From Pandoraea iniqua (GTDB lineage: Bacteria; Pseudomonadota; Gammaproteobacteria; Burkholderiales; Burkholderiaceae): DNA of 64,000 bases. Position 1 is the first letter of the stretch. Each line of letters opens with the position of its first letter. The DNA lies in NCBI RefSeq assembly GCF_902459685.1, contig NZ_CABPSF010000002.1, positions 1,116,001 through 1,180,000 of the forward strand, given 5' to 3'. Position numbers and translations under genes: made by a program. Shown here one piece after another: positions 1-64,000 of the stretch. The notes beneath the pieces were generated by a model. That model made no database searches and had not been told where the DNA came from. It saw nothing but the letters and a program-made list of their open reading frames with translations.

Positions 1-362
1 GAGGCGTACATGGCGCCGACGACACTGCCGGCACTCGTACCGACAACGATATCGGCGTGAATGCCACGCGCTTCCAGTGCCTTGATCACGCCCACGTGCG
101 CAAAGCCGCGTGCGGCACCGCCACCGAGTGCCAGCCCGATCTTCAGGGGGCGGACAACCTTCGGCGGTGTGACCGGCGTGGCGGGTGTTGCCGGGGTCTG
201 GGCGAGCGGCGTCGCGGGTGAGGTCTGGGTTGCCGGGGCGTTGCCACCGTTGGCGCTGACATCGACGGAGGGGGCGCTGGCGCAACCAGCCAACACGGCG
301 GCCACGGTCAATGCCGCAAGCGTGGGGCGCACACGGCGCAAAGTGGGGAACAACGGCAACAA
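1..362 (-). CDS. Patatin-like phospholipase lipoprotein, 5' part only
   Basis: Read on the minus strand this is the N-terminal ~120 residues of a protein that runs off the left edge of the window. A TTG start at 362 is chosen because GGAG lies 8 nt upstream. The first 27 residues form a lipoprotein signal peptide with an LAGC lipobox (Cys27), followed by a Pro/Thr/Ala-rich linker. Then comes the patatin oxyanion motif [11 protein letters not shown] and the nucleophile elbow GTSAG. In the family the serine of GTSAG and a later Asp form a catalytic dyad for lipid ester hydrolysis (RssA/patatin group). The catalytic Asp lies outside the window, so activity cannot be judged. The product is probably anchored to the outer membrane facing the periplasm. 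Confidence 0.8.
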
Positions 363-778
363 GGGGAGAACTCCAACAGGGCGGGACGGGCGAGTACGGC
401 GGCAGGGGCACCGACGCGCAATTTTACGGCGATTGGAGCGTCGCGAATACCCATCAGTTCACTTTTGGCGCGGGAAGTCTAGGGGCGTCGACTTGTCCGG
501 GGCTTTGCGGAACCTTCGGCGGCAAGGCCCGTCTTATCTGCCGCAACCCTCTGCTGTCCTTCTCCCCCTCCCGTATTGCCGCAACGATTCACTTGAAAAT
601 TGGTGAATATCGAAACAAATGCGAATAAGAATCATTTGCTTCTATATCAATATTTCATTATCCTGTTCCTCTGTGCAAAACCGTTCGCAGCCGGTGTTCG
701 GCATTTTCAGCGACTTTCCACGCGCATTCGGACTCACACACACTCATTCACACTCACTATTTCTCCGGGGAACTGCCC
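363..778. other. Divergent intergenic region with Fur box
   Basis: This 416-base gap lies between the divergent lipoprotein and iron-binding protein genes. The only clear element is the Fur-like palindrome at 621-639. The short open frames here lack a convincing start or family similarity, so I see no gene. Confidence 0.6.
621..639 (+). promoter_or_regulatory. Putative Fur box
   Basis: GCGAATAAGAATCATTTGC matches 13 of 19 positions of the classical Fur consensus (GATAATGATAATCATTATC). It sits in an AAATG...CATTT dyad (617-637), 140 bp before the start of a ferric-binding protein gene. Iron repression of that gene is inferred. Confidence 0.65.
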
Positions 779-1834
779 ATGAAGGCGACGACGATTGGCA
801 AACTGACGCGACTGACGGTGCTGGGGGCCACGATGGCCGCGGCATTCGGCGCGCAAGCCGATACCGATAAGGTGCTGAATCTGTACTCGGCGCGTCATTA
901 CCAGACCGACGAGCAGCTTTACGGCACGTTCACCAAGCAGACCGGCATCAAGATCAATCGCATCGAAGCGGACGACGCCGCGTTGCTGGAGCGTCTGAAA
1001 GGCGAGGGCGCCAAGAGCCCGGCCGACGTGATTCTGATGGTCGATGCAGCGCGTCTGGCCAAGGCTGACGAAGCCGGGCTCTTCCAGCCGGTGAAGTCCG
1101 CCACGCTCGACGCACGCATTCCCGCCAAGCTGCACGCCGCCAGCACCAACAAGGGCACCGACTGGTATGGCTTCTCGACGCGCGCTCGCGTGATCGTCTA
1201 CAACAAGGACAAGGTCGACCCGAAGACGGTGGCGTCATATGAGTCGCTGGCCGATCCGAAGCACAAGGGGCAGGTCTGCACGCGCTCGGGTTCGCATCCG
1301 TACATGCTGTCGCTGGTCGGCGCGCTGATCGCACGCGACGGCGCGGCGGCGACCACGAAGTGGGCGGAAGGCATGGTCGCGAACTTCGCACGGGCACCGC
1401 GCGGTGGCGATACCGATCAGATCAAGGCGGTGGCGACGGGGGAATGCGGCGTGGCGCTCGCCAACTCGTATTACTACGTGCGCATGGCGCGCTCGGACAA
1501 GCCGGAAGACAAGGCGCTGATGTCGAAGGTGGGCTTCCTGTGGCCGGATCAGGCTGGCGCGGGCACGCACGTGAACGTTGCCGGTGCCGGCGTGGCCAAG
1601 CACGCACCGAACCGCGATAACGCCGTGAAATTCCTCGAATACCTCGCCAGCGACGAAGCGCAGCAGTACTTCGCCAATGGCAACAACGAATGGCCGGCCG
1701 TGCCGACGACGAAGGTCGATAACCCGGCGCTCGCCTCGCTGGGCGACTTCAAGGCCGAGACGGTGCCCATCGGTACGATCGCAAAGAACCTGCCGGAAGC
1801 GCAGCGTATCCTCGATCGCGCGGGCTACAAGTAA
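779..1834 (+). CDS. Fe(3+) ABC transporter periplasmic binding protein (FbpA/FutA type)
   Basis: The 351-residue protein has a signal peptide (about residues 1-27, ending GAQA) followed by a periplasmic binding fold. It opens with LNLYSARHYQTDEQLY and carries a tyrosine cluster NSYYYVR (Tyr231-233), which corresponds to the iron-coordinating tyrosines of FbpA-type ferric-binding proteins. It should capture ferric iron for an inner-membrane ABC importer. No permease or ATPase gene is adjacent, so partners must be encoded elsewhere. The gene has its own terminator and an upstream Fur-like site, fitting iron-regulated monocistronic expression. Function is assigned by family resemblance; ligand specificity was not tested. 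Confidence 0.85.
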   Translation: MKATTIGKLTRLTVLGATMAAAFGAQADTDKVLNLYSARHYQTDEQLYGTFTKQTGIKINRIEADDAALLERLKGEGAKSPADVILMVDAARLAKADEAGLFQPVKSATLDARIPAKLHAASTNKGTDWYGFSTRARVIVYNKDKVDPKTVASYESLADPKHKGQVCTRSGSHPYMLSLVGALIARDGAAATTKWAEGMVANFARAPRGGDTDQIKAVATGECGVALANSYYYVRMARSDKPEDKALMSKVGFLWPDQAGAGTHVNVAGAGVAKHAPNRDNAVKFLEYLASDEAQQYFANGNNEWPAVPTTKVDNPALASLGDFKAETVPIGTIAKNLPEAQRILDRAGYK

Positions 1835-1879
1835 TACCGTGACGCGGCGCGGTTGACGCGTCGACTGCCTGCCAAATGC

Positions 1880-1910
1880 AAAGGGCGCCGGAGGATCTCC
1901 GGCGCCCTTT
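1880..1910 (+). terminator. Rho-independent terminator after the iron-binding protein gene
   Basis: A 13-bp perfect stem (AAAGGGCGCCGGA / TCCGGCGCCCTTT) with a short loop is followed by GTTTCT. It lies between convergent genes and could work in both directions. Confidence 0.85.
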
Positions 1911-1981
1911 GTTTCTGGTGTGTCGGCGCGGGGCATTGCCGCCCTCGACGCCGATACTGATACCGATACCGATCGCGAAGC

Positions 1982-3016
1982 TTAGTCGACTGCTTCGTCT
2001 TCGTCGCCCGGTTGGTACATGTGATAGTCGCCGGTCGCGTATACGCCCTTGTACGGCGTCGGCGATTCGTCGTCGTGATCGACCGGATGCGTCTCGGCGA
2101 TGCGCAGCGACGCGCGCACCTGCGGCGGCTCGCACTCGGCGATCAGGCGCAGGGCGTCTTCTTCGTTCTCGGCGACCACGTCGTATGTGGTGACGAATTC
2201 AGGGGCAGGGCCATCGGGATCTTCATCTTCGAGCGGCTCGTACCACTGGCCTTCGACGATCAGATGCATGGCCTTGGCCGTGTCCGATTGCTCGCCGCGC
2301 GCCGCGCGCAGCGACCAGAGGACGAGGTCGCTCCACTTGTAGAGCTGCACGGCGTCCAGTGCGGCGGCAAGTGCCTTCTCGTCGTCGCCCGATTGCTTGT
2401 AGGCGAGCGACAACTCCGCGTAGACGCCGGCCATGGATTCGTTGCTGCCTTCTTCGTCCCCTTCCTGGCTGTGCAGGGCGTTGAAGGTGTCGATGGCGGC
2501 TTGGGCGTCGCCCTGCGCGTTGAACAGATGCATGCGCAGTGCAATGGCGGCTTCGATGAACGCGTGGCCGTTCTGCGCCAGATAAGGGCTTTCGAATACG
2601 CGGTCGAGACGTTGATGCGCGGCCTCGCGATCGCCGTGACGCGAGAGGGCGTTGGCGTGGTTGAAGTCGATGATGACGACATCTTCGTCGGGCGCGGCGT
2701 TGCCGGCGGCGTCGTACGCTTCGACGGCGGCGGGGAAGCGGTCGAGGTCGGCCCGGAAGTTGCCGAGCAATTGCCACAGACGCCAGAGGCCCGATGCGCC
2801 GGCTTCCGCTTGGGCAACGCCGGACTCGAGCACGGTCACCGCCTGTTCCACCTCGTCCATTTCGGCATACGCGGCGGCCTGAATCTCATAGCCGCTCAGA
2901 TGCTTCATCGCTTCGAGCTGTTTGCCGATTTCCAGTGCGGACTCCGGGTCCCCGGCCTCAAGGTGGTTGGCCGCTTCGGCTATCAGGTCGTTCGACAGAT
3001 CGTCTTGTTCAGACAT
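1982..3016 (-). CDS. Tetratricopeptide-repeat protein of unknown role
   Basis: The 344-residue acidic cytoplasmic protein is built of helical repeats, for example the segments beginning EAANHLEAGDPESALEIGKQ and AYKQSGDDEKALAAALDAVQ, which fit TPR units. The acidic C-terminus ends PGDEDEAVD. There is no signal peptide or membrane segment. I start at 3016 (MSEQDD...), where GGAG lies 6-7 nt upstream. A start 13 codons earlier at 3055 is possible but would be preceded directly by the TATGAT -10-like element at 3051-3056. The gene lies downstream of and in the same direction as rho, but rho has its own terminator, so it is probably a separate unit. Function is unknown; TPR proteins usually act as scaffolds. 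Confidence 0.75.
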   Translation of the reverse strand: MSEQDDLSNDLIAEAANHLEAGDPESALEIGKQLEAMKHLSGYEIQAAAYAEMDEVEQAVTVLESGVAQAEAGASGLWRLWQLLGNFRADLDRFPAAVEAYDAAGNAAPDEDVVIIDFNHANALSRHGDREAAHQRLDRVFESPYLAQNGHAFIEAAIALRMHLFNAQGDAQAAIDTFNALHSQEGDEEGSNESMAGVYAELSLAYKQSGDDEKALAAALDAVQLYKWSDLVLWSLRAARGEQSDTAKAMHLIVEGQWYEPLEDEDPDGPAPEFVTTYDVVAENEEDALRLIAECEPPQVRASLRIAETHPVDHDDESPTPYKGVYATGDYHMYQPGDEDEAVD

Positions 3017-3115
3017 GGCAGATTCTCCATGGGGGCGAGGGATTGCGCCCATCATATAACAGGGTTCGTGACAGCCCGAAGCATGCCGGGGCGGTCGTGG
3101 AAGGCGGGGCGAAAT

Positions 3116-3147
3116 AAAAAAGCCGCGACGGGCGTCGCGGCTTTTTG
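3116..3147 (-). terminator. Terminator of rho (A/T-flanked, bidirectional look)
   Basis: The hairpin AGCCGCGACG/CGTCGCGGCT with a 2-nt loop is flanked by A runs on one side and T runs on the other. Read on the minus strand it follows the rho stop codon by about 21 bases. Confidence 0.85.
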
Positions 3148-3167
3148 ACGTGATGCGCGTCGGGCTA

Positions 3168-4430
3168 TCAGCCGCCGCGGCGCATCAGGTCGAAGAACTC
3201 GGCGTTGTTCTTCGTCTGCTTGATCTTGCCAAGCAGGAATTCCATCGCTTCGGCCTCGTCCATGTCGTAGATCAGCTTGCGCAGCACCCAGATCTTTTGC
3301 AGGATCTCGGGCTTGATCAGCAGCTCTTCGCGACGCGTGCCGGACTTGTTCAGGTTGATCGACGGGTAGACGCGCTTTTCCGCGAGACGGCGCTCGAGGT
3401 GCACTTCCATATTGCCCGTGCCCTTGAATTCTTCGTAGATCACGTCGTCCATGCGGCTGCCGGTTTCGATCAGCGCAGTGGCGATGATCGTGAGCGAGCC
3501 ACCTTCTTCGACGTTACGGGCTGCGCCGAAGAAACGCTTCGGACGTTGCAGCGCGTTGGCATCGACACCGCCGGTCAGCACCTTGCCCGACGCCGGGATC
3601 ACGGTGTTGTAGGCGCGTGCCAGACGCGTGATCGAGTCGAGCAGAATGATCACGTCCTGCTTCATTTCGATCAGGCGCTTGGCCTTCTCGATCACCATTT
3701 CAGCCACTTGCACGTGACGCGTTGCCGGCTCGTCGAAGGTCGAAGCGATCACTTCGCCCTTCACCGAACGCTGCATTTCGGTCACTTCTTCCGGGCGCTC
3801 GTCGATGAGCAGCACGAAAAGCTTGGCTTCCGGGTGGTTGGTGGCAATGGCGTGCGCGATGTGTTGCAGCATCACGGTCTTGCCCGACTTCGGCGAGGCC
3901 ACGAGCAGACCGCGCTGGCCCTTACCGATCGGGGCAATCATGTCGATGATGCGGCCCGTCACGTTCTCCTCACCGCGAATGTCGCGCTCGAGCAGCAGCG
4001 GCTTGTTCGGGTGCAGCGGCGTGAGGTTCTCGAACATGATCTTATGTTTCGAGGCCTCGGGCGGGTGGTCGTTGACCTTGTCCACCTTCACGAGCGCGAA
4101 ATAGCGTTCGCCGTCCTTCGGCGTGCGCACTTCCCCTTCGATCGTGTCGCCGGTATGCAGGTTGAAGCGGCGGATCTGCGACGGGCTGATATAGATATCG
4201 TCCGTGCTGGCCAGATACGACGTCTCAGGCGAGCGGAGGAAACCGAAGCCATCCGGCAGCACTTCGAGCGTCCCGTCGCCATAGATGGTTTCGCCGGTCT
4301 TTGCGCGCTTCTTCAGAATGGCGAACATCAGCTCCTGCTTGCGCAGACGGTTAGCGTTCTCGATTTCGAGACCGTTCGCCATTTCTAGCAGCTCGGAGAC
4401 GTGCTGGGACTTTAGTTCGGATAAATGCAT
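3168..4430 (-). CDS. rho: Transcription termination factor Rho
   Basis: The 420-residue protein is the RNA-dependent ATPase/helicase that ends transcription at Rho-dependent sites. The N-terminal Rho domain begins [20 protein letters not shown]. The cold-shock-like RNA-binding domain includes [20 protein letters not shown] (about 61-80). The Walker A motif is ASPKSGKT (178-185) and the hydrophobic Walker B strand ends [13 protein letters not shown]. Length and start match family members such as the 419-residue E. coli protein. I prefer ATG 4430 to the in-frame TTG at 4457, which has no ribosome site. trxA lies directly upstream on the same strand. A promoter at 4517-4544 gives a leader of about 80 nt, consistent with the known autoregulation of rho genes. 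Confidence 0.97.
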
Positions 4431-4516
4431 ACGGAGGTGCCGTCCGTTGGACGACAAGTGAAGGATCAGGGAAAAGTGAGCGAACGCTCGAAGAACTTTG
4501 GGATGCTTTGTGGCGG

Positions 4517-4544
4517 ATTATATAGCAAGCAGCGCGCGGCGCAA
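4517..4544 (-). promoter_or_regulatory. Sigma-70 promoter of rho
   Basis: On the minus strand a TTGCGC -35 (4544-4539) and a perfect TATAAT -10 (4522-4517) are separated by 16 bp. The start of transcription would be near 4510, leaving an ~80-nt leader before the rho ATG at 4430. Confidence 0.75.
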
Positions 4545-4562
4545 GCGTTGCACCGTCGGCGG

Positions 4563-4604
4563 GGTGCCGGGCTGTCGCGCTGCGGCGACAAAGGCCCCGG
4601 CACC
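4563..4604 (-). repeat. Long hairpin in the trxA-rho spacer
   Basis: Outer arms GGTGCCGGG (4563-4571) and CCCGGCACC (4596-4604) enclose a second stem GTCGC/GCGAC. There is no T run, so it is not a classical terminator. It may be a 3'-end stabiliser for trxA mRNA or a Rho-dependent end. Confidence 0.5.
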
Positions 4605-4623
4605 TGCTGCCATCAACCCGTGA

Positions 4624-4950
4624 TTACAGGTTGTTGTCGAGGAACGCCGTCAGTTGCGATTTCGACAGTGCACCGACCTTCTGGCCAGCCACAGCGCCGT
4701 TCTTGAACAGGATCAGCGTCGGGATACCGCGGATGCCGAACTTGCCCGGGGTGCCCTGGTTGGCATCGACGTCGATCTTGGCGATCTGCACCTTGTCGCC
4801 GTATTCCTTGGCCACTTCTTCCAGAATCGGGGCGATCATCTTGCACGGACCGCACCATTCTGCCCAGAAGTCGAGCAGCACCGGCTTGTCGGATTTGATG
4901 ACGTCCGCTTCGAACGTGCTGTCGGAGATGTGTTTGATGTTTTCGCTCAT
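4624..4950 (-). CDS. trxA: Thioredoxin
   Basis: The 108-residue cytoplasmic disulfide reductase has the active-site motif WCGPC (Trp32-Cys36) after DFWAEW and the cis-proline segment [14 protein letters not shown]. It has full family length and a normal ATG. It reduces target disulfides using electrons from thioredoxin reductase, which is not in this window. The trxA-rho order is common in proteobacteria. Read-through into rho is possible, although rho has its own promoter. Confidence 0.97.
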
Positions 4951-5064
4951 GAGTGTTTTACGCCTCGTCTATCTATTCGGAAACGCTTCGGGAAAACGGT
5001 ACCTTCGTGCCTCGTTTTCGCCTGCGCCGGAGATGTCGCTCGGCCTTGTGCCCGGGCGTTCATT

Positions 5065-5076
5065 CTCCATATGGAG
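5065..5076. repeat. 12-bp palindrome CTCCATATGGAG upstream of trxA
   Basis: A perfect palindrome lies 115 bp before the trxA start in a gap with no gene (4951-5250). It could be an operator; no matching regulator family is evident. Confidence 0.35.
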
Positions 5077-5241
5077 GCTGCAACAGCGTGATTCAATAGG
5101 ACGCGTCATTGCAGTTTGCGGTCATATTAACGGAAATCGCCAAGGCTTGCGCGCGCCGCCCCATAAGGAAAATGCCCTCGCCAGAGGGCCGTTGCAGGCC
5201 ACTCGGCAAGAATAGCGCTTCTGTTGGCGCGTCGACTCTGG

Positions 5242-5247
5242 TAGAAT
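5242..5247 (+). promoter_or_regulatory. -10 element of the 4.5S RNA gene
   Basis: TAGAAT lies directly ahead of the SRP RNA, placing transcription start at about 5253-5254. No strong -35 is visible; CTTCTG at 5218-5223 is the best candidate. Confidence 0.55.
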
Positions 5248-5250
5248 CTT

Positions 5251-5350
5251 TTCCTGACGGGCCTCCTCGCATGGTGGCGCGGCCAATCTGGTCAGGTCGG
5301 GAACGAAGCAGCCACAGCCGTTTTCTACCAGTGCCGAGGGTCAGGCTCGT
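5251..5350 (+). ncRNA. ffs: Signal recognition particle 4.5S RNA
   Basis: The conserved SRP domain IV core GGTCAGGTC...GGAA...GAAGCAGCC is present at about 5290-5313. It is closed by a long stem: CCTGAC (5253-5258) pairs with GTCAGG (5340-5345), CCTCCTCG with the GAGG/CGAG side, and TGGTGG with CTACCA. The RNA scaffolds Ffh for co-translational targeting of membrane proteins. Its position ahead of dnaX is the usual one in Burkholderiales. Exact ends are estimated from the pairing. Confidence 0.9.
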
Positions 5351-5704
5351 CACCTTACCTCCTTGTTTTATCGAAGTTCTCCGCGCGTTCTGCGCAATGC
5401 TCTCTCCCTAGAAGTTCTCCCTCGAAGTCACGTGTTTCAAACCCGAAATGCCGGTTGGCGTTCGTCTGTCGTCATGCGCCCGATCATGGCTTGCCGCTAT
5501 CGACGCAATGGGTTTTCGTGCGTCTCGCGCGGGGCGAACGGGCGCGGTAGAATCGCGCAACATTTTTTTCTATCGCACCGATAGTCTCCTCAATTCGTCG
5601 GCGTCATTCCCCGCGCGGCGAGGTGAGGTTCCGGGCCGGATCGACGCCTGATCGGGCGACGTCCAACGGTGCGGAAGCTCACCGCCGAACTGTTACAATT
5701 TGGC
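5351..5704 (+). other. ffs-dnaX spacer with two promoter-like elements
   Basis: This 354-base stretch has no convincing gene. TAGAAT at 5548-5553 looks like a -10. A CTATCG...CGATAG dyad lies at 5570-5584 after a T run. TACAAT at 5694-5699 sits only 5 nt before the dnaX ATG. Confidence 0.5.
5694..5699 (+). promoter_or_regulatory. -10 element directly ahead of dnaX
   Basis: TACAAT ends 5 nt before the ATG at 5705, so transcription would begin at or next to the start codon, giving a leaderless message. No purine-rich ribosome site precedes this ATG. Confidence 0.4.
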
Positions 5705-7621
5705 ATGACCTATCAAGTACTCGCGCGCAAATGGCGCCCCAAAGGCTTCTCGACCCTGGTGGGCCAGGAGCATGTCGTGCGTGCGTTGACGCACGCGCTC
5801 GAGCAACAGCGCCTGCATCACGCCTATCTGTTTACCGGCACGCGCGGCGTGGGCAAGACAACGCTCTCGCGCATTCTGGCCAAGGCGCTCAATTGCGAGA
5901 CGGGGATTACGGCGCAGCCGTGCGGCGTTTGCCGGGCATGCCGTGCCATCGACGAAGGGCGCTTTGTCGACTACGTCGAAATGGACGCGGCCTCGAATCG
6001 CGGCGTCGACGAGATGACCTCGCTGCTCGAAAAAGCGGTCTACGCGCCGGCAGACGCACGCTTCAAGGTCTACATGATCGACGAAGTGCACATGCTCACC
6101 GGTCACGCGTTCAACGCGATGCTCAAGACGCTTGAAGAGCCGCCCGCGCACGTCAAATTCATTCTCGCGACGACCGATCCGCAAAAGATTCCGGTCACCG
6201 TGCTCTCGCGCTGCCTGCAATTCAATCTGAAGCAGATGCCGGCGGGGCACATCGTTTCGCATCTCACGACCATTCTGGGCGAAGAGGGCATCGACAACGA
6301 GCCTCAGGCCCTGCGTCTGCTCGCGAAAGCGGCCAGCGGCAGCATGCGCGATGCGCTTTCGCTGACCGATCAGGCGATCGCCTATGCGGCCGGTCCGCTC
6401 ACGGAAGTTGCCGTTCGCGGCATGCTCGGCGCCATCGATCAGAGCGTGCTCGTGCGTCTACTCGATGCCCTGAAAGACGGCTCGCGGACCGACCTGATTG
6501 CCGTGGCCGACGAAATGGCCGAACGCAGCTTCTCGTTTGCCGCGGGTTTGCAGGATCTGGGCAGTCTGCTGCACAAGATCGCGCTGGCGCAATTCGCGCC
6601 GGACGCCGTCTCGGACGACTGGCCCGAAGCGGCCGACGTGCGCCGGCTCGCCGAAGCGATTTCGCCGGAAGCGGTCCAGCTCTATTACCAGATCGCCACG
6701 CGTGCGCGCGGCGAGTTGGGCCTCGCGCCCGACGAATACACCGGTTTCTCGATGGCGCTGCTGCGCATGGCGGCGTTTACGCCGTTGCTCGCGGGCGGGA
6801 CGCTGGCCGAATCACCCACACCCCACGCGGCACCGCGCGCGGCAGCACCCGCTGCTGCTCCTGCGCCTGCGAGAGCGCCGCAAGCTTCTGCACCGGAACC
6901 GATGCGTTCGGCGGCACCTCAGGCGCCCGCGGCACAGCCCGAAGTGCGCCGAGCACCGGCAGCGCGCGCGACGGCACCGACCGATGGCGCAGGCGCGCCG
7001 ATGTCGCCGGCCCGGGCCGCGCTTGCTGCGCTCAATGCCGGTCGCAAGGGCGCCGGTGGCAGAACGTCGGGTGGCGCGAGCGGCTCGTCGGCGGGTCGCA
7101 GCGCTTCACGTCCGGCAGACGATGCCCCGGCCGGCGCCGACCCGGAGCCCGAGCCTGCTTCCGCCGGCATAACCCCGGCTCCGGCACCCGCGCCGGCGGC
7201 CGCACCCCGCGCCTGTGTCTTTCGTGAAGCGGACGGCAACGCCCCCGTCTTCACTGGCGAATGGCCGGCACTGGCCGCCGAATTGCCCGCGCGCGGTCTG
7301 GCGCGGGAACTGGCGTTCCAAAGCGAACTGACCGAAGTGGCCGGCCGTGCGCTGCATTTGCGCGTGCCGCTGCGTCAGCTGGCCGATTCAGCCACCGCAG
7401 ACAAGCTGCGGCAGGTGTTGTCCGAACATTTCGGCGGCGACGTTCAGGTCCATGTCGAACTGGGACAGGTGGGCACCACTGCCGCATCGCTCGCTGCGGA
7501 AGCGGCGGCGGCCCGGCAACGGGCGGCCGAACAGGCCATCGCCGACGATCCGCTGGTGCGTGAACTCATCGACGAATTCGACGCTCAAATCCTGCCGAAC
7601 AGCATTCGGCCGGTACAATAA
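5705..7621 (+). CDS. dnaX: DNA polymerase III subunits gamma and tau
   Basis: This 638-residue clamp-loader ATPase has Walker A GTRGVGKT (45-52), a zinc site of four cysteines (Cys64, 73, 76, 79), DEVH (126-129) and the SRC arginine-finger motif (168-170). After about residue 375 comes a long Ala/Pro-rich linker, then a C-terminal tau domain ending DEFDAQILPNSIRPVQ. I start at MTYQVLARKWRP, the conserved N-terminus; an in-frame codon at 5669 would add 12 residues not seen in the family. I saw no obvious slippery A-run for a gamma frameshift. ybaB and recR follow in the classical order. Confidence 0.95.
   Translation: MTYQVLARKWRPKGFSTLVGQEHVVRALTHALEQQRLHHAYLFTGTRGVGKTTLSRILAKALNCETGITAQPCGVCRACRAIDEGRFVDYVEMDAASNRGVDEMTSLLEKAVYAPADARFKVYMIDEVHMLTGHAFNAMLKTLEEPPAHVKFILATTDPQKIPVTVLSRCLQFNLKQMPAGHIVSHLTTILGEEGIDNEPQALRLLAKAASGSMRDALSLTDQAIAYAAGPLTEVAVRGMLGAIDQSVLVRLLDALKDGSRTDLIAVADEMAERSFSFAAGLQDLGSLLHKIALAQFAPDAVSDDWPEAADVRRLAEAISPEAVQLYYQIATRARGELGLAPDEYTGFSMALLRMAAFTPLLAGGTLAESPTPHAAPRAAAPAAAPAPARAPQASAPEPMRSAAPQAPAAQPEVRRAPAARATAPTDGAGAPMSPARAALAALNAGRKGAGGRTSGGASGSSAGRSASRPADDAPAGADPEPEPASAGITPAPAPAPAAAPRACVFREADGNAPVFTGEWPALAAELPARGLARELAFQSELTEVAGRALHLRVPLRQLADSATADKLRQVLSEHFGGDVQVHVELGQVGTTAASLAAEAAAARQRAAEQAIADDPLVRELIDEFDAQILPNSIRPVQ
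7614..7619 (+). promoter_or_regulatory. -10-like TACAAT overlapping the end of dnaX
   Basis: TACAAT touches the dnaX stop codon about 100 bp before ybaB. It may give ybaB-recR a promoter independent of dnaX. Confidence 0.35.
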
Positions 7622-7717
7622 GCGGGTTCGCAATCGCGCAGTCGACGCGACTCGCTATACATCCAATAATCTCTCTATTGCCTAACGCGTCCGCACGCGC
7701 ACTACTCAGGAGTCAAG

Positions 7718-8044
7718 ATGCTGAAAGGAAATATCGCGGGCTTGATGAAACAAGCTCAGCAAATGCAGGAAAACATGAAGAAGATGCAGGAGCAACTCGC
7801 CCTGATCGAAGTCGAGGGTCAGTCGGGTGCCGGTCTGGTGAAGGTTGTGATGACCTGCAAGAACGACGTGCGTCGCGTGACCATCGACCCGAGCCTGCTC
7901 GCGGACGACAAGGACATGCTCGAAGACCTCGTGGCTGCCGCCTTCAACGATGCCGTGCGCAAGGCCGAAGCGACCGCGCAGGAGAAGATGGGAGGCATGA
8001 CCTCCGGTCTGCCGCTGCCGCCGGGCTTCAAGCTGCCGTTCTAA
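7718..8044 (+). CDS. ybaB: YbaB/EbfC nucleoid-associated protein
   Basis: The 108-residue protein begins [28 protein letters not shown], the helical, Met/Gln-rich N-terminus of the YbaB/EbfC family, followed by the beta core (VEVEGQ-like, VTIDPSLL). A strong CAGGAG ribosome site precedes the ATG. Family members bind DNA as dimers and are encoded between dnaX and recR, exactly as here, which suggests a role linked to DNA repair or nucleoid structure. Confidence 0.93.
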
Positions 8045-8070
8045 CGTTATAAGCGAAGGAAAGACGACGC

Positions 8071-8667
8071 ATGCGCCAGCTTTCGAGCCTGCAGGAACTC
8101 GTCGACGCCCTGCGCGCGTTGCCGGGTGTCGGGCCGAAGTCCGCCCAACGCATGGCCTATCACCTGCTGCAACGCGACCGTCAGGGCGCCGTGCGGCTGG
8201 GTGAGGCGCTGGTGCAGGCGTCGGAGCAGATTCGCCATTGCGCGCGCTGCAACACCTTCACCGAAGTGGAAGTCTGCGAGACGTGCCTCGATCCCGAGCG
8301 CGACACGAGCCTGTTGTGCGTGGTGGAAACCCCCGCCGACCAGAACATGCTCGAGCAGACGATGACCTTCAAGGGGTTGTACTTCGTGCTCATGGGTCAT
8401 CTCTCGCCGCTCGACGGCGTGGGCCCGGGCGAGATTCATTTCGAACAATTGATCCGCCGCGCCACCGACGGCGTGGTCAAAGAAGTGGTGCTGGCCACCA
8501 ACTTCACCAACGAAGGCGAGGCCACGGCCCACTACCTCGGGCAGATGCTCAAGGCCCGTGGTTTGCGCGTGAGCCGGCTGGCTCGCGGCGTGCCCGTGGG
8601 CGGCGAACTCGAGTACGTGGACGCCGGCACCATTGCCCGCGCAGTCCTCGACAGGCATACGCTCTGA
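8071..8667 (+). CDS. recR: Recombination mediator protein RecR
   Basis: The 198-residue protein has a helix-hairpin-helix ([13 protein letters not shown], about 18-30), a C4 zinc finger (Cys57, Cys60, Cys69, Cys72) and a Toprim domain starting [16 protein letters not shown]. Family length is normal. With RecO (and RecF) it loads RecA onto SSB-coated single-stranded DNA. It lies 26 nt downstream of ybaB and is probably cotranscribed with it. Confidence 0.96.
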
Positions 8668-8916
8668 GCATGACGCGCGCGTGACGCCACGGGTGTTTGC
8701 GCGTAGGTACTGCTCCTCTCATCCAATCGGATTAGCTGTTTCTCGCTATTTCTGGGCATACCCCGGTCTTCTAGACTGAACCTGCCGACTCGGGGACCCA
8801 AGGAATACGGGGAAGACCATAACTCCCAAGCGGCGTGGGGCCGTATACCTGTCGCGTCAAGCCGGTCGAAAAACCCGGTCACCCGCGCAGGCACTGCTTA
8901 GGCAGGGAGTTAAGGT

Positions 8917-10278
8917 ATGGCTAACGATACCGGGCGCACCCTGATTTACGCTTCCCGAAAGCACAACGACGGTCTGTTGTCGTTTTTGGGCGAGCAAGGC
9001 TGGCAAGTTGTGCCGGCCAAGAGCGCCAGCGACGTCGGTCGCATTCTCAATCCCGGGGTTACCAGCGCAGCACTCATCGACCTGGCGAGCGGTTATTCCG
9101 ATCGCGAGCTCGGCGCTTTCGAGTCCTGCATGCAGCCGGCGACCGTCGGCTGGGTTGCTGCCACGAATCCACAACAGCTCACGACGACGTCGGTGCGCCG
9201 GCTGATTCGCGACTATTGCTTCGACTACGTAAATGTTCCGTGCACGAACGATCAGCTCGCGCACTCGATCGGTCACGCCTGGGGCATGGCCTCGCTGTGC
9301 GAGGTGCCCGTCATCTTCACGCCGCAAGTCGGTGGCGACCAGGAAATGGTCGGCACCTGCGAGGCGATGCAACTGCTATTCCGCACCATCCGCAAAGTGG
9401 CCAACACCGACGCGCCAGTGTTTATTTCGGGCGAGTCGGGCACCGGCAAGGAACTGAGCGCGGTGGCGATTCACGAGCGCTCCTTGCGTGCCAAGGGGCC
9501 ATTCGTGGCGATCAATTGCGGCGCCATTCCGCCGCACCTGATGCAATCCGAACTGTTCGGCTACGAGCGCGGCGCTTTCACAGGGGCCAACGCCCGCAAG
9601 ATCGGCCGGGTGGAAGCGGCGAACGGCGGCACGCTGTTCCTCGATGAAATCGGTGACCTGCCGATCGAGAGTCAGGCGAGCCTGCTGCGCTTTCTGCAAC
9701 AGGGCGCCATCGAGCGACTCGGCGGCCACGATGTCATTCCGGTGAATGTGCGGGTGATGTCCGCGACGCACGTCGACCTCGAAGAAGCCGTGAAAGAAGG
9801 GCGCTTCCGCGTCGACCTGTATCACCGCCTGTGCGTGTTGCGCGTCGACGAACCGCCGCTGCGCGCGCGTGGTCAGGACATCGAAATTCTGGCCCATCAC
9901 GTGCTGCAACGTTTCAAAGGCGATAACCATCGCAAGATTCGCGGCTTCACGCAGTGTGCGGTGCAAGCCATGTATGAGTATCACTGGCCCGGCAATGTCC
10001 GTGAGCTCATCAACCGTGTTCGCCGTGCCATCGTGATGGCTGACAGCCGCATGATTTCGGCGAAAGATCTCGACCTGTTGCCGTGGGTGCCGACGCTGGT
10101 ACGCACGCTCGAAGAAATTCGTACGGAAGCCGAACGAATTGCCATCGAACAGGCCTTGTTGCGTCACTGCCATCGTCTGACCGACGTGGCGGCAGAGTTG
10201 GGAATTTCGCGTATTACGCTGTATCGACTGATGTGCCGATATGGATTGCGTGGTGATGAATCGGGCGTGCCGGCCTGA
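8917..10278 (+). CDS. Sigma-54 enhancer-binding regulator with VpsR-like N-terminus
   Basis: The 453-residue protein has three domains. Residues 1-130 look like a receiver fold that lacks the usual N-terminal acidic pair and the conserved lysine (Asp55 in ALIDLAS is the only plausible phospho-site). Residues 145-375 are the AAA+ domain with Walker A GESGTGKE (172-179), the sigma-54-contacting GAFTGA loop (219-224) and Walker B FLDEIGD. The C-terminus carries a Fis-type helix-turn-helix ([19 protein letters not shown]). The architecture resembles VpsR/BerB-type regulators of matrix genes, some of which bind c-di-GMP; that link is inference. A sigma-54 promoter lies 700 bp downstream ahead of the amyloid genes, the likely target. 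The ribosome site is AGGGAG upstream of ATG 8917. Confidence 0.88.
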
Positions 10279-10300
10279 TATCTTCTGGCGAAGAGAGGGC

Positions 10301-10337
10301 GGCCGTCCTGCGTTGAGCAGGGCGGTCGTTTCTTTTT
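10301..10337 (+). terminator. Rho-independent terminator of the bEBP gene
   Basis: The stem GCCGTCCTGC/GCAGGGCGGT with a GTTGA loop is followed by a T-rich tract (CGTTTCTTTTT). Confidence 0.8.
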
Positions 10338-10974
10338 GGGCTCCTGATTACTCCCGATTCCGCCTGATGATCGGCCCGTCTTGTGCACTATCTCCCCCCA
10401 AAAAAGCAGTGGTTTTCGACGCGTACTCGTCGTTCGCGAGCCTTGCCATCGCCAATAACGACGGGGCTTGCGGGCGACTCTGACGGCGCGCGCCGTCGTA
10501 CGCATTGCGTTGTCTCGAAGCGCGAGAGATTGTGCGGTGCAGTGCTGGTTCAACGTGACGTGAGCGATGTCATGGCGCGGTCACCTTGCCGTCATGTCGA
10601 GGGGTACGAAGTTTCAGCGGTTCGGGCACTACGGGTTGTCCCGCGAACACATCAAAGATGAAACATCCGGGGCGTCGGCAGGCCTCGCGTTGCCAAGCGC
10701 CGGGTGTGACGCTGCCATGTCGTTTGACGGGGAGAGGCCGATTCTGCCGCAAATCTGTCACGCAAGACCCTTGTGTATAGGGCATTTCCGAAAGACGTCG
10801 TTGACGACGCCGACATCCCTCGCGGTTCGGCATGTCTGCCGGCGACGCGGCAAGCGTGACAAAAGTGGCCGGAACCGCATGACGTATCAATGCTGAAACG
10901 TTTTCGGACACGGCGCCTGTCGCGCCCGCTGGCGAAAAATAAAAGTCTTCATGTTTTCAAGCACTTGAGCGTTG

Positions 10975-10990
10975 TGGCACGGAAGTCGCT
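10975..10990 (+). promoter_or_regulatory. Sigma-54 (RpoN) promoter of the amyloid-like operon
   Basis: TGGCACGGAAGTCGCT matches the -24/-12 consensus TGGCACG-N4-TTGCW at all but one defined base, with correct GG-N10-GC spacing. The predicted start is near 11001, just upstream of the AAGGAGG ribosome site (11005-11011) of the first gene. Confidence 0.8.
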
Positions 10991-11019
10991 TTATAGACTC
11001 GGGCAAGGAGGGCACAGCG

Positions 11020-11610
11020 ATGCGAATTCTCACCACCGAAATGCAATACCGAGTACGACAAGGCGCAGGCGCAATGGGCGCTGCCATCGTCGTGACGCTC
11101 GGTCTGTGCGCTGCACCGGCGCAGGCGCAGGAAGCGGCCCCCGCCCTGAGCGCCCCGCGCATGCAGATTGCAATGCTCACGGGTTCCATGGTGCCGCCGT
11201 CGGCCGCCGTGACGTCTGTGACGGCCATGATGACGGCAACGCCGATCAGCGACGCTGATGTGGCGGTGTCTGCCGGCCCGGTTACCGAACAAACTGCCGC
11301 GCAAGCCCCGGCCGATGAACCGGCCGCCATTGCCGCCAGTGACGACAGCAATACGAACAGCCACAACGATGCCGGACTGAGCAAGGTACCGCTTGCCGCA
11401 GCGCGCATCGACGACGAACAACTCGGCAACCAGCGCGGCCGCAATTTGCAGGGCGGCTCGATGGTCAAGTCACCCGGCATGACACTCGCGAATGGCGTGA
11501 CGCTGTGGGACGAACTGCCCGGCGCAGTGACGCCGACACCGCGTCCGCAGCAACTGTCGAACGGCGTGAACAACGTTCAGGTCACGCGTGTGACCTACAC
11601 CACCCGGTGA
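11020..11610 (+). CDS. Secreted LWDE-motif protein, first gene of the amyloid-like operon
   Basis: The 196-residue protein has a signal peptide ending APAQAQ (about residue 37), then a low-complexity Ala/Thr/Ser region expected to be disordered. A conserved-looking block follows: D132-x2-L135-x3-RGR (139-141), then MTLANGVTLWDE (154-165) and a Pro-rich tail. The start at 11020 is set by AAGGAGG 8 nt upstream and by the sigma-54 promoter. The same block recurs in the 133-residue protein at 17524-17925, so the two are paralogues. By position it corresponds to fapA, which in Pseudomonas modulates fibrillation, but I see no sequence proof of that. No family is recognised. Confidence 0.7.
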   Translation: MRILTTEMQYRVRQGAGAMGAAIVVTLGLCAAPAQAQEAAPALSAPRMQIAMLTGSMVPPSAAVTSVTAMMTATPISDADVAVSAGPVTEQTAAQAPADEPAAIAASDDSNTNSHNDAGLSKVPLAAARIDDEQLGNQRGRNLQGGSMVKSPGMTLANGVTLWDELPGAVTPTPRPQQLSNGVNNVQVTRVTYTTR

Positions 11611-11615
11611 ACGAC

Positions 11616-12128
11616 ATGATCAACACTTCAGCGATGCAGGCCGGCAACGTGATCGCCACGATGCTCATGGCAATTGCCCCGGCACTGCTTCCCGCCACCG
11701 CCCGGGCCGAACCGGCCCCGCCGGGAGACATCGTGATCGAGCGCAACATCGGGCCGGAGTACGTCGGACGGCAACTGCCGCGCGTCCAGAACCCGATTGG
11801 CATCTCGGTACCGGCTTTCCCGATGGGCCCGTTCAACACCGCGATGGGCGCCGTCAATCAAGTCACCGATGGTGAATTGACCGGCCGTGCTTCGGTGGGC
11901 TTGATCTCGGGTGCCGTGCAGTCGGGCATCAATCCGGTGATGGGTGTGCTGGTGGGCAATGCCCGCGGTGGCAACGCGTTGAATTCTTCGAACGGTGTCG
12001 GTGGCGGTTTTGCCGGCGGCTCGGGCGGTGGCGGCGGTATCGGCAGCATCGGCACGCTGGTGCCGTCGGTCATCAACTCGGCCCTGGCGCCGTTGACTAG
12101 CATGGGTGCTGCGGGAGTCGCCAAATGA
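11616..12128 (+). CDS. Secreted Gly-rich protein of unknown function
   Basis: The 170-residue protein has an N-terminal signal peptide (cleavage near TARAEP), a conserved-looking segment GDIVIERNIGPEYVGRQLPR, then a hydrophobic/Gly-rich half including GGGFAGGSGGGGGIGSIG. It starts 5 nt after the previous stop with no clear ribosome site, suggesting translational coupling; a second ATG at 11634 is possible. The stop overlaps the next start (ATGA at 12125). It has no counterpart among the Pseudomonas fapA-F products that I recognise. Its place between the LWDE protein and the repeat proteins suggests a fibre or export accessory role. Confidence 0.65.
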   Translation: MINTSAMQAGNVIATMLMAIAPALLPATARAEPAPPGDIVIERNIGPEYVGRQLPRVQNPIGISVPAFPMGPFNTAMGAVNQVTDGELTGRASVGLISGAVQSGINPVMGVLVGNARGGNALNSSNGVGGGFAGGSGGGGGIGSIGTLVPSVINSALAPLTSMGAAGVAK

Positions 12129-12781
12129 GCGCGTATCGCGACATTCGACGCCTGCACGGCGCACCGCTCAAGGTCGCCGTGGCCATGGTTCTCGCCGCCG
12201 GGTTTGCCGGGACGGCTTCTGCGGAAGACATCTACATCGTGAACGGCCAGCTCGCCGGCACGAGCGCAACCGTCGAAAGCGGCGTTGCGGTGGGCGTGAC
12301 CGGCGCACTGACCGTGAATCAGGCGGCCGGGCTGAACAACGCGCAAGCGAACAGCGCGCTGATCGCCAACGGTGGCAGCGTGACGCTCGGCACGTCGAGT
12401 ACCAATCAGGCAGCCGTCGTCACGAGCACGACAGGTGCCGCGAGCGCGGCAATTCAAGGCAACGCATTTTCAGGCACGTCCGGACTGGTGCAGGTGAACC
12501 AGGCGAGCGGTGCCGGCAATCTTCAACGCAACGCTACGGTCATTGTGATGGGCGATGCGGCTGGAGTGGCGAGCGTATCGGATACGGCACTATCCGCTGC
12601 GATCTCCAAGGGTGGCCCGGCTGGGCACGACAACCTCAACGATCAGTTCCGTACGGCATCGATTTCCGGTGACGCATTCCGGGGCGCGAGCGGGGTGGTG
12701 CAAGTGAACCAGTCGGCTGGGATAGGCAATGTAACCGCAAATGTTTTTGTGCTCCGTCCCCCGGCGGGCACAGCTTTTTAA
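12125..12781 (+). CDS. fapB: FapB-like minor amyloid subunit
   Basis: The 218-residue secreted protein has a signal peptide ending TASAED. It carries three imperfect repeats with the pattern VNQ-[AS]-[AS]-G-x2-N-x3-N near residues 62-82, 122-142 and 191-211 (for example VNQAAGLNNAQAN, VNQASGAGNLQRN, VNQSAGIGNVTAN). Asn/Gln/Gly-rich repeats of this type separated by linkers are the hallmark of Fap amyloid subunits. The start overlaps the preceding stop (ATGA). It lies just ahead of the larger repeat protein, the same order as fapB-fapC in Pseudomonas. In that system FapB is thought to nucleate fibres; the role here is inferred. Confidence 0.65.
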   Translation: MSAYRDIRRLHGAPLKVAVAMVLAAGFAGTASAEDIYIVNGQLAGTSATVESGVAVGVTGALTVNQAAGLNNAQANSALIANGGSVTLGTSSTNQAAVVTSTTGAASAAIQGNAFSGTSGLVQVNQASGAGNLQRNATVIVMGDAAGVASVSDTALSAAISKGGPAGHDNLNDQFRTASISGDAFRGASGVVQVNQSAGIGNVTANVFVLRPPAGTAF

Positions 12782-12811
12782 CTGGGTAACTCTCTCGTCA
12801 AGGAGATGGTC

Positions 12812-14191
12812 ATGAAAACGAAAGCAATTGCAGCGGCTGCACTGCTGGTAGCAACGGGTACCGCTATGGCGTCACCCAATCACCAGCAATATAGCTTCTC
12901 GTTCATCGGCAATGAAACCAACGTGCTCAACCTGGTCGGCATTTTCGGTCTGGTCGGCATTCGCGGCTGCGTCACGGTGGACAATACCGGCAACGCCGTC
13001 GTGCAAAGCAACCAGAGCGTAGACGTCCACCACGTGAACCTGAAGGGGCCGCTGCTTGGCAACTACACGACGGGTCACGTGACGTATGGCGTCGACGCGA
13101 AGACCACGACGGTTTCGGATCAGGGTAGCGCTTACCTGCTGGCAGGCAAGACCACCACCCACTACGACAACTCTACGTCGTGGGTGAATGCCAGCGCTAG
13201 CGGCCATCTGAATACGAACAGTTCGTTCCAGGCCGGTGCCGGTTATGTGGCAGGGCAGTCCAGCTCGGGTTCGGGTGGCTTCATCGCAGGCGGCGGGTAT
13301 CAATACTCGAACATCGCCGGCGGCGGAGGCATCATCGGTGGCGGCGTGCTGCCGTTGCCGGGCGGTCTGGCAATTTATGGCGGTTACCTCGTCGGCAACT
13401 TCGGCGCGGGTCAGGGTTCGGCTTGGGGCGGCTACGCCTACGGCCAGCAATCGCAGCAGGCTGCCGGGTTCCTGGCAGGCGGTTTCCTGAACACGCAGAA
13501 GAGCTTCGATGCCGCGTTTAATGCCGTCGTGAACCATGGCAACGCTTCAGTGGAGAGCGACTCGATCGCCGCCGGTGCGCTGTGGGGCTTCTCGAACACC
13601 TACACGGTGGCAACCACGTGGACCAAGGGCGCTATCACGTTCCATACCAACACCGCCGTCTATCAAACGATGGGTGCGACGCTGGGTGGTGGTGCACTGG
13701 CTAACGCCAACGGCAACATCGGTGTGAACGTGGCCGCAGGTGCCGACAACGCGCAGGCGAACAACGTCGCGATCGCTTCGCTCAACGCTCAGCCGGTGTA
13801 TGCCTCGGCTCAAGTGTTTGCGAACCAGTCGTCGAAGGGTTCGGCCAGCCTGTCGCAGTTCTATGTCACTTCGAGCGTGGGTGATGGTGCCCTCGCCGGT
13901 GCGACCGGGAACGTCGGCGTGAACGTGGCTTCGGGTATCGGCAACGTGCAGCAAAACGGTCTGGCTGCGGCAGTCTCGCAAGGGGCAACCGGCTGGTACA
14001 AGGGCGGCGCGGCCAACTCGACGGCTCAAACCGACCAAAAGGCTGGCATGAAGGCCTCGGGCGACTTCATCGCCAATGCTTCGCTGGGCGCAGGTGCACT
14101 CGCCTGGGCTAGCGGCAACATCGGCGTGAACGTGGCTTCGGGCATCGGCAACGTCCAGAGCAACAGCCTTGCCATCTCGGCAATCAAGTAA
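12812..14191 (+). CDS. fapC: FapC-like major amyloid subunit
   Basis: The 459-residue secreted protein has a signal peptide ending GTAMAS. Residues 25-290 form a Gly/Ser/Tyr-rich region with GGG and GGY runs. Three C-terminal repeats near 294-324, 359-389 and 428-459 share the core GN[IV]GVNVA[AS]G-x2-N-x-Q-x-N and are spaced 65 and 69 residues apart, closely resembling FapC repeats. It has one cysteine (in RGCVTV) and lacks the C-terminal CxxC described for Pseudomonas FapC. I start at 12812, with AAGGAGA 5 nt upstream; an ATG at 12806 overlaps that site. A strong terminator directly follows, fitting high expression of a structural subunit. Confidence 0.7.
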   Translation: MKTKAIAAAALLVATGTAMASPNHQQYSFSFIGNETNVLNLVGIFGLVGIRGCVTVDNTGNAVVQSNQSVDVHHVNLKGPLLGNYTTGHVTYGVDAKTTTVSDQGSAYLLAGKTTTHYDNSTSWVNASASGHLNTNSSFQAGAGYVAGQSSSGSGGFIAGGGYQYSNIAGGGGIIGGGVLPLPGGLAIYGGYLVGNFGAGQGSAWGGYAYGQQSQQAAGFLAGGFLNTQKSFDAAFNAVVNHGNASVESDSIAAGALWGFSNTYTVATTWTKGAITFHTNTAVYQTMGATLGGGALANANGNIGVNVAAGADNAQANNVAIASLNAQPVYASAQVFANQSSKGSASLSQFYVTSSVGDGALAGATGNVGVNVASGIGNVQQNGLAAAVSQGATGWYKGGAANSTAQTDQKAGMKASGDFIANASLGAGALAWASGNIGVNVASGIGNVQSNSLAISAIK

Positions 14192-14198
14192 GGTGTGC

Positions 14199-14232
14199 AA
14201 CCGGTCCGGGGTCTCCCCGGACCGGTTTTTTC
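14199..14232 (+). terminator. Intra-operon terminator after the major amyloid gene
   Basis: The stem AACCGGTCCGGGG/CCCCGGACCGGTT with a 3-nt loop is followed by TTTTTT. It separates the subunit genes from the peptidase gene 13 nt further on, so downstream expression must come from read-through or another promoter. Confidence 0.85.
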
Positions 14233-14244
14233 ATGAGGTGTGTC

Positions 14245-14955
14245 ATGAATGATGCGCGTCGTGCCGCAGTGAGGATCGCTACCGTTTGCGCTCTGGCGTG
14301 CGCAAGCGTGGCCGGGCACGCGCAGTATGCATCGGTGAACCTGGAGTCTTCGACTGGCGTACCGGCGGTCAAGACGATGCGTTCGTTCAAGTCGATGCAC
14401 TACGTGAATCTGGTCCAGCAGGAATACGACTTCAGTTGTGGTTCCGCAGCACTGGCAACACTGCTGCGCTACGGCTACGGGATCGATATCCCCGAGCCGG
14501 AAATGATTCAGAAGATGATGGTCTTCTCCAACCCGGACACCGTCATCAAGAATGGGTTCTCGATGCTCGACATGAAGAAATTCGTCGAGACGCTCGGGCT
14601 CGAGGGGCGAGGCTTCAAGGTGGACATCAACGCGCTGTATGACCTGAAGATCCCGGTCATCGCGCTCATCGATGTCAACGGGTATCAGCATTTCGTGCTC
14701 ATCAAGGCGGCCAGAGACGGGCGCATCTTCGTGTCCGACCCCGCGCTGGGCAACCGAATTATCGAGCAAGCCGATTTTGCCAAGCAGTGGAATGGCTTGG
14801 TCCTGGCGGTCATCGGCAAGCCGTTCCTGGAGGATTCTCCGCTACTCAAAGGAAACGAGTCCCTGGCGGTCAAGTTGCGCGACAGCGCCTTGACGACCGG
14901 GACGACAGCGACCCCGATGGTGGACTTCGGCATCATCCGGTCGAACCTGTTTTGA
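14245..14955 (+). CDS. fapD: FapD-like C39-family peptidase
   Basis: The 236-residue protein has a signal peptide ending GHAQ. It has a C39-type papain-like core: catalytic Cys65 in DFSCGSAAL, His149 in NGYQHFVLI and Asp165 in FVSDPALG. Unlike bacteriocin transporters it has no ATPase or membrane domain. This matches FapD, the periplasmic peptidase of the Fap secretion system. I start at 14245 with AGGTG just upstream; a start at 14233 inside the terminator T run is less likely. It lies directly after the amyloid subunit genes and 12 nt before the FapE-like gene. Confidence 0.8.
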   Translation: MNDARRAAVRIATVCALACASVAGHAQYASVNLESSTGVPAVKTMRSFKSMHYVNLVQQEYDFSCGSAALATLLRYGYGIDIPEPEMIQKMMVFSNPDTVIKNGFSMLDMKKFVETLGLEGRGFKVDINALYDLKIPVIALIDVNGYQHFVLIKAARDGRIFVSDPALGNRIIEQADFAKQWNGLVLAVIGKPFLEDSPLLKGNESLAVKLRDSALTTGTTATPMVDFGIIRSNLF

Positions 14956-14967
14956 GACCAGAACATC

Positions 14968-15735
14968 ATGAACCGTTACGTCCCGATGCTGGCCATCCCG
15001 TTCCTCGTAAGTGCCGTGCCGGCATTTGCGTCGAGCGTGGTGCCCGATAGCTGGCAGGCCGTCGGTGACGACGTGCTCGCACAAGCCACCGGCAAATACG
15101 CGCAGCAAAACATGATCACGGGCTTTCAGCTCGTGATGCAGTCGCAATGGCAAATGCCGACCGGTGCCAGCCTTGCGGCGACCGGCGTGCTCGGTGTGAG
15201 CCAGAACGCCAATCACACGGGTTATCAGGTCCAGACAGCTGCCGCCACCGGCATCATCCCCGGTCTGGTCAACGCAACGACGCCGATCACACAGGCTGCG
15301 GCGGGTGCCGCGAGCGTGCTGGTCAATGGTGTCGCACAGATCACGCAGGTGGCCGGCGACGCGAACAACGCGCTCAACAGGGCCACCATTCAGTACGCCC
15401 CGGGCGTCTCGCTGTCGATGCTGGTGCCGACCAGCGCGCAAGGGCAGAGCAACTCGCAAACCACCGTGGGCAACCTGAGCGCCAGTGTGGCGATCACCTC
15501 GGCGGGCATGCAAATTGCATTGAATACGCCCAACGGCAATCTCGGACAGAGCGTTGCCGGCGGTGCCGGTGGTGCGATGAATCAGATCATGCAGGTCGTA
15601 CAGGTCGCAGGCAACGCGCAGCAGGTGATGAACACGCTGCAATTGAATCTGCAAACGAATCCGCTCACGTCGAACGCCCTTCGACAGGTCGGCGTTCAGA
15701 ACGCAATGGCGAACATGGTCGCCGTGCGTCGCTGA
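14968..15735 (+). CDS. fapE: FapE-like secreted accessory protein
   Basis: The 255-residue protein has a signal peptide ending VPAFAS. The block following it, GDDVLAQATGK (33-43) then GFQLVMQSQWQ, is the signature I associate with FapE-type proteins. The remainder is Ala/Val/Gln/Asn-rich with VNG-x3-ITQVAGDANN and VVQVAGNAQQV repeats that loosely echo the amyloid repeats. In Pseudomonas FapE is a minor fibre component. Assignment rests mostly on position between the FapD-like and FapF-like genes and on this motif. It shares D-x2-L-x3-[RT]-[GA] with the two LWDE proteins of the locus. Confidence 0.6.
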   Translation: MNRYVPMLAIPFLVSAVPAFASSVVPDSWQAVGDDVLAQATGKYAQQNMITGFQLVMQSQWQMPTGASLAATGVLGVSQNANHTGYQVQTAAATGIIPGLVNATTPITQAAAGAASVLVNGVAQITQVAGDANNALNRATIQYAPGVSLSMLVPTSAQGQSNSQTTVGNLSASVAITSAGMQIALNTPNGNLGQSVAGGAGGAMNQIMQVVQVAGNAQQVMNTLQLNLQTNPLTSNALRQVGVQNAMANMVAVRR

Positions 15736-15760
15736 ACAAGCAGGTGGCTCTCGTCGGCAC

Positions 15761-15798
15761 CGTAACGTTACGCATCTCGGACATTACGTAACGTTACG
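15761..15798. repeat. Paired palindromes CGTAACGTTACG
   Basis: Two identical 12-bp palindromes have centres 26 bp apart. With flanks they form one larger inverted repeat (CCGTAACGTTACG ... CGTAACGTTACGG). I infer a double operator or activator site. Confidence 0.7.
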
Positions 15799-15872
15799 GC
15801 GGCAACGAGAAGCCGGCAGCGCCCGGGGCAGGTCGCGGGCGCCATGATAACCAAGGGGCAACGCCGCATGAA

Positions 15873-15911
15873 AGTCGATGCAGGCAGTCGATGCAGGCAG
15901 TCGATGCCGGC
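15873..15911 (+). repeat. Three tandem 13-bp repeats (AGTCGATGCAGGC)
   Basis: Copies lie at 15873-15885, 15886-15898 and 15899-15911; the third has one change (GCCGGC). A degenerate fourth copy may follow. Confidence 0.75.
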
Positions 15912-16130
15912 AACCGATGCTGAACCGCGATCGCTGCGGGGCGGATCGGTCGGCGAGCGTGGCGAACAAGAGGGTGACGTCGTCAGGGTTCGCAAGAACG
16001 CAAAACCACCTGCACGCGTCGCTCCGCAGTCGAGCAGCAAGGACAACCGTCGTTTGGAAACACGTGTTTGTTGGATTGCGCGCGGCATGTCGTCGCGAGG
16101 CGCTCGCCGCACTTTTACCCGGGGGGGATC

Positions 16131-17462
16131 ATGAAGACTCACCGTTTTTTTCCCGTTGCCGCCATTACTTGGGGTGTACTGCTTTTCACGCTATCGGCCC
16201 AGGCTCAGGAGCATACGGACCCATCGCCGGATAACCGTCTCCAGATGTTGATGGACATGGTTGACCGGCAGCAGCGGGAAATTTCTTCTCTGAAGCAACG
16301 CCTGACCGACATCGAGATGGCGCAACGTGGTCGCGGGCTCACCGCCTGGGACACTGCGCAGATCGCGCAAGTCTCGCCCGGTGACGGCTCCGCCGCCGGC
16401 TCGGCGGGTACGCCGGGCGGTGGCGCGGCGGGCGCAGCTGGCCCGACGTCCGCCACGCCGATCGGCGAAACGCAGCAGATGCAAAAGAGCACGAGCGACT
16501 CGCAACGCACGCCGGCGGAAGAGGCGGTGGTGCAGGCGCAGCACGCACCGCTCTTCGATCGCAAGCTCACCATCGACGCCGGTATCAGCTACAGCTACTA
16601 CGATCGCCGGCAACTCGTGCTGAGCGGCTTTCTCGCGCTCGATGCCATCTTTCTCGGTCAGTTGAATCTCGGCGAAACCAAAGCTAACGTGTGGACGTTC
16701 GACGTCAACACGCGCTACGGGATCAACGACCGGCTGAGCGTGGCGTTCGACGTGCCGTACCTGTATCGCAACTCCGACTTTATTTCGGGCGGGGTGGGTG
16801 GCGCGTCATCGGCGATCAGCGATATCAGCAAGAACTCGGCGAACATCGGCGACGTGAACGCGTCGTTGTATTACCAGATCGTCAAGGAATCGCAGAACTG
16901 GCCCGACATCGTCGCGTCGTTGCGTGTGACCGCGCCGACCGGTACGTCGCCGTTCGGCATCAAGCTCGGCACGCCCGACCCGACCAACAACAACCTGACC
17001 ACGCCGTCGCGGCTGCCCACGGGTAACGGCATCTGGGCGTTCACGGCCGGGTTGTCGTTCCTGCGCACCTACGATCCGATCGTGTTGTTCGCGAACGTGG
17101 CTTACACCTACAACGTGGCCCGCACGTTCGACGACATCTCGACCATCGAAGGCACGACCACGCCGGCGAAGGTCAAGCTCGGCGACATCGTGCAGGTGGG
17201 CGCCGGGATGGCGTTGGCGCTCAACGATAAGACGGCCCTGTCGATTTCGTACTCGACGGCCATCTCGCGCGCCACGAAGACGGCGACGCCGGGCGGGCCC
17301 TACACCACGGTGGCGGGCAGCACGACCAACGCGGCGTCGCTCAACTTCGGTATCAACTACGCGATCGACAAGCACTGGACGGTCAACGGTTACGTCAACG
17401 CCGGGATGTCGCCGGACGCACCGAACTACGTGATCGGGGTGCGCTTCCCGTACACGTTCTGA
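16131..17462 (+). CDS. fapF: FapF-like outer-membrane amyloid exporter
   Basis: The 443-residue protein has a signal peptide ending SAQAQE and an N-terminal coiled coil (about 34-66, NRLQMLMDMVDRQQREISSL). An Ala/Gly linker follows to about residue 142, then an outer-membrane beta-barrel with alternating aromatic strands and a C-terminal phenylalanine (VRFPYTF) suited to BAM assembly. A helical plug/coiled coil before a barrel is the architecture of FapF, the trimeric channel that exports Fap subunits. I start at 16131, where a GGGGGGGA tract precedes the ATG. A gap of 395 bases separates it from fapE, unlike the continuous Pseudomonas operon. It ends in a strong terminator. Confidence 0.78.
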   Translation: MKTHRFFPVAAITWGVLLFTLSAQAQEHTDPSPDNRLQMLMDMVDRQQREISSLKQRLTDIEMAQRGRGLTAWDTAQIAQVSPGDGSAAGSAGTPGGGAAGAAGPTSATPIGETQQMQKSTSDSQRTPAEEAVVQAQHAPLFDRKLTIDAGISYSYYDRRQLVLSGFLALDAIFLGQLNLGETKANVWTFDVNTRYGINDRLSVAFDVPYLYRNSDFISGGVGGASSAISDISKNSANIGDVNASLYYQIVKESQNWPDIVASLRVTAPTGTSPFGIKLGTPDPTNNNLTTPSRLPTGNGIWAFTAGLSFLRTYDPIVLFANVAYTYNVARTFDDISTIEGTTTPAKVKLGDIVQVGAGMALALNDKTALSISYSTAISRATKTATPGGPYTTVAGSTTNAASLNFGINYAIDKHWTVNGYVNAGMSPDAPNYVIGVRFPYTF

Positions 17463-17467
17463 TGATG

Positions 17468-17502
17468 AAAAAAAGCCCGGCCGAGGTTGGCCGGGCTGTT
17501 TT
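17468..17502 (+). terminator. Rho-independent terminator after the fapF-like gene
   Basis: AGCCCGGCC/GGCCGGGCT with a 6-nt loop is preceded by an A run and followed by GTTTTG. It lies between convergent genes and probably serves both. Confidence 0.85.
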
Positions 17503-17523
17503 GCCGGTGACGGTGTGAAGCGC

Positions 17524-17925
17524 TCAGCGTGGCATGCGTGACGATGTGGCGCTGATATTCAGGCTGGTTTTTTGCAGATTATTTTGCGCACTGGCAACGA
17601 TGGTGCGTGGCAGATTCGACGTCGATGCCTGCGTGGGTTTCGGCGACGGGACGGGTGGAATCACTTCGTCCCACAGGCGCACGTTGTTCGCCGTTGTCAT
17701 GGTCGCGTTGACTGGGGCAATCGCCGAAGCGGCGCCGCCGGACACGTTGGACACGACAAGGGTGCGTTGAGCGTTGGTCGCGCGAGTGCTGTTGAGCAAA
17801 GCATCGCTCACCGCGATCGGCACGGCGCCAACGTCCAGCGAGTCGGCATAAGCCGGTGCGGTGAAGCACGCAGCGGCCACGCAAAACATGGCAGTGCGCG
17901 TCTTGCTGACGAAGATGTGTGACAT
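17524..17925 (-). CDS. Secreted LWDE-motif protein, paralogue of the first operon gene
   Basis: The 133-residue protein has a signal peptide ending APAYAD. Its mature part carries SDALLNSTRA (D41-x2-L44-x3-R48) and MTTANNVRLWDE (76-87) followed by a Pro-rich stretch. These align with the 196-residue protein at 11020-11610 (MTLANGVTLWDE), showing common descent. It is transcribed toward the fapF-like gene from its own promoter. Function is unknown. A secreted partner, chaperone or competitor of the fibre subunits is an inference from location. Confidence is higher that it is a real gene than for any role. Confidence 0.7.
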   Translation of the reverse strand: MSHIFVSKTRTAMFCVAAACFTAPAYADSLDVGAVPIAVSDALLNSTRATNAQRTLVVSNVSGGAASAIAPVNATMTTANNVRLWDEVIPPVPSPKPTQASTSNLPRTIVASAQNNLQKTSLNISATSSRMPR

Positions 17926-18339
17926 GGCGTGCCCCCCGGCCTCCGCATGCTGTTCTCGCGATATTGGCTGTATTTTATTGCGCGTTTACAGAAAGGAAAG
18001 GGGAAAAAAGTAATAGCTTGCTTTCGTTTGTTTGAGTAATTAATTTACGCAAATTGCGTTTTGTCGCGCAAAGGCAACATCGATGGGCGTCACAGGTCCG
18101 CTGGCTCGCCGTTACGCGGGCTTCACGCATAAACTGCTCGGACAACGAGGTGACGCCTGACACGTAAAACCGGATCACAAAAGACTGAAGACTTCTTCGG
18201 TTTTTTGCTGGCGGCGCGGCCGGAAAGCGGGGCCGCAGTCCGTAGAAAACATGACAAAACGGCGGGCGTCACAAAATTAGCGGTAAACGGGAAGTGGGGA
18301 ACGGCGGCGCAGAGGCCGACCGGATCGACAGGGGAAACC
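17926..18339. other. Divergent spacer between LWDE paralogue and LuxR-type regulator
   Basis: This 414-base, locally AT-richer stretch has A/T tracts near 17960-18060. A TAAAAT-like -10 can be read on the minus strand near 17971-17976. There is a short GAAGA/TCTTC hairpin followed by T residues near 18188-18206. No gene is supported. Confidence 0.45.
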
Positions 18340-19065
18340 ATGCGTGTGCTGGTCGTGGGTGAGGCTGCCACCTGGCTGAGCGGCCTGCAAGTCGCGTTGC
18401 AAACCGAGGCGAACGCGACGCCACCAGTACTGCGTCACGTGGACGATGTCACGGGACAGGACTGGCTTTGGCTGCGCGAACTGCCGTCGCGGCGTGCGCT
18501 CGTGCTCGACGAGTCGATTGCACGCACACCCGCCGTCGACACCTTGTGCGCGGTGGCGAGCGAATGCACGCCGCCGGTGCCGGTGATCGTCGTCGGCGAT
18601 GCGGGTTTTCCCGATGAAATCATTCGCTGGCTACAGGCCGGCGTGACGGCGTGCCTGCCATGGCCGAACTCGCTCGCGCGGATTCGTTCGGTCTTCGATA
18701 TGGCCTTCTCGGGTGGCCGTTACGTGCCCGAAGAGGCGCTTTCGGCGTTGCTCGTGCTGTGGCGTCAGGAGGCGCTGGGCGAAGCGCTGCCCCTCTCGCG
18801 CATGCCCGTGTTTCCGCTCGGCGGCGATAAGGCGACGCAGTTGGCCGAGTCCGCGCTGCTGGGCATCTCGCAGCGTCAGTACGAAATTCTCGCGCTTTTG
18901 TCGCGTGGGTTATCGATCAAGACCATCTGTCAGCAACTGGTGATCTCCGAAGGCACCGCCAAGACGCATGTCTCTGCCCTGTACCGGCGGCTCGGTGCAC
19001 GCAATCGCGGCGAGGCCATCTACATCGCGGCACAGCGCGGCGCGCGGCATCTCTTCGAGACGTGA
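18340..19065 (+). CDS. LuxR/FixJ-type regulator with degenerate receiver
   Basis: The 241-residue protein has a receiver-like N-terminus (1-125). It begins MRVLVVGEAATWL, so the acidic pair that normally binds magnesium after the first strand is missing; only Asp57 in LVLDES could be phosphorylated, and the conserved lysine is not apparent. The C-terminal LuxR helix-turn-helix (about 178-235) is intact: SQRQYEILALLSRGLSIKTICQQL...EGTAKTHVSALYRRL. It probably regulates without a classical kinase, perhaps through another ligand, as VpsT/CsgD-type regulators do. It flanks the amyloid locus, so control of that locus is a natural guess. The start follows AGGGGAAA. Confidence 0.75.
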   Translation: MRVLVVGEAATWLSGLQVALQTEANATPPVLRHVDDVTGQDWLWLRELPSRRALVLDESIARTPAVDTLCAVASECTPPVPVIVVGDAGFPDEIIRWLQAGVTACLPWPNSLARIRSVFDMAFSGGRYVPEEALSALLVLWRQEALGEALPLSRMPVFPLGGDKATQLAESALLGISQRQYEILALLSRGLSIKTICQQLVISEGTAKTHVSALYRRLGARNRGEAIYIAAQRGARHLFET

Positions 19066-19203
19066 CCGACGCGCCCGTCCGCATCTGTCGTTCCTCATTC
19101 GCCGTCTCTAGTCTCTATTTCGTACCGCAAAACAACGTCCCCACCGGATAGTACTCATGCGGATGGCCGAGTGCGTGCACTCGCATTACCATAGGCGTTC
19201 GTT

Positions 19204-19238
19204 TGCCAACACGTTGGTAGCGTTGGTAGATATTGGCA
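19204..19238. promoter_or_regulatory. Possible operator upstream of the CoA-transferase gene
   Basis: The TGCCAA ... TTGGCA inverted arms lie at 19204-19209 and 19233-19238. Inside are two direct copies of GTTGGTAG. It could be a regulator site for the CoA-transferase/ABC unit. Confidence 0.3.
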
Positions 19239-19319
19239 GCCAATTTTTGAGGTGTCCTGCTCGCGCGCAGGGCGCTGGCGTTGACGGCAATGCCCGTCGA
19301 TGAAGCACAGGAGTCCACG

Positions 19320-20672
19320 TTGTCCAAGTCGTTCGAAGCTTCCCGCTCACCGCAGGCCGCTCAGGCCACTACCGCTGCCGGTACGTCGTCCACTCAAACC
19401 CAACTGCCTCCCGATTCCACGGCTTCCACGGCTTCCACTGGCGCGACAGCCGCTGCTGGTGCTGCCGGCTTGCCGGGGAAGGGTGCACTCGCTGGCGTGA
19501 AGGTGCTCGAACTGGGCACGCTCATCGCGGGGCCGTTCGCCGCACGTATGCTCGGCGAGTTTGGTGCCGAAGTGATCAAGATCGAAGATCCGGAGCACGG
19601 CGACCCGTTGCGCAAGTGGCGCAAGATGCATCCCGACGCGGGCGGCACGTCGCTCTGGTGGGCCGTGCAGGCGCGCAACAAAAAGTCGGTCACGGTCAAT
19701 CTCAAGGCACCGGAAGGTCAGGCCATCGTGCGCAAGCTTGCCGCGCAGGCCGACATCGTGGTCGAGAACTTTCGCCCCGGTCTGCTCGAGCGCTTCGGAC
19801 TCGGTTACGAACAGCTTTCGGCCGATAACCCGGGGCTGGTGATGGTGCGGCTCTCCGGCTACGGACAGACTGGCCCGTATCGCGACCGGCCGGGCTTCGG
19901 CGCAATCGCCGAGTCGATGGGCGGCTTGCGTCATATCACGGGCTATCCCGAACTGCCGCCGCCGCGTATCGGCATCTCGATCGGCGATTCGATTGCGGCG
20001 TTGCACGGGGTGATCGGCGCGATGATGGCGCTGCATCACCGCAACGTGAACGGCGGGCGAGGGCAGGTGGTCGACGTCGCCCTGTACGAAGCCGTGTTCA
20101 ATCTGATGGAGAGCGTGGTGCCCGAGTACAGCGTGGCGGGCATGGTGCGGGAGCGCACCGGTGCCTCGCTGCCGGGCATCGTGCCGTCGAACACCTACCC
20201 GTGCGCCGACGGCATGATCGTCGTCGGCGGCAACAGCGACCCGATTTTCAAACGGCTGATGCATGCCATCGGCCGCGCCGACCTCGCCGAGGATCCGGGC
20301 CTCGCGCACAACGATGGCCGCGTGCCGCGCACGCAGGAAATCGACGATGCGATTGGCGGGTGGACACGCACGCGCCCCATCGATGAAGCGCTCACCGTTT
20401 TGCAAGGGGCCGATGTGCCCGCGAGCCGAATCTACACGGTGGCCGACATGTTCCAAGACCCGCAGTTTGCTGCGCGTCAGATGATCCAGCGCTACCGGTT
20501 TCCCGATGGCACGCCGATCGATCTGCCGAACATCACGCCCAAGCTTTCCGACACGCCGGGCGAGACCCAGTGGCTCGGCCCGGCACTGGGCGAACACACG
20601 GATGAGGTGCTTGGGCAACTGGGTTATGATGCCGGGCAAATCAAGACCCTGCGCGAGAACAAGATCATCTGA
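19320..20672 (+). CDS. CaiB/BaiF family (class III) CoA-transferase
   Basis: The 450-residue protein has a core from about residue 55 that reads LAGVKVLELGTLIAGPFAARMLGEFGAEVIKIE, the conserved N-terminus of class III CoA-transferases. Further on are NKKSVTVNLKAPEG, VENFRPG and IAESMGGLRHITGYPE. The enzyme family moves CoA between acyl-CoA and a free carboxylic acid; the substrate here is unknown. A Ser/Thr/Ala-rich leader of about 50 residues is unusual for the family. The TTG at 19320 is chosen because AGGAG lies 6 nt upstream; ATG 19290 would lengthen the leader. An ABC importer follows 150 bp later, possibly bringing in the acid substrate. Confidence 0.88.
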   Translation: MSKSFEASRSPQAAQATTAAGTSSTQTQLPPDSTASTASTGATAAAGAAGLPGKGALAGVKVLELGTLIAGPFAARMLGEFGAEVIKIEDPEHGDPLRKWRKMHPDAGGTSLWWAVQARNKKSVTVNLKAPEGQAIVRKLAAQADIVVENFRPGLLERFGLGYEQLSADNPGLVMVRLSGYGQTGPYRDRPGFGAIAESMGGLRHITGYPELPPPRIGISIGDSIAALHGVIGAMMALHHRNVNGGRGQVVDVALYEAVFNLMESVVPEYSVAGMVRERTGASLPGIVPSNTYPCADGMIVVGGNSDPIFKRLMHAIGRADLAEDPGLAHNDGRVPRTQEIDDAIGGWTRTRPIDEALTVLQGADVPASRIYTVADMFQDPQFAARQMIQRYRFPDGTPIDLPNITPKLSDTPGETQWLGPALGEHTDEVLGQLGYDAGQIKTLRENKII

Positions 20673-20823
20673 GTGATCGCTGGCGCAGGATCACGGGGTG
20701 CCGTGCCGACGGTGCCGACTTTGCCCGGTATGACCGGTGCACAGTCGGACGGCTCGCGCAGGCGTCTCGTGAATAAAGCACGTCGAATAAAGAAAGAACG
20801 CTGCAACCACGGAGACAATCACC

Positions 20824-21855
20824 ATGCAACGACGTCAGTTCGTGACGGCTCTTGCCGCCACCGGTCTGCTGAGCGCAGGCATTCGCCCGGGCTTCGCACA
20901 AGCCAAACTTGAAAAGACCAAGATCGCTATCGCCGTCGGCGGCAAGAATCTGTTCTATTACCTGCCGCTCACGATTGCCGAGCGCCTGAACTACTTCAAG
21001 GACGAAGGCCTCGACGTCGAAATCTCCGACTTCGCCGGCGGCTCGAAAGCGCTTCAGGCACTCGTCGGCGGCAGTGCCGATGTGGTCTCGGGCGCCTACG
21101 AACACACCATTCTGTTGCAGGCCAAGAACCAGTTCATCCGCGCCTTCGTGCTGCAAGGCCGTGCGCCGCAGATCGTGTTCGGCGTGTCGAACAAGACGAT
21201 GCCGAACTACAAGTCGCTGGCCGATCTGCGCGGCAAGAAGATCGGTGTGACCGCGCCGGGCTCGTCGACGAACATCATGGCGAACTTCGTGCTCGCCAAG
21301 GGCGGCGTGAAGCCCAATGAAGTGGCGTTCGTCGGTGTCGGTGCCTCGTCGGGTGCGCTCGCGGCGATTCGCTCGGGCAACATCGACGCGATCGTCAACC
21401 TCGACCCGGTCATCACGATGCTGGAGCGCGATAAGGAGATCCGCGTGATCTCGGACACGCGCACGCTCAAGGAAACGGTGTCGGTGTTCGGCGGCAACAT
21501 GCCCGCCGGCTGCCTCTATACGAACGAGTCGTTCATCCAGAAAAATCCGAACACCACGCAGGCCCTCACCAATGCCATGGTGCGTGCGCTGCGCTGGTTG
21601 CAGACGGCCGGCCCGTCGGACCTGATCAAGACGGTGCCCGAAGCGTATCTGCTCGGCGACCGCGCGCTGTACCTCGATGCATGGAGCCGCGTGAAGGAAG
21701 CTATCTCGCCGGACGGCATCATTCCCGCCGATGGCCCCGCGACGGCGCTGCGCACGTTGCAGGCCTTCGATGAGACCGTGAAGGGCCGCCCGATCGATCT
21801 GGCGAAGACGTTCACGAACGAGTTCACCAAGAAGGCCGACGCCAAGTACAAATGA
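20824..21855 (+). CDS. ABC transporter substrate-binding protein (SsuA/NMT1-like)
   Basis: The 343-residue protein has a signal peptide with a twin-Arg-like start (MQRRQFVTALAATGLL) ending GFAQA. The mature fold begins KIAIAVGGKNLFYYLPLTIAERLNYFKDEGLDVEISDF, typical of the nitrate/sulfonate/taurine and NMT1-like binding proteins. A GGAGAC ribosome site precedes it. The stop overlaps the ATP-binding gene. The ligand cannot be read from sequence. The neighbouring CoA-transferase suggests a carboxylate or sulfonate. Confidence 0.85.
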   Translation: MQRRQFVTALAATGLLSAGIRPGFAQAKLEKTKIAIAVGGKNLFYYLPLTIAERLNYFKDEGLDVEISDFAGGSKALQALVGGSADVVSGAYEHTILLQAKNQFIRAFVLQGRAPQIVFGVSNKTMPNYKSLADLRGKKIGVTAPGSSTNIMANFVLAKGGVKPNEVAFVGVGASSGALAAIRSGNIDAIVNLDPVITMLERDKEIRVISDTRTLKETVSVFGGNMPAGCLYTNESFIQKNPNTTQALTNAMVRALRWLQTAGPSDLIKTVPEAYLLGDRALYLDAWSRVKEAISPDGIIPADGPATALRTLQAFDETVKGRPIDLAKTFTNEFTKKADAKYK

Positions 21856-22667
21856 TGACTGCGCCGGCTCTGAGTTTTGACAGCATTACCTGCACGTTCG
21901 TCGCGCGCGACGACCGTCGTCAGCGCTACACGGCTGTGGCCGACACCTCGCTCGACATTGCGCCGGGCGAGTTTGTGTCGGTGGTCGGACCGACCGGTTG
22001 CGGCAAGTCGACGCTGCTCAACGTCGCGGCGGGGCTGCTGATGCCGTCGTCGGGCACGGTGAAAGTGTTCGGCGAACCGCTCACGGGGATCAACTCGCGC
22101 GCGGGCTACATGTTCCAGGCCGAAGCGCTGATGCCTTGGCGCAACGCGATCGACAACGTGACCGCCGGGCTGGAGTTTCGGGGTGTCGCGCCGGAGGAAG
22201 CGAAGGCGCGCGGCGACGAATGGCTCAAGCGCGTGGGGCTGGGCGGGTTTGGCGACCGCTATCCGCATCAGCTCTCGGGCGGCATGCGCAAGCGTGTAGC
22301 CATGGCGCAGACGCTGATTCTCGATCCGGACATCATTCTGATGGACGAACCGTTCTCGGCGCTCGACATCCAGACGCGTCAGTTGATGGAGAACGAACTG
22401 CTCGAACTGTGGGCCGCCAAGCGCCGTGCGGTGCTCTTCATCACGCACGATCTGGATGAGGCGATTGCGCTGTCCGACCGGGTGGTGGTGCTGGCCGCCG
22501 GGCCGGGCACCCATCCGATCGGGGAGTTCCGCATCGACCTGCCGCGTCCGCGCGATGTGGCGGAAATTCGGAACCTGCCGCGCTTCACCGAGCTGCATGC
22601 CCAGATTTGGGATGTGTTGCGCGAAGAAGTGTTGAAGGGTTATGCCCAACAGCTCAAGGCTGTCTGA
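21852..22667 (+). CDS. ABC transporter ATP-binding protein (SsuB/TauB-like)
   Basis: The 271-residue ATPase has Walker A GPTGCGKST, Q-loop FQAEALMPW, signature LSGGMRKRVAMAQ, Walker B ILMDEPFSALD and the H-loop histidine in FITHDLDEAI. It powers the importer whose binding protein precedes it (4-nt ATGA-type overlap) and whose permease follows. A second ATG three bases on is equally possible. Confidence 0.92.
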   Translation: MMTAPALSFDSITCTFVARDDRRQRYTAVADTSLDIAPGEFVSVVGPTGCGKSTLLNVAAGLLMPSSGTVKVFGEPLTGINSRAGYMFQAEALMPWRNAIDNVTAGLEFRGVAPEEAKARGDEWLKRVGLGGFGDRYPHQLSGGMRKRVAMAQTLILDPDIILMDEPFSALDIQTRQLMENELLELWAAKRRAVLFITHDLDEAIALSDRVVVLAAGPGTHPIGEFRIDLPRPRDVAEIRNLPRFTELHAQIWDVLREEVLKGYAQQLKAV

Positions 22668-22672
22668 GCGTC

Positions 22673-22822
22673 ATGGGACAAATCGTGACCTTCCTGAGCT
22701 TCGTGAGCCACCAGATCACGTTGACGCCCCTGAACATCGGGTGCGGCTGGGTCGAGTGGTTCGACTGGATGGATTGCTTCGATTTGCCCGACGTCTTCGG
22801 CTGGTTCGATTGGCTTGTCTGA
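22673..22822 (+). CDS. Possible 49-residue Trp-rich small protein (doubtful)
   Basis: A short frame lies between the ATPase and permease genes. It begins MGQIVTFLSF and ends with a W/F/D-rich string (WVEWFDWMD..., FGWFDWLV). The repeated GGTTCGA(C/T)TGG DNA words may just reflect a local duplication. There is no good ribosome site and no known family. It is listed because it fills an otherwise empty 176-base gap inside a transporter operon. Confidence 0.2.
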   Translation: MGQIVTFLSFVSHQITLTPLNIGCGWVEWFDWMDCFDLPDVFGWFDWLV

Positions 22823-22843
22823 TATTCCCGGAATTCGTTCGTC

Positions 22844-23662
22844 ATGCGTAATCGTTCGATCATGCGCCATTTGCGGTTGTGGCAATGGCTGCTGCTGGTA
22901 GTGAGTTTTCTGGTCTGGTATGTGCTGACCAGCCCCACCTTGTTGCCGGCGTTCTACTTCGATAGTCCCGACAAGGCCGCCTTCTTCTTCGGGGAACCGC
23001 AGAAGGTGCTGTGGCAGATCTGGCAGTGGTTCGCCAGCGGGGAAATCTATCTTCACCTCGGGGTGACCTTGCTCGAGACTGTGCTCGCGTTTGCCATCGG
23101 TACGGTGGCCGGGCTGGCGGTGGGGCTGTGGCTCGCGCTCTCGCCCGCGGCCGGGGCGTTGCTCGACCCGTATATCAAGGCCGCCAACTCGATGCCGCGC
23201 GTGATTCTCGCGCCGATCTTCGGGGTCTGGTTCGGGCTCGGTATCTGGTCGAAGGTGGCACTGGGCGTCACGCTGGTGTTCTTCATCGTGTTCTTCAACG
23301 TCTATCAGGGCGTGAAGGAAGTCAGCCCGGTGGTGCTCGCCAATGCGCGCATGTTGGGTGCGAACCAGCGTCAGTTGCTGCGCCGGGTGTATCTGCCGAG
23401 CGCGACGAGTTGGGTGTTCTCCAGCTTGCACAACTCGGTGGGCCTCGCGTTCGTCGGTGCCGTCGTCGGTGAGTATCTGGGGTCGGCGCGTGGCGTGGGC
23501 TACCTGATTCTGCAAGCCGAAGGCACGTTCGACATCAACGCCGTGATCGCTGGGGTGTTGATTCTGACGGCGTTCGCGCTGGTGCTCGACGGGCTCGTCG
23601 GTGTGGTGGAGAAGCGATTGCTGGTCTGGCAGCCGCAGGCGGGCGAGACCGAGAAGATGTAG
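22844..23662 (+). CDS. ABC transporter permease (SsuC/TauC-like)
   Basis: The 272-residue inner-membrane protein has about six transmembrane helices. It carries the cytoplasmic EAA-type loop ([22 protein letters not shown]) that contacts the ATPase, as in the binding-protein-dependent transport family. It completes the importer with the two upstream genes. ATG 22862 is an alternative start 6 codons in. Confidence 0.9.
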
Positions 23663-23708
23663 GCATCCGACGCCTCGTGAGCGTCATATCCGGGGACCTT
23701 TCCTCGGT

Positions 23709-23714
23709 TACAAT
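23709..23714 (+). promoter_or_regulatory. -10 element directly ahead of surE
   Basis: TACAAT ends 7 nt before the surE ATG (23722), implying a leaderless or nearly leaderless transcript. Confidence 0.4.
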
Positions 23715-23721
23715 TGCCTTC

Positions 23722-24483
23722 ATGCGAATCCTGCTCAGCAACGACGATGGGTATCAGGCGCCAGGCCTGGCCGCGCTTTACGAAGCGCTGGCCCCGCTTG
23801 GCGACATTACCGTGGTGGCGCCCGAACAGAACTGTAGCGGTGCGTCCAATTCTCTGACCCTCCAACGACCGCTGTCGGTCTTCAAAGGCAGCAACGGGTT
23901 CACTTTCATCAACGGCACGCCGACCGATTGTGTTCACGTTGCGCTGACCGGGCTGCTCGACGAGCGGCCCGACATCGTGGTCTCCGGCATCAACAACGGC
24001 CAGAACATGGGCGAAGACACGCTTTATTCCGGCACTGTCGCGGCGGCCACCGAAGGCTTTCTCTTCGGTATCCCGTCGTTCGCCTTCTCTCAGGTGCATA
24101 AGGGCTGGGATCACCTCGACAGCGCCGCACGCGTGGCGCGCGACGTGATCGAGCGCTATATGGAGCGGCCGCTTGGCGCGCCGATTCTCCTTAACGTCAA
24201 TATTCCGAATTTGCCGTATGAGCAGCTCAAGGGCGCGCAAGCGACGCGTCTTGGCAAGCGGCATCAGTCGCAGCCGGTGATCCGTCAGGAAAGCCCGCGC
24301 GGCGAAACCATCTACTGGATCGGCCCGGCCGGCGACGCGCGCGATAGCAGCGAAGGCACCGATTTTCACGCCGTGGCGCACGATTACGTCTCGGTCACCC
24401 CCTTGCAACTGGATCTCACGCATAACGCACGACTCGGTGTCGTGCATGACTGGCTGGCCAGCGCAGGGGTGGCCGGACAATGA
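23722..24483 (+). CDS. surE: 5'/3'-nucleotidase SurE
   Basis: The 253-residue survival protein starts [16 protein letters not shown], which contains the metal-binding Asp-Asp of the family. [10 protein letters not shown] and [11 protein letters not shown] segments follow. It dephosphorylates nucleoside monophosphates and short polyphosphates in a metal-dependent way. This start is the conserved one; 15 in-frame upstream codons are discarded. Its stop overlaps pcm (ATGA), the first step of the classical surE-pcm-nlpD-rpoS stationary-phase cluster. Confidence 0.95.
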
Positions 24484-25631
24484 CGACACCGCCGAAGCGT
24501 TTTCCCCTTCCTCTGTCCGAAGTCATGACCCGTCGCCAACGCAAGGCGCCGGTGCTCGACAAGGCATCGCGGGCAAGCCCTGCCGGTGCGCCGCCCGCCG
24601 CGATGACGCGCGCGGCGGCGACACCGGCAAAGCCCACGGCACCGGTAACACCGGTAGCGTCGGTAGCATCGGGCAAGCCCGCGACAGGGAAGACCGCTTC
24701 GGCCAGTCACACGCCGAATTCGCATCACGGGTTGCGCCCGGCGGCGACGCCGATGGCAGGCGCGTCGGCGCGGCCGGCAGGCTCGACGGCGCCGCGCCCC
24801 GTCACGCCGAAAGGGCTGGCACGGCCGGCCAGTGCACCGCACGCACAGCCTGCGCCTCACGGGGCCGGGCAACCGGTGAAATCGGCGCCACGCCCGGTGC
24901 AAGGCAAAGCGCCTGCCGCGCCGGTGAAAGTTTCGACAGGCAACACCACGCGTCATGCGAAGCCGGCGCCAGTCCCTTCACCGGATGGCATTGGCCTCAC
25001 CTCGGAGCGCGTGCGGGGCCGGATGGCTGAACGCGTCGCCGCATCGGGCGTCAAACACGCGGGTGTGCTGGCGGCGCTCGCGACAGTGCCGCGTCACGGC
25101 TTTGTCGACGCCGGTCTGGCCAATCAGGCCTATGAAGATGCGGCGTTGCCGATCGGCCACGGTCAGACGATTTCGAAGCCATCGGTGGTCGGGCGCATGA
25201 TCGAGCTGCTGCTCGCGAGTGGCCGTCCGCTGGAGAAGGTGCTGGAAATCGGCACCGGTTGCGGTTATCAGGCGGCGGTGCTGTCGTGTGTGGCGCGCGA
25301 CGTCTACTCGATCGAGCGGGTGCGTCCGCTGCATGAGCGCGCGAAAGCCAACCTGCGGCCGCTGCGTGTGCCGAACATCCGGTTGCACTACGGCGATGGC
25401 CGGCTCGGTCTGCCGGCCGTGGCGCCGTTCGACGGTATTGTGATCGCCGCCGCCGGACTCGAAATTCCGGATGCGCTGCTCGATCAGCTCGCCGTCGGCG
25501 CACGTCTCGTTGCCCCAGTGGGCGGCGAGCAACAGATTTTGACCCTCATCGAGCGTGTCGGTACGCGCCAGTGGCGCGAGACGCAGCTTGATAGGGTGTT
25601 ATTCGTCCCCTTAAAATCGGGCATCATCTAA
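24480..25631 (+). CDS. pcm: Protein-L-isoaspartate O-methyltransferase with long N-terminal extension
   Basis: This 383-residue protein has a C-terminal half (about 170-383) that is a complete [16 protein letters not shown], the SAM-binding motif [22 protein letters not shown] and LVAPVGG. It repairs isoaspartyl residues by methylation. The first ~165 residues are Ala/Pro/Thr-rich low complexity, absent from the ~210-residue E. coli enzyme, and look disordered. It overlaps surE and precedes nlpD by 31 nt. No frameshift is needed to join the two halves. Confidence 0.93.
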
Positions 25632-25662
25632 GCCCGTCGGGCCTATTCTGCGGAGGAATTGA

Positions 25663-26502
25663 GTGAATTTGCGAGCGGGTATTCAACAACGCGTCGCCAG
25701 TGTTCTGTTGCTGAGCATGCTGGCAGCATGCGCATCGCGACAGGTCGGCGCACCGGTCGTTGACCGTACCGTAGGCGGTACGACGACCGACAGCAGCGTG
25801 GCGGGGGCTCCCGTCATCGACAATACGCCGGTGCCACCGGGCTTCTACCGCGTCAAACCGGGTGATCGTCTTTATCGGATCGCACTGGAAAACGGTCAGA
25901 ACTATCGCGATATCGCGCGCTGGAACAACATTCAGAATCCCGACCAGATCGAAGTCGGTCAGGTGCTGCGTGTGAAGCCGCCTGCGGGCGATACCGGCAC
26001 GCCGCTGCCGGCGCCGATCGGCAGCACGCCGTCGACCGCGACGACGAGCCCCAACCCGGCTTCGGTGCCGCCTGCGGTGGTGCCGCCGCCGAGCAGTTCG
26101 GCAGCATCGGCCGCACCGAGCGCAGTGTCGAGCGGTGATCTGGCGCTGTCGTGGCCGGCCAAGGGCAGTGTGGTCGGCCGGTTCGATGACTCGAAGAACA
26201 AGGGATTGAATATCGCGGGCAATGTCGGCGATCCGGTGTATGCCGCCGGTGCGGGCAAAGTGGTGTACTCGGGGGCCGGTCTGCGCGGTTACGGCAACCT
26301 AGTGATCATCAAGCACGACTCGACCTTCTTGACGGCGTATGCGCACAACCGCACACTGTTGGTCAAGGAAGGCGACAGCGTCACGCGCGGTCAGAAAATT
26401 GCCGAAATGGGCAACTCCGATGCCGATCGTGTCATGTTGCATTTCGAGGTGCGCCGTGATGGCAAACCTGTGGATCCGATGAAGTATTTGCCGCCTCAAT
26501 AA
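25663..26502 (+). CDS. nlpD: Murein-hydrolase activator lipoprotein NlpD
   Basis: The 279-residue protein starts at a GTG with CGGAGGAA upstream. The lipobox LAAC makes it an outer-membrane lipoprotein. A LysM domain (YRVKPGDRLYRIAL...IEVGQVLRVK, about 62-105) is followed by a Pro/Ser linker and an M23/LytM domain. The zinc-ligand motif HxGxD is replaced by NKGLNIAG, so it is probably a non-catalytic activator of amidases, as in E. coli NlpD. It is next to rpoS, as in most proteobacteria. Confidence 0.94.
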   Translation: MNLRAGIQQRVASVLLLSMLAACASRQVGAPVVDRTVGGTTTDSSVAGAPVIDNTPVPPGFYRVKPGDRLYRIALENGQNYRDIARWNNIQNPDQIEVGQVLRVKPPAGDTGTPLPAPIGSTPSTATTSPNPASVPPAVVPPPSSSAASAAPSAVSSGDLALSWPAKGSVVGRFDDSKNKGLNIAGNVGDPVYAAGAGKVVYSGAGLRGYGNLVIIKHDSTFLTAYAHNRTLLVKEGDSVTRGQKIAEMGNSDADRVMLHFEVRRDGKPVDPMKYLPPQ

Positions 26503-26517
26503 ACAAGGCAGGGTCGA

Positions 26518-27624
26518 ATGCTCAAGAGAAAGCGTCGTACTTCGCAAGAGGAAGACCTCGCTGCCCCGGAGCCCGATCAGGAAGTCGACGATCGGCAATC
26601 CCGGCAGGAAGAGGACGTGGACGACGCTTTCGACGAGCGCGAGGCGGAGGAGGATGACGCCCCGTCATCCGACGAAGAAGGCAGTGGCGAGGGCAGCAGT
26701 GAGACATCGTCGGGCGGACGCAAGCGCAAAGCTGCCGATGGCGACGATTTCGGCACGGTGCTTCAGGCCGAACTCACTGCCGATACCGTCCAGCACTATC
26801 TCAATCGCATCAGCGTCAAGCCGCTGCTCACGCCCGCCGAGGAACTCGATTACTCGACGCGTGCGCAAGCCGGCGAGTTTGCCGCGCGGCAGGTGATGAT
26901 CGAGCGCAATCTGCGCTTGGTCGTCAGCATCGCCAAAGGCTATCTCAATCGCGGCGTGCCGCTGCTCGATCTCATCGAAGAGGGCAATCTCGGCCTCATG
27001 CATGCGATCGAGAAGTTCGACCCGGGCCGCGGCTTCCGCTTCTCGACTTACGCCACGTGGTGGATTCGCCAGAGCATCGAGCGGGCCATCATGAATCAGG
27101 CGCGCACCGTGCGCTTGCCGGTGCACGTGATTCGAGAACTCAATCAGGTGCTGCGCGCCAAGCGCCATCTGGAGAAGAGCGCGGCTTATGTCGACGGCGG
27201 CGAGCAACGTGACGCGAGCATCGAAGACATTGCCGATCTGACCGGCAAGACGCCCGACGAAATTACCGACATTCTGGCGCTCAACGAGCATGTGGCCTCG
27301 CTCGATGCGCCGCTCGAGATCGATCCCGGCAGCAGCCTGCTAGATCTGCTGTCCGACGATCACGGTGTGGCACCCGAGCAGGAAGTGCAGCATCGCGAGC
27401 TGGAAGATCTGATGCGGTTGTGGTTGTCGAGGCTGTCGACCAAACATCGCTATGTGATCGAGCGCCGCTTCGGCCTCAATCGCGTTGAACCCGCCACGCT
27501 CGAAGAGCTCGCCGACGAAATGGGGCTGACCCGCGAGCGCGTGCGTCAGATTCAGCAGGAGGCGCTCGTCAAGCTCAAGCGTTACTTCGCGTCGAACGGC
27601 GTGCGCAAGGACGCGGTGCTCTGA
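26518..27624 (+). CDS. rpoS: RNA polymerase sigma factor RpoS
   Basis: The 368-residue sigma-70 family factor has an acidic, Glu/Asp-rich N-terminal ~75 residues. Region 1.2 begins TVQHYLNRI, region 2 includes [35 protein letters not shown], and region 4 includes [21 protein letters not shown]. It directs stationary-phase and general stress transcription. It starts 15 nt after nlpD. A major rpoS promoter commonly lies inside nlpD; I could not pick it out with confidence here. Confidence 0.95.
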
Positions 27625-27700
27625 GTCGCTGGTGAGGGCGGCGCTGCCGGTCGTCGCGTAATGTGCGGCGGCCTTTTCTATTTCTTTCCCGATTTTCATC

Positions 27701-28477
27701 ATGGCATCTCCCGTACTCGTCTTCGATATTGAAACGATCCCCGACGTCGACGGTTTGCGCCGACTCGACCCGGCTTACGCCGGCATGACCGACGACGCCG
27801 TGGCCGAAGCCGCGTTCGCCGCCCGGCGTGCCAAGGTCGGACACGATTTTCTGCCATTGCATCTGCATCGCATCGCCGCCATTTCGTGCGTCTTTCGCGA
27901 CCGCGACGGCTTTCGCGTGAAGTCGCTCGGCACGCTCGAAGACGGCGAGGCGGCGCTGGTGTCGGGCTTTTATCGCACCATCGAGAAGTACGCGCCGCAA
28001 CTGGTGTCGTGGAACGGCGGCGGTTTCGATCTGCCCGTGCTGCATTACCGAGCGATGATTCACGGCGTCGCCGCGCCGCGGTATTGGGACATGGGCGAAG
28101 ACGACCGCGAGTTCAAGTGGAATAACTACATCAGCCGCTATCACCAGCGCCATCTCGACCTGATGGACCTGCTGGCGATGTATCAGGCGCGTGCCAATGC
28201 GCCGCTCGACGATCTGGCAAAGCTGTGCGGATTTCCCGGCAAGCTGGGCATGGACGGCAGCAAGGTGTGGGAAGCCTATCGCGACGGCAAGCTCGAAGAG
28301 ATCCGCAATTACTGCGAGACCGACGTCGTGAACACGTATCTGGTGTACTGCCGTTTTCAGTTGATGCGCGGTGGTCTGCGTCAGGCGGAATACGAGCAGG
28401 AAATCGAGTTCGTGAAGCGCTCGCTCGGCGACGAGGCGGCACCGCACTGGAAGGAATATCTCGACGCGTGGATTTGA
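27701..28477 (+). CDS. Predicted 3'-5' exonuclease of the PolB exonuclease-like family
   Basis: The 258-residue protein begins [10 protein letters not shown], the DxE Exo I motif of DEDD exonucleases. Exo II is [13 protein letters not shown] and the C-terminal Exo III is [15 protein letters not shown]. It matches the stand-alone PolB-type exonuclease family (DNA_pol_B_exo2-like), not a polymerase, because no polymerase domain follows. Substrate and pathway are unknown. It lies between rpoS and rlmD with its own spacing. Confidence 0.8.
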
Positions 28478-28547
28478 TGCGACAAGTGGGAAGGCGGGCG
28501 CGAATCGATTAAAATGCCGGGTTTGCTGTCGCCATGAGAACAAAGAC

Positions 28548-30083
28548 GTGACCCGCTCCTCCCGAAACTCCTCGCGCGGCCGGCCGAGTGCCGAGCCCGG
28601 CATCATCGATATCGAATCGCTCGACATGGAAGCGCGCGGCGTTGGCCGCACCGCGCCCGAAGGTGAGCCTGGCACGCCGGAATACAAGCCCGGCAAGGTC
28701 ATCTTCGTCGAAGGTGCGCTGCCCGGGGAGCGCGTCAAATACCTGAGCTATCGCCGCAAGCCCAAGTTCGAACAAGCCGAAACGCTGGAAGTGCTGCGTT
28801 CCAGCTCGATGCGCGCCCAGCCGCAATGCCCGCATTTCGGCAAGTGTGGCGGCTGTTCGATGCAGCATCTTGAGCCGCGCGCCCAGATCGCCATCAAGCA
28901 ACGCGTGCTCGAAGACAATCTCGCCCGTCTGGGCAAGGTCAAGGCCGAGACGATGCTGCGCCCGATTCAGGGGCCGGACTGGGGCTATCGCTTTCGCGCC
29001 CGCCTGACGGTGCGCTACGTGCCCAAGAAGGGCGGCGTGCTGATCGGTTTCCATGAACGCAAGAGCAGTTACGTCGCCGATATGGATTCGTGCGAAGTGC
29101 TGCCGCGCCGTATTTCCGACATGCTGGTGCCGCTGCGCCGGTTGGTGGAGTCGCTGTCGATTCGCGAGCGCCTGCCGCAGATCGAACTGGCTATCGGTGC
29201 CGATGTGACGGCCCTCGTGCTGCGCATTCTCGAACCGCTCACGCCGGCGGACGAAGATATTCTGCGCACGTTTGCCGATGCGAACGCGGTCCAGTTCTGG
29301 TTGCAGACCAAGGGGCCCGACACCGCCGTGCCGTTCTATCCGCTCGAGCCGGAGTTGCACTACACGCTGCCGGAATATCAGATCCGGATGCCGTTCAAGC
29401 CGACGGACTTCACACAGGTCAATCACCAGATCAATCGCGTGCTGGTGCACCGTGCGCTGCGACTGCTTGCACCCGAGTCGACCGAGCGCGTGCTCGATCT
29501 GTTCTGCGGTCTGGGCAACTTCACGCTGCCGCTCGCGCGTCGTGCCGGCACGGTCATGGGCATCGAGGGCAGCACGGCGCTGACCGAGCGCGCCCTCGCC
29601 AATGCCGAGCGTAACGGTGTCGCGGCGCACACGGAATTCGCCTGCCGCAATCTGTTCGACATCACGGCGGAGGATATCCGCGCACTGGGCGCCTTCGATC
29701 GCTACCTGATCGATCCGCCGCGCGAAGGTGCACTCGCGGTGTCGAAGGCGCTCGCCGAACTGGCGCAGCAAGGCTACGAAGGGCTGCCGAAGCGCATCGT
29801 CTATGTGTCGTGCAGCCCGGCAACGCTGGCGCGCGATGCGGGCCTGCTGGTGCACGAAGCGGGCTATCGCCTGACGCAGGCGGGCGTGGTGAACATGTTC
29901 CCGCACACGTCGCACGTGGAGTCGATGGCGGTGTTCGAGCATGAAAGCATCGGTCAGCCGTGGGTGCCGCGCGTGCGCGTATCCGAGGTCGATCCCGAGG
30001 CGCAGGCCGGCGAAGCCGACGAGGGTGTGGAAGCCATCGCCGGTGTGGCAGACGGTGAGGGCGTGATTCACGAAGACGCCTGA
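28548..30083 (+). CDS. rlmD: 23S rRNA (uracil-C5)-methyltransferase RlmD
   Basis: The 511-residue protein has an N-terminal TRAM-like RNA-binding domain ([23 protein letters not shown]). Iron-sulfur cysteines follow in [15 protein letters not shown], then a Rossmann SAM fold with [15 protein letters not shown] and the catalytic motif [12 protein letters not shown]. It methylates U1939 of 23S rRNA in the family. The ~50-residue C-terminal extension after SMAVFEHE is acidic. The start is GTG 28548, overlapped by a 5-codon frame (ATG 28534 to TGA 28551). A TAAAAT -10-like box lies at 28510-28515. Confidence 0.92.
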
Positions 30084-30104
30084 TCCGGTCCCCGGTTCAG
30101 CCAA

Positions 30105-30137
30105 AGAAAAAGCCAGTCCCGAGGGACTGGCTTTTTT
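30105..30137. terminator. Bidirectional terminator between rlmD and the BI-1 family gene
   Basis: AGCCAGTCCC/GGGACTGGCT with a 2-nt loop is flanked by A5 and T6 runs, between convergent genes. Confidence 0.9.
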
Positions 30138-30189
30138 GTACCACTTTGCAGCTTAAGACTGGGGCGGGTGCAAAACCCGCCGGAGCCGG

Positions 30190-30888
30190 TCAGTTGCGGT
30201 TGCCGCCCAGCACGCCGAGGATGGCGAGCAGGTTGGTGAAGATGTTGTACAGGTCGAGGTAGATCGCGAGCGTGGCGGTCACATAGTTCGTTTCGCCGCC
30301 GTTCACCACGCGCTGCACGTCGAACAGGATGTAGGCCGAGAAGATCGCGATGGCGAGCACCGAGACCGTCAGCATCAGGGCCGGCAGTTGCAGCCAGATG
30401 TTGGCGATCGAGGCGACGATGATTACCAGCACGCCCATGAACAGCCATTTGCCCAGCCCGCTGAAGTCACGCTTGCTGACCGTGGCAACCGTCGCCATCA
30501 CGCCGAAGATCACGGCCGTGCCGCCAAACGCCAGCATGATGAGCGATGCGCCGTTCGAGAAGCCCAGCACGAAGCTCAGCATGCGCGTGAGCATCAGGCC
30601 CATGAAGAACGTGAAGCCCAGCAGCAGGGCCACCCCCACGCCGCTGTCCTTATAGCGCTGGATGGCGAACATGAAGCCGAAAGCGATCGCGAGGAAGGCA
30701 ATGACGCTGACCATCGGGCTGCCCGCGAAGAGCGCGAAGCCGTAGGTCACGCCCAGCCAGGCTCCCGCAATCGTCGGCAGCATCGACAGCGCGAGCAGCC
30801 AATACGTATTGCGCAGCACCTTGTTGCGCACCTGTACGGTCGTCGCGCCTTGCCCGCCGTAGCCGAAACGTTGGAAATCCTGGTTCAT
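30190..30888 (-). CDS. Bax inhibitor-1/YccA family membrane protein
   Basis: The 232-residue inner-membrane protein has seven predicted hydrophobic helices and the family C-terminal segment (LYNIFTNLLAILGVLGGNRN). The family includes YccA, which restrains FtsH proteolysis of membrane proteins, and YbhL-type proteins. hflK/hflC, the FtsH partners, are encoded elsewhere in this window, but no direct link is shown. A TATGAACC-like start context is normal. Confidence 0.88.
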   Translation of the reverse strand: MNQDFQRFGYGGQGATTVQVRNKVLRNTYWLLALSMLPTIAGAWLGVTYGFALFAGSPMVSVIAFLAIAFGFMFAIQRYKDSGVGVALLLGFTFFMGLMLTRMLSFVLGFSNGASLIMLAFGGTAVIFGVMATVATVSKRDFSGLGKWLFMGVLVIIVASIANIWLQLPALMLTVSVLAIAIFSAYILFDVQRVVNGGETNYVTATLAIYLDLYNIFTNLLAILGVLGGNRN

Positions 30889-31296
30889 ATATGGTGTTCT
30901 CCGTGGTCATTGTGCCCGCCAGCGGGGCCGGCAGGCGTCGTGTGACGCTTTTTACGATGACCGGCGTGCGCCGGTTTATCCCCCGCAGCCGTTGGTCTGG
31001 CTTGTCGTCGATGTCACAGGATATCGAAAGATGTCCCGGAATGCGCTCAGAAGATGCCGAGAATGTTTGGGCAAATGCCCGAAAATTCAAGCCGGCGGGA
31101 TGCCGTCAACCTTTCCATGGCGGGAAGGTGAGGAATCCTACTGCTGCGCAAATCTCGCCAACAAGCCGGACAGTCCCGGCCGTCCTGCGTTTGAGCGGTG
31201 CGCGCACTGTAGGTTCCATCACCATAATAACAGCCTTCGTGCTACAATTACGGGTTCATGTTGGTTATATAACTGCTTAATTTTTTGGAGTTTTTC
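30889..31296. other. Divergent spacer between the BI-1 gene and ndk
   Basis: This 408-base gap holds an ACCGGC/GCCGGT hairpin at about 30960-30975 and a TACAAT -10-like box at 31243-31248 for ndk. The rest shows no gene or recognisable riboswitch. Confidence 0.5.
31243..31248 (+). promoter_or_regulatory. -10 element of ndk
   Basis: TACAAT lies 48 bp before the ndk ATG. The -35 is not clear. Confidence 0.45.
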
Positions 31297-31722
31297 ATGG
31301 CAGTCGAACGCACTCTTTCGATTATCAAGCCCGATGCCGTTGCCAAGAACGTGATCGGCCAGATTTACAGCCGTTTCGAAGGCGCGGGCCTGAAGATCGT
31401 TGCTGCCAAGCTCGTGCAACTGTCGCGCGCCGAAGCCGAACAGTTCTACGGTGTTCACAAGGAACGCCCGTTCTTCAAGGATCTGGTCGATTTCATGATC
31501 TCGGGTCCGGTCATGATCCAAGTGCTGGAAGGTGAAGGCGCTGTTCTGAAGAACCGCGACCTGATGGGCGCTACCGATCCGAAGAAGGCTGAGAAGGGCA
31601 CGATCCGCGCCGATTTCGCCGACAGCATCGACGCGAACGCCGTGCACGGTTCGGACGCCGTTGAAACGGCTGCCGTCGAAGTGTCGTTCTTCTTCGCTGG
31701 CCTGAACGTCTACGCGCGCTAA
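31297..31722 (+). CDS. ndk: Nucleoside diphosphate kinase
   Basis: The 141-residue protein begins [15 protein letters not shown]. The catalytic histidine lies in NAVHGSDA. Length is the family standard. It balances NTP pools by phosphate transfer through a phosphohistidine. The start at 31297 has TGGAG 6 nt upstream. rlmN follows 45 nt later. Confidence 0.97.
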
Positions 31723-31767
31723 GCGCGTTTAGCCGCTCAGTCGCAAGAAGTTACCGAAGGGATGTTG

Positions 31768-32901
31768 ATGGACCAGGCCATGACCAACCTCACGAATCTG
31801 CTTGATTACGATCCGGACGGTCTGGCCGCCTATTGCGGCACGCTCGGTGAAAAACCGTTCCGTGCGCGCCAGCTCCAGCGTTGGATCCACCAGATGGGCG
31901 CCGCCGATTTCGGCTGCATGACCGATCTGGCCAAGTCGTTGCGCGAAAAATTGCAGACACGTGCAATGATCGCTGCGCCGGCGGCCATCACCGACCATGT
32001 GTCGACCGATGGCACGCGCAAATGGCTGCTGGATGTGGGCAACGGCAATGCCGTGGAAACCGTCTACATCCCTGAGGAGACGCGTGGCACGCTGTGCGTT
32101 TCATCGCAGGCGGGCTGCGCTGTCAACTGCCGGTTCTGTTCGACCGGCAAGCAGGGTTTCTCGCGCAATCTCTCGCTCGGCGAGATCATCGGCCAGTTGT
32201 GGATGGCCGAATTTGCGTTGCGCCGCGATCTCGGGCGCGAAGGCAAGAACGAGCGCGTCATCAGCAACGTGGTGATGATGGGCATGGGCGAGCCGCTGCT
32301 CAATTTCGAGAACGTCGTGGGCGCCATGCGCCTCATGCTCGACGACAACGCCTACGGGCTGTCGCGTCGTCGCGTGACGTTGTCGACGTCCGGCGTGGTG
32401 CCGATGATGGATCGCTTGGGCCAGGAGCTGCCCGTGGCGCTGGCCGTCTCGCTGCACGCACCGAACGATGCGCTGCGCGATGTGCTCGTGCCGCTCAACA
32501 AGAAATATCCGTTACGCGAACTGATGGGCGCGTGCGAGCGCTACCTCGAAGTGGCCCCGCGCGATTTCATCACGTTCGAGTACTGCATGCTCGACGGTGT
32601 GAATGACACCGAAGCGCATGCGCGCGAGCTTGTCGCACTTACCCGCGACGTGCCGTGCAAGTTCAATCTGATTCCGTTCAATCCGTTTCCCGAATCGGGC
32701 CTGCTGCGCTCGAAGGATCCGCAAATCAAGCGGTTTGCGCAGATTCTGCTCGATGCAGGCCTCGTCACGACCGTGCGCAAGACGCGCGGCGATGACATCG
32801 ATGCGGCGTGTGGTCAGCTCGCCGGCGAAGTGCAGGATCGTACGCGGCTTGCACAGCGCGGCAAGTTCGGGAAAATCGCGGTCGAGGTGCGTACCGTATG
32901 A
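31768..32901 (+). CDS. rlmN: Dual-specificity 23S rRNA/tRNA (adenine-C2)-methyltransferase RlmN
   Basis: The 377-residue radical-SAM methyltransferase has the cluster motif [11 protein letters not shown] (C-x3-C-x2-C) and conserved blocks [11 protein letters not shown] and GVVPMMDRL. It methylates A2503 of 23S rRNA and A37 of some tRNAs. ATGs at 31762, 31768 and 31780 are all in frame. GAAGG spacing favours 31768. The stop overlaps an ATG at 32898 that opens only a weak frame. Confidence 0.94.
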
Positions 32902-33098
32902 GGTTGCGCATGGGCGGGCGTGGACCGTGGCGAGGGCCGTCGGCCCGGCGCGTGCCATGCTGCCCGGCGGATCAGTCACGCACTACAGCATTCCTCGCGC
33001 GAGGCATCGTCGATGCTTCGCGCGATTTCGTCAGTTCCACACCGAATCGTCCGAAGCGTCGCGCAGATCTTCACGCCGCGCGCAAGGAGGGTGACGTG

Positions 33099-33170
33099 AT
33101 GGCGCTGTCGCCAGCATATCCTCAGCCGCTGCGTGCGGCTGCTTACGAACGGGGGCGTATCGATGGATAA
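33099..33170 (+). CDS. Possible 23-residue leader peptide upstream of rodZ
   Basis: A strong ribosome site (AAGGAGGGTG at 33084-33093) precedes ATG 33099. The frame MALSPAYPQPLRAAAYERGRIDG stops at 33170, overlapping the rodZ start at 33163. Such overlap would couple rodZ translation to it. It could also be a remnant of a gene lost between rlmN and rodZ. Coding status is uncertain. Confidence 0.35.
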   Translation: MALSPAYPQPLRAAAYERGRIDG

Positions 33171-34242
33171 CCAGAATCAGGCGGACGCAGGCGGGCAAAC
33201 CGGCACTCAAGGCCAGGGGACACCGTCGGGATCGGCCGCCGGATTGGCTGAGCTGGGCGCGCAGGTGGGTGCGCAACTGGCCGCATTGCGCGAGAAGCGC
33301 GGCATGTCGATCGAAGATGTGTCGGCGCGTCTGAAAGTCTCGGTGCAGAAGCTGCAACGTCTGGAATCCGGCCAGTGGGATGCCTTGCCGGAAATGCCGT
33401 TTATTCAAGGGGTCGTGCGCAGCTACGCGCGCATGCTCGGGGGTGACCCGGAACCGATGATCGAGCCGCTGCGCCGTTTTGGCCGCACCGCACCGATCGA
33501 TGTTCCGCAGGCACCGACGGGGCAGCCCAGTATTCCGAAGAGCCCCGTGCGCTTCCGTTCGCCGGTCGCCGCGTCGCAAGCCAAATGGCCGTGGGCGCTG
33601 GCTGCGCTCGTGGTGATTGCCGGTGCCGCGTGGTACTTCGGCAATGCCCATAAGCCGACCCGTGGGTCGACCGAACCCGCCGAGCTGGCGAGTGGCGCGT
33701 CGGCGCAAGGCGCGGAAGCTGCTGAGCCGGCCAGTCAGCCGGTCGTGGCCGACGCGAACGGCACGCCGCCGGGGGCTGACGGCACCAACAATGTGAACAC
33801 CGCTGCCAACAACGGCAACACGGAAAGTACCGTCAACACGGCGACGGCGAGCTCGGCGACGGCCGGTGCCGGCCTGATCGCGGCGGTCGATCCGACGCAC
33901 GTCGTGGCGGGCATCGCGAACGCCGCAGCTTCGGCTGCCAAGGCCGCCGTGCCGACGCCGGCGGTCACCGCCTCGGCAGCTGGTGCGCCGGTTGCCGCGG
34001 GTAATGGCAAGATTGCGTTGCATCTGAAAGCAGATAGCTGGGTCGAAGTGCGTGCGAAGGACGGCAAGGTGCTGTTCTCCCAGTTGATGCGTGCAGGTGC
34101 CGAACAAGAAATTACGGGCGAAGCGCCGCTCAAAGTCGTTGTAGGTAACGTCGCGGGCGTCGAGTCGCTGGAGTTCAACGGTCAACCGGTCGAGATCAAG
34201 TCCCGTAACGCGGGCAACGTGGCGCGTCTGACGCTCCAGTAA
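33163..34242 (+). CDS. rodZ: Cytoskeletal protein RodZ
   Basis: The 359-residue protein has an N-terminal helix-turn-helix (about 32-95, LREKRGMSIEDVSARLKVSVQKLQRLE) that binds MreB in the family. One transmembrane helix follows (KWPWALAALVVIAGAAWYF), then an Ala/Asn/Thr-rich periplasmic linker and a C-terminal beta domain (IALHLKADSWVEVRAKDGKVL). It supports rod shape. It starts at MDNQNQ; a GTG at 33133 would add 10 residues. ispG follows 18 nt later. Confidence 0.9.
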   Translation: MDNQNQADAGGQTGTQGQGTPSGSAAGLAELGAQVGAQLAALREKRGMSIEDVSARLKVSVQKLQRLESGQWDALPEMPFIQGVVRSYARMLGGDPEPMIEPLRRFGRTAPIDVPQAPTGQPSIPKSPVRFRSPVAASQAKWPWALAALVVIAGAAWYFGNAHKPTRGSTEPAELASGASAQGAEAAEPASQPVVADANGTPPGADGTNNVNTAANNGNTESTVNTATASSATAGAGLIAAVDPTHVVAGIANAAASAAKAAVPTPAVTASAAGAPVAAGNGKIALHLKADSWVEVRAKDGKVLFSQLMRAGAEQEITGEAPLKVVVGNVAGVESLEFNGQPVEIKSRNAGNVARLTLQ

Positions 34243-34260
34243 GACCGAAAGAGGGTAATC

Positions 34261-35541
34261 ATGGCTTCTGTAGAATGCATGCCGATCATTGGCGGTCCGG
34301 CACCGCGCCGTCAGTCGCGTAAAGTCGCGATTCGTTGGGGCGGCCAGCTCGTGACGGTCGGCGGCGACTCGCCGATTCGCGTGCAATCGATGACCAACAC
34401 CGACACCGCAGACGCGATCGGCACGGCCATTCAGGTGAAGGAACTGGCACAGGCCGGCTCCGAACTGGTGCGCATCACCGTCAACACGCCGGAAGCGGCG
34501 GCGGCAGTGCCGGCGATTCGCGATCAGCTCGATCGTATGGGTGTGATGGTGCCGCTGGTGGGCGACTTCCACTACAACGGCCACAAGCTGCTCAACGACT
34601 ATCCGGCATGCGCCGAAGCGCTGTCGAAGTACCGTATCAACCCGGGTAACGTCGGTCAGGGCGCCAAACGCGACACGCAATTCGCGCAGATGATCGAAGC
34701 GGCTTGCAAGTACGACAAGCCGGTGCGTATTGGCGTGAACTGGGGCAGTCTCGACCAGTCGCTGCTGGCCCGCATCATGGACGAAAACGCTTCGCGCGCG
34801 ACCCCGTGGGAAGCGCAGAGCGTGATGTACGAAGCGCTGATCACGTCGGCACTCGAGTCGGCTGAACTGGCGCAACGCGTTGGCCTGTCGGCCGACAAGA
34901 TTCTGCTCTCGTGCAAGGTGAGCGCCGTGCAGGACCTGATCGCGGTGTACCGCGAACTGGCCAAGCGCTGCGACTACGCGTTGCATCTGGGGCTGACCGA
35001 AGCCGGCATGGGATCGAAGGGCATCGTGGCCTCGACGGCTGCGCTGGCGGTGTTGTTGCAGGAAGGCATTGGCGACACGATCCGTATTTCGTTGACGCCG
35101 GAACCGGGCGGTGCACGCACGGGCGAAGTGGTGGTGGCGCAGGAAATCCTGCAAACGATGGGCCTGCGCGCGTTTGCGCCGATGGTCATCGCTTGCCCGG
35201 GTTGCGGCCGCACGACGAGCACGGTGTTCCAGGAACTGGCCTCGAAGATCCAGTCGTACCTGCGTGAACAAATGCCGGTGTGGAAGGCGCAATATCCGGG
35301 CGTCGAAAACATGAACGTCGCGGTCATGGGCTGCATCGTGAATGGCCCGGGCGAATCGAAGCACGCGAACATCGGCATCAGCTTGCCGGGTTCGGGCGAA
35401 TCGCCGGCAGCGCCGGTGTTCGTCGATGGTGAGAAAGTGCGTACCCTGCGCGGCGACCATATCGCGGAAGAGTTCCAGCAGATCGTCGACGACTATGTGA
35501 AGACCCGCTACGCGCAGACCGAAGGCGCCGTCGCCGCCTGA
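34261..35541 (+). CDS. ispG: 4-hydroxy-3-methylbut-2-enyl diphosphate synthase
   Basis: The 426-residue iron-sulfur enzyme of the MEP isoprenoid pathway carries [17 protein letters not shown] near the N-terminus. The [4Fe-4S] cysteines lie in CPGCGRT and [10 protein letters not shown]. It converts MEcPP to HMBPP. The rodZ-ispG-hisS order is conserved in betaproteobacteria. The ribosome site is AGAGGG ahead of the ATG. Confidence 0.96.
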
Positions 35542-35603
35542 GTCGATGCAGATCGATTCAAGTTGGGACGGACGCGGGATCAAGCGGGCAGGACAAAGAG
35601 AAT

Positions 35604-36980
35604 ATGACTGAAGAAAAGAAGAAGCGCCCCGCCAAACTGGCTGGGGTCAAGGGCATGAACGACATTCTTCCGCAGGACGAAGCCCTGTGGGAGTTTTTTG
35701 AAGAATCGGTGCGCGCCATGTTGCGCGCGTACGGCTATCAGCAGATCCGTACGCCGATTCTCGAGCACACGCAGCTGTTCACGCGCGGCATCGGCGAAGT
35801 GACCGATATCGTCGAGAAAGAGATGTACAGCTTCACCGATTCGCTCAACGGCGAGCAGCTCACGATGCGTCCGGAAGGCACGGCCGCAGCAGTGCGCGCC
35901 ACGCTTGAGCACAATCTGCTGTACAGCGGCCCGAAGCGCCTGTGGTACTTCGGCCCGATGTTCCGCCATGAAAAGCCGCAACGCGGCCGCTATCGTCAGT
36001 TCCATCAGGTCGGCGTGGAAGCGCTCGGTCTGGCGGGCCCCGATGCGGACGTCGAAATCATTCTGATGTGCCAGCGCCTGTGGGACGATCTCGGCCTGAC
36101 CGGCATCCATCTGCAACTGAATTCGCTGGGGCAGGGCGAAGAGCGCGCACGTCACCGTGCCGATCTGATCGCCTACCTCGAGAAGCACGTCGACCTGCTC
36201 GATGAAGATGGCCAGCGCCGTCTTTACACCAATCCGCTGCGCGTGCTCGACACGAAGAACCCGGCGATGCAGGCGATGGTCGAAGCAGCACCGAAGTTGA
36301 TCGACTACCTCGGCGAAGACTCGATCAAGCATTTCGAGGGCGTGCAGTCGCTGCTCAAGGCGAACAACATTCCCTTTACTATCAACCCCCGTCTGGTGCG
36401 TGGTCTCGACTACTACAATCTGACCGTGTTCGAGTGGGTGACCGACAAGCTCGGCGCGCAGGGTACGGTGGCGGGCGGCGGTCGTTACGATCCGCTGGTC
36501 GAGCAACTCGGTGGCGATGCCACGCCGGCGTGCGGCTGGGCGATGGGTGTCGAGCGCATTCTCGAACTGCTGCGCGAAGACGATCTCGTGCCGCAGGCGG
36601 AAGGGGCTGACGTGTATGTCGTGCATCAGGGCGAAGCCGCCGTGGCGCCGGCACTGATCGCCGCAGAACGCATGCGCGACGCGGGCCTGAATGTCGTGTT
36701 CCATTGCAGCCCGGACGGCAAGGGCAGCAGCTTCAAGTCGCAGATGAAGCGTGCGGACGCGAGCGGTGCAAGCTTCGCGATCATCGTCGGTGAGAACGAA
36801 GTGGCAGCAGGCACGGCAGTGGTCAAGCACCTGCGCGCCGCCGATCCGTCGAACAATCAGACGAGCGTGCCGTTCGAAGGTCTCGCCGAGCACCTGATCG
36901 ATGCCATCGTCGCGAGTGCCGACGAAAGCGTGAATGAAAGCCTGTCCAGCAATGGCGCGGGCAACGAAACGATTCACTAA
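35604..36980 (+). CDS. hisS: Histidyl-tRNA synthetase
   Basis: The 458-residue class II synthetase shows motif 1 around [10 protein letters not shown], motif 2 as [14 protein letters not shown], the HisA block [12 protein letters not shown] and motif 3 [11 protein letters not shown]-terminal anticodon-binding domain (about 335-430) follows. It charges tRNA-His. It ends with a short Ser/Asn-rich tail. It precedes yfgM with a 32-nt gap. Confidence 0.97.
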
Positions 36981-37012
36981 TCCAAGACGCCAGACACGGA
37001 GAGCCCCGGCGA

Positions 37013-37642
37013 ATGAGCAGCTATCACGAGGAACAGGAACAGATCGAGAACGTAAAGGCCTGGTGGCAGCAGTACGGCAATTACGTTATCTGGACGCTGG
37101 TCGTCATCATGCTGGCCTATGGCGGCTGGAATCTGTGGCGCTATTACGAGCGCAAGCAGACGGTCGAGGCCGGCGTGCTGTACGGCGAGCTGGCCACGGC
37201 CATCGACGCGAAAGACAAGGCGAGGGTGACCCGTATCGCGTCGGATATGGAAAGCAAGTTCAGTGGCACGCCGTACGCGCAGATGACCGCGCTGCTGGCG
37301 GCCAAGTCGCTCTCGGACGCGGGTGACGCGGCGGGCGCCAAGGCACAGTTGCAGTGGGCGGTGTCGAATGCCAAGGACGACGAGTACAAGCAACTGGCCA
37401 AGCTGCGTCTGGCCGGCGTGCTGCTCGACGAGAAGGCGTACGACGAAGCACTCAAGATGCTCGACAGTCCGCCGGCGCCTTATGAGGGGCTGTTTGCCGA
37501 TCGTCGTGGCGACGTGCTCGTTGCGCAGAGCAAGGTGGCCGACGCACGCACCGCTTACAAGCTGGCACTCGACAAGCTCGACAAGCAGGATTCGGGCATG
37601 CGCCAGTTCGTGCAGTTCAAGCTCGACGCACTGGGCGCCTGA
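37013..37642 (+). CDS. yfgM: YfgM-family tetratricopeptide protein
   Basis: The 209-residue single-pass inner-membrane protein has a cytoplasmic N-terminus (SSYHEEQEQIENVKAWWQQYGN), one helix (VIWTLVVIMLAYGGWNLW) and a periplasmic TPR-like domain. It matches YfgM, which associates with the SecYEG/PpiD chaperone network. The location between hisS and bamB is the conserved one. Confidence 0.9.
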   Translation: MSSYHEEQEQIENVKAWWQQYGNYVIWTLVVIMLAYGGWNLWRYYERKQTVEAGVLYGELATAIDAKDKARVTRIASDMESKFSGTPYAQMTALLAAKSLSDAGDAAGAKAQLQWAVSNAKDDEYKQLAKLRLAGVLLDEKAYDEALKMLDSPPAPYEGLFADRRGDVLVAQSKVADARTAYKLALDKLDKQDSGMRQFVQFKLDALGA

Positions 37643-37697
37643 AGCGCGCCGGAATTTCATTGGCAGTATTACCCTCTCATAACGCATAACCGGGTAC

Positions 37698-38906
37698 ATG
37701 ATGATCCTTAACGACTTCCGTCGATCGATGTCGAACACGCAGTCCGACGCGGGCTCGCGCCGTGGTTTTTCCCAGCGCGCAGGCAGCGCGGTACTGACGC
37801 TCGCGGTGCTCGGCACGCTGGGTGGTTGTGGCATCTTCAGCAGCAAGCCGCCGCATGAGCCGACGCCGCTGACGGAGATCAAGCAGGCGTTGACCGTCAA
37901 GCAGATCTGGACGGCGAGCGTGGGCAAGGCGGGTGACTACAGCTTTGCACCGGTGGCGGTCGGGAATGCCGTGTTTGCGGCAGGGGCCAATGGCAGCATC
38001 GTGCGTTTGGATGCCGATACCGGCGCCTCGAATTGGACGGCCAAGGCTGACAGCAGCATCACCGCCGGCCCGGGCAGCGACGGCGAGACGACGGTGGTCG
38101 CTACGCAAAAGGGCGACGTGATCGCGTTCGATCATGACGGCAAGCAGTCGTGGAAGGCCAATGCCGGCAGCGAAGTGCTGACGGCGCCGCTGGTGGGTCG
38201 TGGGCTGGTGGTCGTGCGAGCGATCAACAACCGTGTGACGGCATTCGATTCGGGCACGGGTTCGGTGCGTTGGTCGTACTCGCAGCCGTCGACGACGCTG
38301 ACGCTGCGTACCGGCACGGGCATGACGTTCCTGGGTGACCGCGCGGTCGTGACCGGCTTCCCGGGCGGCAAGATGGTGGCGCTCGATGCGAACACCGGCA
38401 ACCCGCTGTGGGTGACGCCGCTGTCGTATCCGAAGGGCGTGACCGAAGTCGAGCGTGTGAACGACGTGACCGGCTCGCCGGTCGTGTTCGGCCGTCAGGT
38501 GTGCGGTGCCACGTTCCAGGGCCGCGTCGGCTGTGCGGACGTGCAGACGGGTAACGGCCTGTGGGCACGTGACTTCTCGTCGCCAAACGGCGTGACGCAA
38601 GACGAACGTGTGGTGGCAGCGGTCAATACCGACGGTGCCGTCTACGCGTTCAACGCTGCCGATGGCAGTACACTGTGGCAGAACGACAAACTCAAGTACC
38701 GTGATCTGTCGGCACCGCTGGCCCTCGGCCGTGTGGTGGTGGTAGGCGACAAGCAGGGCTATCTGCATTTCCTGTCGCGTGACAACGGCGATATCCTCGC
38801 CCGCGTGAAGTTGAGCGGTGCGATCAGCGTACAGCCGATCATCGCTGGCCAGACGCTGGTTGTGCAAACGCGCGACGGCAACATCTACGGCTTCCGACCG
38901 GATTAA
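37698..38906 (+). CDS. bamB: Outer-membrane assembly lipoprotein BamB
   Basis: The 402-residue protein has a lipobox (TLGGC) and repeated PQQ-type beta-propeller blades (for example VRLDADTGASNWTAK, MVALDANTGNPLWVTP, VYAFNAADGSTLWQND). It helps the BAM complex insert beta-barrels, which would include the FapF-like channel. ATG 37728 is a plausible alternative start and would give a 34-residue signal. A hairpin terminator separates it from der. Confidence 0.93.
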   Translation: MMILNDFRRSMSNTQSDAGSRRGFSQRAGSAVLTLAVLGTLGGCGIFSSKPPHEPTPLTEIKQALTVKQIWTASVGKAGDYSFAPVAVGNAVFAAGANGSIVRLDADTGASNWTAKADSSITAGPGSDGETTVVATQKGDVIAFDHDGKQSWKANAGSEVLTAPLVGRGLVVVRAINNRVTAFDSGTGSVRWSYSQPSTTLTLRTGTGMTFLGDRAVVTGFPGGKMVALDANTGNPLWVTPLSYPKGVTEVERVNDVTGSPVVFGRQVCGATFQGRVGCADVQTGNGLWARDFSSPNGVTQDERVVAAVNTDGAVYAFNAADGSTLWQNDKLKYRDLSAPLALGRVVVVGDKQGYLHFLSRDNGDILARVKLSGAISVQPIIAGQTLVVQTRDGNIYGFRPD

Positions 38907-38940
38907 CCGGTTATCGGCAGCACCCGGGCATTTTCCGGGA

Positions 38941-38972
38941 ACGGCCGGCAGCGCGCCGGCCGTATTCGTTTT
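38941..38972 (+). terminator. Terminator between bamB and der
   Basis: ACGGCCGGC/GCCGGCCGT with a 5-nt loop is followed by ATTCGTTTTT, 13 nt before the der ATG. It may act as an attenuator, since no strong der promoter is seen. Confidence 0.7.
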
Positions 38973-38984
38973 TAGGGCTTATTC

Positions 38985-40322
38985 ATGAAACCCGTGATCG
39001 CGCTCGTAGGGCGCCCCAACGTCGGCAAATCGACGCTATTCAACCGTTTGACCCGCTCGCGCGACGCCCTCGTCGCCGATATGCCCGGGCTCACGCGCGA
39101 CCGTCACTATGGCGAGGGGCGTGTTGGCGAGCATCCGTATCTGGTCATCGATACCGGCGGTTTCGAACCGGTCGCCAAAGACGGCATTTACCACGAGATG
39201 GCCAAGCAGACGCGCCAGGCCGTGGTCGAAGCCGACGTGGTGATCTACATCGTCGACGGCCGTCAGGGCCTCACGCCGCAAGACCAGATCATTGCCGAGT
39301 ATCTGCGCAAGACCGGTCGCAAGATCATGCTCGTGGTCAACAAGGCCGAGGGCATGAAGTACACCACGGTCGCCAACGATTTCTATGAACTCGGTCTGGG
39401 CGATCCGCTGGCGATTTCGGCCGCCCACGGCGACGGCGTGCGCGAAGTCATCGACGAGGCACTGGCGCCGTTCTACGCCAATCAGGACGAGAACGAGACG
39501 GAAGAGAAGGGCGATGGCCGCGTACGCATCGCCATCGTCGGCCGTCCGAACGTCGGTAAGTCGACGCTCGTGAACACGCTGCTCGGCGAAGAGCGCGTGA
39601 TCGCGTTCGACATGCCGGGGACAACGCGCGATTCGATTCACATCGAATTCGAGCGGCAGGGCAAGAATTACACGCTGATCGACACGGCCGGTTTGCGCCG
39701 CCGCGGCAAGGTGTTCGAGGCCGTCGAGAAGTTCTCGGTTGTGAAAACACTTCAATCGATTGCCGACGCCAACGTGGTGATCCTGATGCTGGATGCCCGT
39801 CAGGACATCTCCGATCAAGACGCCCACATCGCAGGCTTCATCGTCGAATCGGGCCGTGCACTGGTGGTGGGCGTGAACAAGTGGGACGGTCTGGACGAGT
39901 ACACGCGTGACCAGACCAAGCAGGAATTGGAGCGCAAGCTCAAATTCCTGGGCTTCGCCAGCTTCCACTTCATTTCAGCGGTGCGCGCGACCGGCATCGG
40001 TGCGCTGATGCGCTCGGTGGACGAAGCGTACGCCGCGGCCATGAGCAAGCTGCCTACGCCGAAGCTCACGCGTGCCTTGGAAGAGGCCGTGGAGCACCAG
40101 CAACCGCGTCGCTCCGGCTTCTCGCGTCCCAAGCTGCGTTATGCGCACCAAGGGGGCTCGAATCCGCCGATCATCATCATCCACGGGAACAATCTCGATG
40201 GGGTGACCGACAGCTATCGCCGCTACTTAGAGAACCGTTTCCGCGAAACTTTTAAGTTGAAGGGGACTCCATTACGCATAGAGTTCCGGAACAGCGCGAA
40301 CCCTTACGCCAAGGGCGAGTGA
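38985..40322 (+). CDS. der: Ribosome-assembly GTPase Der
   Basis: The 445-residue protein has two tandem GTPase domains, each with GRPNVGKST (near residues 8-16 and 184-192) and DMPG/DTAG/NKxD motifs. A KH-like C-terminal domain with [12 protein letters not shown] follows. It acts in 50S subunit maturation. hfq follows after a promoter-containing gap. Confidence 0.97.
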
Positions 40323-40369
40323 AAGCCCGTCCGGGGCGGGGTTTTGCTGGCGACGCTAGCAAAATCGGC

Positions 40370-40375
40370 TATAGT
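40370..40375 (+). promoter_or_regulatory. -10 element of hfq
   Basis: TATAGT lies 72 bp before the hfq ATG in the der-hfq gap. It is preceded by an AAAATCGGC stretch without a clear -35. Confidence 0.4.
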
Positions 40376-40447
40376 GTGGGAGTCAGGGTGGGAAGCGCGC
40401 ACACGCCCTGGCTACGGTCATTTGCTAAAAATACAATGGAGTAACTT

Positions 40448-40684
40448 ATGAGCAACAAAGGGCAACTTCTACAAGACCCGTTTCTGAACGCCTTGCGTAA
40501 GGAGCATGTTCCCGTCTCGATCTATCTGGTCAACGGTATCAAGCTGCAGGGAAACATTGAGTCGTTTGACCAGTATGTCGTCCTGCTGCGTAACACGGTC
40601 ACCCAAATGGTTTACAAGCACGCCATTTCGACGGTCGTGCCTGCGCGTCCGGTGAATTTCCATCCGGAAGCCGAGCAGTCCTGA
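40448..40684 (+). CDS. hfq: RNA chaperone Hfq
   Basis: The 78-residue Sm-like hexamer subunit has Sm1 ([28 protein letters not shown]) and Sm2 ([14 protein letters not shown]), with the family residues for proximal-face RNA binding. It lacks a long C-terminal tail. It mediates sRNA-mRNA pairing. A long hairpin follows before hflX. Confidence 0.98.
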
Positions 40685-40691
40685 TTCAGGC

Positions 40692-40730
40692 TCGCCCGAC
40701 CGGGAGTCACTCCGGCCGGGCGAATTTCTC
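40692..40730 (+). terminator. Terminator-like hairpin between hfq and hflX
   Basis: Long imperfect arms (TCGCCCGaCCGGgAGT / ACTcCGGcCGGGCGA) are followed by ATTTCTCTT. It lies 18 nt before the hflX TTG start and may attenuate hflX. Confidence 0.7.
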
Positions 40731-40747
40731 TTCCCGCCATCCCGCTC

Positions 40748-41953
40748 TTGTCCAACAGCCACGAAACCCATCCCCTGCGTAGTTTGATCACAAACGCCGC
40801 CCTCGTCGGCATCGATTTCGGCAAGCTCGATTTCGAAGCCAGTCTCCAGGAACTTGACCTTCTGACGAAATCCGCAGGCGCCAAGCCTGTCGTCAGCATT
40901 ACCGGTCGTCGCCATAGCCCAGATGCCAAGCTGTTCATCGGTAGCGGTAAAGCCGAAGAACTGCGCGCTGCGATCGAAGAGCACGACGTCGATCTGGTCA
41001 TTTTCAATCACGCCCTGACACCGGGTCAGCAGCGTAACCTCGAACACCTTCTGCAAACGCGCGTCGTCGACCGCACCAGCCTGATTCTCGATATCTTCGC
41101 CCAACGTGCGAAGAGTCACGAAGGCAAGTTGCAGGTCGAGCTCGCGCAGTTGCAGTACCTGTCCACGCGCCTCGTGCGCGCCTGGACTCACCTGGAACGT
41201 CAGAAGGGCGGTATCGGCCTGCGCGGCCCTGGCGAAACGCAGCTCGAGACCGACCGCCGTCTGCTCGGCGAGCGCGTGAAGTCGCTGGGTATCCGGCTGG
41301 ACCGGCTCAAGCGTCAGCACGATACGCAACGCCGGGCGCGTCAGCGCAGCGGCACGATGTCGATTTCGCTCGTCGGCTATACGAACGCGGGCAAATCGAC
41401 GCTGTTCAACGCGATGACCAAGGCCAATGCCTACGCGGCTGACCAGCTTTTCGCGACACTCGACACGACGTCGCGTCGCGTTTATCTGGGAGAAGTCGGG
41501 AACATCGTGCTATCGGATACTGTCGGATTCATCCGCGAGTTGCCTCACCAGTTGGTGGCGGCATTCCGGGCGACACTTGAGGAAACGGTACACGCCGACA
41601 TGCTGCTGCATGTGGTGGATGCCTCGAGTCAGGTGCGCAAGGAGCAGATGGCCGAGGTCAACGCCGTGCTGGCGGAGATCGATGCTGCGAACATCCCGCA
41701 GATTCTCGTCTGGAACAAGATCGACGCGGTGCCGGAACTGGCCGCACAAGGGCCGAGAATCGAGCGGGACGAGAGCGGACGCATCACGCGCGTGTTTTTG
41801 AGCGCGCGTACCGGTCAGGGCCTCGACCTGCTGCGCGAGGCCATTACCGAGGCGGTTGTGGCCGGCACTGCTGGGTTACAATCGCAACACGAAGCGCCCG
41901 ATGTCCGGCTCATCGACCGTTGGGACGATGTGCCGCGCGCAGAAGACAGATAA
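40748..41953 (+). CDS. hflX: Ribosome-associated GTPase HflX
   Basis: The 401-residue protein has an N-terminal nucleotide-binding domain and a coiled segment (GIGLRGPGETQLETDRRLL), then a GTPase domain with GYTNAGKSTLFN, DTVGFI and NKID. It splits or rescues stalled ribosomes under stress. The start is TTG 40748; no better ATG fits the conserved N-terminus. TACAAT at 41877-41882 near its end may be a promoter for hflK. Confidence 0.94.
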   Translation: MSNSHETHPLRSLITNAALVGIDFGKLDFEASLQELDLLTKSAGAKPVVSITGRRHSPDAKLFIGSGKAEELRAAIEEHDVDLVIFNHALTPGQQRNLEHLLQTRVVDRTSLILDIFAQRAKSHEGKLQVELAQLQYLSTRLVRAWTHLERQKGGIGLRGPGETQLETDRRLLGERVKSLGIRLDRLKRQHDTQRRARQRSGTMSISLVGYTNAGKSTLFNAMTKANAYAADQLFATLDTTSRRVYLGEVGNIVLSDTVGFIRELPHQLVAAFRATLEETVHADMLLHVVDASSQVRKEQMAEVNAVLAEIDAANIPQILVWNKIDAVPELAAQGPRIERDESGRITRVFLSARTGQGLDLLREAITEAVVAGTAGLQSQHEAPDVRLIDRWDDVPRAEDR

Positions 41954-42190
41954 CACGAGACGTCACACCGTGATGGTGCGGCTGCCGCGGGGAACACTGG
42001 CAGCACCGCCTGAAACGGGTGACGAACTGGCAAGAGACTAGACGGAGGCCGGGCAAGGCCGCCGATCGGCAAACCAGATTCGGGAACCACGCGCAACCGG
42101 CAACACGCGCGCTCCGAAACGCGGCGCGCCGGTCGCAACGCCAAGACCGCTTCAGTCACCACGCTTCTACCTATGCTTCCAAGAGCTTTG

Positions 42191-43528
42191 ATGCGACGAG
42201 TTGGCTTGACTTTCTCCCTGAACGACCCGCGCTGGGGGCGGGACGGCGGCGGCGATACGCCGTCCGGCAATCAGGAGCCGAATCGGCCCGACCGTTCAAA
42301 CACGCCGAATCCTCAAGATCAGAAAGAACCCCCGCGTGGACCGCAAGGCCCGCAGCAGGATGGTCCGCCTGATCTCGACGAACTTTGGCGCGACTTCAAT
42401 CGCCGTCTGAACCGTATCTTCGGCCGCAAGGGCGGCGGAGGCGGTAATGGTGGCGGTTCCAACAACTACACGGGCGGCTCGCGCGGCTCGGGTATCGGTG
42501 TCGGCATCGTCGTCGCCATCGCTTTCCTGATCTGGCTCGCCACCGGCGTGTTCATCGTGCAGGAAGGGCAGGTTGGCGTCGTTACGCAATTCGGCAAGTA
42601 CAAATACACGACGACCTCGGGTATTCAGTGGCGCCTGCCGTATCCGATCCAAGCGGTCGAGATCGTGAACATGTCGCAGATCCGATCGGTCGAAGTCGGC
42701 CGTTCGAGCACGGTTCGCGATACCGCGCTGAAGGACTCGTCGATGCTTACCGGCGATGAGAACATCATCGACGTGCGCTTCGCCGTGCAGTACCGGATCA
42801 AGGATGCGACCGAGTTCCTGTTCAATAACGTGGACGCCGAATCGTCGGTGAATCTTGCCGCACAAACCGCTGTGCGCGAAATCGTGGGCAAGAACAAGAT
42901 GGACTTCGTGCTGTATTCCGGCCGCGAAGAAATTGCCAACGAACTGGTCACGTCGATTCAACGCATTCTCGACACGTACAAGACGGGCATTCTCGTCACG
43001 AGCGTGACGATGCAAAGCGTGCAGCCGCCGGAGCAGGTGCAAGCCGCGTTCGACGATGCGGTGAAGGCCGGTCAGGATCTGGAGCGCTCCAAGAACGAAG
43101 CACAGGCGTATGCCAACGACGTGATTCCGCGTGCCAAGGGTACGGCATCGCGTCTGACCGAAGAGGCGGCCGGTTACAAGGCGCGCGTCGTGTCGCAGGC
43201 GCAGGGTGATGCCGATCGCTTCAAGTCGGTGCAGGAAGCCTATGCCAAGGCACCTGGCGTGATTCGCGAGCGCATGTATCTCGATACGATGCAGCAGATC
43301 TACTCGCGCACCACGAAGATCATGGTGGACTCGAAGAACAACAGCCTGTTGTATTTGCCGTTGGACAAGATCATGGATCGCACACGCAGCGACGCGTCGA
43401 CCCCGGCACCGGCCTCCGGTGCGGGCACGAACGCTGCGACGGGCTCGGCGGCTGCCGACGATGCCACGGATATCGACCATGATCGATCGCGCGCGGCACT
43501 GCGCAACCGCGACCGCGATTCACGCTAA
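42191..43528 (+). CDS. hflK: FtsH protease modulator HflK
   Basis: The 445-residue protein has a Gly/Pro/Asn-rich cytoplasmic N-terminus including NDPRWGRDGGG. A transmembrane helix (IGVGIVVAIAFLIWLATGVF) follows, then an SPFH/band-7 domain ending near residue 390 and an Ala/Ser-rich tail. With HflC it forms a cage around FtsH. ATG 42191 (AAGAG 6 nt upstream) is preferred; ATG 42173 adds six residues. hflC follows 12 nt later. Confidence 0.94.
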   Translation: MRRVGLTFSLNDPRWGRDGGGDTPSGNQEPNRPDRSNTPNPQDQKEPPRGPQGPQQDGPPDLDELWRDFNRRLNRIFGRKGGGGGNGGGSNNYTGGSRGSGIGVGIVVAIAFLIWLATGVFIVQEGQVGVVTQFGKYKYTTTSGIQWRLPYPIQAVEIVNMSQIRSVEVGRSSTVRDTALKDSSMLTGDENIIDVRFAVQYRIKDATEFLFNNVDAESSVNLAAQTAVREIVGKNKMDFVLYSGREEIANELVTSIQRILDTYKTGILVTSVTMQSVQPPEQVQAAFDDAVKAGQDLERSKNEAQAYANDVIPRAKGTASRLTEEAAGYKARVVSQAQGDADRFKSVQEAYAKAPGVIRERMYLDTMQQIYSRTTKIMVDSKNNSLLYLPLDKIMDRTRSDASTPAPASGAGTNAATGSAAADDATDIDHDRSRAALRNRDRDSR

Positions 43529-43540
43529 GGGGATAAGCGC

Positions 43541-44440
43541 ATGAACCGTATTGGAACCATTATTGTCGCGCTGATCGTTTTGCTGATCGTGCTTGCCTCG
43601 ACCATGTTCGTGGTGGATCAGCGTCGTTACGCCGTCGTGTTTTCGCTCGGCGAAATCAAAGATGTCTATGGCCAGCCGGGCCTGAAGTTCAAGTTGCCGC
43701 CGCCGCTCCAGACCGTGCTGTATCTGGACAAGCGCATCATGACCATCGACAACCCGGAGCCGGAACGCTTCATCACGGCCGAGAAGAAGAACCTCATCGT
43801 CGACTCGTATGTAAAGTGGCGCATCGTCGACCCGCGCAAGTTCTACGTGAGCTTCAAGGGCGACAACCGTCTCGCACAGGACCGTCTGACGCAGCAGATT
43901 CGCTCGGCCTTGCAGGAAGCCTTTACGAAGCGCACGGTGACCGAAGTCGTGTCGTCGCAGCGTGAGCAGGTGATGCAGTGGGTCAAGCAGAAGGTTGGCG
44001 AGGATGCCGCGCAAGTGGGTATCGAGATCGTCGACGTGCGTATGCGCCGTGTCGATTTGGCCGCCGGTATCAGCGATTCGGTGTACAGCCGGATGGCCGC
44101 CGAGCGTAAGCGTGTGGCGAACGAGTTGCGTTCGACCGGCGCCGCAGAAGCCGAGCAGATTCGTGCCGATGCCGACCGTCAGCGTGACGTCGTTGTGGCC
44201 GAAGCTTACGCCAAGGCGCAACAGGTGAAGGGCGAGGGCGATGCTGCCGCCGCCAACATCTATGCACAAGCGTTTGGCCGTGACCCGCAGTTTGCTCAGT
44301 TCTACCAGAGCCTCGAAGCGTACAAGGCGACCTTCCGTGACAAGAAGGACGTGATCATTGCCGATCCGAACAGCGATTTCTTCCGTTTCATGCGGAGTTC
44401 GGGCGGTGCTGGCGCGACAGCCGGAAAAGCGGGAAAATAG
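43541..44440 (+). CDS. hflC: FtsH protease modulator HflC
   Basis: The 299-residue membrane-anchored SPFH protein has an N-terminal helix IGTIIVALIVLLIVLASTMFV, then a band-7 domain (VVFSLGEIKDVYGQPGLKFKLP) and a C-terminal coiled region. It is the partner of HflK. A hairpin at 44466-44490 follows. Confidence 0.95.
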   Translation: MNRIGTIIVALIVLLIVLASTMFVVDQRRYAVVFSLGEIKDVYGQPGLKFKLPPPLQTVLYLDKRIMTIDNPEPERFITAEKKNLIVDSYVKWRIVDPRKFYVSFKGDNRLAQDRLTQQIRSALQEAFTKRTVTEVVSSQREQVMQWVKQKVGEDAAQVGIEIVDVRMRRVDLAAGISDSVYSRMAAERKRVANELRSTGAAEAEQIRADADRQRDVVVAEAYAKAQQVKGEGDAAAANIYAQAFGRDPQFAQFYQSLEAYKATFRDKKDVIIADPNSDFFRFMRSSGGAGATAGKAGK

Positions 44441-44465
44441 CCCCCTTGACACCCGAGTAGCCGTC

Positions 44466-44490
44466 ACCGCCCGCGTCAACCGCGGGCGGT
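44466..44490 (+). repeat. Stable hairpin after hflC
   Basis: The perfect 10-bp stem ACCGCCCGCG/CGCGGGCGGT with a 5-nt loop has only GGCATTTT behind it. It is either a weak terminator or an mRNA-stabilising structure. Confidence 0.55.
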
Positions 44491-44512
44491 GGCATTTTGG
44501 CCGAGTCCCCCC

Positions 44513-44704
44513 GTGACCAGCAGCACCCTCATTCTCGCTTTAGCCCTCATGCTGATTGTCGAGGGTTTGTTTCCGTTCGTCGCCCCGGACCGGTGGCGGC
44601 AAAGTTTTCGTAAAATAACGGAAATGCCGTCCGGCCAGATCCGATTCTTCGGTCTGGCCGCCGTGTCGCTGGGGCTGATTCTGATGCTGCTGGCCGATCA
44701 CTAA
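44513..44704 (+). CDS. DUF2065 family small membrane protein
   Basis: The 63-residue protein has two hydrophobic helices (STLILALALMLIVEGLFPFVAP and FFGLAAVSLGLILMLLAD) joined by a short loop (DRWRQSFRKITEMPSGQI). It is a family of unknown function typically found after hflC. The GTG at 44513 is chosen; a GTG at 44489 would add eight residues and overlap the preceding hairpin. Confidence 0.85.
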   Translation: MTSSTLILALALMLIVEGLFPFVAPDRWRQSFRKITEMPSGQIRFFGLAAVSLGLILMLLADH

Positions 44705-44743
44705 AAGGTGCGCTTTGCGCGCCGTCTGAATACCGAAATACCC

Positions 44744-45904
44744 ATGCCGAACTGGCTACTCCCTGAAAATATCGCCGACGTGCTGCCGTCCGAGGCGCGC
44801 AAGATCGAAGATCTGCGCCGGCTCATGCTCGATCGTTTCCGCACCTACGGCTATGAGCTCGTCATGCCGCCGATGCTCGAGTACGTCGAGTCGCTGCTGA
44901 CCGGCACCGGTCACGACCTCGATCTGCGCACGTTCAAGCTGGTCGACCAGCTCTCCGGCCGCACGATGGGGCTTCGCGCCGACATCACGCCGCAGATTGC
45001 CCGTATCGATGCCCACTTGCTCAACCGCAAGGGCGTGACGCGCCTGTGCTATGCCGGCAGCGTGCTGTTCACGCGCCCGCGTAACCTGCTCGCCACGCGT
45101 GAGCCGTTCCAGATCGGTGCGGAAATCTTCGGCCATGGCGGGCTGGAGGCGGATCTCGAGATTCAGGAGTTGCTGCTGTTCTGCCTGCGTCTGGCGGGTC
45201 TCAAGCAAATTCGTATCGACCTTTGCCACGCGGGCGTGCTCGAGGCGCTGATCGACAGCGTGCCGGTGGCCGAGGCGCGGGAGAGCGAGTTGTTCGGCGC
45301 GCTGGCGACGAAGGACGTTCCCCAGCTTCAGGCGCTGACGCAGGATTTGCCGGTTCACGTGCGCGATGCCCTGCTGGCACTGACCACACTGTATGGCGAG
45401 CCCGCCGAGACGCTGGCGCGTGCCCGTAAGGCGTTGCCCGACCTGCCCGGCGTGACCGCGGCACTGGACGATCTGGACTATCTGGCGGCGTCGCAGAGCA
45501 AGGACGGACAGGCCGAGTTGTCGATCGATCTGGCCGATTTGCGCGGCTACCAGTATCACAGCGGCGTGATGTTCGCCGCGTATGTCGACGGCATTCCGAA
45601 TGCGATTGCGCGCGGCGGCCGGTACGACAAGGTCGGTCAGGCGTTCGGGCGTGATCGTCCGGCAACCGGGTTTTCGCTGGATTTGCGTGAGTTGGCGGCA
45701 ATTTCGCCAGTGGAAGCGCGCAGTAACGCGATTTTGGCGCCTGCGGACGACGTGCCGGGGTTGCGCACTAAGATCGAGAGCCTGCGCGACGCCGGTGAGG
45801 TGGTTATCCGCATGCTGCCGGGCCACGATCAAGACTTCGAGGAGTTCACGGGAGACCGCGTTCTCGTTGAGAAAGATGGCCAGTGGGTTGTGACACCCCG
45901 GTGA
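44744..45904 (+). CDS. hisZ: ATP phosphoribosyltransferase regulatory subunit HisZ
   Basis: The 386-residue HisRS-like protein has class II catalytic-fold motifs ([26 protein letters not shown]-like IARGGRYD) but no anticodon-binding domain. In bacteria with short HisG, HisZ activates the first step of histidine synthesis. It starts at MPNWLLPEN; 12 upstream in-frame codons are discarded. Synteny hflC-DUF2065-hisZ-purA is conserved in betaproteobacteria. Confidence 0.95.
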
Positions 45905-45944
45905 ATCCGCTGAAAAAAGCGGCACTAGCGTACCCCAACACGGG

Positions 45945-47318
<1,374 letters not shown>

Positions 47319-47345
47319 GACCCCGTAGGATTGGAACGGCACACC

Positions 47346-47882
47346 ATGAATCTGCCCCAAAACGACGATAAGAACCTCTGGGTTTCGTGGGACGAATACC
47401 ATCGACTGATCGAGCGCCTCGCGCTCAAGGTCTATGAGTCCAACTGGAAATTCGACAAGATCCTGTGTCTGGCCCGTGGTGGCTTGCGTGTGGGCGATCA
47501 GCTCGCGCGCATCTACGACGTGCCCCTCGCGATTCTGGCGACGAGTTCGTATCGTGAGGCCGAAGGCACCGTTCGCGGCGACCTCGACATTGCCCAGTAC
47601 ATCACCATCACGCGCGGCGAGCTGGAAGGCCGTGTGCTGCTGGTCGACGATCTGGTCGATTCGGGCGTGACGCTCGAGCGTGTCGGCAGCCACCTGAAGG
47701 AGCGTTTCCCGAAGGTGACCGACGTGCGCTCGGCCGTGCTGTGGCACAAGGCCTGCTCGAAGGTGGCACCGGATTACGCCGTCGATTTTCTGGCGACAAA
47801 TCCTTGGATTCACCAGCCGTTCGAAGAGTACGACACGCTGCGCCCGCACAATCTGTCGGCGTGGATCAAGCGCGGTACCTGA
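47346..47882 (+). CDS. Purine-type phosphoribosyltransferase
   Basis: The 178-residue protein has the PRPP-binding signature VLLVDDLVDSGVTL and the preceding motif LARGGLRVGDQLA. It resembles the xanthine/guanine phosphoribosyltransferase group (Gpt-like) and is placed after purA. The exact base used cannot be read. It starts at MNLPQND; an in-frame TTG 15 bases upstream is less likely. Confidence 0.88.
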   Translation: MNLPQNDDKNLWVSWDEYHRLIERLALKVYESNWKFDKILCLARGGLRVGDQLARIYDVPLAILATSSYREAEGTVRGDLDIAQYITITRGELEGRVLLVDDLVDSGVTLERVGSHLKERFPKVTDVRSAVLWHKACSKVAPDYAVDFLATNPWIHQPFEEYDTLRPHNLSAWIKRGT

Positions 47883-48187
47883 GCGTTTGAACGTGTGAGC
47901 GGAGATGCCGGGAGGCGTTTCCGGCGAGGGTGATCCCTCGCGATGCAGGCGGTGGCACCGAAAGGTGCGCCGCCTGTTTTGCTTTGTGGATGGCGGATAA
48001 GCGGCCCGACGGTGCGCCGCGGATACGCTGACGGTGGCCCGAGGTGGCGCGAGGTGGCCGGAAAACCTCAAAAACAGCGACAAAACTCCCTTCTGCTCGG
48101 CGCATCGTGCGCCTCATGGCTGTGGTCTGATGACGCTATCGATTTAGTCAACGCAGACGCCGTCCTCGCGGCACCCGCGGCACCGTC
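47883..48187 (+). other. Spacer with terminator, no gene
   Basis: This 305-base gap contains the hairpin at 47945-47984. The remainder is GC-rich with no credible frame or promoter. Confidence 0.5.
47945..47984 (+). terminator. Terminator after the phosphoribosyltransferase gene
   Basis: CAGGCGG-TGGCACC / GGTGCG-CCGCCTG with a GAAA loop is followed by TTTTGCTTT. Confidence 0.75.
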
Positions 48188-48823
48188 ATGACGATGTGGC
48201 TTCGCTTCCTTTTCCTAATCAGTCTCCCCGTATTGGGCTGTTTGATGGCACTCGCCAGCACGCAGAGCTTCGCTGCGGCTGCCGTCGCCGGCATTCGCTC
48301 GGGCGGGACGCTGCGCTACGTCTTCGTGGGCAACCAGACATCGATGGCGAAGGCCAAACTGGTAGCGCTCAATAAGTGTCGTAGCCAGCTTGCGCCGGGT
48401 CGGCGGGGCGGGCGTTGCGAGATCATCATGGCGGGTAACGGGCCGGCCTATTGGTCGGTCGTGCATGCGAGCAACGGCGAGATCGGTGTGGCGCTTGGCG
48501 ACGAGAAGGCGGCCGCAGTGCAAGACGCGTTTGTGGTCTGCCAGCGCGGTGGCGATTGCGCGATCGAAAATGCGCAGGTCTGGTATGACAGCGGCCAACG
48601 TCCCGGCAAACGTCCGCCGGCGCCGCAGCCGGCTCAGGCGCCTCAGGCGCAGTGCAGGATTCCCACCGGACAGGTGGTGCGCATGCAGACGCGCTGCAAC
48701 AACGGTGAATGCGTGCGGACGTACGAGAATGGCTGCACTGTACGGTTTCAGGCGGCACGGTGTCTCGACCGGGAGACCAACAGCTATGTCTGGCGCCCGA
48801 ACGCCTGCGACGACGACAGTTGA
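48188..48823 (+). CDS. Secreted DUF4189-like protein
   Basis: The 211-residue protein has a signal peptide ending QSFAAA. The mature part has a conserved-looking domain of about 90 residues with AKLVALNKCRSQ...CEIIMAGNGPAYWSVVHASNGEIGVALG and paired cysteines, similar to DUF4189 proteins. A Pro/Ala/Gln linker and a Cys-rich C-terminus (six cysteines after residue 155) follow. Function is unknown; an extracytoplasmic, disulfide-bonded protein is likely. ATG 48194 is also possible. Confidence 0.65.
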   Translation: MTMWLRFLFLISLPVLGCLMALASTQSFAAAAVAGIRSGGTLRYVFVGNQTSMAKAKLVALNKCRSQLAPGRRGGRCEIIMAGNGPAYWSVVHASNGEIGVALGDEKAAAVQDAFVVCQRGGDCAIENAQVWYDSGQRPGKRPPAPQPAQAPQAQCRIPTGQVVRMQTRCNNGECVRTYENGCTVRFQAARCLDRETNSYVWRPNACDDDS

Positions 48824-48863
48824 TAGCGTCGGCCCACTTCAGAGAGGCTCGTCTCAAATGAAA

Positions 48864-48898
48864 CGGGCCGGATCCCGTGAAATTCAGGATCCAGCCCG
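48864..48898. repeat. Hairpin between convergent genes
   Basis: The arms CGGGC-GGATCC and GGATCC-GCCCG (each with one bulged base) enclose an 11-nt loop. No T run follows. It may end one of the converging transcripts. Confidence 0.4.
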
Positions 48899-48963
48899 CG
48901 GCCTCTCGGCCCGTACGGCGCTACCGATCAGACGTCGATCCGGTCACACCAATTCAACGCCAA

Positions 48964-51042
48964 TCAGTTAGCCGACATGCCGCTATGACGCAGTAGCGCA
49001 TCGACTTGCGGCGTGCGGCCACGGAACGCGATGAACGATTCCATCGCTTCGCGGCTGCCACCGACGGCGAGAATCTCGTCGCGATAACGCGTCCCCGTCG
49101 CGGTGTCGAGCACCGTGCCGCTGACCTTGGCGGCTTCCTCGAACGCAGCATAGACATCCGCCGAGAGCACTTCCGCCCACTTGTAGCTGTAGTAGCCCGC
49201 CGCATAACCGCCGGCGAAGATGTGGCTGAACGTATTCGGCCAGCGCGAAATCTCGGCTTGCGGCGTTACATGCAGACGGTCGTTGATACGGCGCGAGACG
49301 TCGAGCACCGACTCCGGCCCACGCGGGTCGAAGTCGTAGTGCAGGTGCATGTCGAAGTCCGAGAACACCACCTGACGCAGCATCATCAGACCGCTCTGGA
49401 AATTGCGGGCGGCGATCATCTTGTCGAACAGCGTGCGCGGCAGCGGTGCGCCGGTGTCGACGTGGGCGGTCATGTGCTCGAGCACATCCCATTCCCAGCA
49501 GAAGTTTTCCATGAATTGCGACGGCAGCTCGACGGCGTCCCATTCCACACCGTTGATGCCGGCAACGCCTGCGTCTTCCACCTGCGTGAGCATGTGATGC
49601 AGGCCGTGACCGAACTCATGGAACAGTGTGATGACGTCGTCGTGCGGCAAGAGCGCGGGCTTGTCGCCCACGGGTGCCGGGAAGTTGCAGACGAGATAAG
49701 CGACCGGCGTTTGCAACGCGCCGTTGTGCAGGCGCTTGCGCGTGCGGGCGCTGTCCATCCATGCGCCGCCACGTTTGCCTTCGCGTGCAAACAGATCCAT
49801 GTAGAACTGGGCCACCAACTCGCCGTCGCGCTCGATTCGGAAGAAGCGCACGTCCGGGTGCCACGTCTCGGCGTCTTGCGGGCGAATGGTCACGCCGAAC
49901 AAGGTGCCTGCCACGCGGAAGAGGCCGTCCAGCACCTTCGGCAGCGGGAAATACTGGCGAACTTCCGTCTCCGAGAACGCATAACGCTGTTGGCGCAGCT
50001 TCTCCGAGGCGTAAGCCGTGTCCCACGGTTCGAGCTTGTCGAGGCCGAGCGACTTCGCGGCAAAGTCTTGCAACTCCGCCCAATCCTTTTCAGCATACGG
50101 ACGCGCCCGCTTGGCCAGATCTTCGAGGAATTCGAGCACTTGAGCGGGGGACTCGGCCATTTTCGGCTCGAGTGACACCTCGGCGTAGTTCTTGAAACCG
50201 AGCATCTGCGCTTCTTCACGGCGCAAGGCGAGTTGCTCCACCACGATCTTGGTGTTGTCCCACTCCGCCTCGCCCTCGCCGTATTGCGGACCGAGCTCCG
50301 AGGCGCGCGTCACATTGGCGCGGTACAGCTTTTCGCGCAACGCGCGGTTGTCGGCGTATTGCAGCACCGGGAAATACGAGGGGAAGTGCAGGGTGAATTT
50401 CCAGCCTTCAACGCCATCGCGCTCGGCCGCAGCGCGTGCGGCGGCCTTGTCGTCTTCAGGCACGCCAGCGATTTCCTGCTCGTCGGTGATGACCAGCGAG
50501 AACTTGTTCGTCGCGTCGAGCACGTGATCGGAGAAGGCCTTGCCAAGATGGGCTTGCTCTTCCTGAATCTCGGCAAAACGCGGCTTTTGGTCCTCGGGCA
50601 GTTCGGCACCGCCCAGACGGAAGCCGCGCATTTCGTTATCGAGGATCTTCTTGCGAGCGGTCGTCAGGCCGGCGAATTCCGGGCCGGCCGCGATGGCCTT
50701 GTACTTGTCGAACAAGGCGAGGTTCTGGCCAACGCTGGCGGAAAACTCGGTGACGCGCGGCAGGTTGTCGCTATAGGCCGCGCGCAGTTCGGGGGTATCG
50801 GCAACGGCGTTCAGGTGTCCGACGATTTCCCAGGCGCGGCCAAGGCCCTCGGTGCCGTCTTCCACGGCGTCGAGAATGTTGGCCCATGTCGCCGGCGTTG
50901 ACGGATCCGCCGCCCGGTCCACCGCGGCACGCGCCTGTTCGAGCAGAACGTCGACGGCGGGAGTCACGTGCTCGGGGCGAATATCGGCGAAGCGGGGGAG
51001 TCCTTCGGTATCAAGCAGGGGATTGGTTTGCGGCGTATTCAT
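48964..51042 (-). CDS. prlC: Oligopeptidase A (M3 family)
   Basis: This 692-residue cytoplasmic zinc metallopeptidase has the HEFGH zinc motif in ITLFHEFGHGLHHML and the downstream glutamate region (WDAVELPSQFMENFCWE) of thimet-like M3 enzymes. It degrades signal peptides and short peptides. The ATG at 51042 is preferred over a GTG five codons upstream. folD lies upstream on the same strand with a 172-base gap. Confidence 0.94.
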   Translation of the reverse strand: MNTPQTNPLLDTEGLPRFADIRPEHVTPAVDVLLEQARAAVDRAADPSTPATWANILDAVEDGTEGLGRAWEIVGHLNAVADTPELRAAYSDNLPRVTEFSASVGQNLALFDKYKAIAAGPEFAGLTTARKKILDNEMRGFRLGGAELPEDQKPRFAEIQEEQAHLGKAFSDHVLDATNKFSLVITDEQEIAGVPEDDKAAARAAAERDGVEGWKFTLHFPSYFPVLQYADNRALREKLYRANVTRASELGPQYGEGEAEWDNTKIVVEQLALRREEAQMLGFKNYAEVSLEPKMAESPAQVLEFLEDLAKRARPYAEKDWAELQDFAAKSLGLDKLEPWDTAYASEKLRQQRYAFSETEVRQYFPLPKVLDGLFRVAGTLFGVTIRPQDAETWHPDVRFFRIERDGELVAQFYMDLFAREGKRGGAWMDSARTRKRLHNGALQTPVAYLVCNFPAPVGDKPALLPHDDVITLFHEFGHGLHHMLTQVEDAGVAGINGVEWDAVELPSQFMENFCWEWDVLEHMTAHVDTGAPLPRTLFDKMIAARNFQSGLMMLRQVVFSDFDMHLHYDFDPRGPESVLDVSRRINDRLHVTPQAEISRWPNTFSHIFAGGYAAGYYSYKWAEVLSADVYAAFEEAAKVSGTVLDTATGTRYRDEILAVGGSREAMESFIAFRGRTPQVDALLRHSGMSAN

Positions 51043-51214
51043 GCGATCGATGTCCACTTGAAGGGGCTTACGAAGAGTGTGGGGGCATCCCTGCGATTTT
51101 TCCAGTCGTTTTTTTCAACTGGAATGATTGGGGATTGTCATGGCGAACGGCGTACTGGGCCGTCAACCACGTTCCTTCGCAAGCCCCGTCCCGTCAGGCG
51201 GGGCAGCCAGATGC

Positions 51215-52069
51215 TCAGGCGCCCAGCGCGCGCTCAGCGGCTTCGATCGTGTTGACCAACAGCATTGTGATGGTCATCGGGCCGACGCCACCCGGCACGG
51301 GCGTGATGTAACCCGCCACGTCCTTGACGCCGTTGAAGTCGACGTCGCCGCACAGCTTGCCGGCGTCGTCGCGATTCATGCCGACGTCGATCACGGCGGC
51401 GCCCGGCTTGACCATATCGGCGGTGACGATGTTGCGCTTACCGACGGCGGCGACGATCACGTCGGCGTTGCGGGTATGCGCGGCCAGATCCTTCGTCTTG
51501 CTGTTGCAAATCGTGACGGTGGCGCCCGCTTGCAGCAGCATCATGGCCATCGGCTTGCCGACGATGTTCGACGCGCCGATCACGACAGCCACCGCGCCGC
51601 GCAGCGGGAAGTCGACCGACTCCAGCATCTTCATGCAGCCATAGGGCGTGCACGGACGGAACAGCGGCGCGCCCGTCATCAGTGCACCGGCGTTCGAGAC
51701 GTGGAAGCCGTCCACATCCTTTTCCGGGGCGATGGCTTCGAGCACCTTGTGGCTGTCGATGTGCTTCGGCAGCGGCAGTTGCACCAGAATGCCGTTGATC
51801 TTCGGATCGCGGTTGAGCTCATCGATACGAGCGAGCAGGGCGGTCTCGGTCAGGTCGGCCGGATAACGGTCGAGCGACGAGTAGAGGCCGTTGTCTTCGC
51901 AAGCCTTGACCTTGTTGCGCACGTAGACTTGGCTCGCCGGATCTTCGCCGACCAGAACGACGGCGAGGCCGGGCTGATGGCCACGGGCGGTGAGGGCGGC
52001 GGCGCGCGTGGCAACTTCGGCGCGAATGCGTTTGGCGAGGGCGTTGCCGTCGATGAGGGTGGCGGTCAT
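51215..52069 (-). CDS. folD: Methylenetetrahydrofolate dehydrogenase/cyclohydrolase FolD
   Basis: The 284-residue bifunctional enzyme of one-carbon metabolism has the catalytic Lys region [31 protein letters not shown], the NADP-binding segment [17 protein letters not shown] and the C-terminal [15 protein letters not shown]. It starts at MTATLIDG (52069). It interconverts methylene-, methenyl- and formyl-THF. Confidence 0.96.
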
Positions 52070-52333
52070 GGTGCGTGGGTATCGTGTGAAGGAAGGGGGC
52101 TGGCCTGAGAGGCCGGATACGGCAGCGTCGGCCAAGGCGGGTGGCAGACGGCAAAGACCGTATTATAGCGGCGCGCCGATGGCGGCGGGAGGGGGGCGGG
52201 GGTGTGGGATCCACCTCGCGCGGGCCGGTGGTGTGCCGGCCCTTGGGGGAATGCAAGGTGGAATCTGCCGGTGACTGCCCGCCGGGTGGTGGCGGGGCAG
52301 CGGTGTGCTCAGAAAGCCCTTGTCAGGCGGGAC
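52070..52333. other. Spacer between folD and the response regulator, with hairpins
   Basis: There is no gene. A GGGCCGG/CCGGCCC hairpin lies near 52219-52240 and a TGCCCGCC/GGCGGGGCA hairpin at 52276-52299. The latter may end the two-component transcript on the minus strand, although no T run follows. Confidence 0.4.
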
Positions 52334-52960
52334 TCACGAGCGCTTGGACAGGGCGAGACGCAGCAGGTCGGCGACCGTGTTGACGTTCAGCTTCTCCATG
52401 ATGTTGGCCCGGTGAGCCTCGACCGTCTTGATGCTGATGCCGAGATCGTCGGCAATCTGCTTGTTCAGACGACCGGCGATGATGCGTTCCAGCACCTGTT
52501 GTTCGCGGCCCGTGAGGCGCGAGAGCAGTTCCTCGGCCTGTTGCTGCTCGCGTTGGCTGCTGGCGTCCTGACGGGCTTTCGAGAGCATGCGCTCCACCAA
52601 CGCCCGCAGTTCCGCTTCGTCGAAAGGCTTTTCGATGAAGTCCATCGCACCTTTCTTCATCGTGTTGACCGCCATCGGCACGTCGCCGTGGCCCGTCACG
52701 AAGATCGTGGGGATGTTGATCTTCTGCGCGATCAACTGTTCCTGAAGCTCCAGACCGCTCATGCCGGCCATCCGCACGTCGAGAATCAGGCAGCCCACCT
52801 GACGTCGGTCGTAGTGCGAAAGAAACTGTTCGGCGCTTTCGAAGCCGCGCACGTGGTAGCCATTGGCCTCAAGTAGCCAGCGCAGCGAATCGCGCACTGC
52901 CTCGTCGTCATCGACAACAAAGACAGTTTCTTGATCGATATTGGTGTTTGGTGTCGTCAT
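52334..52960 (-). CDS. FixJ/NarL-type response regulator
   Basis: The 208-residue protein has a canonical receiver with the acidic pair VVDDDE and phospho-acceptor Asp61 (LILDVRM). TGHGD and IEKPF provide the conserved Thr and Lys. A LuxR helix-turn-helix follows (LTGREQQVLERIIAGRLNKQIADDLGISIKTVEAHRANIMEKL). It starts at MTTPNTN, preceded by GGGGGAGGA. It overlaps the kinase gene by 4 nt (ATGA), so the two are a cotranscribed pair. Confidence 0.92.
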   Translation of the reverse strand: MTTPNTNIDQETVFVVDDDEAVRDSLRWLLEANGYHVRGFESAEQFLSHYDRRQVGCLILDVRMAGMSGLELQEQLIAQKINIPTIFVTGHGDVPMAVNTMKKGAMDFIEKPFDEAELRALVERMLSKARQDASSQREQQQAEELLSRLTGREQQVLERIIAGRLNKQIADDLGISIKTVEAHRANIMEKLNVNTVADLLRLALSKRS

Positions 52961-55440
52961 AGTCCTCCCCCGGATCCGGATGTCGTATCGCCTTCTAACG
53001 GTAACAGAATACAAAAAGTACAACCATTCCGCACGCCGTCGACTTCATTGTTTTCTACCCACAGACGGCCGTGATGCGATTCGATGATGGAGCGGCAGAT
53101 GTTCAGGCCCATGCCCATGCCGTCCGATTTGGTACTGAAGAACGGTTCAAACAACCGTTCGATGGTGGCTTCGTCCACGCCTGGGCCGTGGTCGGACACC
53201 TGAAACTCAATCGACTTGTCGCGCCGCTCAACGTGCAGACGCACCGTCAGGTCGCGCCGCTGGCCGGGCGGCGGCGTATAGCCGTGCATCGCTTCGGCGG
53301 CATTCTTCAACAGATTCACCAGCACCTGTTCGATCAACACCGGGTCGACGTAAATCTGTGGCAGTCCTGCGGGCAGCTCGGTCACGATGCGCACCCGGCG
53401 CTTGCGCGCCTCGATCTCGGCGAGCCCCACCGCATCCGCCACGATCTCATAGATTGATGACGGTTGACGCTTCGGTTCACTACGTTTCACGAAAGCGCGA
53501 ATGCGCTTGATGATCATGCCTGCCCGAACCGCTTGCTGAGACGTTTTTTCCAGCGCCGGCAACAGCGTTTCCGGTGACGTGCGGCCCGCGCGTACCAGTG
53601 CAGCAGTGCCCATGCAGTAGTTGTTGATCGCCGCGAGCGGCTGGTTCAGTTCATGCGCGAGCGAGGAGGCCATTTCACCCATGGTCGTCAGACGACCAGT
53701 GAACTGTAACCGTTCCTCCTCCTGCCGTGCCAATTCTTCTGCATGGCGCCGTGCCGTGATGTCGGTGGCAACCTGCAACTGCGCCAGATGGCCGTCCACC
53801 CACTGAATGTACTGGCGGCGCACTTCAAACCATTTCTGGTGCGTGGGCAGATAGATTTCCTGCGTCTCCGCGGCCGTATCGGTCAGCGATGCCGCCGGCA
53901 AGCCAGCGAACGCATCGACCATGTCGATATGATCGAGCGAGGTCGGCGACAGCTCGCCGCCGCCCGACAGTTCGAGGTGACCTTCCGGGCGCGTGCCGAA
54001 CAACTGGCGGTAGTAACGGTTGGCGAACAGCAGCTCGGCCTTGTCGACCGCCAGCACGGACACCGACGCGTCGAGGCTTTCCAGCACGGTCGTGAAGCGT
54101 TCGTGCGCAGCAGCGAGTTCTTCGCGCGCACGCTTCGGCTCGCTGATGTCGGTCAGCGACGACATCCAGCCGGTCTGACGGCCGTGCGCGTCCACGAGCG
54201 GGGAGACGAACATGCGGGCATAAAAGATCGTGCCGTCTTTGCGCTGCACACGAATTTCAAAGCCGTGAGAGGGTGCCTTGCCGCGCAGCGTCATGTCGAT
54301 GCGCCGCTGCATCTCGTGAATATCGTCTTTGGGCCAGTACGGGTAAGGCGGCGCACGATTCATGAGGTCGGGCTCATCCCAGCCCGTCATGCGGCAAAAC
54401 GCCGGATTCACATACGTAATGTGGCCTTGCAGATCGAGTACGCGCATGCCGATCACGATGGAGTTTTCCATCGCGCGCCGGAAAGACGTTTCGTTGAAGA
54501 GTGCCTGCTGGGCTTCGAAGCGCTGGCGCGTGTGCCGCCACAGACTCCAGAGGCTCCACAGCACGAAGCACGACAGCCCGGCAATCAGCCAGACCAGCGT
54601 GTTGTTCACGAAGTTGCCGACTGCCGGATACGAATAAATGCGAACCGCGAGACTGTGGCCGGGCGGATCGAGCAGTAATTCATAGGAGACGTCGCGCGGC
54701 AGCGGTGGCCGTGTCGATGTCGTCGCGAGTTCATTGTTGTGCGTGTCGATGAACGACACCTTGAACTTGTCGCCGAGCTCTTGCGGTAACTCGTGGATCA
54801 GCAGGCCTTCGACCGAGTAGACCGCGCTGATTGTGCCGAGAAACTCGCGCTCCCGAAGCACCGGCACCTGCACGACGATATAACTCGCGCCCGAGGCGTC
54901 ATAGATCAACGTGGAGTAGGCCGAGCGCCGGGAGTCGCGCGCCGCGCGAAACGCCACCAGCAACTCATCTTCCATCGGATGTTGCGCGGTGCCCTGCAAG
55001 CGCGAAGCAAACGGCGAGTCGGCGGGCACGGCCCACTTCGGGCGTTGCCCGGCATCGAGCCAGTTCATGAAGACGATGTCTGCATGGTTCTGCATCAACT
55101 CGCTGGCCGTGTTCTGGAAGTGCGCAATGTCCTGAGGCTTGGCTGCGGTGTCGCGCGCAAGGGAACTGATCTGGTCCTGAATGGCCAGCATGTTCAGGCG
55201 TATCTGCTGCTGCGCCCACGCCACGTTGCGATAAAGGGTGTCTTGTTGCTGTTCGGTCTCGCGACGGTTCAGGCTCCACAGGATCAGACTCATCACCACG
55301 AGGAAGATCACAATGGAGACGAGCGGCACCAGCAAGTAGTAGTGCGACTCCGCGAACCCTTGCAGCCAGCGGTTCGAGCGGGCGGGCGTGGCGGCGGTCC
55401 GGGACGGTGGGGCGGAGTTGGCGAGGCGTGGCGAAAGCAT
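52957..55440 (-). CDS. Membrane-bound PAS sensor histidine kinase (FixL/DctB-like)
   Basis: The 827-residue protein has two transmembrane helices (near residues 38-58 and about 280-305) bounding a periplasmic sensor of DctB/CHASE type. Two PAS domains follow (one around SIVIGMRVLDLQGHITYVNPAFCRMTGWDEPDLM), then the dimerisation H-box SLAHELNQPLAAINNY (His596) and an HATPase_c domain (LLKNAAEA, DHGPGV, GMGMGLNI). ATG 55440 is preferred because TACAAT lies just upstream. ATG 55467 is in frame but would place the -10 inside the gene. It is divergent from the pdh operon, so metabolic sensing is plausible. Confidence 0.9.
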   Translation of the reverse strand: MLSPRLANSAPPSRTAATPARSNRWLQGFAESHYYLLVPLVSIVIFLVVMSLILWSLNRRETEQQQDTLYRNVAWAQQQIRLNMLAIQDQISSLARDTAAKPQDIAHFQNTASELMQNHADIVFMNWLDAGQRPKWAVPADSPFASRLQGTAQHPMEDELLVAFRAARDSRRSAYSTLIYDASGASYIVVQVPVLREREFLGTISAVYSVEGLLIHELPQELGDKFKVSFIDTHNNELATTSTRPPLPRDVSYELLLDPPGHSLAVRIYSYPAVGNFVNNTLVWLIAGLSCFVLWSLWSLWRHTRQRFEAQQALFNETSFRRAMENSIVIGMRVLDLQGHITYVNPAFCRMTGWDEPDLMNRAPPYPYWPKDDIHEMQRRIDMTLRGKAPSHGFEIRVQRKDGTIFYARMFVSPLVDAHGRQTGWMSSLTDISEPKRAREELAAAHERFTTVLESLDASVSVLAVDKAELLFANRYYRQLFGTRPEGHLELSGGGELSPTSLDHIDMVDAFAGLPAASLTDTAAETQEIYLPTHQKWFEVRRQYIQWVDGHLAQLQVATDITARRHAEELARQEEERLQFTGRLTTMGEMASSLAHELNQPLAAINNYCMGTAALVRAGRTSPETLLPALEKTSQQAVRAGMIIKRIRAFVKRSEPKRQPSSIYEIVADAVGLAEIEARKRRVRIVTELPAGLPQIYVDPVLIEQVLVNLLKNAAEAMHGYTPPPGQRRDLTVRLHVERRDKSIEFQVSDHGPGVDEATIERLFEPFFSTKSDGMGMGLNICRSIIESHHGRLWVENNEVDGVRNGCTFCILLPLEGDTTSGSGGGL

Positions 55441-55446
55441 GCCGAG

Positions 55447-55452
55447 ATTGTA
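55447..55452 (-). promoter_or_regulatory. -10 element directly ahead of the kinase gene
   Basis: On the minus strand TACAAT ends 6 nt before ATG 55440, a third case in this window of a -10 box set for a leaderless start. Confidence 0.4.
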
Positions 55453-55636
55453 GCGCAGGCCGGCCATTTTCCTGCGTCTTTGCCCCGAGATGCCCTGCTT
55501 TTCGGAAGCGTCCGAGGTTTTCGGTAAGACGCCCGCTCAAAACCGCGCTGAGACCGATCGGTACGCCGTTAAACCGTGTTGAGATGGCATCTCCAAGCCC
55601 TTGATTTTATGTGCACTGCAACAGAATTTCGCACTA

Positions 55637-55664
55637 TGAAATTTACTATCGTAATCTGAAATTT
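55637..55664 (+). repeat. Direct repeats TGAAATTT upstream of aceE
   Basis: Two copies (55637-55644 and 55657-55664) lie 20 bp apart on the same helix face. A related GAATTTCGC word at 55624-55632 and GAAATTTCGC at 55658-55667 precede the -35. They are a candidate activator or repressor site. Confidence 0.4.
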
Positions 55665-55667
55665 CGC

Positions 55668-55697
55668 TTGCGAAGGCAGGAATATCCTTCGTACAAT
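55668..55697 (+). promoter_or_regulatory. Sigma-70 promoter of the pdh operon
   Basis: TTGCGA (55668-55673) and TACAAT (55692-55697) are separated by 18 bp, about 85 bp before the aceE ATG. Confidence 0.6.
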
Positions 55698-55782
55698 GCC
55701 CCGGTAAAAATGCCGGTGGGCCCGTCCATGAAGCGGGTATCGACCATTACGCCAACCCGCTAACGACAGACAAGGAGACACC

Positions 55783-58470
55783 ATGTCCGCCGTACCTGAA
55801 GAAGCCCTCAAGATCGTGTCCCCTGCGGACGCCGATCCCCAAGAAACGCAAGAATGGCTGGCCTCGCTCGAAGGCGTGCTGGCTGCGGAGGGCCCGGACC
55901 GTGCCCACTACCTGCTCGAGAAGTTGATTGAATTCGCCCGTATCAACGGCGAACATCTCCCGTTCTCGGCAAACACCCCCTACATCAACACCATCCCCGT
56001 CGACCAGCAAGCCCGTATTCCGGGCGATCAGGAAATCGAGCACAAGATCCGCTCGTACACCCGCTGGAATGCGATCGCGATGGTGCTGCGTGCCGGCAAG
56101 GACACGAACGTCGGCGGCCACATCGCCTCGTTCGCCTCGGCCGCGACGCTGTACGACGTCGGTTTCAACCACTTCTGGCACGCCCCGTCGGACAAGCACG
56201 GCGGCGATCTGGTGTTCGTGCAAGGTCACTCGTCGCCGGGCGTCTACAGCCGCGCGTACCTGCTCGGCCGTCTGGAGATGACCCAGCTCGAGAACTTCCG
56301 TCAGGAAGTGGACGGCGGCGGTCTGTCGTCGTACCCGCACCCGTGGCTGATGCCCGATTTCTGGCAGTTCCCGACGGTGTCGATGGGCCTGGGCCCGATC
56401 ATGGCGATCTATCAGGCTCGCTTCATGAAGTACATCGAGTCGCGCAATATCGTGAAGACCGAAGGCCGCAAGGTCTGGGCCTTCCTCGGCGACGGCGAAA
56501 CGGACGAACCGGAATCGCTGGGCGCGATCGGCATGGCGGGGCGCGAGCGTCTCGACAACCTCGTGTTCGTGATCAACTGCAATTTGCAGCGTCTGGACGG
56601 TCCGGTGCGCGGTAACGGCAAGATCATTCAGGAACTCGAATCGGAATTCCGTGGCGCCGGCTGGAACGTCATCAAGGTCATCTGGGGCAGCCGCTGGGAT
56701 TCGCTGCTCGCCCGCGATCGCAAGGGCCTGCTGATGAAGCGCATGATGGAATGCGTGGACGGCGAGTATCAGACGTACAAGTCGAAGGACGGCGCCTATG
56801 TGCGCGAGAACTTCTTCAACACGCCTGAACTGAAGGCCATGGTGGCCGACTATTCCGACGAAGACATCTGGGCGCTGAATCGCGGCGGTCACGATCCGCA
56901 CAAGATCTACGCGGCCTATCAGTCGGCAACGCAGCACAAGGGTCAACCGACCGTCATCCTGGCCAAGACCATCAAGGGCTATGGCATGGGCGAAGCGGGT
57001 CAGGCCATGAACATCACCCACCAGCAGAAGAAGATGCCGGTGGAGTCGCTCAAGAAATTCCGCGACCAGTTCAAGCTGCCGCTGACCGACGACGAAATTG
57101 CCGACGTGCCGTACGTCAAGTTCGAAGAAGGTTCGAAGGAACTCGAGTACATGCGCGCACGCCGCATGGAACTCGGTGGCTACCTGCCGCAGCGCCGTAC
57201 CAAGGCCGCTTCGCTGCCGGTGCCGGCCCTGACCGCTTTCGACGCACTGCTCAAGGCGACGGCTGAAGGCCGTGAGATTTCGACGACGATGGCGTTCGTG
57301 CGTATTCTCAACGTGCTGCTCAAGGACAAGGCGCTGGGTCAGCGTATCGTGCCGATCGTGCCGGATGAATCGCGTACGTTCGGTATGGAAGGCCTGTTCC
57401 GCCAGATCGGTATCTGGAGTCAGGTCGGCCAACGCTACATCCCGCAGGATCAGGATCAACTGATGTTCTACCGCGAGTCCGAGAGCGGTCAGATCCTTCA
57501 GGAAGGCATCAACGAAGCCGGCGGTATGTGCGACTGGATCGCCGCCGCAACGTCGTACTCGACGCACGGCGAGACGATGATCCCGTTCTACATCTTCTAC
57601 TCGATGTTCGGCTTCCAGCGCATCGGCGATCTGGCCTGGGCCGCTGGCGACATGCGCGCCCGTGGTTTCCTGATCGGCGGTACCGCCGGCCGTACCACGC
57701 TCAACGGTGAAGGCCTGCAACACGAAGACGGTCACTCGCTGCTGTGGGCGTCGTCGATCCCGAATTGCCTGCCGTACGATCCGACGTTCGCCTTCGAACT
57801 CGCCGTGATCGTTCAGGACGGTCTGCGCCGCATGGTGCAGGATCAGGAAGACGTGTACTACTACCTGACGGTGATGAACGAGAACTACGCGCACCCGGCC
57901 ATGCCGGAAGGCGTGGAGCAAGACATCCTGAAGGGGATGTATGCGTTCCGCCGCGGCGTGGACAACAGCAAGGCACCGCGCGTGCAACTGCTGGGTTCGG
58001 GCACGATCTTCAATGAAGTGATTGCTGCGGCCGAGATGCTCAAGAACGACTGGGGCGTCGAATCGGATCTGTGGAGCTGCCCGAGCTTCACCGAGCTGTC
58101 GCGCGAAGGCAATGACGTGGCACGCTACAATCTTCTGCACCCGACCGAGACGCCGCGCCTGTCGCACGTCGAGAAGTGCCTGAACGACACGCGTGGTCCG
58201 GTCATCGCATCGACCGACTACATCCGTACGTATGCGGATCAGATTCGTCCGTTCGTGCGCGGTCGTTACGTGGTGCTCGGTACTGACGGCTATGGCCGCT
58301 CGGATACGCGTGAGAAGCTGCGTCACTTCTTCGAGGTGGATCGTAACTGGGTGACGGTCGCTGCGCTCAAGGCGCTGGCCGACGAAGGCACGCTGCCGGC
58401 AAGCAAGGTTGCCGAAGCGATTGCCAAGTACAACCTGAATCCGAATAAACCCAACCCGATGACCGTCTAA
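55783..58470 (+). CDS. aceE: Pyruvate dehydrogenase E1 component (homodimeric)
   Basis: The 895-residue ThDP enzyme has the cofactor motif GDGETDEPES...NLVFVINCN (about 236-270) and the expected length for AceE. Conserved blocks include SSPGVYSRAYLLGRL and VPIVPDESRTFGMEGLFRQIG. It decarboxylates pyruvate and acetylates the E2 lipoyl group. AAGGAG precedes the ATG. It is first in the operon aceE-aceF-BPH-lpdA. Confidence 0.98.
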   Translation: MSAVPEEALKIVSPADADPQETQEWLASLEGVLAAEGPDRAHYLLEKLIEFARINGEHLPFSANTPYINTIPVDQQARIPGDQEIEHKIRSYTRWNAIAMVLRAGKDTNVGGHIASFASAATLYDVGFNHFWHAPSDKHGGDLVFVQGHSSPGVYSRAYLLGRLEMTQLENFRQEVDGGGLSSYPHPWLMPDFWQFPTVSMGLGPIMAIYQARFMKYIESRNIVKTEGRKVWAFLGDGETDEPESLGAIGMAGRERLDNLVFVINCNLQRLDGPVRGNGKIIQELESEFRGAGWNVIKVIWGSRWDSLLARDRKGLLMKRMMECVDGEYQTYKSKDGAYVRENFFNTPELKAMVADYSDEDIWALNRGGHDPHKIYAAYQSATQHKGQPTVILAKTIKGYGMGEAGQAMNITHQQKKMPVESLKKFRDQFKLPLTDDEIADVPYVKFEEGSKELEYMRARRMELGGYLPQRRTKAASLPVPALTAFDALLKATAEGREISTTMAFVRILNVLLKDKALGQRIVPIVPDESRTFGMEGLFRQIGIWSQVGQRYIPQDQDQLMFYRESESGQILQEGINEAGGMCDWIAAATSYSTHGETMIPFYIFYSMFGFQRIGDLAWAAGDMRARGFLIGGTAGRTTLNGEGLQHEDGHSLLWASSIPNCLPYDPTFAFELAVIVQDGLRRMVQDQEDVYYYLTVMNENYAHPAMPEGVEQDILKGMYAFRRGVDNSKAPRVQLLGSGTIFNEVIAAAEMLKNDWGVESDLWSCPSFTELSREGNDVARYNLLHPTETPRLSHVEKCLNDTRGPVIASTDYIRTYADQIRPFVRGRYVVLGTDGYGRSDTREKLRHFFEVDRNWVTVAALKALADEGTLPASKVAEAIAKYNLNPNKPNPMTV

Positions 58471-58567
58471 AGGCCGCTTCGCGCGGCAGAAGTGTCCGCC
58501 AGCCGCCCCCCAGCGGCAGGCGGACGCGCGCCGCACGACAAGCGCAGCCTCGAGGAGACTGTGGAAA

Positions 58568-60256
58568 ATGAGTCAAGTGATCGAAGTGAAAGTCCCGGAC
58601 ATCGGTGACTTCAAGGACTTGCCCGTGATCGAAGTACTGGTCAAGGCGGGTGACAAGATCGACGCCGAGCAGGCGCTGATCACCCTGGAGTCGGACAAGG
58701 CCACGATGGATGTGCCGAGCCCGGTTGCCGGTGTTATCAAGGCACTGAGCCTGAAGGTTGGCGATGAAGTGTCGGAAGGTTCGCTGATCCTGACGCTCGA
58801 GACCGTCAACGGTTCGGGCGCACAAACCAATGGCGCTGCTGCACCGGCCGCCGCGCCTGCCGCGGCACCGCAAGCCGCTGCACCTGCACCTGCTGCTCCG
58901 GCGGCGGCACCCGCAGCACCGGCCGCGCCGGCTGCCGCTGGCGGCACGAGCAAGATCGACGTGAAGGTGCCGGATATCGGCGGCTACGACGACGTGCCCG
59001 TGATCGAAGTGCTGGTCAAGGTGGGCGACACTGTGACGGCCGAGCAATCGCTGGTCACGCTGGAATCGGACAAGGCGTCGATGGACGTGCCGAGCCCGGC
59101 CGCTGGTGTGGTCAAGGAAATCAAGGTCAACGTCGGCGACAAGGTCTCCGAAGGTTCGCTGATCGTGGTGCTCGAAGGTGCCGCTGCGGCACCGGCCAAG
59201 GCGGCGGCTGCTGCCCCGGCACCCGCGCCGCAAGCCGCGGCACCTGCTGCGGCACCGGCACCTGCACCGGCGGCCCCGGCACCCGCCCCGGCGGCTGCCG
59301 CAGCCCCGGCGCCCCAATCGGGAAGCCAGCCGATCAGCCATGCCAGCCCGTCGGTGCGCAAATTTGCGCGCGAGCTGGGCGTGGAAGTCACGCAGGTCAA
59401 GGGCACTGGTCCGAAGGGCCGCGTGACCGTCGACGACGTGCGCAACTTCATCAAGAGTGCATTGGCCGGCGGTAATCGTCCGGCGGCTGCGGGCGGCGCG
59501 CCCGCAGGCGGTGGCGAGCTGAACCTGCTGCCGTGGCCGAAGATCGACTTCTCGAAGTTCGGTCCGGTCGAGCCGAAGGCGCTCTCGCGCATCAAGAAGA
59601 TTTCGGGTGCGAACCTGCATCGCAACTGGGTCATGATTCCGCACGTCACGAACAATGACGAAGCGGACATCACCGAACTCGAAGCCTTCCGCGTGCAATT
59701 GAACAAGGAAAACGAGAAGGCTGGCGTCAAGGTCACGATGCTGGCGTTCGTCATCAAGGCCGTTGTGATGGCCCTGAAGAAATTCCCGACGTTCAACGCA
59801 AGCCTCGACGGCGACAACCTCGTCTTCAAGCAGTACTTCCACGTGGGCTTCGCTGCCGACACCCCGAACGGTCTGGTCGTGCCGGTTGTGCGCGACGCGG
59901 ACAAGAAGGGCGTGTTCGAAATCGCTCGCGAGACGTCGGACCTGGCCAAGCTCGCCCGCGAAGGCAAGCTCAAGCCGGATCAGATGCAAGGCGGTTGCTT
60001 CTCGATCTCGTCGCTCGGCGGGATTGGCGGCACCACGTTCACGCCGATCATCAATGCGCCTGAAGTGGCCATTCTGGGTCTGTCGCGTTCGTATCAGAAG
60101 CCGGTGTGGGATGAGCGCAAGCAACAGTTCCTGCCGCAACTGACGCTGCCGTTGTCGTTGTCCTACGATCACCGCGTGATCGACGGCGCGGAAGCGGCTC
60201 GCTTCAACGCTTACCTGGGCCAACTGTTGGCGGACTTCCGTCGCGCAATGCTGTAA
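58568..60256 (+). CDS. aceF: Dihydrolipoyllysine acetyltransferase (E2)
   Basis: The 562-residue protein has two lipoyl domains (lysine in LESDKATMDVPS, Lys44, and in LESDKASMDVPS), each followed by a flexible Ala/Pro linker. A peripheral-subunit binding domain follows (SPSVRKFARELGVEVTQVKGTGPKGRVTVDDV), then the catalytic core with DHRVIDG. It forms the core of the PDH complex. Confidence 0.97.
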   Translation: MSQVIEVKVPDIGDFKDLPVIEVLVKAGDKIDAEQALITLESDKATMDVPSPVAGVIKALSLKVGDEVSEGSLILTLETVNGSGAQTNGAAAPAAAPAAAPQAAAPAPAAPAAAPAAPAAPAAAGGTSKIDVKVPDIGGYDDVPVIEVLVKVGDTVTAEQSLVTLESDKASMDVPSPAAGVVKEIKVNVGDKVSEGSLIVVLEGAAAAPAKAAAAAPAPAPQAAAPAAAPAPAPAAPAPAPAAAAAPAPQSGSQPISHASPSVRKFARELGVEVTQVKGTGPKGRVTVDDVRNFIKSALAGGNRPAAAGGAPAGGGELNLLPWPKIDFSKFGPVEPKALSRIKKISGANLHRNWVMIPHVTNNDEADITELEAFRVQLNKENEKAGVKVTMLAFVIKAVVMALKKFPTFNASLDGDNLVFKQYFHVGFAADTPNGLVVPVVRDADKKGVFEIARETSDLAKLAREGKLKPDQMQGGCFSISSLGGIGGTTFTPIINAPEVAILGLSRSYQKPVWDERKQQFLPQLTLPLSLSYDHRVIDGAEAARFNAYLGQLLADFRRAML

Positions 60257-60351
60257 TGGCCTGTGCTGCCGGCCCACGCGTAAGCGCAGGCCGGCAGCCG
60301 GTACCGGCCATTGCAGGCGCAAGCTTCGGCATCTGGACGAGGAGGGGCACC

Positions 60352-60957
60352 ATGACCACCGTGGTAGTCGTCAGGAAGGCGGGTGAAATCGCGATTGCCG
60401 CCGATTCACTCGTGACGTTCGGCGACACGCGACTTTCGCAGTCGTACGAGGAAAACCGCAAGGTGTTTCTCGTGGGCGACTCGTATATCGGGCTTGCCGG
60501 TACTACGGCGCATTTCCCGGTCATGCGTGCCATTCTCTCGGGCATGAGCGACGAGTGCCGTCTGCACTCGCGCGATGAAGTGTTCCGCACGTTCTGCCGC
60601 GTCCATCAGAAGCTCAAGGAAGAGTATTTCCTCAATACGAAGGAGGAAGAAGACGATCCGTACGAGTCGTCGCAGATCACTTGTGTGATTGCGAATCCGA
60701 CTGGTATCTACGGCGTTTATTCCTACCGGGAAGTGTTTGTTTTCGATCGGTTCTGGGGCATCGGCTCGGGACGCAACTATGCGCTCGGTGCCATGTACGC
60801 CCTCTACGATCAGGATCTGAGCGCAAGCGCCATCGCCGAGGCCGGCGTCAAGGCGGGCGCGGAATTCGACAAGAGTTCTGCTGGCCCGTTTCAGGTGCAC
60901 ACGTTTCCGATCGATACCACCATCAAGTCATATATGCGACAGGGAGACCCCGCATGA
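60352..60957 (+). CDS. Betaproteobacterial proteasome homologue (BPH-like, HslV-related)
   Basis: The 201-residue protein begins MTTVVVVRKAGEIAIAADSLVTFGDT. After loss of Met the N-terminal Thr1 and Asp17 match the Ntn-hydrolase catalytic pattern of HslV and 20S beta subunits, and a Lys follows in ENRKVFLV. GLAGTTAHFPVM parallels the HslV GFAGGTAD segment. Unlike hslV it has no adjacent hslU ATPase. BPH is the known betaproteobacterial family of this kind, forming double-ring particles. The GAGGAGGGG ribosome site fixes the start. It sits between aceF and lpdA with a 4-nt overlap to lpdA, so it is surely cotranscribed with pdh. Its substrate is unknown. Automatic pipelines may mislabel it. 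Confidence 0.78.
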   Translation: MTTVVVVRKAGEIAIAADSLVTFGDTRLSQSYEENRKVFLVGDSYIGLAGTTAHFPVMRAILSGMSDECRLHSRDEVFRTFCRVHQKLKEEYFLNTKEEEDDPYESSQITCVIANPTGIYGVYSYREVFVFDRFWGIGSGRNYALGAMYALYDQDLSASAIAEAGVKAGAEFDKSSAGPFQVHTFPIDTTIKSYMRQGDPA

Positions 60958-62738
60958 GTCTCATTGAAGTCAAGGTGCCGGATATCGGCGCAGAGGGCGT
61001 GGATGTCATCGAAGTGATGATCAAGCCCGGCGACAAGATCGCCAAGGATGCTTCACTCATCACGCTGGAGTCCGACAAGGCCTCCATGGAAGTGCCCTCG
61101 GAAGTGTCGGGCACGGTCAAGGAAGTGAAGATCAAGGTGGGCGACAAGGCGAGCCAAGGCACGGTGATCGCCATCATCGAAGCCGAAGATGCAGGTGCCG
61201 CGAAAGCCGCTGCACCGGCAGCCCCGGCCGCCGCACCTGCCAAGGCTGCCCCGGCAGCAGCACCGGCCGCGCCGGCAGCGCCCGCTGCACCGGCACCGGC
61301 CGCCGCTACGCATAGCGGCGGCGCCGACACCGAGTGCGAAGTGGTCGTGCTGGGCGCAGGCCCCGGCGGCTACTCGGCAGCGTTCCGCTCGGCCGATCTG
61401 GGCCGCAAGACCGTGCTGATCGAGCGTTACGCAACGCTCGGCGGCGTGTGCCTGAACGTGGGCTGCATCCCGTCGAAGGCACTGCTGCACACGGCCGCTG
61501 TCCTCGAAGAGGCGCAGTCGCTGGGTCACCACGGCATTTCGTTCGCCAAGCCGGAAGTCGATCTCGACAAGCTGCGTGCGTACAAGGACAGCGTGGTCGG
61601 CAAGCTGACCGGCGGTCTGGCCGGCATGGCCAAGATGCGCAAGGTCGAAGTGCTGCACGGTGTGGGCACGTTCCTTGACCCGAACCATGTCGAAGTAGTC
61701 GCCGCTGACGGCAGCAAGCGCGTGGTGAAGTTCGCTCAAGCGATCATCGCTGCCGGCTCGCAAGCCGTGAAGCTGCCGTTCCTGCCGGAAGATCCGCGCA
61801 TCGTCGACTCGACCGGTGCGCTCGAGCTGCGCCAGTTGCCGAAGAAGATGCTGGTCATCGGCGGCGGCATCATCGGGCTGGAAATGGCCACGGTGTACAG
61901 CGCACTCGGCACCGAAATCGATGTCGTCGAAATGCTCGACGGCCTGATGCAAGGCGCCGACCGCGATCTGGTCAAGGTCTGGGAAAAGATGAACGCGAAG
62001 CGCTTCGGCCGCGTCATGCTCAAGACCAAGACGGTGGGTGCGGAAGCCAAGGCTGACGGGATTTACGTCAAGTTCGAAGGCGAGGCCGCACCGGCCGAAC
62101 CGCAGCGTTACGACCTCGTGCTGGTGGCCGTCGGCCGCAGCCCGAACGGCAAGAAGATCGGTGCCGAAAAGGCCGGCGTGTCGGTGGGCGATCGCGGCTT
62201 CATTTCGGTCGACAAGCAGATGCGCACGAATGTGCCGAACATCTTCGCGATCGGCGACATCGTCGGTCAGCCGATGCTCGCGCATAAGGCCGTGCACGAA
62301 GCGCACGTTGCCGCCGAAGCCGCCGCAGGCGAGAAGGCTTACTTCGACGCCATTCAAATTCCGTCGGTGGCCTACACCGATCCGGAAGTGGCATGGGCCG
62401 GCAAGACCGAAGACCAACTGAAGGCGGAAGGCGTGAAGTACGGCAAGGCCGTGTTCCCGTGGGCCGCTTCGGGCCGTGCGATTGCCAACGGTCGCGATGA
62501 AGGCTTCACCAAGGTGCTGTTCGACGAAGAAACGCACCGCATCGTGGGTGGCGCGATCGTCGGGACGCACGCGGGCGACCTGATCGGCGAACTCTGTCTG
62601 GCAGTGGAGATGGGCGCTGACGCGGTGGATATCGGTAAGACGATTCACCCGCACCCGACGCTGTCGGAGTCGGTCGGTATGGCAGCAGAGATCTACGAAG
62701 GTGTCTGCACCGACGTGCCGCCGCCGCGCAAGAAGTAA
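60954..62738 (+). CDS. lpdA: Dihydrolipoamide dehydrogenase with N-terminal lipoyl domain (E3)
   Basis: The 594-residue protein has residues 1-80 as a lipoyl domain (Lys42 in LESDKASME) and an Ala/Pro linker. A flavoprotein disulfide reductase follows with FAD motif VVVLGAGPGGYSAAF, redox disulfide Cys166/Cys171 (CLNVGCIPSK), NAD motif VIGGGIIGLEMA and a C-terminal dimer domain (HPHPTLSES). It reoxidises E2 dihydrolipoyl groups. The start overlaps the BPH stop (ATGA). Confidence 0.97.
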   Translation: MSLIEVKVPDIGAEGVDVIEVMIKPGDKIAKDASLITLESDKASMEVPSEVSGTVKEVKIKVGDKASQGTVIAIIEAEDAGAAKAAAPAAPAAAPAKAAPAAAPAAPAAPAAPAPAAATHSGGADTECEVVVLGAGPGGYSAAFRSADLGRKTVLIERYATLGGVCLNVGCIPSKALLHTAAVLEEAQSLGHHGISFAKPEVDLDKLRAYKDSVVGKLTGGLAGMAKMRKVEVLHGVGTFLDPNHVEVVAADGSKRVVKFAQAIIAAGSQAVKLPFLPEDPRIVDSTGALELRQLPKKMLVIGGGIIGLEMATVYSALGTEIDVVEMLDGLMQGADRDLVKVWEKMNAKRFGRVMLKTKTVGAEAKADGIYVKFEGEAAPAEPQRYDLVLVAVGRSPNGKKIGAEKAGVSVGDRGFISVDKQMRTNVPNIFAIGDIVGQPMLAHKAVHEAHVAAEAAAGEKAYFDAIQIPSVAYTDPEVAWAGKTEDQLKAEGVKYGKAVFPWAASGRAIANGRDEGFTKVLFDEETHRIVGGAIVGTHAGDLIGELCLAVEMGADAVDIGKTIHPHPTLSESVGMAAEIYEGVCTDVPPPRKK

Positions 62739-62770
62739 GTGAGTCGGTCACCGGCTTGAATGCCGGGCCG

Positions 62771-62811
62771 AAAAAAACCGCCACGCCTCTTCGGAGGGTG
62801 GCGGTTTTTTC
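62771..62811 (+). terminator. Terminator of the pdh operon
   Basis: AACCGCCACgCCTC / GAGGGTGGCGGTT with a TTCG loop is followed by TTTTTT and preceded by an A run. Confidence 0.92.
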
Positions 62812-62823
62812 ATTCCGGGCGCC

Positions 62824-62856
62824 GCAAAAAGAAAACCCGGCACGGGGCCGGGTTCG
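62824..62856 (-). terminator. Terminator of the phasin gene
   Basis: On the minus strand AACCCGGC/GCCGGGTT with a 5-nt loop is followed by TTCTTTTT, about 110 bases past the phasin stop. Confidence 0.75.
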
Positions 62857-62963
62857 AAAGGTACCTGCGGTACCGAGGAGACAACTTGCGTCGCGGCGTC
62901 AGATGGGACTGCCGCGATCAATTCTCAAACGTCCCTCGTGCTACACAGACAGGACGCAGACGA

Positions 62964-63527
62964 TTACTTCTTGGCAGCGGTCGCGGCGCGCGAGGCTTGA
63001 GCAGCAGCCTTCGTGGCAACATTGGTCGCGGCAGCAAAGTTCGTTTCGGCGATTTCAACGGCTTGCTTGGTTGCCTTCTGCACGCTGTCGAATGCGCTGT
63101 TGGCAGCGGACAGGGCCGACTTGGCGAGTGCAACTGCCGATTCCGAACCGGCCGGTGCGTTCTTGGCCAGGTTGTCGAACAGCGATTGCACATTCTGCGA
63201 GCTTTCCGCCAGTTGGGCTTCGGCCACCTTGGTCACTTCGGCTTGCGTCGACGAAGCGATTTCATACAGGTGACGGCCGTAAGCGAGTGCCTTTTCGGCA
63301 GCCGGCTGAACGAGGTTGGCTTGCAGAGCGAGCAGTTCCTGCGCGTCCTTCACAGCGAAAGCCTTTTGCGCGGTCGAAGCGGATTCTGCTAGCGATGCCT
63401 TCACGGCCTGCAGGTTCAGTTCGACGAGCTTTTCAACGCCTTCAAAGGCTTTGTTGGTCAGGCCAAACAGGGTTTCGAGGTTGGCCTTGTGGGCGGCAGC
63501 GAGTTGCTCGGGGGTCAGAAACGACAT
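62964..63527 (-). CDS. phaP: Phasin (PHA granule-associated protein)
   Basis: The 187-residue Ala/Gln-rich helical protein fits the phasin family: [40 protein letters not shown] at the N-terminus, then long amphipathic helices and a Lys-ending tail. It coats polyhydroxyalkanoate granules and limits their size. AGGAG precedes the ATG. The promoter region carries two PhaR-like operators (63645-63660 and 63702-63717), matching repression by PhaR in related species. Confidence 0.93.
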
Positions 63528-63644
63528 GGCGTTCTCCTATGGTGTCATACACAACGTATCGACCCACTCCGTGTTCGCTTTGTTGGTTCTCACCTTATTT
63601 CGGTGAAAACACGGTTGGGGCCTTCTCAAGTGGTGCAATGTTCT

Positions 63645-63660
63645 TTGTTGCATCGCACAA
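63645..63660 (-). promoter_or_regulatory. PhaR-like operator 1 (at the phasin start of transcription)
   Basis: Read on the minus strand this is TTGTGCGATGCAACAA. It covers the predicted transcription start (about 63659), a position suited to repression. Confidence 0.55.
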
Positions 63661-63665
63661 TTGCA

Positions 63666-63693
63666 AGTTTAGAGATATTTTTGTCGCTGTCAA
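63666..63693 (-). promoter_or_regulatory. Sigma-70 promoter of the phasin gene
   Basis: A perfect TTGACA -35 (63693-63688) and TAAACT -10 (63671-63666) have a 16-bp spacer on the minus strand. Confidence 0.75.
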
Positions 63694-63701
63694 GTCTTTT
63701 T

Positions 63702-63717
63702 TTGTGCGGCGCAACAA
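63702..63717 (+). promoter_or_regulatory. PhaR-like operator 2 (upstream of the phasin -35)
   Basis: TTGTGCGGCGCAACAA matches operator 1 at 14 of 16 bases in inverted orientation, 8 bp upstream of the -35. Confidence 0.55.
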
Positions 63718-63883
63718 TTCAACAAAAGCTTACTAAATCAACCGCTTGGGTGGCGCATGACAGTCGCGTGACACCGCGCTGCGGCGAATTGTGACACCCC
63801 CTTGGAAAGCCTTGATTGGTGCGGCTTTGCACCGATTGGGGGCGCGGCGAACCCGGCGCGGCGATGGTACTATCGTCGGGTTC

Positions 63884-63963
63884 CGGCACTGGCGGAGCGG
63901 TCACTCGCGGCAAAAATCCGAAGGGTTTTTCTAATCGGCGGCGGGTACCGAGCGCCAGTGCCG
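63884..63963 (+). repeat. Inverted repeat with 58-base interior
   Basis: CGGCACTGGCG (63884-63894) pairs perfectly with CGCCAGTGCCG (63953-63963), starting about 10 bases after a TACTAT -10-like box. It could be a structured leader or small RNA. Confidence 0.5.
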
Positions 63964-64000
63964 ATGTCGTTCAACGCCTTTTGCGTGCCGCGTCTGCCGG

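Follow-up and report, generated by a model that had tools for sequence, protein, structure and literature searches.

The window, a stretch of 64,000 nucleotides of Pandoraea iniqua, carries a complete Fap operon of a Burkholderiaceae sub-type, in which a gene that we call LWDE1 stands directly before fapA. Fap has been described before in Pandoraea (PMC6173800) and in Burkholderia (PMC3792158). What is new here is smaller but useful: the place of LWDE1 before fapA and a leader-like motif common to LWDE1 and FapE. The features of the locus, in positions of the window, are the following.

8917..10278, + strand: sigma-54-dependent activator (bEBP) with N-terminal VpsR domain (Pfam Sigma54_activat 1.5e-67, VpsR 6.4e-22, HTH_8)
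10975..10989, + strand: sigma-54 (-24/-12) promoter-like site TGGCACGGAAGTCGC, 30 nt upstream of the start of LWDE1
11020..11610, + strand: LWDE1, adjoining fapA; no Pfam or NCBIfam family
11407..11442, + strand: motif IDDEQLGNQRGR of LWDE1 (residues 130-141), predicted from conservation and from loss along with fapD to be a site of FapD recognition or cleavage
11607..12128, + strand: fapA (NCBIfam FapA, 33 bits, E 5.9e-8, below the cut-off of 110)
12125..12781, + strand: fapB, minor subunit or nucleator (NCBIfam FapB, 88 bits, E 7.1e-25)
12812..14191, + strand: fapC, major amyloid subunit (NCBIfam FapC, 61 bits), with three C-terminal repeats and a long N-terminal region
13055..13654, + strand: FapC residues 82-281, Gly/Ser-rich and predicted to be disordered (pLDDT <50 over 82-281)
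14199..14227, + strand: hairpin of 13 pairs followed by a T run, between fapC and fapD
14245..14955, + strand: fapD, C39 peptidase (NCBIfam FapD, 197 bits; Pfam Peptidase_C39, 2.3e-25)
14968..15735, + strand: fapE (NCBIfam FapE, 56 bits, E 3.2e-15)
15061..15096, + strand: motif VGDDVLAQATGK of FapE (residues 32-43), predicted FapD motif, in 72/72 non-redundant FapE
16131..17462, + strand: fapF, outer-membrane barrel and N-terminal helical region (NCBIfam FapF, 370 bits)
16302..16337, + strand: conserved LTDIEMAQRGRG near the end of the FapF N-terminal helical region, with E62 and R66-G69 nearly invariant
17524..17925, - strand: LWDE2, LWDE paralogue of Pandoraea, with a degenerate leader and the motif Gly mostly lost
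18340..19065, + strand: LuxR-type (GerE) regulator (Pfam GerE, 9.1e-13)

An NCBIfam profile search identified all six fap genes in the canonical order A-B-C-D-E-F (E-values, from fapA to fapF, of 5.9e-8, 7.1e-25, 1.4e-16, 1.7e-58, 3.2e-15, and 1.8e-110). Every frame lies where the first-pass annotation had placed it, and all are open. That annotation had read the genes at 12125, 12812, 14245, 14968, and 16131 as fapB, fapC, fapD, fapE, and fapF, as the profiles do, and the matches on which it had made its reading depend, those of the FapC and FapF products, were both found. It had taken the Gly-rich protein for an extra component, a reading that we rejected: this is an ordinary fapA, starting at GTG 11607 or ATG 11616. 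The six scores are all below the NCBI curated equivalog cut-offs (33/110, 88/190, 61/195, 197/330, 56/250, and 370/700 bits), which are name-giving thresholds and not a defining trait of a Fap system; the solved FapF and FapC structures also match. Of the coiled coil and 12-strand barrel expected of FapF, the barrel matches FapF 5o65 over residues 143-443 (E 4.1e-77); the N-terminal coiled coil was judged by eye alone. In a PDB search FapC matches the fibril structures 9u4u (residues 266-456) and 9nqd (271-456), and Foldseek likewise matches it to 9u4u (E 3.4e-6). It has the three imperfect repeats expected of this amyloid, with the motif that the first-pass annotation had noted, at about residues 301-317, 366-382, and 435-451, with positions largely invariant in 33 sequences. 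Its AlphaFold model is weak (mean pLDDT 50.0). In Burkholderiaceae, the length of FapC is 368-527 aa at the 101 loci that have an LWDE gene and 259-279 aa at the 5 that lack one; the 368 aa of one locus (L152) may reflect an error in the start call. The FapF gene was found in 21 of the 22 other genomes of the genus listed, at 93-98% identity in 19 of the 21 and 68-69% in two, and had no match in the remaining one (G010, 1.2 Mb), so the locus is more than a chance occurrence.

We compared the gene content of the best 80 of at least 547 confirmed relatives, using gene calls from a codon-usage caller; two loci (L181 and L187) were left out of the synteny counts because the caller failed on them. 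FapB was counted in only 71 of the 80 because some FapB score better as FapC. In 78 of these 80 named Burkholderiaceae loci the gene immediately 5' of fapA is LWDE1; the two misses are cut contigs, and every locus that has LWDE1 has it there (78/78). This bears out the proposal that an LWDE-motif protein had been added to the operon. The LuxR-type regulator and the second LWDE protein are also genuine additions, in Pandoraea alone: among the same 80 loci, the regulator lies beside fap in 16, exactly those of Pandoraea, and LWDE2 in 15, and the leader is kept in 2 of the 20 distinct LWDE2 sequences. The sigma-54 activator, proposed as another distinguishing addition, is found in 79 of the 80, and adjoins fap in 12 of the 14 readable loci outside Burkholderiaceae as well; it is a common fap neighbour and therefore not a distinguishing feature. 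The distinct type proposed earlier survives as a sub-type recognisable by its composition, minus the Gly-rich protein and the activator. The gap of about 400 nt between fapE and fapF is real, but a fapF apart from the other fap genes is an already published deviation (PMC3792158). The supposed split by a terminator fared worse. The hairpin and T run after fapC exist and may be a partial terminator, but the region has 10 terminator-like sites against a shuffle mean of 11.0, and stable hairpins follow fapC in 61/78 named loci versus 558/681 control genes, so we ruled them out as a conserved feature. We also rejected as conserved operators the GTAACGTTAC palindromes and the 24-nt inverted repeat before fapF (15749-15810), of which a single copy occurs in one locus (L094) among 16 named Pandoraea loci.

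LWDE1 has, by eye, a signal peptide, a variable region, the leader-like motif, and a conserved C-terminal part of about 55 aa with VTLWDE-PxPxP. Pfam and NCBIfam searches returned no family for it, and two relatives (L110 and L112) gave sub-threshold chance matches or none. Across 26 sequences the invariant columns are L135, Q138, G140, V160-E165, P172, P176, Q187, and Y193. LWDE1 brings the Fap operons of Burkholderiaceae to seven components, the seventh unnamed in every family library we used. A sigma-54-like site scoring at least 9 of 11 lies upstream of 91/101 LWDE1 genes versus 66/1033 control upstream windows, although these loci share ancestry. No sigma-70 promoter was found in the locus region scanned, and an Rfam search of the locus gave no match. 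The activator at 8917 may act on the fap operon, and a candidate activator/promoter pair now stands beside an operon that is said to encode no regulatory proteins (PMC6173800).

The motif has the form [LIV]-x-D-x-x-L-x-x-[Q/M/L]-[R/T]-G-[K/R/G] and occurs in 66/66 LWDE1 and 72/72 FapE sequences, both sets made non-redundant by k-mer clustering (a first FapE pattern matched 71/72, the widened one all). It reads LKDQELAQLRGK where FapE scores above the NCBIfam cut-off. The motif fits the C39 leader consensus LSXXELXXIXGG (PMC6181422) at -12, -7, and -2 and partly at -8 and -4. Position -2 is Gly in 72/72 FapE and 66/66 LWDE1, and -4 is mostly Q (50/72 and 63/66). Position -8 is V in 50 and E in 19 FapE and mixed in LWDE1, and -1 is K/R in 72/72 FapE and G (44), R (16), T (5), or S (1) in LWDE1. 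Searching single sequences with a strict leader pattern proved unselective (17/72 FapE, 30/67 FapA, 0/66 LWDE1), so we compared profiles instead; the presence of part of the motif in FapA also means that the motif may not be diagnostic of cleavage. Full-length profiles of FapE and LWDE1 align exactly at the motif with E 7.3e-5, versus 0.0044 or weaker in 47/48 control comparisons; the FapE-FapB control reached 1.3e-5, but elsewhere in FapE. With a FapE set of 20 sequences from LWDE-less loci the E-value was 0.0033, near the control range and still on the motif, and with a set that included two sequences from LWDE1 loci it was 3.9e-4. Other comparisons were within the control range (LWDE1-sysB 0.18, LWDE1-sysA 0.03, FapE-sysA 0.011). 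At the level of loci, the motif was found at 19 of 23 FapE places, three more hold it in another frame, and one (L093) resembles FapB; it is also present at L181 (L081) and L187 (L090). The AlphaFold model of FapE, weak overall (mean pLDDT 53.4), has a helix at 34-41 with pLDDT of about 60.

The presumed enzyme, FapD, matches the structures of PCAT1, of a 'Double Glycine Motif Protease', and of the ComA peptidase, and the catalytic triad proposed earlier stands: C65, H149, D165, and Q59 belong to the columns that both groups of FapD (28 and 11 sequences) conserve. PMC5557850 reports that FapD is periplasmic in Pseudomonas, that its cysteine is needed for secretion, that its target is unclear, and that N-terminal peptides of FapE are missing from mass spectra, as a cut at the motif would have it. 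Fap secretion requires FapD activity, and PMC6173800 describes the substrate as yet to be determined. The motif gives a residue-level candidate for the FapD site in the FapE of every Fap lineage examined.

Genomes that lost fap offer a natural test of co-loss in Burkholderia. Beside fapD, the LWDE1 motif is kept in 88/88 distinct sequences; where fap is lost and LWDE1 persists, 12 of 13 copies lack it while keeping VTLWDE. The comparison covered 13 of the 24 fap-less LWDE genomes found (L203, with an in-frame stop, was not counted), with the absence of fapD in L197-L209 taken from gene maps. One fap-decayed locus (L068) still keeps the leader. The fap-less LWDE genes have dN/dS of 0.38-0.83 (21 pairs of 7 genes), so their proteins may be weakly constrained.

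From the shared motif and its loss together with fapD, we infer that FapD cuts both FapE and LWDE1, and we hold the following account as a whole somewhat probable. A VpsR-type activator would turn on one sigma-54 promoter and an LWDE1-fapABCDE transcript; FapB and FapC would be exported via FapF and then polymerise to fibres. FapD would cut FapE and LWDE1 after the double-glycine-type leader motif, freeing mature FapE and an LWDE peptide of roughly 55 residues that may work with either the fibre or its export gate. Several observations run against this: the -1 residue of FapE is K/R, not G/A/S, FapE has another conserved GG/GA/GS dipeptide in mid-protein, and about 70 FapE residues are absent from published spectra (PMC5557850), too many for a cut near residue 40 to account for. 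The FapD residues that distinguish the two systems did not reveal an acidic pocket clearly suited to K/R at -1.

Alternatively, LWDE1 could stand outside fibre biogenesis, as part of a small regulon of the sigma-54 activator whose synteny with fap is incidental. Fap-less Burkholderia-like genomes do retain an activator and an LWDE gene between the same neighbours, and LWDE1 has no match in 10 of the 65 fap-bearing family genomes listed. Yet the strict position 5' of fapA and the loss of the leader in 12 of 13 copies lacking fapD argue against it, and we consider it possible but on balance unlikely. Somewhat less probable still, the operon would be ordinary, LWDE1 an unrelated passenger, and the N-terminal motif a docking helix; FapD would cut FapE at a GG/GA linker in mid-protein (a suggestion of PMC5557850), FapF, or both. 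A GG/GA/GS dipeptide is conserved in 44/53 FapE rows, the missing peptides cover about the first 70 residues, and FapA has a similar segment, the LxDxEL half of the motif alone, without an invariant Gly. Against this, none of the 30 most conserved FapE columns listed lies in columns 153-289, which lead up to the dipeptide, the N-terminal motif is invariant at -2 and recurs in LWDE1, and it is gone from nearly all LWDE1 without fapD. FapF of Burkholderiaceae contributes a possible off-register FapD site, LTDIEMAQRGRG; E62 and R66-G69 are kept in at least 90% of a 10-row alignment whose PDB row lacks that part. This type of site was not seen in the FapF listed as Pseudomonas-like, a label deduced from FapE scores, and we rejected FapF as a universal FapD site. 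It is very improbable that this strain has a silent or decayed locus and forms no fibre: the scores are under the curated cut-offs, but all frames are open, FapF is closely conserved in 19 of the 21 other genomes of the genus that carry it, and the promoter-like site is kept.

The account of FapD cutting FapE and LWDE1 could be extended, quite tentatively. FapD may act in the periplasm as a double-glycine maturase on more than one protein exported by Sec; the LWDE peptide might gate or cap Fap export in Burkholderiaceae; the cut of FapE at RG-[K/R] might be the reason why no Fap system secretes without FapD; and FapA, with its degenerate motif, could be a pseudosubstrate.

Compared with known systems, the locus shares with Pseudomonas Fap all six genes and their order, the three FapC repeats, the C39 residues, and the FapF-family barrel, and the Pseudomonas-like loci read also have an adjacent sigma-54 activator. 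It differs by LWDE1 before fapA, the long FapC N-terminal region, the gap before fapF, and the sub-cut-off NCBI scores. Burkholderia, Paraburkholderia, Trinickia, and Pararobbsia share the order LWDE1-fapABCDEF, preceded by a sigma-54-like promoter and accompanied by an adjoining activator. In the maps read, the upstream activator of these genera is divergent and another follows fapF, at the place of LuxR, whereas in Pandoraea the single upstream activator is co-directional, and LWDE2 and LuxR follow fapF. A second Burkholderiaceae fapD/fapF system (L057-L067) encodes homologues of FapD and of FapF, the latter with about 30% identity; its mapped genes gave no match to FapB or FapC, and its FapF too has a GG/GA leader. 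No second FapF was found in the P. iniqua genome at E 1e-3. The FapE-like proteins of that system carry a canonical RGG at the aligned place of the motif, an alignment that holds with FapE from LWDE-less loci alone (E 1.3e-5). Pairs of fapD and fapF have been reported in five further phyla (PMC6173800). As in the C39 double-glycine leader systems (PCAT1, ComA, class II microcins), FapD is a C39 peptidase and the motif matches at -12, -7, and -2. Unlike in these, FapD is a periplasmic protein without a fused ABC transporter (PMC5557850), its predicted substrates are exported by Sec, and the -1 residue of FapE is K/R.

The fapA to fapF products of the window stand in canonical order by their NCBIfam names, with all six scores below the curated cut-offs.

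Features of the fap locus in the window, with NCBIfam scores of the Fap products
8917-10278, sigma-54 activator (VpsR domain, AAA+, Fis-type HTH)
10975-10989, sigma-54-like -24/-12 site 5' of LWDE1
11020-11610, LWDE1, protein with a VTLWDE motif
11607/11616-12128, FapA (33 bits, E 5.9e-8)
from 12125, FapB (88 bits, E 7.1e-25)
from 12812, FapC (61 bits, E 1.4e-16)
from 14245, FapD (197 bits, E 1.7e-58)
from 14968, FapE (56 bits, E 3.2e-15)
from 16131, FapF (370 bits, E 1.8e-110)
17524-17925 (-), LWDE2, paralogue of LWDE1
18340-19065, LuxR-type regulator

The first-pass annotation had placed the open frames correctly, and the HMM matches of FapC and FapF bear out its naming of these two. The 'Gly-rich protein' that it counted as an extra component is FapA, since NCBIfam gives the product this name within the canonical order. 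A PDB FapF aligns over residues 143-443 of the window FapF, and FapC fibril chains over residues 266-456 (9u4u) and 271-456 (9nqd) of its FapC, whose predicted model also matches 9u4u (Foldseek E 3.4e-6). FapD is matched by C39 peptidases, among them PCAT1 and a double-glycine motif protease.

According to the accessible portions of the cited papers, the FapD cysteine is required for secretion, the FapD target is unclear, and the Fap proteins have no canonical C39 sequence (PMC5557850); the FapD substrate still awaits identification (PMC6173800); FapD is thought to process the FapE N-terminus and FapF (PMC12822426); and a double glycine in FapF has been pointed to (PMC5135000). Reading LWDE1 and FapE side by side, we found a common segment. 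By pattern tally, it is [LI]-D-D-x-x-L-x-x-Q-R-G-[GR] in LWDE1 (66 of 66 non-redundant sequences) and mostly [VLI]-x-D-x-[VE]-[LM]-A-x-[QAML]-[TR]-G-[KR] in FapE (72 of 72). FapE proteins above the NCBIfam FapE cut-off, Pseudomonas-like by score, carry LKDQELAQLRGK, LKDAEMAELRGR or sequences close to these. For Gly-Gly peptides, the published leader consensus is LSXXELXXIXGG (accessible part of PMC6181422). Counting back from the predicted cut after the double-glycine-type motif, the FapE/LWDE1 motif fits this consensus at -12, -7 and -2 and partly at -8 and -4, but FapE has K or R at -1. On balance, we place the predicted FapD site at this motif of FapE and LWDE1.

If FapD cuts LWDE1 there, the leader should be lost where fapD is absent, as is seen in most copies. 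The LWDE1 family search matched 80 of the 200 family genomes; 24 of these lack a full FapF and one more, G037, has a FapF fragment only. We analysed 13 of the 24, plus G037 (locus L068). In a fap-bearing locus, L110, the neighbouring genes encode proteins of 323, 166 and 456 aa; relatives of these occur in 13, 12 and 12, respectively, of the 13 stretches without fap. An activator was mapped in all 13, so these stretches are the same chromosomal place. The leader is present in 88/88 distinct LWDE1-type sequences beside fapD vs 1/13 without it, the latter in the decayed locus L068. The VTLWDE segment is kept after leader loss. In LWDE1-type sequences, 19-27 residues separate the end of the leader from LWDE, and the protein ends 31-35 residues from the LWDE start. 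The fap-less LWDE genes, few and related, show modest constraint (dN/dS 0.38-0.83; 21 pairs, 7 genes).

FapD's real site could instead be a GG/GA/GS dipeptide in mid-FapE, kept in 44 of 53 rows; a cut there would agree better with the FapE peptides, absent over about the first 70 residues (accessible part of PMC5557850). The motif shared by FapE and LWDE1, to which the leader loss points, is our preferred site. The FapE model has a short helix at residues 34-41 (pLDDT ~60); the N-terminus before it is unstructured, and strands begin at 48.

A second, compact fapD/fapF system occurs in 11 Burkholderiaceae loci (L057-L067; FapF identity ~30%), made up of a small protein A, a FapD-like protein, a FapE-like protein B and a FapF-like protein. 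One IQN-rich segment of protein A is faintly FapB-repeat-like (hhalign E 0.002 and 0.0044), and RGG/RGA leader-like motifs lie on protein A, protein B and the FapF of this system.

We compared full-length families by profile-profile alignment, including the small proteins before (sysA) and after (sysB) fapD in this second system. FapE-LWDE1 (E 7.3e-5), FapE-sysB (6.8e-5) and sysA-sysB (6.9e-6) aligned on the motif; FapE-sysA (0.011), LWDE1-sysA (0.03) and LWDE1-sysB (0.18) did so within the control range. Among 48 controls, FapE-FapB reached 1.3e-5, elsewhere in FapE, and the remaining ones were at 0.0044 or weaker. With FapE restricted to 20 sequences from loci without an LWDE gene, sysB gave 1.3e-5, so this link is robust; LWDE1 fell to 0.0033 with the motif alignment kept, so its link is partly carried by same-operon FapE; and sysA gave 0.12, aligned elsewhere. 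FapE-FapA (0.016) also landed on the FapE motif. FapA has a conserved LxDx[DE][LFI] segment (VTDGELTGRASV in the window) with D invariant in 44/44 rows and Gly not invariant; the helix part is thus more widespread than the glycine. The strict leader pattern matches 30 of 67 FapA. Through this leader-helix-like segment, FapA may possibly bind FapD.

A FapF relative was found at E 1e-30 in 95 of the 200 family genomes, and below 1e-100 in 65; the window's genus accounts for 22 of the 65, the window's own genome included; at E 1e-30 it was not found in one listed genome of this genus, G010 (1.2 Mb). One scan of genome contigs kept the best 80 of at least 547 relatives as named loci, the nearest being Pandoraea; gene maps were drawn for 136 loci. 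LWDE1 is present in 78 of the best 80, directly 5' of fapA in 78/78, and in both exceptions (L114, L172) a contig end truncates the locus. LuxR occurs in 16 of the 80, exactly the Pandoraea ones, of which 15 also have LWDE2. In listed Pandoraea loci the LWDE2 leader glycine is replaced by Ala (RAT/RAA/HAA); in two divergent genomes of the genus (L034, L035) it is retained, as HGT/RGT. A class-wide draw of 274 genomes gave one LWDE1 match, the window's own. Within Burkholderiaceae, FapC measures 368-527 aa in the 101 loci that have an LWDE gene and 259-279 aa in the five that do not, a lineage correlation, because long FapC without LWDE1 occurs elsewhere (L182 and L183, 504 and 550 aa). One genome from another family of the class has two tandem fapB-C-D-E sets (L179). 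At the old fap site, Burkholderia-like fap-less loci (L197-L209) keep a sigma-54 activator together with an LWDE gene that is shortened and, in L203, has an in-frame stop.

The sigma-54-like site scores at least 9 of 11 in 91/101 LWDE1 loci vs 66/1033 control upstream windows; as the loci share ancestry, this is conservation and not 91 independent events. Outside Burkholderiaceae, 12 of the 14 readable loci have an activator adjoining fap. The VpsR domain is found in 6 of 8 activators scanned. Four of the eight come from outside Burkholderiaceae, and two of these four have it; of the two that lack it, L174 is a short gene call. We infer that the neighbouring activator switches on the LWDE1 promoter. 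Between fapE and fapF, 15749-15810 holds an inverted repeat of 24 nt that contains two GTAACGTTAC palindromes, hardly kept in other Pandoraea; 5' of fapF, 15873-15920 holds a short repeat with 13-base spacing (AGTCGATGCAGGC).

Neither the motif nor an LWDE protein is named in the accessible portions of the open-licence papers PMC5557850, PMC6173800, PMC12822426, PMC5135000, PMC3684753, PMC10638192, PMC6173795 and PMC10233263. The predicted FapD site in FapE and LWDE1 is a testable candidate answer to the question of the FapD substrate and, with LWDE1 itself, the most useful product of this analysis. As far as the accessible text of these sources goes, Fap is present in Burkholderia, with fapA often lost and fapF separated (PMC3792158), Pandoraea sp. 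is among the Fap-encoding species of lung infections (PMC6173800), and fapABCDEF/fapBCDEF synteny is canonical in >90% of 1602 clusters (PMC12822426). The window's system is therefore of a known kind: a Fap operon belonging to a Burkholderiaceae sub-type, in which the candidate FapD site and LWDE1, a component without a name in the family libraries used, are new.
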